A stretch of DNA of 42,799 nucleotides. It comes from Candidatus Accumulibacter phosphatis. Its GTDB lineage: Bacteria; Pseudomonadota; Gammaproteobacteria; Burkholderiales; Rhodocyclaceae. Shown in pieces: positions 1 through 42,799 of the stretch (positions are counted from its first letter, which is position 1; each line of letters starts with the position of its first letter). The notes under the pieces are model-generated. The model did no database searches and had not been told where the DNA came from. It worked only from the letters and a program-made list of their open reading frames with translations. Made by a program: the position numbers and the translations under genes. The stretch covers positions 1 through 42,799 of the forward strand of contig NZ_SPMY01000026.1 in NCBI RefSeq assembly GCF_012939955.1, given 5' to 3'.

Positions 1-630
1 CTCACGCGCCAGGCCGAGGGCTTGATGAAGAACGTGCGCGCACACGCCGCCTTGAATCGGGCGCTGGCCGCCCGGGGCCTGCGCCCGGCCGCCGCGGCGG
101 TGCGCCATTTCGGTGAATTCGACTACCAGGCGCGCTCCTGGCCGCGCGCCTTCCGGGTGGTGCTCAAGGCCGAAGTCCTGACCGGTAGCGCGATCACGCC
201 TGCCAAGGACAATCAGCGCTACGTGGTCACCTCCTTGCGTGGCCCCTCGCCGCGGACGCTTTACCAACAGGACTACTGTGGCCGCGGCCAGGCTGAGAAT
301 TTGATCAAGCAAGTGAAAAGCGATCTGAAATCGGATCGGACATCCGCTTCGTCCTTCCTCGCCAACTTCGCTCGCCTGCTGCTGAGCGCCGCGGCCTACG
401 TTCTGCATCAGCAACTGCGCCACCTGGGGCTGCAAGGCACGCCGTTGGCGACGGCACAGCCCAAGACCGTCATCCTCGCGCTGTTCAAGATCGCCGTCCG
501 CGTCAAACAGTACAAGGACCGGGTGCTGCTGCAGCTACCCAGCAGTTGCCCGCTCAAGGGGCTGCTGGCACAGCTCTGCAAGAGGCTTTACCCCGCCAAG
601 CGGATGCGCCCCATGCCGGCTTCGCCATGA
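1..630 (+). CDS. IS1380-family transposase, C-terminal part
   Basis: Open from the first base of the window, so the true start lies upstream. The visible 209 residues match the C-terminal end of IS1380-type DDE transposases. A stretch YYCGRGQAENLIKQVKSDLK (about nt 274-333), with the glutamate and spacing typical of the family, is followed by a helical region ANFARLLLSAAAYVLHQQLR. The enzyme cuts and pastes its own element. The gene ends at the TGA at 628-630 and sits immediately upstream of the disrupted pilB, so it is the probable cause of that lesion. The family call rests on remembered motif similarity; that it is a transposase is near certain. Confidence 0.85.
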   Translation, partial: LTRQAEGLMKNVRAHAALNRALAARGLRPAAAAVRHFGEFDYQARSWPRAFRVVLKAEVLTGSAITPAKDNQRYVVTSLRGPSPRTLYQQDYCGRGQAENLIKQVKSDLKSDRTSASSFLANFARLLLSAAAYVLHQQLRHLGLQGTPLATAQPKTVILALFKIAVRVKQYKDRVLLQLPSSCPLKGLLAQLCKRLYPAKRMRPMPASP

Positions 631-795
631 ACACGCCACGTCTGGCCCACGAGAGGCAGCCACCCACCCTGACCATCAACCACTTCTCACGCTTCTCCCC
701 GCTTGCGGGGTCGGGGGAACTATCGCCTGGAAATCGAAAAATGCGTAGTCAAGCCCCGGGGGGAGGCACAGGGCAGCGTTTGTGCAACATCCGGG
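1..795 (+). mobile_element. IS1380-type insertion sequence, right part
   Basis: The 3' part of an insertion sequence whose left end lies before the window. It holds the transposase C-terminus (to 630) and about 165 bp of non-coding tail. The right boundary is inferred: recognisable PilB protein sequence starts abruptly at about 796, right after CAACATCCGGG at 785-795. Read from the outside in, that end starts CCCGGATGTTGC, and a terminal repeat beginning CC is usual for IS1380 elements. The matching left end is not visible, so the inverted repeat and the target duplication cannot be confirmed. Confidence 0.7.
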
Positions 796-2349
796 CTAGA
801 CCTGGCGCGTTTTGCCGCCGAGAAGTTCGGCTACCCCTTGCTCGATCTGTCCGCCTTCGACGACACACAGATCCAGAAGAGCGCGATTGACCGCAAGCTG
901 ATCGCCAGCCATCGCGTCGTGCCCCTGCACAAGCGCGGCAACCGCCTGGCAATAGCCATCGCCGACCCCACCAATCTGCGCGCGCTTGATGAAATCCGCT
1001 TCCAGACCGGCTTGGCGGTGGACCCGGTAATCGTCGAAGAAAACAAGCTCGCCCCCCTGGTCGCCAAACTCTCGGAGTCGGTCGAAGACAGCCTGAAGAG
1101 CTTTACCAGCGAGGACATTGACCTCGAGTTTACTGACGAGAAGACACAGGAGAAAACCGACGATGCCTCAGCCGTCGAGGTCGACGACGCGCCGGTCGTC
1201 CGCTTCATTCAGAAAATGATGCTCGATGCGATCAACGACGGGGCCTCCGACATCCATTTCGAACCGTATGAAAAGAGCTATCGCATCCGCTTTCGTACGG
1301 ACGGCATCTTGCGCGAAGTGGCGGCGCCACCGCTGGTCATCAAGGACAAGATTGCTTCGCGGATCAAGGTCATTTCGCGCCTGAACATTGCCGAGAAACG
1401 CGTTCCCCAGGATGGTCGGATGCGTCTGGTGCTGTCCAAGAGTCGAGCCATCGACTTCCGGGTCAGTACCTTGCCGACGATGTACGGCGAAAAGATCGTC
1501 TTGCGGATTCTCGACCCGGCCAGCGCCAGCCTCGGGATCGATGCGCTGGGATACGAGCCCGAGCAGAAAGAACTGTTGCTCGACGCCATCAACCGACCCT
1601 ACGGCATGATCCTGGTCACTGGACCGACGGGTTCCGGAAAAACCGTTTCGCTCTATACCTGCCTCAACATTCTCAACAAGGCCGGGGTCAACATCGCCAC
1701 CGCCGAAGACCCGGCCGAAATACCACTGCCAGGAATCAACCAGGTCAACGTCGATGACAAAGCCGGGCTCACCTTCCCGGTGGCGCTCAAGGCCTTTCTC
1801 CGGCAGGATCCGGACATCATCATGGTCGGCGAAATCCGCGACATCGAAACGGCGGAAATCGCGATCAAGGCAGCGCAAACCGGGCACATCGTCTTGTCGA
1901 CCTTGCACACCAATGATGCGCCGGGAACGCTGACTCGCCTGATGAACATGGGCATTCCGACCTTTAACCTGGCCTCGAGCATTCTGCTGATCACCGCGCA
2001 GCGCCTGGTGCGCCGGCTGTGCACCTGCAAGAAGCCGCTCGACACACCGGTCGAGACCTTGCTCAACGCCGGCTTCCTGGAAAGCGATCTGGATGGCACC
2101 TGGACGCTCTACGGTCCGGGCGAGTGCGAACGCTGCAAGGGGAGTGGCTACAAGGGACGGGTAGGGCTCTACGAGGTGATGCCGGTCACTGAAGCGATTC
2201 AACGCATTGTCATGGCCAACGGCACGGAGCATGACGTGGCAGACCAGGCCAGACAGGAAGGCGTCAATGATTTGCGTCGCTCCGGGCTGCTGAAGGTCAA
2301 GCAAGGGCTCACCTCTCTCGACGAAATTCTCGGCAGCACCAACGCTTGA
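703..2349 (+). CDS. pilB: Type IV pilus assembly ATPase PilB, N-terminus replaced by IS sequence
   Basis: The cytoplasmic hexameric ATPase that drives pilus extension, normally acting with PilC and the PilMNOP platform. The ATPase core is complete: Walker A GPTGSGKT at about residue 307, Walker B and Asp box IIMVGEIRDIETAE at about 370, a His box around STLHTNDAPGT, and the zinc-binding cysteine pairs CTC and CERC in the C-terminal third. Homology starts only at LARFAAEKFGYPLLDL (about nt 796), which in PilB proteins lies some 50-60 residues in. The first 31 codons read out of IS DNA from a TTG at 703 with no clear Shine-Dalgarno. There is no in-frame ATG until about residue 171. The native promoter, start and most of the N-terminal domain are therefore missing, and the product may be absent or truncated. 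Confidence 0.85.
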   Translation: MRGRGNYRLEIEKCVVKPRGEAQGSVCATSGLDLARFAAEKFGYPLLDLSAFDDTQIQKSAIDRKLIASHRVVPLHKRGNRLAIAIADPTNLRALDEIRFQTGLAVDPVIVEENKLAPLVAKLSESVEDSLKSFTSEDIDLEFTDEKTQEKTDDASAVEVDDAPVVRFIQKMMLDAINDGASDIHFEPYEKSYRIRFRTDGILREVAAPPLVIKDKIASRIKVISRLNIAEKRVPQDGRMRLVLSKSRAIDFRVSTLPTMYGEKIVLRILDPASASLGIDALGYEPEQKELLLDAINRPYGMILVTGPTGSGKTVSLYTCLNILNKAGVNIATAEDPAEIPLPGINQVNVDDKAGLTFPVALKAFLRQDPDIIMVGEIRDIETAEIAIKAAQTGHIVLSTLHTNDAPGTLTRLMNMGIPTFNLASSILLITAQRLVRRLCTCKKPLDTPVETLLNAGFLESDLDGTWTLYGPGECERCKGSGYKGRVGLYEVMPVTEAIQRIVMANGTEHDVADQARQEGVNDLRRSGLLKVKQGLTSLDEILGSTNA

Positions 2350-2363
2350 AGAGGAGGAAATAG

Positions 2364-3602
2364 ATGGCCACCGCTGCGAAACGCACCCGAAGAGCCGAGC
2401 CGGAAGTCAAAGAATACGTCTTTCTCTGGGAAGGTAAAAACAAGACTGGCAAGGTCGTCCGCGGCGAGCAACGCGCCAACAGCCAGAACGTCGTGCGCGC
2501 GACGCTGCGACGGCAGGGAATTCTCGTCAGCAAGGTCTCCAAGCAGCGCTTCAAGGGTGGACGTCAAGTCACCGAAAAGGACATCGCGCTGTTCACGCGG
2601 CAATTGGCAACGATGATGAAAGCCGGCGTGCCGCTGCTGCAGACTTTTGAAATCGTCGGCCGCGGACACGACAACCCGGCGGTCGGCAAACTGCTCCTGG
2701 ACATCAAGTCCGACGTCGAGACCGGAAGTTCGCTGTCGCAAGCCTTCCGCAAATATCCGCTGCATTTCGACCAGTTGTACTGCAATCTGGTCGCTGCCGG
2801 TGAGCAGGCCGGCATTCTCGAAACGCTCCTCGACCGACTGGCGACCTACAAGGAGAAAATGATCGCCATCAAGTCCAAGATCAAGGCCGCGCTGTTCTAC
2901 CCGGTAGCGATCATCGTCGTCGCGTTCGTCATCACCGCAGTGATCATGATCTTCGTGATTCCGGCTTTCAAGGAAGTCTTCAAGAGCTTCGGTGCCGACC
3001 TGCCGACGCCAACACTGGTGGTAATCGCCATATCGGACGTCTTCATCGAGTATTGGTGGGCCATTTTCGGCGGCATCGGTGGCAGCGTCTTTGCCTTCTT
3101 CTACACCTGGAAACGTTCGGAGAAGATGCAGATGGCTTTCGACCGCCTGTTCCTCCGTTTGCCTGTTTTCGGCGACATCATCCGCAAGTCGGTCATCGCC
3201 CGCTGGACACGTACCCTGGCCACCATGTTCGCGGCCGGCGTCCCCCTTGTCGAGTCGCTGGAATCGGTAGGTGGCGCAGCCGGGAACTACGTTTACAAGG
3301 TCGGCACCCGGCAGATCCAGAGCGAGGTCAGCACCGGCACCAGCCTCACTTCGGCGATGCAGAACTCGGCGCTTTTCCCGAATATGGTGAATCAGATGGT
3401 CGCCATCGGTGAAGAGTCCGGCGCCCTCGATTCAATGCTCGGCAAGGTTGCCGACTTCTTCGAGGCCGAGGTTGACGACGCGGTCGAGGCGCTGTCCAGC
3501 CTCATGGAACCGATCATCATGGTCGTTCTCGGGGTGCTGATCGGTGGCATGGTGATTGCCATGTATCTGCCGATCTTCAAACTGGGCGCGGTCGTCGGAT
3601 AG
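2364..3602 (+). CDS. pilC: Type IV pilus inner-membrane platform protein PilC
   Basis: A 412-residue polytopic protein of the GspF/PilC family, the inner-membrane platform coupled to PilB. There are two T2SSF repeats: the first around residues 70-195 (KDIALFTRQLATMMKAGVPLL), the second around 275-400 (ARWTRTLATMFAAGVPLVESL). Hydrophobic spans sit near residues 175-205, 220-245 and 380-405. The ATG at 2364 follows a strong GAGGAGG 7 bases upstream and lies 14 bp after the pilB stop. The stop overlaps the pilD start (TAGTG). With pilB damaged, polar effects of the upstream IS could also lower expression here. Confidence 0.95.
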   Translation: MATAAKRTRRAEPEVKEYVFLWEGKNKTGKVVRGEQRANSQNVVRATLRRQGILVSKVSKQRFKGGRQVTEKDIALFTRQLATMMKAGVPLLQTFEIVGRGHDNPAVGKLLLDIKSDVETGSSLSQAFRKYPLHFDQLYCNLVAAGEQAGILETLLDRLATYKEKMIAIKSKIKAALFYPVAIIVVAFVITAVIMIFVIPAFKEVFKSFGADLPTPTLVVIAISDVFIEYWWAIFGGIGGSVFAFFYTWKRSEKMQMAFDRLFLRLPVFGDIIRKSVIARWTRTLATMFAAGVPLVESLESVGGAAGNYVYKVGTRQIQSEVSTGTSLTSAMQNSALFPNMVNQMVAIGEESGALDSMLGKVADFFEAEVDDAVEALSSLMEPIIMVVLGVLIGGMVIAMYLPIFKLGAVVG

Positions 3603-4462
3603 TGCTCGACCTCGTCCCTGCTGACCTGCCCCCGGCCCTCTTCGCGCTGATCTGCGGAGTGCTCGGGCTGCTGGTTGGCAGCTTTCTCAATGTCGTCATT
3701 CACCGCTTGCCGACGATGATGGAGCGCGAGTGGCGCAACCACTGCGCCGAACTATGCGGTGACGAGGCACCGCAACACGAGCCGTTGTCACTGGCCAGGC
3801 CCGGCTCGCGCTGTCCCGCGTGTGGGCATGCGATTACCGCGCTCGAGAACATTCCGCTACTGAGCTGGCTGTTTCTGCGCGGCCGCTGCTCGGCGTGCGC
3901 AGCTCCGATCTCGCTACGCTACCCACTGGTCGAAGCGATCAGCGGCCTGTTGTGTGCCTTTGCTGCGTTTCATTTCGGCTATGGCTGGACAAGCCTGGCG
4001 GCCATGCTGCTGATCTGGGGCCTCATCGCCCTGACCTGCATCGACTTCGACAGCCAGCTGTTGCCGGATGCGATCACGCTGCCCCTGCTTTGGGCCGGCC
4101 TGCTTGTCAATCTTTTTGGCACTTTCGCCGACCTGCAAGCGGCGGTCATCGGGGCGATGTGCGGCTATCTTGCCCTGTGGTCTGTGTATTGGGCGTTCAA
4201 ATTGACCACCGGCAAGGAGGGCATGGGCTACGGTGACTTCAAGCTACTCGCCGCCCTCGGCGCCTGGCTCGGCTGGGAGATGCTGCCCCTGACCATCCTG
4301 CTCTCGTCACTGCTGGGCGCAGTGGTCGGTATCGCACTGATCGTGATTGCCAAGCGCGGGCGCAGCGTGCCCATTCCCTTTGGCCCCTACCTGGCGATGG
4401 CCGGCTTGCTGGCGCTGTTCTGGGGAAAGCCACTGACGCGCGCCTACCTGAGCTTGCTGTAG
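3602..4462 (+). CDS. pilD: Prepilin peptidase / N-methyltransferase PilD
   Basis: A bifunctional membrane aspartyl protease that cleaves type IV prepilin leader peptides and N-methylates the new N-terminus. It has 286 residues, usual for the family. The cytoplasmic N-terminal loop carries the paired zinc motif C71-x2-C74 and C96-x2-C99. The two catalytic aspartates lie in CIDFDSQLLPD (about residue 147) and in GMGYGDFKLLAALGAWLG (about residue 208). At least six hydrophobic helices are visible. The GTG start at 3602 overlaps the pilC stop by one base, so translation is probably coupled. It ends the pilBCD operon; coaE, a common next gene elsewhere, is not present. Confidence 0.95.
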   Translation: MLDLVPADLPPALFALICGVLGLLVGSFLNVVIHRLPTMMEREWRNHCAELCGDEAPQHEPLSLARPGSRCPACGHAITALENIPLLSWLFLRGRCSACAAPISLRYPLVEAISGLLCAFAAFHFGYGWTSLAAMLLIWGLIALTCIDFDSQLLPDAITLPLLWAGLLVNLFGTFADLQAAVIGAMCGYLALWSVYWAFKLTTGKEGMGYGDFKLLAALGAWLGWEMLPLTILLSSLLGAVVGIALIVIAKRGRSVPIPFGPYLAMAGLLALFWGKPLTRAYLSLL

Positions 4463-4530
4463 CCTTTCCGGCTGGCAACTGGAGCCCCCGCAGCCGCGGC
4501 GGAGACGGGTAAACGATACCGGGGTTCGCG

Positions 4531-4536
4531 TATAAT
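4531..4536 (+). promoter_or_regulatory. Probable sigma-70 -10 box for the fmdB-DUF502-aspS run
   Basis: A perfect TATAAT at 4531-4536, 44 bases before the FmdB ATG, in an otherwise GC-rich 117 bp gap after pilD. The -35 region is weak; TAAACG near 4510 is the best match. It would transcribe the FmdB gene and the overlapping DUF502 gene, and perhaps aspS. Confidence 0.5.
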
Positions 4537-4579
4537 CGTGCCTTTTCGGGCGCTATCCTGCGCCTTTTGAGGGTTCGTC

Positions 4580-4954
4580 ATGCCGATTTACGCCTATCGC
4601 TGCGAAACTTGCGGTTTCGAAAACGATCACCTGCAAAAACTGAGTGACCCGGCCTTGAGTATCTGCCCGGAATGTGAACAGGCGACCTATACGAAGCAGG
4701 TAACGGCGGCCGGCTTTCAGTTGAAAGGCAACGGCTGGTATGTGACCGATTTCAAGGGTGGCAACAAGGCCCCGTCGACAGCCACAGGCCCCGAAAACAA
4801 GCACAGCTCGCCAACCGGTACGGAAAATACGACGAGCTCAACGGCGCAGGCCAGCGCTTCAAGCAGTTCAACGAGCTCGACCAAAACAACGACTTCGGCC
4901 GACAGTACGCCCGCCAGTGCGAAGAGCACGGCGGCTGTTAAAGACAAGGGATGA
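4580..4954 (+). CDS. FmdB-family zinc ribbon protein with Ser/Thr-rich tail
   Basis: A 124-residue protein of the FmdB (CxxC_CXXC_SSSS) family, a putative regulator of unknown target. The N-terminal zinc ribbon is plain: MPIYAYRC8-x2-C11 and C29-x2-C32, followed by the family's KQVTAAGFQLKGNGWYVTDF segment. The last 50 residues are low-complexity Ser, Thr and Ala. In betaproteobacteria this gene typically sits directly before a DUF502 gene and aspS, exactly as here. Its TGA overlaps the next ATG (ATGA at 4951-4954). Molecular function is not established. Confidence 0.9.
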   Translation: MPIYAYRCETCGFENDHLQKLSDPALSICPECEQATYTKQVTAAGFQLKGNGWYVTDFKGGNKAPSTATGPENKHSSPTGTENTTSSTAQASASSSSTSSTKTTTSADSTPASAKSTAAVKDKG

Positions 4955-5616
4955 AGCGGTATTTCATCACCGGACTGCTGATCTGGGTGCCATTGGCGAT
5001 CACAGCCTGGGTGTTGGTGCTGATCGTCGGCACCATGGACCAATCGATGCGCCTGCTGCCGACGGCGATCCAGCCGCGCACTCTGCTCGGCTTCGACATC
5101 CCGGGTGCCGGCGCGATACTGACCCTGCTGATCATCATCACCACCGGCTTGCTGGCCGCCAACTTCATCGGCCAACAGCTGGTGCGCTGGTGGGAACATC
5201 TGCTGGCGCGCATTCCGGTCGTCAATTCGATCTACAACAGCGTCAAGCAGGTTTCCGACACCCTATTCTCGTCATCCGGAAACGCTTTTCGCAAAGCGCT
5301 GCTGGTCGAGTACCCGCGTCGCGGAGCCTGGACGATCGCCTTCCTGACGGGCAGACCGGGCGCTGATCTGCTTCGCCACCTCGACGGTGACTTTGTCAGC
5401 GTGTACGTGCCGACGACCCCCAACCCGACCTCCGGCTTCTTCCTGATGCTGCCGAGAACAGACGTCATCGAACTGGAGATGAGCGTCGATACGGCGTTGA
5501 AGTACGTCATTTCCATGGGCGTCGTCGCGCCACCGTCCACGCACTCGAAAAAATCGGCAGCTTCGAAACCATCGGCGGCCGCCGTCGCGCCGCCCATCGA
5601 CCCCACCATAACCTGA
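4951..5616 (+). CDS. DUF502 family inner-membrane protein
   Basis: A 221-residue membrane protein of the DUF502 family. The N-terminus carries a transmembrane helix (about residues 5-28: FITGLLIWVPLAITAWVLVL) and a second at about 48-72. These are followed by the conserved soluble part with IPVVNSIYNSVKQV and the VYVPTTPNPTSGFFLMLP motif, which is diagnostic for the family. The tail is Ala/Ser/Pro-rich. It is translationally coupled to the FmdB gene by a 4-bp overlap and precedes aspS by 21 bp. Function is unknown. Confidence 0.9.
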   Translation: MKRYFITGLLIWVPLAITAWVLVLIVGTMDQSMRLLPTAIQPRTLLGFDIPGAGAILTLLIIITTGLLAANFIGQQLVRWWEHLLARIPVVNSIYNSVKQVSDTLFSSSGNAFRKALLVEYPRRGAWTIAFLTGRPGADLLRHLDGDFVSVYVPTTPNPTSGFFLMLPRTDVIELEMSVDTALKYVISMGVVAPPSTHSKKSAASKPSAAAVAPPIDPTIT

Positions 5617-5637
5617 TATCAGCAACCCGGAAACAGC

Positions 5638-7440
5638 ATGCGAACCCATTACTGCGGACAAGTCAATTCACAGCTCATCGGCCAGGAAGTGAGGCTTTGC
5701 GGCTGGGCGCATCGGCGGCGAGACCACGGCGGCGTCATCTTTGTCGACCTGCGCGACCGCGAGGGCCTGGCTCAGATCGTCTGCGACCCGGATCGCCCGG
5801 AAATGTTCGCGACCGCCGAAGGGGTGCGCAACGAGTTCTGCCTGCGCATTACGGGCAAGGTTCGCGCCCGTCCCGAAGGAACGGTGAACGCCAACATCGC
5901 CAGTGGTGAAGTCGAGATTCTCTGTCACAAGATGGAGATTCTCAACGCTTCGGCGACGCCGCCGTTTCAGCTTGACGAAGAGAACCTGTCGGAAAGTATC
6001 CGCCTGCAGCACCGGGTAATCGACCTGCGCCGTCCGCAGATGCAGAAGAACATGCGCTTGCGCTACCAAACGGCGCGCGCCTTTCGCCGCTTCCTCGACG
6101 ACGCCGGCTTCATGGACATCGAAACGCCGATGCTCACCAAGAGCACCCCGGAAGGAGCGCGCGACTATCTGGTACCGTCACGCGTTCATCCGGGGCAGTT
6201 CTTCGCCCTGCCACAATCGCCACAACTGTTCAAGCAACTGCTGATGGTCGCCGGCTTCGACCGCTATTACCAGATCGTCAAGTGCTTTCGCGACGAGGAC
6301 TTGCGCGCCGACCGGCAGCCGGAGTTCACGCAGATCGATATCGAGACATCGTTCATGGCCGAGGACGAAATTGTCGCGCTCATGGAGAAGCTGATCCGGG
6401 CGGTATTCCGCGAAGTGCTGGCCGTCGAGTTGCCCAACCCCTTTCCCCGCCTGAGCTACGGCGAGGCGATGAATCGTTACGGTTCGGACAAGCCGGATCT
6501 GCGCGTCACTCTCGAACTCGTCGAAGTCACCGACGCGCTCAAGGACGTTTCCTTCAAGGTCTTTGCCGGCGTCGCCAACAGCGCGGGCGGGCGCATTGCC
6601 GCCTTGCGTGTTCCTGGTGGTGCCACGCTGACACGTGGCGAGATCGACGCCTATACCCAGTTCGTCGGTATCTACGGTGCTCGCGGCCTGGCCTACATCA
6701 AGGTAAATGATGTCACGCAGCTCAACGAGACCGGACTGCAATCGCCGATCGTCAAGAATCTGCATGCCGTTGCGCTGCAGACCATCGTTGAGCGCACCGG
6801 CGCACAGTCCGGCGATCTGATTTTCTTCGGCGCCGACAAGAGCAAGGTCGTCAATGACGCGCTGGGCGCACTGCGCGTCAAGATCGGTCACGAAAAGGGC
6901 TTCCTGAACCCTAACCCCTGGGAGCCGGTGTGGATCGTGGACTTCCCGATGTTCGACTTCGACGAAGCCGAACGACGCTGGAGCGCCTGCCACCACCCAT
7001 TCACCAGCCCCAAAGACGGCCACCTCGACCGCCTGCAGAGCGACCCGGGCAACTGCCTGGCGAAAGCTTACGACCTGGCACTGAACGGTTCGGAACTGGG
7101 TGGCGGCTCGGTGCGTATCCACCAGGCCGAGGTGCAGGAGAGGGTCTTCAAGGTGCTCGGTATTAGCGACGAGGAAGCGCAACTCAAGTTTGGCTTCCTG
7201 CTCGATGCACTCAAGTACGGTGCGCCACCGCACGGTGGCCTGGCCTTCGGCCTCGATCGCATCGTCGCCATGATGGCCGGCGCCGAGTCGATCCGCGACG
7301 TGATCGCTTTTCCGAAAACCCAGCGCGCGCAGTGTCTGCTCACCGACGCGCCAAACAGCGTCGACGAGAAACAGCTGCGCGAACTGCATATCCGCCTGCG
7401 CCAGAAAGTCGAAACGCAGGTCGAGGTCGGCAAGGGCTAG
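5638..7440 (+). CDS. aspS: Aspartyl-tRNA synthetase, probably non-discriminating
   Basis: A class II synthetase that charges tRNA with aspartate. At 600 residues it is the bacterial-type length. In order: an N-terminal OB-fold anticodon domain ([20 protein letters not shown]); the catalytic core with motif 2 in [18 protein letters not shown] (about residue 217); a GAD insertion around residues 290-400; and motif 3 [16 protein letters not shown] (about residue 530). Residue 30 is His in RRRDHGG. In the characterised Pseudomonas aeruginosa enzyme the equivalent His31 is linked to charging both tRNA-Asp and tRNA-Asn, so this one is probably non-discriminating and would need GatCAB. That last point is inference. 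Confidence 0.97.
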
Positions 7441-7445
7441 CAGCC

Positions 7446-7865
7446 GTGCTACGCGCCACCGCTTCTTTTCGGCTGCTACTGGGTACGGTGGCGCTGCTCG
7501 CGCTGCTGGCAGTGCTCGGCCTCTTGGGCGCGAGCACTGCCACGGCACGCGAAAGCGTGCCCCTCAACAGCGTCGCACTGGCCGAGCTGCCTGCCGAAGC
7601 GCGGCAAACCCTGCAATTGATCAAGCAAGGCGGACCCTTCCCGTATGTGCCCAAGGACGGCAGCGTCTTCGGCAATTTCGAGAAGCGCCTCCCCTTGCAG
7701 CCACGCGCTTACTATCGGGAATACACGGTACCGACTCCGGGTCGCCGCGACCGCGGACCGCGACGCATTGTCGCCGGAGCGGGCAGCGGTGGTGATGTCG
7801 CCACCTCCGGCGAGTACTACTACACCGGCGATCACTACCGCAGCTTCCGCCGAATCCGCGAATAG
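7446..7865 (+). CDS. Secreted barnase/RNase Sa-like guanyl-specific ribonuclease
   Basis: 139 residues from a GTG at 7446, five bases after the aspS stop; longer upstream starts would overlap aspS. A hydrophobic signal or anchor segment occupies about residues 9-32 (LLLGTVALLALLAVLGLLGA). The mature part has the order of the microbial RNase N1/T1 fold: LPAEARQTLQLIKQGGPFPY, GSVFGNFEKRLP, the catalytic Glu in YYREYTVPTPG, the Arg in RRIVAG, and the catalytic His in YYTGDHYRSFRRI. It likely cleaves RNA after G, outside the cytoplasm. The barstar-type inhibitor gene follows after 22 bp, which supports the assignment strongly. Confidence 0.88.
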   Translation: MLRATASFRLLLGTVALLALLAVLGLLGASTATARESVPLNSVALAELPAEARQTLQLIKQGGPFPYVPKDGSVFGNFEKRLPLQPRAYYREYTVPTPGRRDRGPRRIVAGAGSGGDVATSGEYYYTGDHYRSFRRIRE

Positions 7866-7887
7866 TTACCAATAGCCACCATCTGCC

Positions 7888-8331
7888 ATGACTCAGAAGA
7901 ATCTGCAAGCGCTGTTGGAGGATGCACGCCAGGCCGGCATCTACGCTCTGCCGCATGGCGATCGTCTGGCCCTCAGAGACGCGGCCGAGGCAGCCGGCTT
8001 TGCCTGTTTCGAGGCCGATCTCGGCGACTGCGACCGGATCGAGGCGGTACTTACCCAGCTCGGCCGCCAGTTCGGCTTCCCCGAATGGTACGGCAGCAAC
8101 TTCGACGCTCTGAAAGATTGCCTGAGCGATATCTCCTGGCGCGAAGAACCCGGCTATCTATTGATCCTGTCGCGAGCTGACACCCTGCAGTTCGCGAACG
8201 CAGACGCTTTCCGGACGCTCAACGACGTCTTTGCCGCCGTGATTGATGCATGGCGTGCGCAAGACGTCCCGATGTGGGTTGTCTACGACTGCCAGACCGA
8301 CGGCCTGGCGACTCTTCCGACCCTGGAATGA
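7888..8331 (+). CDS. Barstar-family ribonuclease inhibitor
   Basis: A 147-residue cytoplasmic protein with the barstar fold. The hallmark FGFPEWYGSNFDALKDCLSD (about residues 66-85) contains the helix and acidic residues that plug the active site of barnase-type RNases. The N-terminal 35 residues extend beyond the 90-residue classic barstar. It lies directly downstream of the RNase gene and overlaps nudB by ATGA (8328-8331). The pairing suggests it protects the producer from prematurely folded RNase. The enzyme-inhibitor match is inferred from adjacency. Confidence 0.9.
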   Translation: MTQKNLQALLEDARQAGIYALPHGDRLALRDAAEAAGFACFEADLGDCDRIEAVLTQLGRQFGFPEWYGSNFDALKDCLSDISWREEPGYLLILSRADTLQFANADAFRTLNDVFAAVIDAWRAQDVPMWVVYDCQTDGLATLPTLE

Positions 8332-8783
8332 CTGCCTACAAGCAACCGATATCGGTCCTGGTCGTGGTCCATACCCCGCAACTGCAGGTGCTGCTGCTTG
8401 AACGTGCTGCGCATGCCGGCTACTGGCAGTCAGTCACCGGCAGCCAGGAAGCGGGCGAGGCGCTGCTCGACACGGCGCGGCGTGAACTTGCCGAAGAGAC
8501 CGGCATCCGCACCTCTCCAGGCGAGCTGCAGGACTGGCAGGTGAGCAATCGCTACGAGATTTTTGCCGAGTGGCGGCATCGTTACGCACCGGGCGTACTG
8601 TACAACACCGAGCATGTCTTCTCGCTGCAGGTAGCGGCCGTGCAAGCGGTCAGCCTCGCTCCCGGCGAGCATCTCGACTACTGCTGGCTGCCCTGGCGAG
8701 AGGCTGCCGCAAAATGCTTCTCCTGGAGCAACCGCGACGCGCTGCTCATGCTCCCGGAGAGGGCTTCCCTGGCGAAGCGCTGA
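8328..8783 (+). CDS. nudB: Dihydroneopterin triphosphate diphosphatase NudB (Nudix)
   Basis: A 151-residue Nudix hydrolase. The Nudix box reads G-SQEAG-E-x7-RELAEETGI (about residues 41-63), and the neighbouring sequence (YKQPISVLVVVHTP, LLLERAAHAGYWQSVTGSQE, NTEHVFSL) is that of NudB. This enzyme removes pyrophosphate from 7,8-dihydroneopterin triphosphate in folate synthesis. The ATG at 8328 overlaps the barstar stop. In beta- and gammaproteobacteria nudB often lies near aspS and DUF502, so the barnase-barstar pair looks inserted into a conserved aspS-nudB neighbourhood. The 3' end converges on the CWC gene, overlapping it by 38 bp. Confidence 0.92.
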   Translation: MTAYKQPISVLVVVHTPQLQVLLLERAAHAGYWQSVTGSQEAGEALLDTARRELAEETGIRTSPGELQDWQVSNRYEIFAEWRHRYAPGVLYNTEHVFSLQVAAVQAVSLAPGEHLDYCWLPWREAAAKCFSWSNRDALLMLPERASLAKR

Positions 8784-8967
8784 AGCGCTGCGCCAGGCAG
8801 CCCGGGCAATAGCAACTGCCACCCACCTCCGGCGCGAAGGAAAGCGGCGCTGTGTCGGCTTTCTCCATGCACCAGCAAGTGGCAAGACCAGCCGCCGCAG
8901 CGCAGACGAAGGACATGCCGCAAGCTGGGCAGGTGCTCGCCAGCGGCTTTTCAGGGACCTTCGACAT
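8746..8967 (-). CDS. Small cysteine-rich CWC family protein
   Basis: 73 residues with eight cysteines in a clear pattern: C13-PA-C16, C22, C31-W-C33, and C52-Y-C54-PG-C57. This matches the Cysteine-rich CWC family, small predicted metal-binding proteins of unknown function. The ATG (complement of 8965-8967) has an AGGAAGG-like ribosome site just upstream. The C-terminal tail after CLAQ overlaps the 3' end of nudB on the other strand. Nothing shows its ligand; zinc is the usual guess. Confidence 0.8.
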   Translation of the reverse strand: MSKVPEKPLASTCPACGMSFVCAAAAGLATCWCMEKADTAPLSFAPEVGGSCYCPGCLAQRFSASPGKPSPGA

Positions 8968-9184
8968 GGCCTTCCTTGCTCTCCAGTTTCACTCTCATGG
9001 GCGCCGCGGCAAAGCGACACGCCTTGCCGTGCCCAAGCGCCAAGATCCCGGGCAGCCGTAGTCTATCCTGGCGCTGGGCAGCACGCCAGGCGAAAGGATG
9101 GCGAACGGCGAATTTTTCTGCCCATTTTCCGACTGCCGCGCGGACGATGCGCGCAAGCACCGGATCCAGCTCCCGAGCCAACAC
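8951..9184 (-). CDS. Hypothetical protein, possibly the remnant of a longer gene
   Basis: A 77-codon frame with protein-like composition (LARELDPVLARIVRAAVGKW). It starts at a GTG at 9184, remains open to a stop at about 9231, and overlaps the CWC start by 17 bp. I do not recognise the family. The lack of an ATG, together with readable amino-acid sequence upstream of the GTG (APYRSAEWDV), suggests either a 5'-truncated gene or one broken by an indel near 9235. From 9235 to 9380 I see no other gene. It may equally be spurious. Confidence 0.3.
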   Translation of the reverse strand: MLARELDPVLARIVRAAVGKWAEKFAVRHPFAWRAAQRQDRLRLPGILALGHGKACRFAAAPMRVKLESKEGHVEGP

Positions 9185-9381
9185 GTCCCACTCGGCACTC
9201 CGATAGGGCGCGAAAAGCGACGACGGCGTACGCTAGGCAATCGCCACTTTGCCGTCGCGGCCGCTCCTGGAGAGCGAACGGGGCAGCAAGCACGGCTATC
9301 GCAGCAGCAGCATCACGGACGGTGAAGCCATCAATGCTCCGCGGCTCTGCGGCTCATCATCCGGACGAACTTTCTCTGCTT

Positions 9382-9408
9382 TTAGCACTCTCAGGCCGCG
9401 AGTGCTAA
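9382..9408 (+). promoter_or_regulatory. CIRCE operator (HrcA binding site) upstream of rpoH
   Basis: A perfect match to the CIRCE consensus: TTAGCACTC (9382-9390), 9-base spacer, GAGTGCTAA (9400-9408). HrcA repressor binds this site in many bacteria, mostly ahead of groESL and dnaK. It lies 45 bp before the rpoH ATG, and its right arm overlaps the probable -10 box, so binding should block transcription. Confidence 0.95.
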
Positions 9409-9411
9409 AAT
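9403..9411 (+). promoter_or_regulatory. Probable extended -10 promoter of rpoH inside CIRCE
   Basis: TG-C-TAAAAT at 9403-9411 fits an extended -10 element. A weak TTAGCA at 9382-9387 could serve as the -35 with an 18-base spacer. The A+T-rich stretch after it (ACAATTGTTAGAAAG) is suited to an initiation region. The promoter call is inference from position and sequence only. Confidence 0.5.
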
Positions 9412-9452
9412 ACAATTGTTAGAAAGTAAACAGCAAGGAGGAGTCCATCCAA

Positions 9453-10313
9453 ATGACACAAGCGTTGGCTTTACCCACGATCTCCGCCGTCGGCAGCATT
9501 GACGCGTATATCCAGGCGGCCAGACAGTTTCCCATGCTGACCGAGGAGCAGGAGTTCGGTCTGGCGACACGCTTCCGCGACGAAGGCGATCTCGGCGCTG
9601 CGCGCCAGTTGATTCTTTCACACCTTCGTCTGGTGATTTCCGTTTCTCGCGGCTACCTGGGTTATGGCCTGCCGCATGCGGATTTGATCCAGGAGGGCAA
9701 TATCGGGCTGATGAAAGCCGTCAAGCGCTTTGATCCCGAGCGCGGCGTTCGGCTGGTTTCCTTTGCCATCCACTGGATCAAGGCCGAGATTCATGAGTAC
9801 GTCCTCAGGAACTGGCGGATGGTGAAGCTGGCAACGACCAAGGCGCAGCGCAAACTGTTTTTCAACCTGCGCAGCATGAAAGCCAACCGTGACACGCTCG
9901 GCCCGGCTCAGGTCGCCGATATCGCCCAGCGCCTGAACGTCAAAGCCGACGAGGTCATGGAAATGGACACTCGCCTGTCGGGTCACGACACGGCCTTTGA
10001 CGCGCAGGCTGACGATGACGAGGCCTTTGTTCCCGCGGCGTATCTGGCCGACAACTCCAGCGAACCGGTACATATTCTCGAAGGCCGCGCCCGCGAGCGA
10101 CTGTACAGCGACGGCCTCCAGAATGCCCTGGGCAGTCTCGACCCACGCAGCCGCAGGATCGTCGAAGCGCGTTGGCTGACGGAAGAAAACCCGGCAACCT
10201 TGCACGATCTCGCAGGCGAGTTCTCGGTTTCCGCAGAACGGATTCGCCAAATCGAAGTCAAGGCGATGCAGAAAATGCGCGCCAATCTAGCGCCGCTGGT
10301 GGCCATCACCTGA
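9453..10313 (+). CDS. rpoH: Heat-shock sigma factor RpoH (sigma-32)
   Basis: 286 residues, normal for sigma-32. Region 2 is seen in LILSHLRLVISVSRGYLGYG and DLIQEGNIGLMKAVKRFDP. The RpoH-specific box QRKLFFNLR (about residues 132-140), used for core binding and turnover, is intact. Region 4 ends with the helix-turn-helix LAGEFSVSAERIRQIEVKAM. The ATG at 9453 follows AAGGAGGAG. It directs RNA polymerase to chaperone and protease promoters. The operator upstream places it under HrcA, and a strong terminator follows. Confidence 0.97.
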   Translation: MTQALALPTISAVGSIDAYIQAARQFPMLTEEQEFGLATRFRDEGDLGAARQLILSHLRLVISVSRGYLGYGLPHADLIQEGNIGLMKAVKRFDPERGVRLVSFAIHWIKAEIHEYVLRNWRMVKLATTKAQRKLFFNLRSMKANRDTLGPAQVADIAQRLNVKADEVMEMDTRLSGHDTAFDAQADDDEAFVPAAYLADNSSEPVHILEGRARERLYSDGLQNALGSLDPRSRRIVEARWLTEENPATLHDLAGEFSVSAERIRQIEVKAMQKMRANLAPLVAIT

Positions 10314-10346
10314 GTCGCGAAGGCGACTTTCCCGCTAAGCACTAAG

Positions 10347-10371
10347 AAAAGCCGGCATTGCCGGCTTTTTT
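10347..10371 (+). terminator. Bidirectional rho-independent terminator between rpoH and prkB
   Basis: AAAAGCCGGC - ATT - GCCGGCTTTT followed by TTTC: a 10-bp perfect stem with a T run on the plus strand. Because the left arm begins with A4, it also ends with U's when read from the minus strand, so it can serve both convergent transcripts. Confidence 0.9.
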
Positions 10372-10454
10372 CTTGTGCCGCCCCGATTGTAAACATGCTC
10401 CCTGCCCGTCAAACCATGCCGGCAAGCAAACCGGAAGACACACCTTTCCTGCGC

Positions 10455-11336
10455 TCATTTTTGGCGCACACGGCGCTTCTTGTCCATCAACTGCATGATC
10501 ATCGGCGTGAAAATGATCTGCATCGCCAGCCCCATCTTGCCGCCCGGGCAGACAATGATGTTCGGGCGCGACATGAACGAATCATGCAGCATGCTCAGCA
10601 GATAAGGGAAATCAATGCCATGGGGGCTGGCAAAGCGGATCACCAGCATGCTCTCGTCGGCCAGTGGAATATCCTGAGCAGTGAAGGGATTCGAGGTATC
10701 GACCGTCGGCACGCGCTGGAAATTGACGTGCGTCGTGGAAAACTGCGGGCAGATGTAATTGATGTAGTCGGGCATCCGGCGCAGGATGGTATCCATCACC
10801 GCCTCGGTCGAATAGCCCCGCTGCCCCTTGTCGCGATGCAGCTTCTGGATCCACTCCAGGTTGATGATCGGAACCACTCCGACGCACAGGTCGACATGCC
10901 GCCCGACGTCGACCGTCTCGGTCCTGGCGGCGCCATGCAGACCTTCGTAGAACAGCAGATCGGTGCCCGCCGGCAGTTCGCTCCACTCGGTAAAACTTCC
11001 CGGCGGCGCACCATAGCGCTCGGCTTCGCCTTCATCGTGCACATAGTGGCGGCTCGTGCCGCTGCCGCTCTCACCGTATTGGCGGAACAAGTTTTCGAGC
11101 TCTGCGAGCAGATTGGCTTCCGGTCCGAAGTGACTGAAATGGTGGTCACCGGCGAGCGCTCGCTCGGCCATCTGCGCGCGCATTGCGAGACGGTCGTAAC
11201 GATGAAAGCTGTCACCCTCGATGATCGCCGCGTTGACTTGCTCGCGTCGAAAAATATGCTGGAAGGCCTTCGTCACCGAAGTAGTGCCGGCGCCCGAAGA
11301 GCCGGTAATCGCGATGACGGGATTCTTGATCGACAT
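10455..11336 (-). CDS. prkB: Phosphoribulokinase (Calvin cycle)
   Basis: A 293-residue bacterial (class I) phosphoribulokinase, which phosphorylates ribulose 5-phosphate to the RuBisCO substrate. Walker A is GSSGAGTTSVTKAF near the N-terminus. Other family motifs include EGDSFHRYDR, FYEGLHGAARTETVDVGRHV and DYINYICPQFS. The ATG at 11336 has a GAGGAGG upstream. It lies 46 bp after fbp on the same strand, forming a short cbb operon (fbp-prkB) with cbbR divergent. No RuBisCO genes are in this window, so autotrophy depends on genes elsewhere. Confidence 0.96.
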   Translation of the reverse strand: MSIKNPVIAITGSSGAGTTSVTKAFQHIFRREQVNAAIIEGDSFHRYDRLAMRAQMAERALAGDHHFSHFGPEANLLAELENLFRQYGESGSGTSRHYVHDEGEAERYGAPPGSFTEWSELPAGTDLLFYEGLHGAARTETVDVGRHVDLCVGVVPIINLEWIQKLHRDKGQRGYSTEAVMDTILRRMPDYINYICPQFSTTHVNFQRVPTVDTSNPFTAQDIPLADESMLVIRFASPHGIDFPYLLSMLHDSFMSRPNIIVCPGGKMGLAMQIIFTPMIMQLMDKKRRVRQK

Positions 11337-11382
11337 TGGGCATGCCTCCTCAAATTAAGTAATGGATGGTCCGCTGTGCGGC

Positions 11383-12465
11383 TCAATCGTCCCGAAAGAG
11401 GGTACGCGTCGAGAACAGTGGCGATCTGAAGGGCTGGTCTTCTCCCGTCTCGTGCTCGCGGTGGTAGCGTTCGATGCGCTCGACCTCGTCGCGCGAACCG
11501 AGAATGACCGGCACTCGCTCGTGCAGACCAGCCGGTTGCACGTCAAGGATTCGCTCGCTGCCGGTTGACGCCAGGCCGCCCGCCTGGGCAACGATCATCG
11601 CCATCGGGTTGGCTTCGTACATCAGGCGTAGTCGGCCCGGCCTGGACAGATCCTTGCTATCGCGGGGGTATAGGAAAACGCCGCCACGCATCAGGATGCG
11701 ATGAACTTCAGCGACCATTGACGCCACCCAGCGCATATTGAAGTCCTTGCCGCGAACACCGCTCTGGCCAGCCAGGCACTCACTGACGTAGCGCTGCACA
11801 GGAGACTCCCAGAAGCGCTCGTTGGAAGCGTTGATCGCGAACTCGTGAGTTTCCGGCGGGATCAACAGATTCGGGTGGGTGAGCAGGAATTCGCCGATGT
11901 TGCGATCCAGCGTGAAGCCGTGCGTACCGTTGCCGACGCTCAGTACGAGCATCGTCGATGGCCCGTAGAGCGCGTAGCCGGCGGCAATCTGCTGCGAGCC
12001 AGGCTGCAGAAAATCAACTGCAGTCGGCGCGCCGCCACTACAATTCTCGGGGCAGCGCAACACTGAAAAGATGCTGCCGACCGACAGGTTGACGTCGATG
12101 TTCGAAGAGCCATCGAGCGGGTCGAAAACCAGCAGATACTGGCCGCGCTGGTTTTCGGAGGGAATCGGAAAGATGTCCTCCATCTCCTCGGAAGCCATCG
12201 CCGCCAGGTGGCCACCCCACTCGCAATGGCGCAGGAAGGCCTGGTTGGCCAGTACGTCAAGTTTCTTCTGCCCTTCACCCTGGATGTTTTCGCTGCCCGC
12301 ATCGCCAAGCAGGTTGGCCAGCGAACCACGCGAAACGCCCTGCGCAATGGCCTTGCAGGAACGCACGATGTCGCTCATGAGCATCGAGAAATCGCCGATC
12401 AGCGCCGGATTGCGACGCTGCTCTTCGATCAGGAACTTGTTGACGTTGGTCCGTCCGCATAGCAT
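11383..12465 (-). CDS. fbp: Fructose-1,6-bisphosphatase, class I
   Basis: 360 residues with the class I signature [17 protein letters not shown], metal-binding [11 protein letters not shown] and ASEEMEDIF upstream, and the sugar-binding region GGVFLYPRD toward the C-terminus. It hydrolyses fructose 1,6-bisphosphate in gluconeogenesis and the Calvin cycle. The start ATG at 12465 has a CGGAG ribosome site seven bases upstream. The order cbbR <-> fbp-prkB marks it as the Calvin-cycle copy (cbbF). The C-terminal end, [10 protein letters not shown], is about the usual length. Confidence 0.96.
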
Positions 12466-12561
12466 GGCAGCACTCCGGAAGATGAAAATTTTGCTCGCCG
12501 GTCAGGAAGGCACCTGATTCTAGCCGCCTGATAGAAAAACTCTAGTTAAAGCTACTGTCTA

Positions 12562-12576
12562 ATTTGATAAACAAAT
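12562..12576. promoter_or_regulatory. Candidate CbbR operator in the fbp-cbbR divergent region
   Basis: A perfect inverted repeat ATTTG-ATAAA-CAAAT, 8 bp before the cbbR ATG. It contains the LysR-type T-N11-A core (T12563, A12575). The 119-bp divergent gap is strikingly AT-rich here compared with its surroundings. Position and symmetry fit autoregulation by CbbR; no binding data exist for it. Confidence 0.6.
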
Positions 12577-12584
12577 ACTAACCC

Positions 12585-13496
12585 ATGAGAAACGCCACAA
12601 TCCGTCAGTTGCAGATCTTCTCGATCGCCGCCAGCCATCTTTCGTTTGCGCGCGCTGCCGAGAGCCTGCATCTGACGCATGCCGCCGTCTCGCTGCAGAT
12701 CAAGCAACTGGAGGAGGTCTGCGGGACGCTGCTCTTCGAACGAATCGGCAAACGCGTCTTTCTTACCGAAGCAGGCGAAACCCTGCTCGAACACGCACGC
12801 CAGATCCTGCAGTCGCTGAAAGACGCCAATGAGGCGCTGCTGGCGCTGAAGGGGCTGAAAGGCGGACGCATCGCCGTCGCCGTTGTCAGTACGGCCGAAT
12901 ATTTCGCGCCCGGTTTGCTGGCGGAGTTTCGCAAGACGCACGGCGACGTACGTATTCGCCTGCTGATCGACAACCGCGACACGGTGTATCGCCTGCTGGC
13001 CAGCAACGAGGTGGACCTGGCAATCATGGGCCGGCCACCACCGGCCCTTGACGCCACGGCGGTGGCCTTTGCCCCGCACCCGCTGGTGATTGTTGCCAGT
13101 GTCGACCATCCATTGGCCCAGCGGCCAAACGTCACCGTCGAAGACCTGGTCAGCGAAATGCTGATCGTTCGTGAGGCTGGATCAGGCACGCGTTCGGCGA
13201 TGGAAGAGTTCTTTAAGGAACGTTCGCTCAAGCCACGGATCGGCATGGAGATGGGCAGCAATGAAGCCATCAAGCAGGCGGTCGTTGCCGGATTGGGGAT
13301 CAGCTTCCTTTCCCAGCACACGCTCGGACTCGAACTCAGCGCCGGGCGTCTGAGCATTCTGAAAGTCGAAGGCACACCGGTAATGCGCCGCTGGCACATC
13401 GTCCGCCACAAGAGCAAACACCTGACGCCAGCGCTGGCCGTTTTCTGGGACTTCGTCCTGGACTTCGCGCCAGCCTACCTGTGCAAGCTGGTCTGA
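12585..13496 (+). CDS. cbbR: LysR-type regulator CbbR of the Calvin-cycle genes
   Basis: 303 residues. The N-terminal winged helix-turn-helix reads TIRQLQIFSIAASHLSFARA then HLTHAAVSLQIKQLEE (residues about 3-55). It is followed by a LysR substrate-binding domain whose IAVAVVSTAEYFAPGLLAEF segment is typical of CbbR. It is divergent from fbp-prkB, the classical CbbR arrangement, and probably activates them in response to a metabolic effector such as NADPH or RuBP (known for the family, not shown here). Confidence 0.93.
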   Translation: MRNATIRQLQIFSIAASHLSFARAAESLHLTHAAVSLQIKQLEEVCGTLLFERIGKRVFLTEAGETLLEHARQILQSLKDANEALLALKGLKGGRIAVAVVSTAEYFAPGLLAEFRKTHGDVRIRLLIDNRDTVYRLLASNEVDLAIMGRPPPALDATAVAFAPHPLVIVASVDHPLAQRPNVTVEDLVSEMLIVREAGSGTRSAMEEFFKERSLKPRIGMEMGSNEAIKQAVVAGLGISFLSQHTLGLELSAGRLSILKVEGTPVMRRWHIVRHKSKHLTPALAVFWDFVLDFAPAYLCKLV

Positions 13497-13609
13497 GGAC
13501 TCGCTCGACAGGGGGCGCTTGCCGATGATGTCGACCTTAGGGCCATCCGCGGTCATTGTGCCCAGCGCGAGAAAATTCAGCTCCTTAGTCAGGGTGATCA
13601 GGCCGAAAA

Positions 13610-14065
13610 ATGGGCTGCCGATTTGTGTGTCGGCGCTGGATGGCGGCGGCGCCGACAGAAGCAGGCATCCCTTGCGTCGACGCGCATGTGCGGGTGTATT
13701 ACGGCGAGCAGACCACGCTGCCGCGCCACCACATCGCGCGGCAGCGGCTGTGCCAGCGGGCGACCGCCGATTACTGGGTCAACGCGATCGACGGACAACC
13801 CTTCTTTCGGGTCACGCAAGTCGTTGATCGCGGCCTGATCAAGGTCCTCGAGGGCGAGACTCTGCTCCGTCTGGAACGGGACATCCCGGGTCAGCCGAAC
13901 TCCGAAGTGCTGGCAGCCGAACCGTTGCGCCATCGCTTCACCCTGGTCTTCGATCGCGAAGGCTATAGTCCGAAGTTGTTCAAACGCCTGAAGGCGCGTC
14001 GGATTGCCTGTCTCTCCCATCGCAAGTATCCCGGTGACGATTGGTCAGCCGCCGGCGCGCCCAAT
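13610..14065 (+). pseudogene. Transposase remnant
   Basis: About 140 codons (GIPCVDAHVRVYYGEQTTLP, QRLCQRATADYWVNAIDG, HRFTLVFDREGYSPKLFKRL) resemble the middle of a large transposase-like family seen in proteobacteria. Both ends are missing. The frame stays open to 14266, but the residues after about 14065 (APNAWLSELFTPGVRK onward) no longer look like the family and overlap the promoter region of the next gene. It is a decayed mobile-element fragment. I cannot name the IS family with certainty. Confidence 0.65.
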
Positions 14066-14095
14066 GCTTGGCTGTCGGAATTATTTACACCTGGT

Positions 14096-14115
14096 GTCAG
14101 AAAACTCTCGCTGAC
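14096..14115. promoter_or_regulatory. Inverted repeat, candidate activator site for the PEP-CTERM gene
   Basis: GTCAG (14096-14100), ten bases, CTGAC (14111-14115). It lies about 85-100 bp upstream of a sigma-54 promoter, where a bacterial enhancer-binding protein such as PrsR would be expected. Assignment to PrsR is inference from known PEP-CTERM regulation. Confidence 0.45.
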
Positions 14116-14197
14116 CCACAAATTTTTGTTGAGTAAACAGGCTGCTTGGCGAATAAAAGACACTAAGTCAAGGCGCCGATCCAGGTCGCGCAGTTCC

Positions 14198-14213
14198 TGG
14201 CACATATCCTGCT
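14198..14213 (+). promoter_or_regulatory. Sigma-54 (RpoN) promoter of the PEP-CTERM gene
   Basis: TGGCAC-ATATCC-TGCT: the invariant GG (-24) and GC (-12) doublets have the correct spacing against the consensus TGGCACG-N4-TTGCW, with two mismatches. It sits 129 bp before the gene start. PEP-CTERM genes in floc-forming Rhodocyclales are known to use RpoN with the PrsK/PrsR pair. Confidence 0.75.
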
Positions 14214-14342
14214 TTGTTAAGGCCAGGGTAAGAGAAAGAGGGTTTCTCCACCTACTTTTCCGGTAGGCAACGAAGGGGCGCGGCGACTGCCAGTCCGCTA
14301 CCGCCGGTGATCAATACCACAAACCATAGAAGGAAACTCGTC

Positions 14343-14999
14343 ATGAAAATGAATCGTCTCTGCACCGCTCTGCTCACCGCCGGCCTGGTCTACAGCGCCT
14401 CCGCCGCCGCTGTCGTCATCACCCTGGATTTCGAGGGCATCGGCGATCAGGCTTCGATCGACAACTTCTACAACGGCGGCACCGACAGCCTCGGCAATTC
14501 GGGCACCAACTACGGCGTCGCTTTCGGCAGCAACACGCTCGGCATCATCGATGCGGACGCCGGTGGCACCGGCAACTTTGGCAACGAACCCACCCCGGAC
14601 ACCATCATGTTCTTCCTGACCGGCTCCGCGGTTCTGAACTACGCACCGGGATTCACGACAGGTTTCTCGTTTTGGTACACCACCGTGGCGTTCGGCGGCG
14701 ACGTCGACGTCTATGACGACCTGAATGCAACCGGGAACCTCCTCGGCACGATCAACCTCGCCGCACTCGGCGCTGGTCCCGGTGATCCGAGTGGCAGCTT
14801 CAGCAATTGGGCGATCGGCGGCCTCGCCTTTGCCGGTACCGCCAAGTCGATCGATTTCGGCGGCACGGTTAACCAGGTGGGTTACGACAACGTGACCTTC
14901 GGTGCTTCGCGGCCCGAACCGATCCCGGAGCCTGCCACCCTCGCCCTCTTTGGTCTCGGCCTCGCAGGTCTGGGCTTCGGTCGCCGCAAGCGCACCTGA
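14343..14999 (+). CDS. PEP-CTERM sorting domain protein
   Basis: 218 residues from the ATG at 14343, preceded by GAAGGAAA; an earlier in-frame ATG lacks a good site. The N-terminus is a signal peptide (MKMNRLCTALLTAGLVYSAS, cleaved near ASAAA). The middle is Gly/Asp/Asn-rich, beta-sandwich-like, with almost no Cys. The C-terminal tripartite signal has PEP at about residues 195-197, a hydrophobic stretch ATLALFGLGLAGLGF, and a basic tail RRKRT. Such proteins are cut by exosortase and delivered to the cell surface or exopolysaccharide matrix, and they matter in floc formation. The specific role is unknown. Confidence 0.93.
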   Translation: MKMNRLCTALLTAGLVYSASAAAVVITLDFEGIGDQASIDNFYNGGTDSLGNSGTNYGVAFGSNTLGIIDADAGGTGNFGNEPTPDTIMFFLTGSAVLNYAPGFTTGFSFWYTTVAFGGDVDVYDDLNATGNLLGTINLAALGAGPGDPSGSFSNWAIGGLAFAGTAKSIDFGGTVNQVGYDNVTFGASRPEPIPEPATLALFGLGLAGLGFGRRKRT

Positions 15000-15041
15000 G
15001 CGGCAATCGCTAGCTTCCTCAAAACAGTCGCAGCTCGGGTT

Positions 15042-15105
15042 AAGCCGGCCTTCGACAAGCTCAGGCCGTCACACCCGACCGTCTGCGACAAGCTGTGTCG
15101 CGTGA
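15042..15105. repeat. REP-like hairpins after the PEP-CTERM gene
   Basis: GCCTTCGACAAGCTCAGGC (15048-15066) is a short imperfect palindrome of a kind scattered in many proteobacterial intergenic regions. It is followed by a second stem, GCGACA-AGCTG-TGTCGC (15085-15101). No coding potential is seen from 15000 to 15164. Repetition elsewhere in the genome cannot be tested from this window. Confidence 0.45.
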
Positions 15106-15127
15106 CGCTGCCCTGACGAAAACCAGG

Positions 15128-15169
15128 AAATCCTGCGCCCGCATCTTGCTCGGGCGCCAGGATTTTGTC
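15128..15169 (+). terminator. Probable terminator downstream of the PEP-CTERM gene
   Basis: A long stem AAATCCTG-CGCCCG / CGGGCG-C-CAGGATTT with a nine-base loop and a single bulged base, followed by TTGTCTTTT. It lies 128 bp after the stop codon, so it may alternatively be the end of a mobile element. Confidence 0.55.
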
Positions 15170-15356
15170 TTTTCGTCACCCAGAGCAGGAGGGCGTCCTT
15201 GGCCGGTTCGCCAGGCCCTTATTCCCGGATCGGCGGGGTGCCCTTCATCCACCCCGCTTTGGCACGCTGCTCAATCCGCATCAGCACTTCCACTGCTTCG
15301 TCATCGAGGGTGCCTTCGAGGCGGGCGCCTGGAGAAAACGGTATGGCTTTCGTTGA
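15165..15356 (+). pseudogene. HUH (IS91-like) transposase fragment
   Basis: About 60 codons matching the HUH region of IS91-type rolling-circle transposases: the segment RFGTLLNPHQHFHCFVIEGA has the His-x-x-His-like metal site (HQHFH) followed by the conserved VIEGAFEAG. There is no start, no zinc finger and no catalytic tyrosines, and the sequence after 15356 is not readable as transposase. It lies between the PEP-CTERM gene and cusA, marking the left edge of the metal-resistance island. Confidence 0.6.
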
Positions 15357-15468
15357 CCCATCCAGAGGCTATCGATTTCCCTGGTATGTCAGCCCTCTTC
15401 GGGCAAGCGTGGTCGCTCGCCAGCGCGGCGATCGCAGTTGTCCTGGTCGGAGCCGGCGGCCCCGCTGA

Positions 15469-18400
15469 TCAGCTTTCGCTCAAGGGCAGCACTGTCGGCC
15501 TGGCCAGCTCGCGGCGCAACTGCCACTGCTTGACCAGCGCATACAGCGCCGGGATGACGCACAGGGTCAGCACGGTGGACGAAACCATGCCGCCGACCAT
15601 CGGTGCGGCGATGCGGCTCATCACTTCCGAACCGGTACCGGTCGACCACATGATCGGCAGCAGACCGGCCATGATCGCCACCACGGTCATCATCTTCGGG
15701 CGCACGCGTTCGACGGCGCCTTCCATGATCGCGTGGTAGAGGTCGGCGGCTGTCGGATCAACGCCTTCGGCGCGACGCCTGGCGGTGACTTCCTGCCATG
15801 ACTGGTCGAGGTAGATGAGCATCACCACGCCGGTTTCGGCGGCAACGCCGGCCAGGGCGATGAAGCCGACGGCCACCGCGACGCTCATGTTGTAGCCCAG
15901 CCACCACATCAGCCAGATACCGCCAACCAGCGCAAACGGAACGGAGAGCATGACGATGAGCGTCTCGGTGAGACGCCGGAAGTTGAGATACAGCAGCACG
16001 AAGATGATCGCCAGGGTCAGCGGCACGACGAGGGCCAGCTTGGCCTTGGCGCGCTCCATGTATTCGAACTGCCCCGACCAGGTGGCGTAATAGCCGGGCG
16101 GGAAGCTGACCTTGTCGGTGACCGCTTTCTGGGCATCCTTGACGTAGGAACCGACGTCGCGATCGCGAATATCGACGAAGACGTAGGCGGCGAGTAGCGC
16201 ATTCTCGGTCTTGATGCCCGGCGGGCCGTTGCGCAGTTCGATGCTCGCCAGTTGGCCGAGCGGGATCATTCCCGCCTGGCTGGGCACGAAGACCTCGTTG
16301 GCGATGCGTTGCGGATCGTCGCGCAGGGCGCGCGGGTAACGCACGGTCACGTTGTAGCGCTCGAGGCCTTCAACGGCGGTGGTCACCACCGCGCCGCCGA
16401 GCGCGCTGGCGATCACCTGCTGGAAGTCGCCGATGGTGATCCCATAGCGGGCCAGCTGATCACGCTTCGGTGTGATGTCCAGGTAATAACCGCCGGTGAC
16501 CCGTTCGGCGTAGGCGCTCGAGGTACCGGGAACGTCCTTCACCGCCTGCTCGATCTCGCGGGCGACCTTCTCGATAACCGCCAGCTCCTTGCCGAAGACC
16601 TTGACGCCGACCGGCGTGCGGATGCCGGTGGACAGCATGTCGATGCGCGCCTTGATCGGCATCGTCCACGAGTTCGCGACACCGGGGAACTTGAGCGCGG
16701 CGTCCATCTCGGCGATCAGTTTGTCGACGTTCATGCCCGCACGCCATTCCTTCTCGGGCTTGAGGTTGATCACCGTCTCGAACATCTCCATCGGTGCCGG
16801 GTCGGTGGCGCTGGCGGCGCGACCGGCCTTGCCGTACACCGACGCGACCTCGGGGAAAGTCTTGATGACCCGGTTGGTGGTCTGCAGCAGGCGCGCGGCT
16901 TCCGTCACCGACATCCCTGGCAGCGATGCCGGCATGTAGAACAGCGAGCCCTCGTTGAGCGTTGGCATGAACTCCGAACCGATGCGGCTGGCCGGCACCA
17001 CGGTGACCACCATCACCACGCCGGCGAGCAGCAGGGTGACGATCTTGTTGCGCATCACCGCCTGGATGATCGGCCGGTAGACCCAGATCAGGAAGCGGTT
17101 CACCGGGTTCTTCTGCTCGGGCATGATTCGCCCGCGAATGAAGAACATCATCAGCACCGGCACCAGCGTCACCGACAGGATCGCTGCGCCGGCCATGGCG
17201 AAGGTCTTGGTGAAGGCCAGCGGACTGAACAGGCGCCCCTCCTGGCCTTCCAGGGTGAACACCGGCAGGAAGGAGACGGTGATGATCAGCAGCGAGTAGA
17301 AGAGCGCCGGCCCGACCTCCTTGCAGGCGCGGATCATGGTCGCCGCGCGGTCGTGCCTGGTCGCGTTCGGCGGCAGGTGTTCGAGCCGCTTGTGGGCGTT
17401 CTCGATCATCACAATCGCCGCATCGACCATCGCCCCGATGGCGATCGCGATACCGCCCAGGCTCATGATGTTCGAACCCATGTTCATGCTGCGCATGGCG
17501 ATGAAGGCGATCAGAATGCCGATCGGCAGGGTCAGGATGGCCACCAGTGCGCTGCGCACGTGCATCAGGAAGATCACACAGACGGCGCCGACGATCAGGC
17601 TTTCTTCGAGCAGGGTCCTTTTCAGGTTGTCGATGGCGCGCTCGATCAGCGTCGAACGGTCATAGACGGGAACGATCTCCGTTCCTTCCGGCAGGCCCGG
17701 CAGCAACTCCTCGATCTTGGCCTTGACGTTGGCGATCACGTCGAGTGCGTTCTGGCCGAAGCGGGCCATGACGATTCCCGAGACCACCTCGCCCTCGCCG
17801 TTGAGTTCGGTGATGCCGCGCCGGCCGGCGGGGACGATCTCGACGCGCGCGACATCGCGTACCAGTACCGGTGTGCCGCCATCGCTCTTCAGTACCAGCG
17901 TCTCGATGTCGGCGACCCCCTTGAGGTAGCCGAGGCCGCGCACCATGTATTCCTTTTCCGCCAGCTCGACGACACGCCCGCCGACATCACGGTTGGATTC
18001 GCGAATCACCTGCGACAGGCGCGCCAGCGAAACGCCATAGCTGGCCAGCCGGTGCGGGTCGACGATGACCTGATATTCCTTGACGAAGCCGCCGACGCTG
18101 GCCACTTCGGCAACGCCGCCGGCCTTGGTGAGCTGGTAGCGAACGTACCAGTCCTGGACGCTGCGCAGGTCGGCCAGCGATTGGTCCTTGCCGGTCAGCG
18201 CATACTGGAAGACCCAGCCGACGCCGGTAGCGTCGGGGCCGATCTGCGGTGCAACACCTTGTGGCAGGTTGCCCTGTACGGAACTCAGATACTCCAGGAC
18301 CCGCGAACGCGCCCAGTAGATGTCGGTGCCGTCTTCGAAAATGACATAGACGTAGGAGGCGCCGAACATCGAGAAGCCACGTACCACCTTGGCTTTCGGT

Positions 18401-18627
18401 ACCGCCAGCATGGCCGTGGTCAGCGGATAGGTGACCTGGTCCTCGACGACCTTCGGCGCCTGCCCGGCGTAAGGAGTGAACACGATCACCTGCACGTCGG
18501 AAAGATCCGGCAAGGCGTCGAGCGGCGTGTTCTTGACCGCGTAGATACCACCGGCGACCACCGCCAGGGTGGCCAGCAGCACCAGGAAGACGTTGCGCGC
18601 CGACCATTCAATCAGCCGATCGAGCAT
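15469..18627 (-). CDS. cusA: Copper/silver RND efflux pump, inner-membrane subunit CusA
   Basis: 1052 residues, the usual length of heavy-metal-efflux RND pumps. The N-terminus MLDRLIEWSARNVFLVLLAT and the LDALPDLSDVQVIVFTPY motif are typical of CusA rather than CzcA. Transmembrane helix 4 carries the proton-relay acid residues in GGIAIAIGAMVDAAIVMIEN. Twelve membrane helices and two large periplasmic loops are apparent. It exports Cu(I)/Ag(I) with CusB and CusC by proton antiport. The start lies one base after the cusB stop, so the two are probably coupled. The reading frame is intact throughout. Confidence 0.95.
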   Translation of the reverse strand: MLDRLIEWSARNVFLVLLATLAVVAGGIYAVKNTPLDALPDLSDVQVIVFTPYAGQAPKVVEDQVTYPLTTAMLAVPKAKVVRGFSMFGASYVYVIFEDGTDIYWARSRVLEYLSSVQGNLPQGVAPQIGPDATGVGWVFQYALTGKDQSLADLRSVQDWYVRYQLTKAGGVAEVASVGGFVKEYQVIVDPHRLASYGVSLARLSQVIRESNRDVGGRVVELAEKEYMVRGLGYLKGVADIETLVLKSDGGTPVLVRDVARVEIVPAGRRGITELNGEGEVVSGIVMARFGQNALDVIANVKAKIEELLPGLPEGTEIVPVYDRSTLIERAIDNLKRTLLEESLIVGAVCVIFLMHVRSALVAILTLPIGILIAFIAMRSMNMGSNIMSLGGIAIAIGAMVDAAIVMIENAHKRLEHLPPNATRHDRAATMIRACKEVGPALFYSLLIITVSFLPVFTLEGQEGRLFSPLAFTKTFAMAGAAILSVTLVPVLMMFFIRGRIMPEQKNPVNRFLIWVYRPIIQAVMRNKIVTLLLAGVVMVVTVVPASRIGSEFMPTLNEGSLFYMPASLPGMSVTEAARLLQTTNRVIKTFPEVASVYGKAGRAASATDPAPMEMFETVINLKPEKEWRAGMNVDKLIAEMDAALKFPGVANSWTMPIKARIDMLSTGIRTPVGVKVFGKELAVIEKVAREIEQAVKDVPGTSSAYAERVTGGYYLDITPKRDQLARYGITIGDFQQVIASALGGAVVTTAVEGLERYNVTVRYPRALRDDPQRIANEVFVPSQAGMIPLGQLASIELRNGPPGIKTENALLAAYVFVDIRDRDVGSYVKDAQKAVTDKVSFPPGYYATWSGQFEYMERAKAKLALVVPLTLAIIFVLLYLNFRRLTETLIVMLSVPFALVGGIWLMWWLGYNMSVAVAVGFIALAGVAAETGVVMLIYLDQSWQEVTARRRAEGVDPTAADLYHAIMEGAVERVRPKMMTVVAIMAGLLPIMWSTGTGSEVMSRIAAPMVGGMVSSTVLTLCVIPALYALVKQWQLRRELARPTVLPLSES

Positions 18628-18628
18628 C

Positions 18629-20195
18629 TCAATGGCCCTCGTGCCTGGCGGCGGCCTTCTCGATGCGGGTGATCACGAACTCGCCATCGCCGCGGTCCTC
18701 GAACTCGAAGCGCATCGGCACGCCGGGGGGCATCCCTTTGACGACCTCGGGACTCGCCAGCCCGAACTCCATGGTCATCGCCGGCCACTGCAGTGCGGGA
18801 ATCGGCTCGTGCGTGACGGACGCGGTGTTCGCGGCGATGTCCAGCGAGTCGATCGAACCCTGTGCCTGGTACCGTTTTGCCGCCGCCTTGGCCGTCGTTG
18901 CCGACTGTGGCGCGGTGAAAGTCGACAAGGCGGCCTTGAGGTTGCTTTCGGCGTCGATCAGGAAGTTGGCGGCGGTGACCACTTCGTCACCGGCCTGAAT
19001 GCCTTCGAGAATCTCGACCGCCTCGCGTCCGCGCAGACCGAGCTTGACCGGCTGCGGTTTGTACCTGCCCTCGCCCAGCACGAGCAGGACCACCTGGCGG
19101 TCGCCGGTGTCGATCACGGCCGACGGGGGCACCGTCAGGCGTGCAGCCTTGCCCGCGGTGGCGATCTCAACGTGCGCGAACATGCCCGGACGCAGCATCC
19201 CGTCATGGTTCTTCAGTTCAAGCCTGACCGGCGTGGTGCGTGTCGCGGCGTTGAGGGTCGGATAGAGGTAGGTGACCTTGGCGTCGAAGCGGTGTCCCGC
19301 AAAGGCGTCGATGATCACCCGCGCGGCGTCGCCGAGCTTGACCTGGGCAAGGTCCCGTTCGTAGACATCGGCGATCACCCAGACGGTGGACAGGTCGGCG
19401 ATGCGATAGATGACCGTTCCGGCCATGAAGCGCATCCCCTCGATGGCCTTTTTTTTCGAGTACCACGCCGGTGGCCGGCGAGGAGAAAGTGACGAGTGCG
19501 TTCTGCGAACCGGCCGCGCCGGCAACCTTCCAGTTGCGCAGCCGTTCGCGAGCGGCTGCCGCCAGACGCCGGGCGCCCTCGCGGGCCGCCGGGTCGGCAT
19601 TGCCGGCACTCTGCTCAAGTCTCTCGGCGATGCGCAATTCCTTCTGGGCGGAGACAAGCTCGGGACTATAGACGGTGAACAACGCTTGTCCTTTTTTCAC
19701 CGGGTCACCGGTGGCGCTCACCTGCAGCCGTTCGATCCAGCCTTCGAAACGTGGTGCAACATCGTGAATCCGGCGCTCGTCGACCTCCACCCGGCCGACC
19801 GTACGCAGCGCCGAGTCCAGGGTGCGTTCCTCGGCACGCGCGGTCTTGACGCCGAGCGTCTGGACGCGCGCCGGGCTGACCTTGACGACGCCGCTGCCGT
19901 CGGGTTCGTCGTCCTGGTAGACGGCGATGTAATCCATGCCCATCGAATCCTTCTTCGGTTCCGGCGAGGTATCGGGCAAGCCCATCGGATTGCGGTAATA
20001 GAGGATCTTGCGTTCCTTCCTGCCGGCGGGCGTGGGAGATGCGGCCGTCTCGCCGCTGGCAGCGTCGGCCATGGCCATGGCCATGCCCGTGGCGCTGGCC
20101 GGCTGCTGCCGGCCAAACCAGTAGCCGGCGCCGAGGGCTGCGGCGATGGTGGCGATTAAGGCGACGGCCAGGGCAAACTTGAGACTGCGGTTCAC
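18629..20195 (-). pseudogene. cusB: Membrane fusion protein CusB, frameshifted in an A8 run
   Basis: The periplasmic adaptor of the Cus pump. In order: signal anchor (about residues 7-26); a heavy-metal-binding motif YYRNPMGLPDTSPEPKKDSM; barrel-sandwich and helical hairpin domains; then, in a second frame, the beta-barrel and a fused CusF-like domain with the Cu(I) ligands in HEPIPALQWPAMTMEF. The frames join after GVVLEKK at 19449-19456, where the coding strand has eight A's. Seven would give the continuous EKKAIEGMRF. The start overlaps the cusC stop by ATGA. It could be a sequencing error, a real mutation, or a gene rescued by polymerase slippage on A8. Everything else about it is intact. 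Confidence 0.88.
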
Positions 20196-21496
20196 AGCGC
20201 TTCTCCGGTCAGCAACTCGAGTTCGGCGAGGCGAACGGCGGTTTCCACGTCGGCGTCGAGCAAGGCCAGGCGGGCGCGCAGGATCTGCCGCTCGGCGTCG
20301 ATCAGGGTGTTGAAGTTGACGCGGCCACTTTCGTAACCGGACTGGGCCGCTTCGAAAGTGGCGCTGGCCTGCGGCAACAAGGTGTTCTTCAGCAGGCGCG
20401 CCTTGTCGCGGCTGGCCTCGAAAGCGGCAAGCGTTTCGCCAAGCCGGCCGGCGAGGCGGGTTTCGGCGGCCAGCACGCGCGTCTGTGCCGCATCCAGACG
20501 GCGCTCGGCCTCGCGCTCCTGGGCGCGCCGGGACGATTGTTGCAGCGGAATGGTCACGCCGACCATCACTTCCCAGTTGTCCGAGGCGTTGTAGGGGCGG
20601 TTGTTGGTCAGGCCGACGGCGAAATCCGGATAACGGTTCAGCCAGGTCAGTTCGCGACTCTTTTGCGCGGCAACGACGCCGAAGCGTTCGCGCGTGACCT
20701 CCGGCGAACGTGTGCGGATCTGTTCGAGCAGGCTCTGGTAGGAAATTCGGGCGGGGGCTGGCGGCAGTTGCGCGGGCTCGGCGAGCGGGGCATCGCCGTC
20801 CCGTGCCAGCAGGGCATTGAGCTTGGCGGCGTTGTCGCGCTTGCGACGCTCGGCTTCGACGAGATCGATCTTGACGCTGGTCAGTTCGCTCTGCGCCCGC
20901 AGGGCGTCCTGCTGCGGCACCAGACCGACGCCGTAGCGGGTCAGCACCAGTTGCTCGATGGCATCGAGCAGCGACAGGGTCTCGCGGAGGATGCGGATCT
21001 GGCCAGAGGCCTGGAACTGCCTGGCGTAGGCGGTCTTGATGCGGTTCTCGACCTCGAGCACGGTGCCATCCTGCAGGGTCTCGACCTGCTCGGCGAGCGC
21101 CTCGGCGACTTCACCGCGCAGCTCGCGCTTGCCCCAGAACGGCAGCGGCTGGACGACCCGGTAGCGGGTATTGCCCACCTGGCCCGGCAGCAACGACGGC
21201 GCACGATCCGGATTCACGGTGTTGGTGAAGTCCATCAGTTCGAGTTCGAAGCGCGGATCGGGCAGTGCCGCCGCCGGCTCGACCCGTTCCCGTGCCGCTT
21301 CCGCCTCGAATTTGCGGACACTCAACTCGGGGTTGTGCTCGCGGGCATAGCTCAGCAAACCGCTGAGCGAAGCACCCAGCGGCGGGACGAGTGGGCCCTG
21401 CGCGTAAGCCGGCGCGTTGGCTAACACGAGCGCAAGCAGCACACAGCCGGCCGCAGCAAGGCTTGCCGTGAGCGCGCTTGGCGTGGAAAGCATCAT
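20192..21496 (-). CDS. cusC: Outer-membrane efflux protein CusC (TolC family)
   Basis: 434 residues with a signal peptide (about residues 8-32, ending ANAPAYAQ). Two OEP repeats follow, predicted mostly helical, with the characteristic NPELSVRKFEAEAARERV and LPDPRFELELMDF of metal-efflux outer-membrane factors. It forms the trimeric exit duct for CusBA. The N-terminus has no lipobox Cys, unlike E. coli CusC. A second ATG three bases on is an equally good start. It sits between cusF, 200 bp upstream across a repeat region, and cusB, which it overlaps. Confidence 0.93.
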   Translation of the reverse strand: MMLSTPSALTASLAAAGCVLLALVLANAPAYAQGPLVPPLGASLSGLLSYAREHNPELSVRKFEAEAARERVEPAAALPDPRFELELMDFTNTVNPDRAPSLLPGQVGNTRYRVVQPLPFWGKRELRGEVAEALAEQVETLQDGTVLEVENRIKTAYARQFQASGQIRILRETLSLLDAIEQLVLTRYGVGLVPQQDALRAQSELTSVKIDLVEAERRKRDNAAKLNALLARDGDAPLAEPAQLPPAPARISYQSLLEQIRTRSPEVTRERFGVVAAQKSRELTWLNRYPDFAVGLTNNRPYNASDNWEVMVGVTIPLQQSSRRAQEREAERRLDAAQTRVLAAETRLAGRLGETLAAFEASRDKARLLKNTLLPQASATFEAAQSGYESGRVNFNTLIDAERQILRARLALLDADVETAVRLAELELLTGEAL

Positions 21497-21510
21497 CTGT
21501 CGGGAATCCG

Positions 21511-21543
21511 GTTAATGTGAAAGTCGCGTACGCGACTCACGAA
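21511..21543 (+). repeat. Dispersed intergenic repeat, copy 1
   Basis: A 33-base unit containing the palindrome AGTCGCG-TA-CGCGACT. It recurs with one mismatch at 21634-21666. The similarity to the third copy near 29283-29369 continues after this unit to about 21606 (CTCCC, GCGGGAGAAGGG, GGGGAAGAGGG, CATGACT, TCATGA). It lies between cusF and cusC. Confidence 0.8.
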
Positions 21544-21633
21544 ACTCCCGTCTCCCCTTGCGGGAGAAGGGTCAGGGGAAGAGGGTAACGGTCATGACTT
21601 TCATGATTTGGGGTGTCTCCACGTGTCATGACC

Positions 21634-21666
21634 GTTAATGTGAAAGTCGCGCACGCGACTCACGAA
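21634..21666 (+). repeat. Dispersed intergenic repeat, copy 2
   Basis: Direct repeat of 21511-21543 with one difference (T to C in the centre of the palindrome), 123 bp downstream. It ends 30 bp before the cusF stop codon. A shorter relic of the flanking GGGAGAAAGG follows. Confidence 0.8.
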
Positions 21667-21695
21667 GCGCGCTGCTCCCGTAGGGAGAAAGGAAA

Positions 21696-22037
21696 CTACT
21701 TCGCAGGCTCGAGTGCGGTGACCGTCAAGGCATCGCCGACATTCTCCGCGGTGAAGCTTACCTTTTCGCCTGCCTTGACCTGATCGAGCATCGCCGGGTC
21801 ACTGACACGGAAAGCCATGGTCATCGGCGGCATCCCGAGATTGGCCAGCGGGCCATGCTTGATGGTGATCTTGCCGGCCGCCTTGTCTATTTTCTTGACG
21901 GTGCCTGCGGAAGCTGCCGCCTTGTCGCTAGCTGCGCCGCTGCCCGCCGGATGATGGGAATCGTGCTCGGCGGCGGCAAACACCGGGTTGGCAAGGGCCA
22001 TGGTAAGCAGGGAAATGACGGGAAACAGAGATTTCAT
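21696..22037 (-). CDS. cusF: CusF-like periplasmic copper-binding protein
   Basis: 113 residues from the ATG at 22037, preceded by AGGA. There is a signal peptide (MKSLFPVISLLTMALANPVF, cleaved near FAAA), a His-rich linker (EHDSHHP), then a CusF OB-like domain GTVKKIDKAAGKITIKHGPL. The metal site reads HGPLANLGMPPMTMAF: His and the two Met ligands are kept, but the Trp that caps Cu(I) in E. coli CusF is replaced by Met. It likely hands periplasmic copper to CusB. It is first in the operon, before cusC. Confidence 0.9.
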   Translation of the reverse strand: MKSLFPVISLLTMALANPVFAAAEHDSHHPAGSGAASDKAAASAGTVKKIDKAAGKITIKHGPLANLGMPPMTMAFRVSDPAMLDQVKAGEKVSFTAENVGDALTVTALEPAK

Positions 22038-22196
22038 GGCGGATCCTGTGGGTAGATGATCGGGGGTCGAAAGGCGCTGAGTTTCCATCCGGAAAGGAGG
22101 ACTTCTTCCTGCACAAGGATGGCGCATGCGCTGAACTCAAGATGATCAAGGCCGCCAATGATGACTGCGTCACCCGGTCAGCAAGCTGACATCGAG

Positions 22197-22212
22197 ATTA
22201 CATTACTGTAAT
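22197..22212. promoter_or_regulatory. Candidate copper-regulator operator upstream of cusF
   Basis: Inverted repeat ATTACA-TTAC-TGTAAT, an AT-rich 16-mer in a GC-rich region, 160 bp before the cusF start. TGTAAT-type boxes are reported for CopR/CusR/CzcR-type response regulators. The neighbouring OmpR-type regulator gene at 26095 is a possible partner. No -35/-10 for the operon stands out between it and cusF. Confidence 0.5.
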
Positions 22213-22604
22213 GCTGTTCGCCATCGAGCACCGCCAACACGGCCTTGGCGGACGGCGTAGGCTCTATGTCGTTTCGTGTCGAACAAGCGCCTACCACCCT
22301 CGGCCGGGTGCCACGTAGCCAGCGCGTTGTCGTCGCCGAAGGGCCGGACGAGCTGTCTGTCGAGCGCCACGATCGGCACAGCCTGCCGGCTGCCTGGGAT
22401 GCCGAGAACAGCAGCGTTGCCCGTAGCTTCGCCGACGACTGGCTTGCGTCAGGGCGGAGTCTGATCCTTGTCGTTCCGTCCGTTGTCGCCCGCCTGGAGT
22501 GCAATGCGATGGTCAATCCGGCACACCCTCGATTTCACAAGCTGATTGTGTCCATCGCCGAACCGGTGATCTGGGACAGCCGAATGTTCAGGGCGAACGG
22601 CTGA
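22205..22604 (+). pseudogene. RES-domain toxin, decayed
   Basis: The C-terminal half of a RES toxin is readable in one frame: SFADDWLASGRSLILVVPSVV, then AMVNPAHPRFHKLIVS, ending near residue FRANG. A trace of the N-terminus (FAIEHRQH, then RRLYVVS) is in another frame at about 22214-22275. The central part with the catalytic Arg/Tyr motif cannot be read in any frame. RES proteins degrade NAD+ and pair with an Xre-type antitoxin; none is visible here. It lies between the cus operon and the ATPase remnant on the opposite strand. Confidence 0.65.
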
Positions 22605-22668
22605 CCACCGGGTGGCGGTCGCGACCAGTGTCGCGGTGCAATCACCGCAATGGCGAAATCGATCCCGT

Positions 22669-24244
22669 CTATATGCGCACGCTGCGCAGCCGCAAGGCGT
22701 TGCTGATCACCGAGATCGACGACAGACTCATCGCCGCGGCGGCAAAGATCGGTGACACCAGGATGCCCAGGAAGGGATACAGGATGCCGGCGGCGACCGG
22801 CACCCCGGCGGCGTTGTAGACCAGGGCAAAGAACAGGTTCTGCTTGATGTTGCGCATCGTGGCTCGGGCCAAACGGCGGGCGCGCACGATACCGTTGAGG
22901 TCACCTTTCACCAGCGTGAAGCCGGCACTCGCGATGGCCACGCCGGCGCCAGTGGCCATGATGATCGTCAGGCCCTCGGCGTGCAGCGCCTTGAGTGCTT
23001 CTGGAGTGCTCTCCTTTACCGGGTCGGCGACGCTTGCCAGGCCGGCAATTTCTGCGCCAATCAGGATGAACATCACCGCCTCACCCTCGTCGCGGCGGGC
23101 GTTGGCCGCCTCGCCGAAGCTGCCTCCATCCAGGCCCAGTTCAGTGAGCAGTGCGGCATTGCCCAGGGCAACCGCCTGGCCATCGACGACGCCCTTCACA
23201 CCTTTGCCGGTGAGCGCCTCGAACTCGTCAGCCTTGGCCAACTCGACCCCACGTTCCGCGGCTCCCCTGACGATGGCTTCGGCGAGCGGGTGCTCCGACC
23301 CCCGCTCCAGGCTCGCCGCGAGGCGCAGCACTTCGTCCTCCTCGTGCCCGGCAGCGGGCAGGACCGCCACCAGCTTCGGTTTGCCGACCGTCAGCGTGCC
23401 GGTCTTGTCGACGATCAGCGTGTCGACCCTGGCGAAGCGCTCCAGCGCTTCGGCGTTGTTGATCAGCACGCCGGCCTGCGCGCCGCGCCCGGTGGCGGTC
23501 ATGATCGACATCGGCGTCGCCAGGCCGAGCGCACAAGGGCAGGCGATGATCAGCACCGCCACCACTGCGACCAGGCCGTAGGAAAACGCCGGTGCCGGTC
23601 CCCAGGTCGCCCAGGCGATGAAGGCCAGGATGGCGATGCCGATCACCGCCGGAACGAACTTGCCGGCAACCCGAGTCGGCGAGCTTCTGGATCGGCGCCC
23701 GCGAGCGTTGCGCATTGGCAACCATTTCGACGATCTGGCTGAGCACGGTGTCGCCGCCGACCCGCTGCGCTTCAATGATCAACGAACCGGTGCCGTTGAT
23801 CATCGCCCCGGTGACCGTGTCTCCGGCGACCTTTTCCACCGGTACCGGCTCGCCCGAGATCATCGACTCGTCGATCGACGAGTGACCTTCGCGCACGACG
23901 CCATCGACCGGCACCTTGTCGCCGGGGCGCACCCGCAGGTGCTCGCCGACGACGACGTCCTCAAGGGGGATTTCCTCCTCGCGCCCGTCGGCGCGGATCA
24001 CGCGCGCCGTCTTGGCGGCGAGGTCGAGCAGGGCGCGGATCGCCGAACCGGTGCACTCACGCGCGCCCGGCTCCATCACCTGCCCGAGCAGAACCAGGAC
24101 GCCGATGACCGCGCCGGCTTCGAAGTAAACGCCCACATGCCCCTGCTCGTCGTGAAAGCCATCCGGGAACAGCCCCGGAAAGAGGACCGCGACGATGCTG
24201 AAGAGATATGCCGAGCCAACACCCAGGCCGATCAGCGTGAACAT
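22669..24244 (-). pseudogene. copA: Copper-translocating P-type ATPase, multiply broken
   Basis: Recognisable P1B-type ATPase pieces: [16 protein letters not shown] (start of a membrane helix), the actuator SGEPVPVEK, the metal-binding CPC in [15 protein letters not shown], the phosphorylation site DKTGT, and the C-terminal helices. Three lesions. The N-terminus with metal-binding domains and early helices is absent. An extra base near 23674 shifts the frame at KLAD/RVAGKF. About 70 residues are missing in frame near 22955, joining EGLTIIM to ATGAGVAIASAG, so the TGD and GDGVND hinge motifs are gone. Even if the frameshift is an error, the protein could not work as a pump. Confidence 0.9.
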
Positions 24245-24378
24245 GTTGAGGCTGGATTGACGACCGATTTGACGCCGCGTAGGGAGAGGGTGTCCAGCAC
24301 TTCCAGCCCTCGCTTGTGGAAGTAGATTTCGGCAGGTCCTGGTCGCCTCTGGTCATGCCGCCAGCTGTACGTGATGGG

Positions 24379-24600
24379 TCATCGGACAGCAAATTCCTGA
24401 CGCATGTAGTGCACGACCGCCTTGATATCCTCAGCGCTCAAGCCAGGCTTGCCGCCGCGCGGCGGCATCTCCATTGGCGACCCGGGGCTTTGAAAACCTT
24501 CGGCGATGCGCTTGGTCAGCACCTCGTCGGCGAGTGCCAGTTGGCCGTCCCTGGGAGTCAGATCGGGAACGCCGTCACTACCGCCGATCGCCGGCGCAAC
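24379..24600 (-). pseudogene. Cytochrome c C-terminal fragment
   Basis: The end of a small class I cytochrome c: the distal Met in GSPMEMPPRGG, then LSAEDIKAVVHYMRQEF, the usual C-terminal helix. No CxxCH haem site is found in any frame upstream, where the frame runs into the 3' end of the sensor kinase gene. It is probably a truncated remnant left when the kinase and ATPase segments were brought together. Confidence 0.55.
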
Positions 24601-24632
24601 CATCCGGCAAGGCGGGGCCATACCGGCGGCGG

Positions 24633-26126
24633 TCAGGCAAAGCCGGTGCGGGCGGCTGCCGGAATTGGCAGGCGTGACGGCTGCAAGCGCCGCAACGGGA
24701 AAACGATCCTGGCAATACAGCCGCACACCGCTTCACCACTCGCGCCGCTGGTCTTTGGACGCAGGCTGGCCGCAGCCTGATGGATCTCGGCAATCTCGCG
24801 AACAATAGCCAGGCCCAGGCCGCTTCCTTCGCCATCACTGCCGTCGGCCCGGTAAAAGCGGTCGAAAACCTTGAGCGAATCGTCGTCGGAAATACCGCTG
24901 CCACTGTCTTCGATTTCGAGGAGGGCGAAATCGCCCTGCGCAAACACGCGCGCCGTGACGCGTCCGTCGGCGGGCGTATAGCGCAGGGCATTGTCGAGCA
25001 GATTGTTGATCATCTCGCGCAAGAGAAAAGCGTTACCGACGATGGGCACGGCACCGGCCGGCTCGTAGCCAAGGTCAATGTGCTTTTCAAGCGCTTGCAC
25101 GACCCAGGTCTCGACGATTTCGCGCAGCAGTGGCTCAAGGTCGAGCGCTAGCAGCGTCTGCTGCGAGTGACCACTCGCTTCGGCGCGCTCCAGCGCCAGC
25201 AACTGGTCGACCAGGCGCGAGGCGCGATCAACGCCAGCGAGAATCTGGCTCAAGGCGTGCCGCAGTTCGCCCGGATCACGCTCGCGCATGGCCAGCTGCG
25301 CTTGCGTCTTCAAGCCGGTGAGCGGCGTGCGCATCTGGTGCGCGGCGTTGGCAATGAAACGGCGCTGTGCGTCGACGTTGTTCTGCATCCGCGCCAGTAT
25401 CGAATTGAAGGCCTCGGTCAGCGGCCGCAGCTCCTCGGGGACGCGGCTCAGCGAAATCGGCGAGAGATCCGCTTCGCGACGCGCTTCGATGCGCTTGCGC
25501 AGTCGGGTCAGCGGGCGCAAGCCTTGCGACAGCCCGAACCAGACCAGCACCACCGCCAGGGGGATGATCACGAACTGTGGCAAGATCACGCTGGCAATGA
25601 TCTTGTTCGCCAACTGCGAGCGCTTTTCAGTCGTTTCTCCGACTTCGATCAAGACCCGGGGCGTCGTCGACTGGGCGCTGGCGAAGAGAACCATGTAGGC
25701 GACGCGCAGCGTCTGGCCGCGGTACTCGTCATCGCGAAAATGAACCTCGCCGGGCTCTTTGTTCTCCAGGCTGATGGGCAAGACCGGCACGGGCAGTTCG
25801 GGGTCGCCGACGACCAGTTCGCCGTCACCATCGAGCAAATGGAAATAGACGTTGTCGATCTCGTCGGAACGCAGAAAAAGCTGCGCCAGAGCCGGCACCG
25901 CCAGTTGCGGATGCCCGTCGTCGAAAGTGATCTGGCGCGATATCGCCGTTACATGCTCGCGCAGTGACTGATCGTAAGGGAAGCTGGCAACACTATTGGC
26001 AAAGTAGTGGGTGAATGCGATGCTGATCGGCCACACGAACAGTAAGGGTGCCAGCATCCAGTCCAGGATCTCGCCGAAGAGCGAGCGCTGGACGTCAGGG
26101 TCTCGTTTCTTCCGCAGGTTTCTCAA
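24633..26126 (-). CDS. Sensor histidine kinase, TctE/QseC type
   Basis: About 497 residues. In order: N-terminal helix (MLAPLLFVWPISIAFTHYF), a 2CSK_N-like periplasmic sensor, a second helix (IIASVILPQFVIIPLAVVLVW), a HAMP-like linker, the H-box FIANAAHQMRTPLTGLKTQA with the phospho-accepting His, N-box MINNLLDNALRYTPADG, and G1/G2 boxes (DSGSGISDDD, GEGSGLGLAIV). All kinase motifs are intact. The start is uncertain: a TTG at 26126, inside the regulator's 3' end, gives a sensible N-terminus, and an ATG at 26165 is the alternative. The last 35 residues are atypical and may come from a junction. The stimulus is unknown; copper is plausible from context. Confidence 0.85.
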   Translation of the reverse strand: MRNLRKKRDPDVQRSLFGEILDWMLAPLLFVWPISIAFTHYFANSVASFPYDQSLREHVTAISRQITFDDGHPQLAVPALAQLFLRSDEIDNVYFHLLDGDGELVVGDPELPVPVLPISLENKEPGEVHFRDDEYRGQTLRVAYMVLFASAQSTTPRVLIEVGETTEKRSQLANKIIASVILPQFVIIPLAVVLVWFGLSQGLRPLTRLRKRIEARREADLSPISLSRVPEELRPLTEAFNSILARMQNNVDAQRRFIANAAHQMRTPLTGLKTQAQLAMRERDPGELRHALSQILAGVDRASRLVDQLLALERAEASGHSQQTLLALDLEPLLREIVETWVVQALEKHIDLGYEPAGAVPIVGNAFLLREMINNLLDNALRYTPADGRVTARVFAQGDFALLEIEDSGSGISDDDSLKVFDRFYRADGSDGEGSGLGLAIVREIAEIHQAAASLRPKTSGASGEAVCGCIARIVFPLRRLQPSRLPIPAAARTGFA

Positions 26127-26774
26127 GATAGTATCCGAGGCCGCGCACGGTCGTGATATTGACACCAGTCGCTTCGAGTTTCTTGCGCAAGCGATGGATA
26201 TAGACCTCGATGGCGTTATGGCTCACTTCCTCGCCCCAGCCACAGAGGTGATCGACCAGTTGGTCCTTGCTGACCAGCCGCCTGGCGCGCGAGAGGAGAA
26301 TCTCCAGCAAGCCGAGCTCACGAGCCGAAAGGTCGAGCATCTCGCCATTGACCATCGCACAACGGTCGGTCTGGTCAAAAGTAAGCAAACCGCAATGGAT
26401 AAGCCGGGCCGTGCCTGACGAGCGGCGACTCAGCGCGCGCACACGCGCTTCGAGTTCAGGCAGCTCGAAAGGCTTGGCCATGTAATCGTCGGCACCCAGA
26501 TCAAGCCCTTTGACGCGGTCGTCGATACCGTCGAGCGCAGTCAGGATCAATACCGGAGTGCTCGATTTGCGAGCGCGCAACCGGCGCAGCACGTTCAGGC
26601 CGGGCACCTTGGCAGACCCAGGTCGAGAATTACCAGATCGTAGACGTTGGTCATCAAAGCGGTATCGGCGTCGATTCCTGTGTACGCGCAGTCGACGGCG
26701 TAGCCTCCCTTGCGCAGCGAGCGGCAAAGGCCATCGGCAATGATTCTGTCGTCTTCAGCAAGAAGAATGCGCAT
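26095..26774 (-). pseudogene. OmpR-family response regulator, frameshifted by one base
   Basis: From the ATG at 26774 the receiver reads MRILLAEDDRIIADGLCRSL to VILDLGLP (phospho-Asp). The frame is then lost at 26609-26612, where one A seems to be missing on the coding strand. The next frame continues KVPGLNVLRRLRARK, through the Lys in DYMAKPFE, and the winged-helix DNA-binding domain ending VRGLGYYLEKP. Every motif is present, so this may be an assembly error. The 3' end overlaps the kinase gene. It is the cognate regulator and possibly controls the cus operon. Confidence 0.85.
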
Positions 26775-26800
26775 CGCTCTCGGTTCTTGAGCTGACGCAC

Positions 26801-26817
26801 GTAAGCTGCCTGTAAGC
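26801..26817 (-). promoter_or_regulatory. Direct-repeat operator candidate upstream of the response regulator
   Basis: Two GCTTAC half-sites (minus strand) exactly 11 bp apart, one helix turn, 27-43 bp upstream of the regulator ATG. Tandem half-sites with this period are the standard target of OmpR/PhoB-type regulators (for example PmrA, QseB), so this may be autoregulation. Confidence 0.5.
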
Positions 26818-26886
26818 CCCCGCCTTTACGCTACACACGCTGTTCTCCATTTCATGGTCTGGGAGTTCTGACTTCGGCCGGAACTC

Positions 26887-26921
26887 GGGGAGTATCCACG
26901 TACTGTACGCGGATACTCCCC
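26887..26921. terminator. Long perfect hairpin with T tract
   Basis: GGGGAGTATCC / GGATACTCCCC, with a further CGTAC-T-GTACG inside, forms a 35-nt stem with a single mismatch, followed by ATTTTTT on the plus strand. No plus-strand gene reads into it, so besides a terminator it could be a mobile-element end. The 26775-27056 gap holds no gene. Confidence 0.5.
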
Positions 26922-27056
26922 GCCATTTTTTCGCGGGCCTTTGCAGCAGTACCGCAACCACCGTCATCGCTGCGGTCGGTCGCGGGGCGGGCTGCGGCCC
27001 TGCTATCGTGCGAGTGTAACAAAAAACCGCCCACCGTCGTCATGCACCACGCACTA

Positions 27057-27091
27057 CGTTCCGCGAGCCATGCCGGCGCCTTCGCGGAACG
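27057..27091 (-). terminator. Terminator hairpin of the M20 amidohydrolase gene
   Basis: CGTTCCGCGA / TCGCGGAACG, a 10-bp perfect stem with a 15-base loop, 13 bp after the gene's stop. On the minus strand a T6 run follows about 30 bases later (near 27021-27026), so termination is plausible but not classical. Confidence 0.5.
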
Positions 27092-27103
27092 CTGGCCAGC
27101 AAC

Positions 27104-28294
27104 TCAGGCCGGGCCTTCCGCGCGCCTCCCCTTGAGCCAGGCCTCTGCCAGGCGCACCCAGTAACTGATGCCGATCGGCAGGATTTCGTCGTTGAAGTCG
27201 TAGTGGGGATTGTGCAAGGTACAGCCGCCGCTACCGGGACCGTTGCCCAACCAGGCGTAGCAACCCGGCTTCTCGGCCAGCATGTACGCGAAGTCTTCGG
27301 CGCCCATCGACGGCAGTTCGTCCATGCGCAGTTTGTCAGCGCCTAGCACGTCCCTCGCCACCTGACGACAGACCTCGCTTTCTGCCACGCTATTGACCGT
27401 TGCTGGATAGCGATGGTCGAAGCGCACTGAAATCTGCGCACCGAAAGCGCTGCCAATGCCGCTGCACAGGCGTTCGACGGCGCTCTCGACCAGCGCCTGC
27501 GTTTGCCCGTTGAAGCTACGGATCGTGCCGCGCAGGACGGCGTCGTCGGGAATGATGTTCCAGGCTTCACCGCCGTGTATCTGGGTGACGCTGACCACGG
27601 CCGACTCGCAAGGGTGGACGTTGCGCGCCACGACGGTCTGCAAGGCCAGCACCAATTGGCTGCTGACGACCAGCGTATCGACCCCTTGATGCGGCATCGC
27701 GGCATGGCAACCGTGGCCACGCACCCAGATCTCGAAGGCGCAGGTCCCGGCCATCACCGGCCCGGGCATCACCGCCATTTCGCCAACCGGGATTCCGGGC
27801 CAGTTGTGCAGGCCAAATACGGCGTCCATCGGAAACTTCTCGAACAGGCCGTCGGCCATCATCACCGCCGCCCCTCCCTCCGACTCCTCGGCAGGCTGGA
27901 AGATGAAATGCACGCTGCCGTCGAAATCAAGCTCGTTTACGTGCTCGGCCATGAAGCGCGCGGCGCCGAGCAGCATCGCCGTATGGCCGTCGTGACCACA
28001 AGCATGCATCAGACCTGGCGCGGTCGAGCGGTGGGAAAAATCGTTCTTCTCCAGCAGCGGCAAGGCGTCCATATCGGCGCGCAGGCCGATCGCCCGCGCA
28101 CCACTGCCATTGCGCAGGGTCGCAACAACGCCCGTACGCGCCAGCCCGCGATGGATTTGCAGCCCGTAGCTGCTCAACTCGCGCGCCACCAAATCGGCAG
28201 TGCGCAACTCATTGAAAGCAAGCTCCGGGTGGGCATGAAGATCACGCCGAATTGCCGCCAGTTCGCCGAGAAAAGGGATATCAAAAAGAGTCAT
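27104..28294 (-). CDS. M20 family amidohydrolase (hippurate hydrolase-like)
   Basis: 396 residues from the ATG at 28294; longer starts run into the rapZ promoter. The zinc-peptidase motifs are in order: LRADMDALP, then MHACGHDGHTAMLLG, the catalytic Glu pair in QPAEESEGGA, GLHNWPGIPVG, and ELPSMGAEDFAYML with the C-terminal metal ligand HNPHYDFND. The dimerisation domain lies in between. It hydrolyses N-acyl amino acids such as hippurate, acetyl-amino acids or IAA conjugates; the real substrate cannot be told. It is divergent from rapZ with 82 bp between. Confidence 0.92.
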   Translation of the reverse strand: MTLFDIPFLGELAAIRRDLHAHPELAFNELRTADLVARELSSYGLQIHRGLARTGVVATLRNGSGARAIGLRADMDALPLLEKNDFSHRSTAPGLMHACGHDGHTAMLLGAARFMAEHVNELDFDGSVHFIFQPAEESEGGAAVMMADGLFEKFPMDAVFGLHNWPGIPVGEMAVMPGPVMAGTCAFEIWVRGHGCHAAMPHQGVDTLVVSSQLVLALQTVVARNVHPCESAVVSVTQIHGGEAWNIIPDDAVLRGTIRSFNGQTQALVESAVERLCSGIGSAFGAQISVRFDHRYPATVNSVAESEVCRQVARDVLGADKLRMDELPSMGAEDFAYMLAEKPGCYAWLGNGPGSGGCTLHNPHYDFNDEILPIGISYWVRLAEAWLKGRRAEGPA

Positions 28295-28376
28295 GAGCCT
28301 GACCTGACAAAAAGGAACATCGAGAGTATGCCAGAGTGACTTGCTCGGGACTGCGCACACCGCTATCCTTGCTCAC

Positions 28377-29258
28377 ATGCACCTCGTTCTCATTAGCGGC
28401 CTCTCCGGTTCCGGAAAATCGATTGCCCTCAAGGTACTGGAGGACGCCGATTACTATTGTGTGGACAACCTGCCCTCGCAGTTGTTGCCGCAGCTTGTCG
28501 AGCAACTCGACCAGCAGGGCTATCGCAAGGTCGGCGTGGTGATCGACAGTCGCGGCGGCGACAGCGTCGCCAAGCTACCGCCGCAACTCGACACACTGCG
28601 GACCCGGAATCTCGAACTGCAGTTGCTGTTTCTTGACGCGCAGGACGACACGCTGATCAAACGCTATTCCGAAACGCGGCGCCGACATCCACTGGCCAGC
28701 GATCGGCTGACCCTCACCGAAGCAATCGCCGAAGAACGTGTCCACCTCGCCGGCCTGTCCGCCATCGCTCATCACATGGACACCACCGTCCTCAAGCCGG
28801 CAGCCTTGCGCGAGTGGGTGCGCCAGTTCGTCGCCACCGACGACATGGCGGAGCCTTGCCAGGGACTGGCGCTGCTGTTCGAGTCGTTCGGCTTCAAGAA
28901 CGGCATTCCGCTCGACGCCGACCTGGTGTTCGACGTGCGCTGCCTGCCCAATCCCTACTACGAAGCCAGCCTGCGCACGCTGACCGGCCGCGACGAGCAG
29001 GTCATTTCCTTTCTCGAAGCCGAAGCAGAAGTCCTGCGCATGCGCCAGGACATCGCCGGCTTCGTTCGCGCCTGGCTACCGGCGTATATCCGCGACAGTC
29101 GCAATTACCTGACCGTAGCCATCGGCTGCACCGGCGGGCAACACCGCTCGGTTTACCTCGCCGAACGCTTGGGGCGTGAATTCCGCAGCAGTGCCCGGGT
29201 GCTGGTTCGCCACCGCGAGTTGCCGCCGCCGATGCTCAGCACTCTCGACATTTCCTGA
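28377..29258 (+). CDS. rapZ: RNase adapter protein RapZ
   Basis: 293 residues, the usual family length. Walker A GLSGSGKS occupies residues 8-15 and is followed by VLEDADYYCVDNLP. The C-terminal RNA-binding domain has TVAIGCTGGQHRSVYLAERL, the most conserved segment. In enterobacteria RapZ guides RNase E to the sRNA GlmZ and so controls glucosamine-6-phosphate synthesis; in betaproteobacteria the partner RNA is not known. Here it stands alone, away from hprK/ptsN. The ATG at 28377 is chosen because homology begins at MHLVLISG. Confidence 0.95.
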   Translation: MHLVLISGLSGSGKSIALKVLEDADYYCVDNLPSQLLPQLVEQLDQQGYRKVGVVIDSRGGDSVAKLPPQLDTLRTRNLELQLLFLDAQDDTLIKRYSETRRRHPLASDRLTLTEAIAEERVHLAGLSAIAHHMDTTVLKPAALREWVRQFVATDDMAEPCQGLALLFESFGFKNGIPLDADLVFDVRCLPNPYYEASLRTLTGRDEQVISFLEAEAEVLRMRQDIAGFVRAWLPAYIRDSRNYLTVAIGCTGGQHRSVYLAERLGREFRSSARVLVRHRELPPPMLSTLDIS

Positions 29259-29282
29259 CGGTCATGACGCCCCAGAACCCCC

Positions 29283-29369
29283 GCTCATGATAGTCATGGC
29301 TGCTCCCCTCTTCCCCAACCCTTCTCCCGCAGAGGGGAGAAGGGAGCTTCGTGAGTCGCGGACGCGACT
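29283..29369 (-). repeat. Dispersed intergenic repeat, copy 3 (inverted)
   Basis: The reverse complement of this stretch matches 21522-21606 almost throughout: AGTCGCG-TC-CGCGACTCACGAA, then CTCCC, GCGGGAGAAGGG, GGGGAAGAGGG, CATGACT and TCATGA, with a few substitutions. It fills the gap between rapZ and the NusG-II gene. Three copies in 8 kb of non-coding DNA suggest a REP- or MITE-like family of this genome. Confidence 0.8.
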
Positions 29370-29384
29370 GTCACGGTAACGGTC

Positions 29385-29759
29385 ATGCACTGGTTCGGGC
29401 TGTTCAAGCCCGGCGATTGGCTGATCGTGGCGCTCGGCCTGGCCTTCTGTGCTACCGCCTTCCCGCTGGCCTGGCGGGCAGGCGTTGCTGAAAAAGCCAT
29501 CGTCCGGCGCGGCGGCGACGTTTTCTCGGAACTCGAACTATCACGCAATCGGCGCATCGAAGTCCCCGGTCCGCTGGGCATCACCACGGTGGTCGTCGAC
29601 CAGCGTCGCGTGCGCGTCGCTGCGGATCCCGGCCTTCGCCAGTACTGCGTGCGCCAGGGCTGGCTGTCGCGCCCCGGCGAGATCGCCATCTGCGCTCCCA
29701 ACCAGGTCAGCGTCGAGGTGCGGGGAAGCAAGCAGACTTACGATTCACTCGCTTACTGA
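29385..29759 (+). CDS. NusG domain II-containing membrane-anchored protein
   Basis: 124 residues: one N-terminal transmembrane helix (about 10-32, GDWLIVALGLAFCATAFPLA) and a NusG domain II fold. The family hallmark is at the end: DQRRVRVAADPGLRQYCVRQ, then GWLSRPGEIAICAPNQVSVEV. These proteins are common but uncharacterised; similar genes in betaproteobacteria often sit near heptaprenyl-synthase or apbE-type genes. It is preceded by the repeat and followed by the ahcY promoter. Confidence 0.88.
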   Translation: MHWFGLFKPGDWLIVALGLAFCATAFPLAWRAGVAEKAIVRRGGDVFSELELSRNRRIEVPGPLGITTVVVDQRRVRVAADPGLRQYCVRQGWLSRPGEIAICAPNQVSVEVRGSKQTYDSLAY

Positions 29760-29801
29760 ACCCGGCGCGGCACGAGCACGGGTTCGTGACGGAAGCCCTG
29801 C

Positions 29802-29828
29802 TTTAACGGACCAGGATCCGGTTATAAT
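29802..29828 (+). promoter_or_regulatory. Promoter of the ahcY transcript
   Basis: A perfect TATAAT -10 at 29823-29828 with a weak TTTAAC -35 at 29802-29807 (15-base spacer). Transcription would begin near 29835, just before the riboswitch aptamer, which is where a leader should start. Confidence 0.65.
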
Positions 29829-29838
29829 GGCAAGCCTA

Positions 29839-29905
29839 ATCCGAGGGGCGCTGCAGGGCTGTCGCGAGACAGTTTCAGGCTCGGATTTCTCAAACGGCGC
29901 TCATC
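29839..29905 (+). ncRNA. S-adenosylhomocysteine (SAH) riboswitch
   Basis: Matches the SAH aptamer of proteobacteria: CCGAGGGGCGCTGCAGG, a variable hairpin (CTGTC-GCGA-GACAG), GGCTCGGATTT, then AACGGCGCTCA. P1 pairs CCGAG (29841-29845) with CTCGG (29880-29884). The GGGCGC and GCGCTC segments form the pseudoknot. It sits 105 bp before ahcY. This class turns expression on when SAH, the AhcY substrate, builds up. Confidence 0.95.
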
Positions 29906-29940
29906 CAACCAACCCATGCCGGACATGGGAAACGGGATGG

Positions 29941-29966
29941 GCCCACGCTGAAGTCCTTCAGTGGGC
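29941..29966 (+). promoter_or_regulatory. Hairpin between the SAH aptamer and ahcY (possible expression platform)
   Basis: GCCCA-CG-CTGAAG / CTTCAG-TGGGC: an 11-bp stem with a two-base bulge and a TC loop. No T run follows, so it is not a classical terminator. It may present or hide the ribosome site GAAGGAG about 30 bases on. Confidence 0.4.
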
Positions 29967-30010
29967 ACACGACGGCTTCCTGTCCCGGCAAAGTTCTGAA
30001 GGAGCCACCT

Positions 30011-31423
30011 GTGCTGGACGCTTTTAGCAAGACCCAAGACTACGTGATTGCCGACCTCGGCCTCGCCGACTGGGGCCGCAAGGAAATGCGCATCGCCGAA
30101 ACCGAAATGCCTGGCCTGATGGCGATTCGCGAAGAATTTGCCGCTACCAAGACCCTGCGGGGCGCGCGCATCACCGGTTCGCTGCACATGACCATCCAGA
30201 CCGCCGTACTGATCGAGACGCTGACCGCCCTCGGCGCCGAAGTGCGCTGGGCGTCGTGCAACATCTTTTCGACCCAGGACCATGCCGCCGCAGCGATCGC
30301 GGCATCCGGCGTGCCGGTGTTTGCCGTCAAGGGCGAATCGCTGACCGACTACTGGGACTACACGCACCGCATCTTCGAGTGGCCCGACGGCGGCTTCAGC
30401 AACATGATTCTCGACGATGGTGGTGACGCAACCCTGCTCCTGCACCTCGGTGCCAGAGCCGAAAAGGACCCCTCGGTTCTCGCCAAGCCGACTTCGGAAG
30501 AAGAAACGATCCTCTTCGCTTCGATCAAGGCCAAGCTGGCCAGCGATCCCGCCTGGTACTCCGTCCGCCTGGCGGCGGTCAAGGGGGTCACGGAGGAAAC
30601 CACCACCGGCGTGCATCGCCTTTACCAGATGCACACCAGGGGCGAACTGCGCTTCCCGGCCATCAACGTCAATGATTCGGTCACCAAGTCGAAGTTCGAT
30701 AACCTTTATGGCTGTCGCGAATCTCTGGTTGACGGCATCAAGCGGGCGACCGACGTGATGATCGCTGGCAAGATCGCCTTGATTGCCGGCTACGGCGACG
30801 TCGGCAAGGGCTCGGCACAGGCCATGCGCGCCCTCTCCGCCCAGGTCTGGGTCACCGAAATCGACCCGATTTGTGCGCTGCAGGCGGCCATGGAAGGCTT
30901 CCGGGTAGTGACCATGGATTACGCGGCGGACAAGGCCGACATCTTCGTCACCTGCACCGGCAACTACCACGTCATCGACCACAGCCACATGGCGAAGATG
31001 AAGAATCAGGCCATCGTCTGCAACATCGGGCACTTCGACAACGAAATCGACGTCGCGTCGATCGAGGGCTACAGCTGGGAAGAGATCAAGCCACAGGTTG
31101 ACCACGTGATCTTTCCCGACGGCAAGCGCATCATCCTGCTGGCCAAGGGTCGTCTGGTCAATCTCGGCTGCGGCACGGGCCATCCGTCGTACGTGATGAG
31201 TTCCTCGTTCGCCAACCAGACGATCGCCCAGATCGAGCTGTTCACGCGGACCGACGATTACCCGATCGGCGTTTATACACTGCCCAAGCATCTGGATGAA
31301 AAGGTCGCGCGCCTGCAGCTCAGAACCCTGAACGCCCAACTCAGCGAATTGAGCGATGCGCAAGCAGCGTACATCGGTGTCGCCAAGGACGGTCCTTACA
31401 AGCCGGACCACTACCGCTACTGA
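30011..31423 (+). CDS. ahcY: S-adenosylhomocysteine hydrolase
   Basis: 470 residues starting at a GTG with GAAGGAG upstream. It splits SAH into adenosine and homocysteine, relieving inhibition of methyltransferases. The substrate-binding half begins [16 protein letters not shown], with the [12 protein letters not shown] segment. The NAD-binding Rossmann loop is [12 protein letters not shown] (about residues 260-271). The ends [17 protein letters not shown] and the C-terminal KPDHYRY, whose Lys and Tyr reach into the neighbouring subunit's NAD site, are intact. It is the first gene of an operon with the holin-like gene and metF, behind the riboswitch. Confidence 0.98.
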
Positions 31424-31453
31424 TACCCGAGACCTTAACAGGGGGAGATCGTC

Positions 31454-31804
31454 ATGCGCCTGATCCTGCTCTGGCTGCTCAACGCCTGCGCACTCCTTGC
31501 CGTCGCCTACCTGATGCCCGCGTCGATACAGCTGGCATCATTTGGCACGGCCATGATCGCCGCCGTGCTGCTGGGGCTGGTGAACACCGCCTTACGCCCT
31601 CTGTTGGTCTTGCTGACACTCCCGGTCACGCTGCTGAGCTTCGGCCTCTTCCTGTTCGTGGTCAACGGCCTGATGTTCTGGCTGGCGGGTTCGTTGGTCG
31701 ACGGATTCGTCGTCAGCGGCTTCTGGCCGGGCGTCTTCGGAGCGCTGCTGTACAGCATCATCTCGTCGCTACTTTCTTCCCTGTTGACCACCCGCAAGGG
31801 CTAG
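31454..31804 (+). CDS. Phage holin family (PF04020-like) membrane protein
   Basis: 116 residues with four hydrophobic helices (about 3-22, 30-50, 57-78, 90-110). The sequence begins MRLILLWLLNACALLAVAYL, and NTALRPLLVLLTLPVTLLSF is the signature of this DUF family. The ATG has AGGGGGAG upstream. The gene is regularly found between ahcY and metF in betaproteobacteria. Despite the family name it is not part of a prophage here, and its role in the methionine cycle operon is unexplained. Confidence 0.85.
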   Translation: MRLILLWLLNACALLAVAYLMPASIQLASFGTAMIAAVLLGLVNTALRPLLVLLTLPVTLLSFGLFLFVVNGLMFWLAGSLVDGFVVSGFWPGVFGALLYSIISSLLSSLLTTRKG

Positions 31805-31817
31805 TGATGTTCTCCTC

Positions 31818-32657
31818 ATGACACAGAACAAGCGTACTTTCAGCCTCGAGCTCTTTCCACCGCAAACGCCCGAGGGCGCCGAAAAGCTGCGCGCCGCGCG
31901 GGCCCGCATGGCCGCGCTCAAGCCGCGCTTCTTTTCGGTCACTTTCGGTGCCGGCGGCTCGACCCGTGACCGAACGCTCGAAACGGTGCTCGAGATCCAG
32001 CGCGAGGGCTACCAGGCGGCGCCGCACCTGTCGTGCATCGGCTCGACGCGCGAAAGCATCCGCAGCATCCTTGAAGAGTACCGCACGAACGGTATCCGCC
32101 ACCTCGTCGCCTTGCGCGGCGACCTCCCATCCGGGATGGCCCGGCCTGGCGCTTTTCGCTACGCCAACGAACTGGTCGAATTCATCCGTGCCGAAACCGG
32201 CGACTGCTTCCATATCGAGGTCGCCGCCTACCCCGAGTACCACCCGCAGGCGAAGAATCCGCAGGACGATCTGCAAAGCTTCAAGCGCAAGCTCGACGCT
32301 GGCGCCGACTCGGCAATCACCCAGTACTTCTACAACTTCGACGCCTACGCACACTTCATCGACGAGTGCCAGGCAATCGGCATCGACCTGCCAATCGTCC
32401 CCGGCATCATGCCCATCGCCAGCTACAGCAGCCTGGCGCGCTTTTCCGATACCTGCGGTGCAGAAATACCGCGCTGGATCAGGAAGAAGCTCGAAAGCTA
32501 CGGCGACGATAGTGCATCGATCCGCGCCTTTGGCCTCGACGTGGTAACCGGGCTTTGCGAACGCCTGTTGGCCAACGGCGCACCGGGCCTGCACTTCTAC
32601 ACCCTCAACCAGGACGCGCTGACCGCCGCCTTGTGGCAGCGCCTCCGTCTATCATAG
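31818..32657 (+). CDS. metF: Methylenetetrahydrofolate reductase MetF
   Basis: 279 residues: a TIM-barrel flavoenzyme that makes 5-methyltetrahydrofolate for methionine synthase. Motifs: SLELFPPQTPEGAEKLR with the catalytic Glu, FFSVTFGAGGSTRDRTLE, VALRGDLPSG, and ITQYFYNFDAY (FAD site). It lies 13 bp after the holin-like gene and shares the riboswitch-controlled transcript. Together with AhcY it regenerates methionine from SAH-derived homocysteine; metE/metH are not in the window. Confidence 0.96.
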   Translation: MTQNKRTFSLELFPPQTPEGAEKLRAARARMAALKPRFFSVTFGAGGSTRDRTLETVLEIQREGYQAAPHLSCIGSTRESIRSILEEYRTNGIRHLVALRGDLPSGMARPGAFRYANELVEFIRAETGDCFHIEVAAYPEYHPQAKNPQDDLQSFKRKLDAGADSAITQYFYNFDAYAHFIDECQAIGIDLPIVPGIMPIASYSSLARFSDTCGAEIPRWIRKKLESYGDDSASIRAFGLDVVTGLCERLLANGAPGLHFYTLNQDALTAALWQRLRLS

Positions 32658-32666
32658 GTTTTCAAG

Positions 32667-33017
32667 ATGGCTGCACGCGAGCTACCCGTAGTTGTCCGCT
32701 ATGCTCTCGAACTCTTCGCTCCGCTGGGCACCCTGCGCGTCAAGGCGATGTTCGGCGGCTGGGGCTTCTATTGCGACGATCTCTTCTTTGCCATCGTCGC
32801 CAACGACATCCTCTACCTCAAGGCTGACGCGCAAAGCGCAGCCACCTTCGAAACTGTCGGCGGCGAGCCTTTCCGCCTGCTGCGCAAGGACGGCCGTAGC
32901 GACACCATGAATTACTGGACGGTGCCCGAAGAGGCGATGGAGAGTAGCGAGGAAATGCTGCCCTGGGCGCGTGCCGCGCTGGCCGCGGCGGCGCGCAATC
33001 GCAAGCCGGCAAAGTAA
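32667..33017 (+). CDS. TfoX N-terminal domain protein
   Basis: 116 residues. The TfoX/Sxy N-terminal fold is clear: YALELFAPLGTLRVKAMFGG, WGFYCDDLFFAIVANDILYL, the Lys-Ala-Asp after it, and MNYWTVPEEAMES. The C-terminal TfoX domain of competence regulators is missing, which is common for stand-alone proteins of this kind. It starts 9 bp after metF. Whether it touches competence is unknown. Confidence 0.88.
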   Translation: MAARELPVVVRYALELFAPLGTLRVKAMFGGWGFYCDDLFFAIVANDILYLKADAQSAATFETVGGEPFRLLRKDGRSDTMNYWTVPEEAMESSEEMLPWARAALAAAARNRKPAK

Positions 33018-33183
33018 CTTCGTCGGCGGGGCGGAGGCACGCCAGCGTCGCGCGCAGCGGCCGCTTCGTTCGCGCGCCGGCCGAAAGCGCTGATTTCGGG
33101 CTAGAATGGCCCGCTTTGCGCAATCTCGCCTGCTTCAGCGGCACGCGCGCCAGCGCGCAGCCGACCCAGCCCGAAGAGGACGC

Positions 33184-33463
33184 ATGAAGGACTATTACGC
33201 AGTACTTGGCGTGGCCAGTGATACGTCTCTCGAAGGCGTAAAGCAGGCCTATCGCAAAAAAAACCCTGCAGCTCCACCCTGACCGCAATACCGCGGCCGA
33301 CGCCGCTGACCGATTCCGCGACGTTCAGGAAGCGTACGAAACGCTTTCCGACGAGGGCAAGCGGCACGACTATGACGAGAACCGGCGTCGCAATCTTCTC
33401 GAAAAACCGCTTGAGACTGCGCGCGAGATCTGGAAGAACTACCTGGAAGGAATATTGCAGTGA
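33184..33463 (+). pseudogene. J-domain protein, frameshifted in an A8 run
   Basis: A 92-residue J-domain protein if one A is dropped from the run at 33256-33263. It then reads MKDYYAVLGVASDTSLEGVK, AYRKKTLQLHPDRN (the invariant HPD), FRDVQEAYETLSDEGKRHDY, and ends AREIWKNYLEGILQ. There is no Gly/Phe region or zinc finger, so it is a class III J protein that stimulates a DnaK-type chaperone on special clients. Its stop overlaps the next start (GTGA at 33460-33463). As given, the frame stops after 31 codons. The extra A is probably a sequencing error. Confidence 0.82.
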
Positions 33464-34011
33464 GGCTGTCGCAATTTTTTTGAAGAACTCAGCTCGGCCT
33501 ACGACGCTGAGCTCGACGACCTGCTGACCGATTCGGCTGGGCACGATGTCCTCGCCCAGCGGCTGCTCCTGAAGCGCAGTCAGCTTCCCGAACTGCTGCC
33601 GATGATCGAATTCAGCCCGGAAATGGTCGCCGTCACGTTCCACGGGGGAATGGACTTTTCCAGCCCCGAAGTCATGCGCGATCTGGCGTCTCAGGACCCG
33701 GAAGACCTACCTTCCTGGGAGATACTGCTGGAGAGCGTGCATCTGCAGCCGTGGGCCAGCGAGCTGGCGAAAACGGTCCTCGAAGATCCGAACGGCGAAC
33801 GCTTCCTGGTCGTCACCGCGTGCCTGGAATACCTGCACGGCCGGAATAAGCCTTCGTCAGAGTCAGGCGATCGACGGCAGCGCAACGATTTCGACGACGA
33901 CCGCTCCGACCCCGACGTCGACGGCGACGACATCGATCTCGAGGAAGCGGGCGCGACTGGCTTGCCGAACAGGGTTTTGACCGCAAAGATCGCCATTCGG
34001 GAGACAACTGA
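33460..34011 (+). pseudogene. Conserved-looking unknown gene coupled to the J-domain gene, two indels
   Basis: Best read from a GTG at 33460 as MRLSQFFEELSSAYDAELDD, which needs T6 instead of T7 at 33475-33481. It continues IEFSPEMVAVTFHGGMDFSS, then an Asp-rich stretch (DDDRSDPDVDGDDIDLEEAG), and returns to the original frame near 33946, ending DWLAEQGFDRKD to a TGA overlapping the next ATG (34009-34013). About 183 residues, acidic. I do not recognise a family. The tight overlaps on both sides and opposite-sense indels support a single real gene with sequence errors. Confidence 0.55.
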
Positions 34012-34742
34012 TGAGTCACCCAGTACTCGTACGCGCCGAGAAGTTGATCCGCGTCGGCGACATCGTCGGGGCCGAAGCGGCGCTGGCCTCCCTGGTCGAT
34101 AGCGACGGCGACGGCGCCCTGGTCGTCGCGCTCGATGATTTCGCCGCCAAGGACCTCTTGGCAGTCCTCCGCGACTTCGATTCCTCGAAGGAATCGGTGG
34201 TCAGCCTGCTGGTCCTGCCGGAGCAATTCGCGCGCGCCATCGTCCTTGAGCGTCGCTATGGCGATGCCACTCACGAACGCCTGCAGGCGATCATCAACTC
34301 GGTCATTTTCCGGGCTGACAGCGACCCCGGCGAGTTCATCGAGGCAATCGCGGCGGTAGACGGCGGCTGCGACGCGCTGGCGGACTATCTCTGTGATCGT
34401 GCCGAAATCGTCGAGCACTTCTTCAAAACCGGCACTTTCGGCTTCTTCGACGACGTCGATGAAGCGGCTGCCGAGTTGAACGACGACGAACGTCTCGACG
34501 AATTGTCGGATCCCGAGGCCAATCGCCCCTTCCTCAGCCATAGCGAAGTCAGCGATCAGGACTGGATGGAGCTGACCTGGCTCCTGCGCTACGAACATGC
34601 CGAGATTTTTCGCGATGTCCTGCTGATCTTGCGGGCGCGCGCACGAGCCGAAGAACCGCAACTTGCAAGCGACGAGACGCCAACTCGTGCCAATGAGCAG
34701 CGCCGCCCCCCGGGTGAGCCCGAGGAAGAATCAGCCTTGTAG
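34011..34742 (+). CDS. Unknown acidic protein of the J-domain cluster
   Basis: 243 residues, strongly acidic (many Asp and Glu), no signal peptide and no membrane segment. Segments that look conserved: KLIRVGDIVGAEAALASLVD, LLVLPEQFARAIVLERRYGD, and NRPFLSHSEVSDQDWMELTW. The motif FLSHS (174-178) recurs in the next protein (97-101). The ATG overlaps the previous stop by one base. No family assigned. Context suggests it works with the J protein and the neighbouring unknown genes. Confidence 0.75.
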   Translation: MSHPVLVRAEKLIRVGDIVGAEAALASLVDSDGDGALVVALDDFAAKDLLAVLRDFDSSKESVVSLLVLPEQFARAIVLERRYGDATHERLQAIINSVIFRADSDPGEFIEAIAAVDGGCDALADYLCDRAEIVEHFFKTGTFGFFDDVDEAAAELNDDERLDELSDPEANRPFLSHSEVSDQDWMELTWLLRYEHAEIFRDVLLILRARARAEEPQLASDETPTRANEQRRPPGEPEEESAL

Positions 34743-34794
34743 ATCGGTAGATCTCTCGATGCACCCAATGCTAGCCGCAGACAGCTGACCGCCC

Positions 34795-35994
34795 ATGCCC
34801 AACGACCACCACCAGCTCGCCGTTTTCGACGAGCGGCCCTTTTTCGAACGTGCGCTCGCTTTCGGCGTCCGCGCCGGCATCCTGGCCGACGCGAAAATTG
34901 CCGCTATTGTCGACGACGGGCCGAAGGGCATGGTGCAGATCGCCGAGTATTTCGGCACCCAGTACCTGCGCCCGAACATCGACGAAGCACGCGAACGAAT
35001 CGTCAATCTGGTCAGTTTGTTCCTTGAGGAACAAAGTGGTGGCGACCTTGAAAAAGCAGCACACTCCTTGCGTGACGGTACTTTTCTGTCGCATTCGCGG
35101 GGCGGCTCGGAAATGCTGAAAAGCCTCTGGGCAATGCCCGAGGATGCCTCGTTCGGAATCATGATCAAGCAGTCCCAGAAGCTGTTTCTCGCCGACTGGT
35201 CGCTGCGCAGTAGCGCCGACTATCGCCAGGCGCGCGCAGAACGGCAAGACCACCAGCAGACGATCGACACGGCGCTGTGGTTTGCCGAAAGCCTCGGCGT
35301 CCCTGCGGAAGAGATTTCGACCGTGGCCAGCGAGTCGATCATCCGCACCGCCGTCCTCCTGCATCTCGCCGGCAGCACGGCAGCTTCACTTCCCAACGCC
35401 GCCGAATTCGTTGGCATATTGGCGAAACTCCGCGAAAAAGGCGTCCCCGCCAAAGGCAGAAAAAGCCTCGCGGCGGTTTTCAAGGCGCTGCCGGAAGCCT
35501 ATCAGGCAGCCGCTCGCAGGGAACTGCACAAGGTCGAAAGCGACGATCTGCCGCGGATTCTCGACGCCTCGCAGGCGATGAACAAGCTGATTCCCGAGCT
35601 TGAGCCCTTGTATTTCCTGCGCGACTTCGGTCTCGAGGAAGCCAGCCAGTTCAGCGCAGGCGTGTCACAGGACTGGCAGAAGATCACCGCTGGCAAGGTA
35701 GACGATAATTCGCTGCTGACGATTTTCCTCTGTCTGGCGGTCGATATGGCGCCCAGGGCGGCACTGAGCAAGGCCGCCGCACGTACGCTGATCGGCAAGA
35801 TCCGGAAAGAGGGCCTGCAACGCCAACCGGCACTGGCCTTCATCCGCGCTTTTGCCCCTTACGCCATGCAGGATGACCTCGAGGCTCTCTGGAATGAAGT
35901 CTTTCCCGAGTTGGAGAACGCCCTGGTCGACCCCGCCGATACTTCCGGCAGCCAGGCGCTCACCTACCTCAAGGAAAACTGCATCATCCGTTAG
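34795..35994 (+). CDS. Unknown 399-residue helical protein of the J-domain cluster
   Basis: A soluble, mostly alpha-helical protein with no recognised domain, no signal peptide and no nucleotide-binding motif. The N-terminal third looks most conserved: FFERALAFGVRAGILADAKI, GMVQIAEYFGTQYLRPNIDE, and GTFLSHSRGGSEMLKSLW, sharing FLSHS with the preceding protein. It lies 52 bp after that gene, same strand, last of the four-gene set. The ATG at 34795 is the first in frame. I do not assign a function. Confidence 0.75.
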   Translation: MPNDHHQLAVFDERPFFERALAFGVRAGILADAKIAAIVDDGPKGMVQIAEYFGTQYLRPNIDEARERIVNLVSLFLEEQSGGDLEKAAHSLRDGTFLSHSRGGSEMLKSLWAMPEDASFGIMIKQSQKLFLADWSLRSSADYRQARAERQDHQQTIDTALWFAESLGVPAEEISTVASESIIRTAVLLHLAGSTAASLPNAAEFVGILAKLREKGVPAKGRKSLAAVFKALPEAYQAAARRELHKVESDDLPRILDASQAMNKLIPELEPLYFLRDFGLEEASQFSAGVSQDWQKITAGKVDDNSLLTIFLCLAVDMAPRAALSKAAARTLIGKIRKEGLQRQPALAFIRAFAPYAMQDDLEALWNEVFPELENALVDPADTSGSQALTYLKENCIIR

Positions 35995-36054
35995 TGGCGT
36001 GGACGCGCCGGCCAACAGGCGCGCCTCGCAGCCGCGGGCGCTTCCTGGACTGGC

Positions 36055-36966
36055 TCAACGCCGCGAGACCAGCCACACCCCGGCCAGGACCAGTCCAGCG
36101 CCTGCCAACTGCACCAGGGAAAGCGGCTCGTCGAGCAGCAACCAGGCGAAGACGATGGTCAGCATCGGGCCAAGAGTTCCGATCATCACCGACTTGCTCG
36201 CGCCGATACGGCGGATCGCCGCCGATTGCAGGAAGACCGGCAGCACCGTGGAAAAAAGCGCCATCGCCGCCGCGTAGGCATAGATTGGCAGCGGCTGCAG
36301 CAACAACGCCGACAGCGGCTGCGTGACGAGCAAATGCAGCTCCGTGGCCAGGACCGAGACCAGCATCGCCAGGGCCGTGAAGCGCACCGAACCGAGGCGC
36401 TGGATCATGCTGCCGCTGCCCGCCAGGTAGAAAGCGTAGGCCAGCGACGAAGCGAAGATGAAAAGCGAGCCGATGACTACCGATCGCGCCTCCCCCGAGA
36501 ACTCGAGGTCGTGGAAAAAGACCAGGCCGATTCCCGCGTACGACAGCAGCAGCGCGCCGATCTCGCGGTGCTGCAAGGCCTTGCCCATGAACAGCACGCC
36601 GATCATCACCGTCAGCGTCGGATAGGTAAACAGAATCAAGCGCTCGAGACCGGCACTGATGTAGCTGAGGCCAATGAAGTCGAGAATGCTGGCGCCGTAG
36701 TAACCGAGCAGGCCGAGCGCAATCAGCGTCAGCCAGTCACGCCGGGACAGCGACGGCGCCGCGCGACTGGCGTGCACCGCGATGACCGCGAAGAAGGGCA
36801 GGGCGAAGCTCATCCGCAAGGCGAGCAGGGTGATCGCCTCGACCGGCACTGCCTGCGGGACGGCGTAGGCGAGCTTGACGAAGATCGCCTTGAACGAGAA
36901 GCCGAAGGCCGCCAGAATCGCCAGCGCGACCCCGAGACTTTCGGCAGACCAATTTTTCCAGGGCAT
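36055..36966 (-). CDS. EamA/DMT-family transporter
   Basis: 303 residues, ten predicted membrane helices in two EamA repeats (for example VALAILAAFGFSFKAIFVKL at the start and SVMIGTLGPMLTIVFAWLLL near the end). The substrate is unknown; relatives export amino acids or metabolites. The start at 36966 (MPWKNWSAESLG) is chosen over an upstream one that would read through an A10 run at 36979-36988. The 3' end converges on the unknown gene at 34795-35994 with a 60-bp gap. Confidence 0.88.
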   Translation of the reverse strand: MPWKNWSAESLGVALAILAAFGFSFKAIFVKLAYAVPQAVPVEAITLLALRMSFALPFFAVIAVHASRAAPSLSRRDWLTLIALGLLGYYGASILDFIGLSYISAGLERLILFTYPTLTVMIGVLFMGKALQHREIGALLLSYAGIGLVFFHDLEFSGEARSVVIGSLFIFASSLAYAFYLAGSGSMIQRLGSVRFTALAMLVSVLATELHLLVTQPLSALLLQPLPIYAYAAAMALFSTVLPVFLQSAAIRRIGASKSVMIGTLGPMLTIVFAWLLLDEPLSLVQLAGAGLVLAGVWLVSRR

Positions 36967-37272
36967 GCCGATGGCAAGAAAAAAAAAATAGTGCGAAAGC
37001 CTCTGGCTGACGAAGCGGGCGCTCACTGTACGTCAACGGCGACGACGGGTAAACGTCGGCGACGGCGAAAGCGCTCTCCGGTCCTCAGACCGACCGGCTG
37101 GCACGCAGCCTACCCGAGACAGCGGCCGTCAGCAGCTAAGGCTGGGCTAAGTCTTGATCGCTATCTTCGCAGGCATACACACCCGCCGGCGCGGGGAAGC
37201 GCGGCTTTCCAGGTCACACTTCCTGGCAAGCGTAAAACCCGTTTCCGGCTAACCGAGCCAGGAGGCCAGCAC

Positions 37273-37914
37273 ATGCAAACAGTGATCGACTATCGCGGCA
37301 AAACCAAGTACGACGTGAGCACCGCGTTGGCCTACAAGGATCGCCCCGCAAGGCAACAGTTCGCCGAGATGGCGTTACTCGACCAGGTATTTACCCTTGT
37401 TGCGAAAAGCCGGCGAGTACTGGACCTGCCTTGCGGCGGTGGCAGAGTAAGCGTCCATCTGGCCAGGCAGGGCTATCAAGTGAGCGGCGCCGATCATTCC
37501 GTCGCCATGCTGCAGATTGCCCGCCAGGGCCTGGCCGATAACGGGCTTGACTGCCGGCTCGAAGAGCAGGATATCGAACAGTTGACCTACGCCGATGGAC
37601 AGTTCGATACCATCGTCTGTTTTCGCCTGTTTCATCATTTCCCGACGCCGAGCATCCGGCAAAAAGCGGTTTCTGAACTCTGTCGCGTCGCCGGGAGCCA
37701 GGTCGTCCTCTCATACTCGAGTCCCTTTTCGGCAAGCTCCTTCGCCCGCCGTCTCCGGGTGCTCTGCGGTGGCCGCAGGTCGCAGAAATTCACAACGCCG
37801 CTTGGCGAGGTGGAAACCTACTTCAGAACGCAAGGCTTCCGACTGGTGAAGGACTTTGCGCGCAGCCCTTTCTTTCACACGCTACACCTGGCCCTGTTCG
37901 AACGAGTTCAATAG
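37273..37914 (+). CDS. Class I SAM-dependent methyltransferase
   Basis: 213 residues with AGGAGG 7 bases before the ATG. Motif I is VLDLPCGGGRVSVHLARQGY (SAM binding). It is followed by the acidic residue in VSGADHSVAMLQIA, motif II/III YADGQFDTIVCFRLFHHFP, and a post-motif Glu/Cys region. The N-terminal YRGKTKYDVSTALAYKDRPA resembles methyltransferases associated with surface-polysaccharide or lipid loci, but the substrate is unknown. It stands alone, divergent from the EamA gene. A much longer open frame upstream in the same phase is not real coding. Confidence 0.88.
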   Translation: MQTVIDYRGKTKYDVSTALAYKDRPARQQFAEMALLDQVFTLVAKSRRVLDLPCGGGRVSVHLARQGYQVSGADHSVAMLQIARQGLADNGLDCRLEEQDIEQLTYADGQFDTIVCFRLFHHFPTPSIRQKAVSELCRVAGSQVVLSYSSPFSASSFARRLRVLCGGRRSQKFTTPLGEVETYFRTQGFRLVKDFARSPFFHTLHLALFERVQ

Positions 37915-38058
37915 AAGCTGAACAAGTTCTGCAGCAAAGCCACGAAAACTCCATGCGCCTTTCGTCCCCCTCTTTCTTCGCCGCTGCTCGGGCACTTCAA
38001 AAAGCCGCTGTCACCGCTGTCACGCCGCGTACTGGTCGGCGACAGGGTTGTGCCCGGA

Positions 38059-39003
38059 TCAATCGCAGCATCCCTTCTCTACGGCTGGAAAAGTTACCGT
38101 CACCCGCAGGCCTGAACACGATTGCTGGTTAGCAAAGCCAAAAGCCAGCGTGGCGCCCACACGAACGGCAATAGCCCGAACAATCGACAGACCGAGCCCC
38201 GAACCAATCTCGTTGCTGCCCAGGACGCGATAGAACGGATCAAACACCCGCTCTCGCTCTGCGTCCGGAATGCCGGGACCGCTATCTTCGATTACCAGCG
38301 TCGTCGCGACGGCGGTAGCCAGCACCGACAAGTCGACGCGCCCACCGGCCGGCGTGTAACGAATCGCGTTCCCCACCACAGAGTCTCGGGGGCAATCGGG
38401 TGCAACTCGTCTTCGTGGCGCTGATCGATTTCATGGGCGAGCGCGGCAAGCGGGCGAAATATCTTGCGAACGATAGCGGCGACGACAAATAGCAGGATCG
38501 GAACCAGGATCAGGAAGGGCGTCAGCGTGAGTAGCGCGCCGCCGCGAGAAATTTCGTCGCGGACAGCCGTGTCCTGCGCTATGGCTAGGCGATCCCCACT
38601 GTCGAGAGCCCTGACCAGAACGCGATAGCGTTCATGACCAATACTCACCGTCTGCAGACCGTCGACCAGATCTGTTGGCAACGCCAAGGGCAGATCGGCA
38701 GACACACCGCTGGCGATCGAGGAACTGCCGGCGAGGAGTTGCACGAAAACGCGATTCTCCCGATCACGAACCTCCTCGTTACCGAGTTCTCCCACAGGCG
38801 GAGTAGCCAGGGCCAGGTGTTGCCGGACAATGACCGCCGCAAGCTGACGCAGCACGTCGTCCTGCAACTCCTCAGCCTCATGGTGCGCCAGAAAAAAAAG
38901 CGAAGATACCGGCGATCAGGGCCACACCGAGAATCGCCAGTGACAGCCCGACGGACAACTTGCTTTGCAGCGACTCTCTCAGACGCTTTTCGAGACCATC
39001 CAT
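38059..39003 (-). pseudogene. Sensor histidine kinase (QseC-like), central part deleted
   Basis: The N-terminus is a QseC-type kinase: MDGLEKRLRESLQSKLSVGL, a periplasmic loop, a second helix (LLTLTPFLILVPILLFVVAA), and the HAMP end IDQRHEDELHPIAPE. It then jumps, near 38375-38385, straight to the N-box VVGNAIRYTPAGG and on to G1/G2 (DSGPGIPDAE, GSGLGLSIV). The H-box with the phosphorylated His and the dimerisation helices, about 130 residues, are missing, and the frame also shifts there. A further extra A in the A8 run at 38892-38899 breaks helix 1. It is non-functional even if the run is an error. Confidence 0.85.
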
Positions 39004-39647
39004 CCAACTCCCCGAACGTTCTTGATGACTTCGCTGCCCAGCTTCTTGCGCAGCACATGAATCAGAATCAGGAATTCGACGGCATTGCTGTCCACTTCCT
39101 CGCCCCAGCCGTAGATCCTGTCCTCCAGCTCGCTACGCGACAGGATCGCACCGGGACGAATCAGCAGTGCTTGCAGGAGCGCGAATTCACGATTGGAAAG
39201 CGTTACGGGTTCGCCATCCTTGACGCGTGCCTTGTGCGCCGCTGGATCAAGCGAAACAAGACCATTACTCAGCTCGGCAGCCGCGGCGCCACCTTTCCTG
39301 CGCATCACCGCCCGCATGCGAGCCAGCAATTCGCGCATCTCGAAGGGTTTGAGCACGTAGTCATCAGCGCCGCCGTCAGGCCCAAAAGCCGGTCCTCGAC
39401 GCCGTCGCGTGCAGTGATAATCAGGACTGGCACCGGGTTGGCCTGGCTGCGGATGCTGTTGAGCACCTGCAGTCCGTCCTTGCCCGGCAAACCAAGATCC
39501 AGGAGCACCAGCTCATAGATTTGACTCGCCATGGTGCTGATCGCCGTGCCCGTTGCGTAGCCAATCAACGGCGTAGGAAGCATCCTTCAAGGCGGCGAGA
39601 ACGGCATTGCCGATCATTGCGTCGTCTTCGACCAGAAGGACCCGCAT
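38979..39647 (-). pseudogene. OmpR-family response regulator (QseB-like), two compensating indels
   Basis: Starts at the ATG at 39647 with AAGGAG upstream: MRVLLVEDDAMIGNAVLAAL. The frame shifts by an extra base near 39549-39551 (three C's on the plus strand where two are expected) and back by a missing base near 39377. Between them is LVLLDLGLPGKDGLQVLNSI with the phospho-Asp, and after them GADDYVLKPFEMRELLARM. The winged-helix domain is intact to VRGVGWMVSKSV. The stop overlaps the kinase start. It is divergent from the CDF gene. Confidence 0.82.
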
Positions 39648-39736
39648 CTTTTCTCCTTTCAGCCAACGGCAGCATCTTCCGCCCGCAGTCCTGAGCTGAC
39701 CCCGGCGGCATTGATGTCGGCTAGAATGCCGCCACT

Positions 39737-40768
39737 ATGAGCGAACACCACCCACACGATAAGCACGAGGGCCACGAGGGCCACGAGGGCCACGATCACG
39801 ACGGCAATTCGCACGCAGCGGGCCACACCGCGCACGACTATAGCGCGCATGGCGATCACGATGGCCACGCGCATCACCACCACCACGCGGACGCCGGCCC
39901 ACGCCTGATCTGGGCGTTGCTGCTGACGCTCGGCTTTGCCGCCGTCGAGGCAGTCACCGGTTTCTGGTCGGGATCGCTGGCACTGCTCGGCGATGCCGGG
40001 CACATGGTCACCGACAGTGCTTCGCTGGCCCTCGCCGCCTTTGCCGCCTGGATCTCGAAACGGCCGCCGACACAACGACACACCTACGGCTACGGCCGCG
40101 TCGAAACGCTGGCGGCGCTGGCCAACGTGCTGTTCATGGTCGTGGTCGTGGTTGGCATTTCGGTGATGGCGGTGCGCCGCTTTCTCGAACCGGGGGTGGT
40201 CAACGGCGAAGCGGTAACCATCGTCGCGGCGATTGGACTGGTGCTCAACATCGGTGTCGCCTGGTTGTTGATGCACGGCGAGCAAACGATGAATACCCGC
40301 GGCGCCCTGCTGCACGTGCTCGGTGACCTGCTCGGATCGGTGGCCGCGCTGGTCTCCGGTGCGGTGATCATGTGGACCGGCTGGATGACCGTCGACCCGC
40401 TGCTCTCGCTGCTGATCTGCGCGCTGATGCTGGTGTCCAGCCTGCGCCTGCTGCGCGAGGTCCTGCAGGCGTTGATGGAAGGTGTCCCGGTGAGCCTGTC
40501 CACCGCGGAGGTCGGTCGCCGGCTGGCCGGCGTGCCGGGCGTTGCCTCGGTGCACGATCTGCACATCTGGACACTCTCGTCGAACCGTATCGCCCTATCG
40601 GCGCATCTCGTCGTCGAATCGCTGGCACACTGGCCAGCGGTCCTTGCCGCCAGTCGGCAGCTCCTCTCCGAGCAAGGCATCACGCACGTCACCTTACAGC
40701 CGGAACCTCTGCACAATGCCGTCCGCTGGCTGGCGCCCGGCGAACAACGCGGCGTGCCGGGAAGCTGA
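39737..40768 (+). CDS. Cation diffusion facilitator (Zn/Co/Cd exporter, CzcD/ZitB type)
   Basis: 343 residues. The N-terminal 55 residues are very His-rich ([21 protein letters not shown]) from a 9-bp tandem repeat, as in many zinc CDFs. Six transmembrane helices follow. The transport-site acid residues are in [20 protein letters not shown] (H-x3-D) and [16 protein letters not shown] (H-x3-D). A cytoplasmic C-terminal domain carries [19 protein letters not shown]. It exports divalent metal by proton antiport. It sits between the broken regulator pair and dtd. Confidence 0.95.
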
Positions 40769-40775
40769 GCGAGGG

Positions 40776-41228
40776 ATGCGGGTCGTCGCCCAACGCGTCG
40801 CCTCGGCACGGGTGGAAGTCGACGGTCAAGTGACCGGCAGCATCGGCACCGGTCTGCTGGTCCTGGCCGGCTTCGAGCCCTCTGACGCCGCCGCCGATCT
40901 TGACTGGATGGCCGCCAAGCTGGCCAGGCTACGCATTTTTGCCGATGCCGCCGGGGTCATGAACCGCAGCGTCGTCGATGCCGACGGCGAACTGCTGGCG
41001 GTCAGCCAGTTCACCCTCTTTGCATCGACCCGAAAAGGAAACCGCCCTTCCTGGAGCCGCGCGGCACCGCCGGACCTGGCGCAACCGCTCTTCGAGCGCT
41101 TTGTCCTGTGCCTCGAGAAAACCCTGGGACGGCAGGTGCCGACCGGCGTCTTCGGCGCCGACATGCAAGTTCACCTGATCAACGACGGTCCGGTGACGAT
41201 CAGCCTCGATTCGCGGCAAGCGGAGTAG
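40776..41228 (+). CDS. dtd: D-aminoacyl-tRNA deacylase
   Basis: 150 residues, the normal length. The two catalytic motifs are present: [15 protein letters not shown] and, near the C-terminus, [12 protein letters not shown] (the GP loop that rejects L-amino acids). It removes D-amino acids mistakenly attached to tRNA. The ATG at 40776 lies 7 bp after the CDF stop and has GAGGG upstream. Its 3' end meets the bacterioferritin gene on the other strand. Confidence 0.95.
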
Positions 41229-41760
41229 CCGCTGGGCGAGCCAGCAGCGCTCGCTCATCGCTAGGCAGCCAGCCGACGATCAGTCCCCTGACGCCCCCCC
41301 CCATCTGCGTCTGCAGATAGTTCTGCAAGCCAACCTTGTCGATCAGATCGAGCTGCGTTTCGAGGTAGTCAAGGTGCTCCTCGGTGTCATTGAGGATCTC
41401 CTGCAGCAGGTCGCGGGAGACGTAGTCCTTGACGGATTCGCAGTGGCTCACGGCGTTGATAAGGTCGGCGTGCGCAGCGCGCTCGAGCTTGAGGTCGCCG
41501 CTCAGGCACTCGGGAACGTTGCTGCCGATTAACAGCTTCGGCACCTCCATCTTGGGCAGGCCGTCGAGAAACAGCAGACGTTCAATGATCTTGTCGGCGT
41601 GCTGCATTTCTTCGATCGACTCCTCGTACTCGTGCTTGCCGAGGGCATTGAAACCCCAGTTCTTGTACATCCGGGCGTGCAGGAAATACTGGTTGATCGC
41701 GGCAAGCTCGTTGGCCAGCTGTTTGTTGAGCAGCTGGATGACCATTTTGTCACCTTTCAT
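41200..41760 (-). CDS. bfr: Bacterioferritin, C-terminus altered by a G9 run
   Basis: An iron-storage 24-mer subunit. The first 158 residues are canonical: [20 protein letters not shown] preceded by MKGDK, the ferroxidase ligands in [20 protein letters not shown], the haem Met region, and [20 protein letters not shown]. After [10 protein letters not shown] the frame runs 25 residues into a tail ([17 protein letters not shown]) that overlaps the end of dtd. With eight G's instead of nine at 41294-41302 the gene would stop at 41280 (QMGGASGD). That is the usual length and avoids the overlap. The start has GGAG. Confidence 0.9.
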
Positions 41761-42073
41761 GGGGACTCCGTTTTGAGGTTTGCCGCAAAAAGTGTTGCGG
41801 CGGGTAATTGGGGAAGCGCGGGTGAGCCGGGTTTCCACCCTGAGCTTGCCCGCCAGTATGACAGCGCAGCCACCGTTACAGACAGCAACGTGGCCGCGCA
41901 ATTCACATCAAGGAACAGCTCGCGTCGTCACTCAGTTTCCAGCAAGCGTGGCTCCAGACAATGCGCTCCTTTCCGGCAGCTCATTCGCGCGCCCTGTTGA
42001 CCCCGAGCCTAGCGAGAATGTACCGCCGCCGGCGGTCTGCAACAATCGCCAGTAATTCGAATCGGGGCCAGCG
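41761..42073. other. Gene-free stretch between bfr and mscS
   Basis: 313 bp with no convincing gene, RNA or terminator. It would hold the bfr promoter, but no clear -10/-35 or Fur box stands out. TGCCGCAAAAAGTGTTGCGG (41781-41800) is a short imperfect inverted repeat of unknown meaning. Confidence 0.5.
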
Positions 42074-42799
42074 CTATGCCTCTGGCGGGTCCTCGCGAGC
42101 AGTGGCTGGTCGTGGAAGCACCGGGGCGCGCTCGATCCGCAAAGGCCCACGGAAATTGATATCACGCTGAGGAAAGGGGATTTCGATGCCCTCTTCGCGG
42201 AACGCGGCATCGATGGCACGATTGATGTCGCTGATCACGCGCTGGCGCCGGTCGACTTCGCGGATAAAGGCGCGCAGCTCGAACATCAGCGCGCTGTCAC
42301 CGAAGCTCAGAAACAGTGCATAAGGCTCGGATAGCTCCGGGTTGCCTCTGATGACTTCCGGGTGATTGTTGGCGACCTCGTGAAGCGTCTCGATGACTCT
42401 CTCGACGTTGCTGCCGTAGGCAACGCCTATGGGTACCGTGATCCTTCCCCAGGTGTTGCGCAGCGTCAGGTTGGTCACCTGGCCTGAGATCAGGTCCGAG
42501 TTGGGCACGATCACATCGGCACGTTCCAAGGTGCGTATGGTCGTCGTGCGTATGCTGATGCGCTCGACGTAACCCTCGGTGCCGCCGACGATGATCCTGT
42601 CGCCGGACTTCACCGGCCGCTCCACCAGCATGATGATGCCAGATACGAAGTTATTGATGACATTCTGCAGGCCAAAACCAATGCCCACCGACATCGCACC
42701 GGCAATGATGGCCAGATTGGTGAACTGGATGCCGGCGATCGATAGCGCGACGATGACCGAAAGAGCCACTGCCAGGTAACCGAAAGTGGTGACCAGAGC
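42074..42799 (-). CDS. MscS-type mechanosensitive channel, N-terminus cut by the window
   Basis: Open at the window's end, so the start is not seen. The pore helix and beta domain of MscS are plain: GIQFTNLAIIAGAMSVGIGF, GLQNVINNFVSGIIMLVERP, IVGGTEGYVERISIRTTTIR, and VIVPNSDLISGQVTNLTLRN, followed by the C-terminal cage (EEGIEIPFPQRDIN). The sequence preceding the pore helix suggests a larger, MscK/YbiO-like member. It releases solutes on osmotic downshock. The Pro-rich tail ends at 42074. Confidence 0.93.
   Translation of the reverse strand, partial: ALVTTFGYLAVALSVIVALSIAGIQFTNLAIIAGAMSVGIGFGLQNVINNFVSGIIMLVERPVKSGDRIIVGGTEGYVERISIRTTTIRTLERADVIVPNSDLISGQVTNLTLRNTWGRITVPIGVAYGSNVERVIETLHEVANNHPEVIRGNPELSEPYALFLSFGDSALMFELRAFIREVDRRQRVISDINRAIDAAFREEGIEIPFPQRDINFRGPLRIERAPVLPRPATAREDPPEA

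Follow-up and report, generated by a model that had tools for sequence, protein, structure and literature searches.

A divergent J-domain gene cluster of Candidatus Accumulibacter and its probable identity as a betaproteobacterial form of the atcJABC operon

Our analysis indicates that four genes at positions 33184-35994 of a 42,799-nucleotide stretch of Candidatus Accumulibacter phosphatis DNA (hereafter the window; contig 28 of a 149-contig, 5.04-Mb assembly) are very probably the atcJABC operon in its Accumulibacter, betaproteobacterial form, with a mechanism that would be carried over from Shewanella. Sequence comparison shows that all four genes are homologous to their atc counterparts and stand in the same order, and that the J protein has a J domain with the HPD signature and a PX7W tail. 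Since all curated cut-offs were missed, the cluster is not filed under the NCBIfam Atc equivalogs; it is a divergent branch of the wider atcJABC family and extends known biology. A sequence-only reading had proposed the cluster as an undescribed system, a description that lapses given the report of atcJABC in Shewanella oneidensis in 2019 (in the available text of PMC6715715).

Results

Gene layout and products

The four co-directional genes comprise a J-domain gene, g2, g3 (243 aa), and g4 (399 aa), with a four-base overlap between the J gene and g2, a one-base overlap between g2 and g3, and a 52-bp gap between g3 and g4 (Table 1). This coupling stands as the sequence-only reading gave it, while its gene structure holds in part: g3 and g4 are open in the window, whereas the J gene and g2 are frame-shifted. 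Spacing is similar in relatives, where the J-g2 overlap is four bases in 25 of the 28 tabulated loci (the spacing table omits locus L016 of genome G027, which is included in the synteny count below).

J proteins are 91-93 residues long in the 25 loci measured and end soon after the J domain, which Pfam DnaJ recognized in the intact orthologues scanned (3.4e-22 in locus L022). No Pfam match above cut-off was found for g2, g3, or g4 in the proteins scanned, in line with the earlier statement that no domain is recognizable beyond the J domain, and the description of two acidic genes was borne out by pI values of 4.32 (g2 of L022) and 4.29 (window g3). A PDB sequence search returned no matches for the g3 profile and five weak matches for the g4 profile (best E 0.48), all to unrelated proteins. 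AlphaFold2 models from 6-row alignments were all-helical for both g3 (mean pLDDT 61.1) and g4 (53.1), with a quality too low for library comparison. The neighbouring genes scanned were ahcY, a holin-like gene, metF, TfoX_N, and EamA.

Table 1 Features of the atcJABC-like cluster, in window positions.
Feature	Position	Strand	Remarks
atcJ-like gene	33184..33463	+	Class C J-domain protein, 92 codons long in most relatives; frame-shifted once here, near 33256; two-frame match in window
HPD signature of J domain	33275..33283	+	Read in frame of 3' part
P-x7-W (P-LETAREI-W), C-terminal extension of AtcJ-like protein	33407..33433	+	Predicted AtcC docking peptide; read in the window's 3' frame
atcA-like gene	33460..34011	+	~180 codons in relatives; acidic tail; two frame shifts here near 33473 and 33953
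DWLxEQGFDR motif near AtcA C-terminus, after variable acidic linker	33955..33984	+	Alignment of 28 g2 proteins plus tails of 14 further; close variants in some
atcB-like gene (g3)	34011..34742	+	243 aa, pI 4.3, intact; extended profile match to AtcB
ESAL, extreme C-terminus of AtcB-like protein, after variable linker	34728..34739	+	C-terminal end in 28/28 homologues
atcC-like gene (g4)	34795..35994	+	399 aa, intact; profile match to AtcC
N-terminal part of AtcC-like protein common to gamma AtcC	34813..35076	+	hhalign columns 7-94; to column 199 with extended profile

Conservation and distribution

Of the 61 genomes in a neighbourhood search, 30 carry g4. Besides the window's own genome, these are 26 of 27 other Accumulibacter genomes and three of the 33 that belong to the same family or order. 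The genes J, g2, and g3 adjoin g4 in the same order in all 30. The cluster is thus present in 27 of the 28 Accumulibacter genomes examined, and the sole genus genome without g4 is G016 (90% complete), where an assembly gap is possible because g3 is also missing. Among the nearest named relatives, g4 identity is 95% to Candidatus Accumulibacter meliphilus, 91% to appositus, 89% to adiacens, and 85% to regalis. Identity to A. meliphilus is uneven along the operon, at 99.6% for the window g3 protein versus 94.7% for g4 and 93.0% for g2 (over 157 residues), a pattern that could reflect recombination or stronger constraint.

Across the wider order, the g3 profile matched 22 of 399 genomes (own genome included), which represent 13 of the 159 genera. 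Nineteen of these loci were extended; of the remaining three, two were already in the set and one was the window. Relatives of J and B were found in all 19 extended loci, so that homologues lacking the J gene, which the sequence-only reading had held to speak against a module, were seen neither here nor beside g4. C was matched in 18 of 19, the exception being L117, whose contig ends inside B. A was matched by profile in 14 of 19, and the other five have an acidic-tailed open reading frame (ORF), 169-184 codons long, in the A slot. The distribution of the operon is patchy, since the window's own genome was the sole match to g3 in a class-wide sample of 369 genomes; in the same sample, no AtcC exceeded its cut-off. 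After this sample, an order-wide search was used, centred on a genome picked by RpoB similarity.

Gene-by-gene homology with atcJABC

True atc loci were drawn from another order, in which 40 of 345 genomes carried AtcC over the NCBIfam cut-off; nine of these gamma loci were taken, together with four lower-scoring loci below that cut-off, which form a third clade. In profile-profile comparisons, Accumulibacter-centred profiles matched the gamma clade at 99% for J, 91% for A, and 93% for C but at 9% for B, and matched the third clade at 99.6% for J, 9% for A, 27% for B, and 3% for C. The comparison was then extended with 14 further beta loci, giving 39-42 beta proteins per gene against 12-13 from the gamma and third clades joined. 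All four diagonal pairs scored highly in this extended set (J-J 99.8%, A-A 96.7%, B-B 91.6%, C-C 96.6%), while the 12 off-diagonal pairs were all below 1%, the largest being 0.86%. The C-C match spans columns 10-199, and the C-terminal half of g4 is without a match in AtcC.

Individual proteins of intermediate sequence were recognized from both sides in searches of 800 ORFs. The Accumulibacter-centred and gamma profiles, respectively, detected g3 of L127 at 1.6e-72 and 1.3e-6 (AtcB), g2 of L122 at 3e-60 and 2.5e-9 (AtcA), and g4 of L133 at 4.1e-11 and 5.4e-9 (AtcC). When the window and L022 (448 ORFs together) were searched, g2 and g4 came first with the gamma AtcA and AtcC profiles, respectively (2.5e-4 and 8.8e-4, the AtcA value being that of L022 g2), and the gamma AtcB profile placed g3 at E 2.9, behind the g2 ORF at 1.7, with neither significant. 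The beta AtcB profile, run against 219 genomes of the phylum, gave five matches and may have missed gamma atcB genes; two of the five fall outside the order (2e-4 and 5e-4; G456 and G432), and both lie at the atcB position, directly upstream of atcC. B is the weakest link of the four homologies, and the bridging protein of L127 and the matches in G456 and G432 support it.

All four NCBIfam Atc equivalog cut-offs were missed, and the sub-threshold matches were scattered among the proteins scanned. AtcJ reached 45.1 of 150 bits (L022). AtcA reached 20.8 of 200 bits in L027, with no match in L022 or L029, and AtcB 11.3 of 440 bits (E 0.17) in L029, with none in the window or L027. AtcC reached 16.8 of 370 bits in the window and 18.3 in L027, with none in L029. 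When the AtcC model was run over the whole 5.04-Mb genome at E up to 10, g4 was the sole match (E 0.005), far below cut-off.

The AtcJ tail and other short motifs

Weber et al. 2023 reportedly found P-x7-W in the tail of short J-domain proteins encoded in an operon with atcA, atcB, and atcC homologues, with beta- and gammaproteobacteria named; the P-x7-W tail of the J protein described here is presumably this AtcJ motif. All 37 J proteins of the first set, which included 12 from the gamma or third clades, carry PX7W. The motif is also found in 10 of the 14 beta J proteins added later and in one of the five in the weakest group, four of which lack the P. The count includes L118, a locus at a contig end whose J tail reads P-LEVAREI-W. 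With PX7W present in the tails, Accumulibacter has likely retained the J-AtcC link, which may be changed where W is absent. The latter proteins (L125, L127, L129, and L130) keep P and replace W by S, F, A, and A, respectively, and offer natural variants on which the AtcJ-AtcC contact could be tested.

Loci L131-L135 represent a very divergent Atc-like branch within the same taxonomic order. Their J proteins carry A (four) or P (one) before x7-W, the A slot holds an acidic-tailed ORF, and B ends in DIFS or DIFA. The C ORF is 413 aa long in L132-L134 and 286 aa in L135.

The five-residue string FLSHS, which the sequence-only reading had noticed in two of the proteins, does occur at g3 174-178 and g4 97-101, but a role as a shared functional motif was not upheld. 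A shared 5-mer arose in 16.8% of 20,000 shuffles (p ~0.17), compatible with chance. In g3, FLSHS is kept in 10 of 28 homologues and in none of 13 further beta or 13 gamma or third-clade proteins; in g4, the corresponding counts are 25 of 28, 1 of 12, and 0 of 13. Despite its frequency in g4 within the genus, we therefore rejected it, given chance-level sharing and the lack of conservation in g3.

Frame shifts in the window

In the window, the reading frame of the J domain moves to the next one at about 33256, and g2 changes frame twice. Against L022, L024, and L025, in which the atcJ and atcA orthologues are open, these amount to three single-base frame shifts within 0.7 kb, one within a run of A and another abutting a run of T. 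Further differences (five bases at the g4 stop and two bases at the edge of the EamA gene) have little effect. The genes metF, g3, and g4 each stay in one frame against G001 and G022, as does ahcY against G001. Other J-domain matches in the genome are at most 48% identical, indicating no second AtcJ.

A frame survey of the window found more than one frame in 3 of 28 genes against G001 and in 7 of 20 against G022, counts that are upper bounds because several are antisense or start-extension artefacts of ORF choice; only atcJ, atcA, and the following two places are relied on here. At 26098-26774 (-), the window follows a ~226-aa gene of G001 but switches frame near 26.6 kb, and the G022 ORF there changes frame too. 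At 38062-39003 (-), a 458-aa G022 gene matches in three pieces; the window lacks ~143 of its residues near 38380 and switches frame near 38895. By eye, the C-terminal part of this gene is like a histidine kinase ATPase region.

Discussion

Weighing the alternatives

The reading of the cluster as atcJABC has evidence against it: the NCBIfam cut-offs were all missed, the narrow profiles gave weak B-B matches to both clades and weak A-A and C-C matches to the third clade, the gamma AtcB profile did not reach g3 with significance, the C-terminal half of g4 is unmatched in AtcC, W is missing in four of the 14 further beta J proteins and P in most of the weakest group, and G016 lacks g3 and g4. The missed cut-offs would also suit an unrelated J-domain cluster whose resemblance to atcJABC comes through the J domain alone, a domain that would match any J protein. 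Such a cluster is very improbable, and we rejected it, since each of A, B, and C has its only match in the corresponding atc gene, following the order of the operon, while off-diagonal controls stay below 1%, and the beta AtcB profile reaches gamma atcB in searches of whole genomes. The sequence-only reading had tentatively suggested a dedicated DnaK/HscA co-chaperone module. Its DnaK part is supported by synteny over divergent clades and by the relation of all four genes to AtcJ/A/B/C, whereas an HscA partner is not indicated: although the cluster has a J domain and a weak HscB profile score (E 0.0015), an HscB/HscA iron-sulphur module is scarcely credible with HscB scores of 19.1 of 198 and 18.5 of 46.75 bits (far below cut-offs), DnaJ as the only Pfam domain above cut-off, and no isc genes among the scanned neighbours. 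It was rejected on the HscB scores and the neighbours.

Two further alternatives accept the atcJABC family. One holds that the beta branch has a role other than cold growth, with the AtcC C-terminus and the AtcA and AtcB tails rebuilt for another target and the DnaK-recruiting scaffold kept. We consider this possible but doubtful. It would fit a g4 protein ~100 residues longer than AtcC that matches in its N-terminal part only, an AtcB tail of ESAL rather than the DDMFSFL type of gamma, the loss of the W of PX7W in some beta lineages, and the suggestion in a meeting text that Atc proteins likely give DnaK new functions (available part of PMC10939069); however, the genes stay together, the J-AtcC docking motif is mostly retained, and the scanned neighbours point to no other target. 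The other holds that the operon is decaying in the window genome, with atcJ and atcA as pseudogenes. Three single-base shifts in 0.7 kb, while metF, g3, g4, and ahcY hold frame, and the lack of a second AtcJ would favour decay, but one of the shifts lies in a run of A and another beside a run of T, sites prone to sequencing error, frame changes elsewhere in the window (~26.6 kb; 38.4-38.9 kb) point to assembly quality, and g3 is 99.6% identical to L022 g3, so that decay seems rather unlikely. The shifts represent either sequence errors or the loss of the DnaK link in this strain; since other places in the window also change frame against relatives, loss of function is no more likely than error.

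Proposed mechanism

Identification of the cluster as an atcJABC operon allows a mechanism to be drawn by analogy with S. oneidensis, in which AtcJ is a functional J protein whose last 21 residues bind AtcC (Kd 7 nM for full-length AtcJ-AtcC) and AtcC binds AtcB (available text of PMC6715715). At 7 °C, S. oneidensis grows very poorly without AtcJ, AtcB, or AtcC, while AtcA loss is tolerated (same text of PMC6715715), and a meeting report places AtcB in contact with RNA polymerase (available text of PMC7871303). In Accumulibacter, the J domain of AtcJ would, by the same scheme, stimulate and recruit DnaK, and the AtcJ tail would dock tightly on AtcC (g4), the predicted site being the conserved N-terminal part of AtcC. 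AtcC would in turn bind AtcB (g3), which may carry the assembly to its target, RNA polymerase if the meeting report on Shewanella is followed. DnaK might thereby be delivered to a specific target required for low-temperature growth, with AtcA as a putative accessory protein, dispensable for cold growth in Shewanella. A cold-growth role in Accumulibacter is inferred from homology, the phenotype being known from Shewanella.

Accumulibacter are polyphosphate accumulators of wastewater plants, and these results link an operon found in nearly all of the genomes examined to a DnaK co-chaperone network that has already been studied, predicting a role for the operon in low-temperature growth. The divergent sequence set also shows which parts are kept (the AtcJ tail, the AtcC N-terminus, and the AtcB C-terminal peptide), which can guide the choice of residues for tests in Shewanella. 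No paper on AtcJ in Accumulibacter turned up in a literature search of open papers (Weber et al. 2023 being outside this scope), so the Accumulibacter operon may be absent by name from open papers. By its title, Weber et al. 2023 (doi 10.1111/1462-2920.16478) concerns conservation of atcJABC in environmental proteobacteria (cited in the available part of PMC10939069).

Comparison with known systems

HscB, the class C J protein of the isc operon, offers a parallel as a J protein dedicated to a client or partner whose gene lies next to its own (available text of PMC6715715), but HscB models fall far below cut-off here and no isc gene lies among the neighbours scanned. The closer likeness is to the S. 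oneidensis operon of AtcJ (SO_1850), AtcA (SO_1849), AtcB (SO_1848), and AtcC (SO_1846) (available text of PMC6715715), with which the cluster shares gene order and tight spacing. The J protein is 92 aa long here and 94 aa in S. oneidensis, each with a short tail past the J domain; AtcA is ~20 kDa with an acidic tail in both; AtcB is 27 kDa here and 29 kDa in S. oneidensis; and the N-terminal part of AtcC is common to both.

The differences concentrate in AtcC and in the protein ends. The AtcC-like protein is 44 kDa here versus 34 kDa in S. oneidensis, with the match confined to its N-terminal part, and it has 399 aa, of which only the N-terminal 90 to 190 align, versus 296-300 aa in gamma loci. 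AtcB ends in ESAL here, and 11 of the 13 additional beta proteins end in ESAL or ESAI, whereas the ending is DDMFSFL-like in nine gamma proteins and DDMFAPL in four third-clade proteins. In the AtcA-like protein, a variable acidic linker leads to DWLxEQGFDR or a variant of it close to the end, and the Accumulibacter proteins fall below every NCBIfam Atc cut-off. From their sequences, the conserved ends after variable linkers in AtcA and AtcB look like binding peptides. We speculate, without much confidence, that the beta Atc branch is a rebuilt module, in which AtcC would keep its AtcJ-docking N-terminus on a different body, the acidic-hydrophobic C-terminal peptide of AtcB would dock the final target (RNA polymerase or another), and the scaffold would have been re-aimed between lineages.
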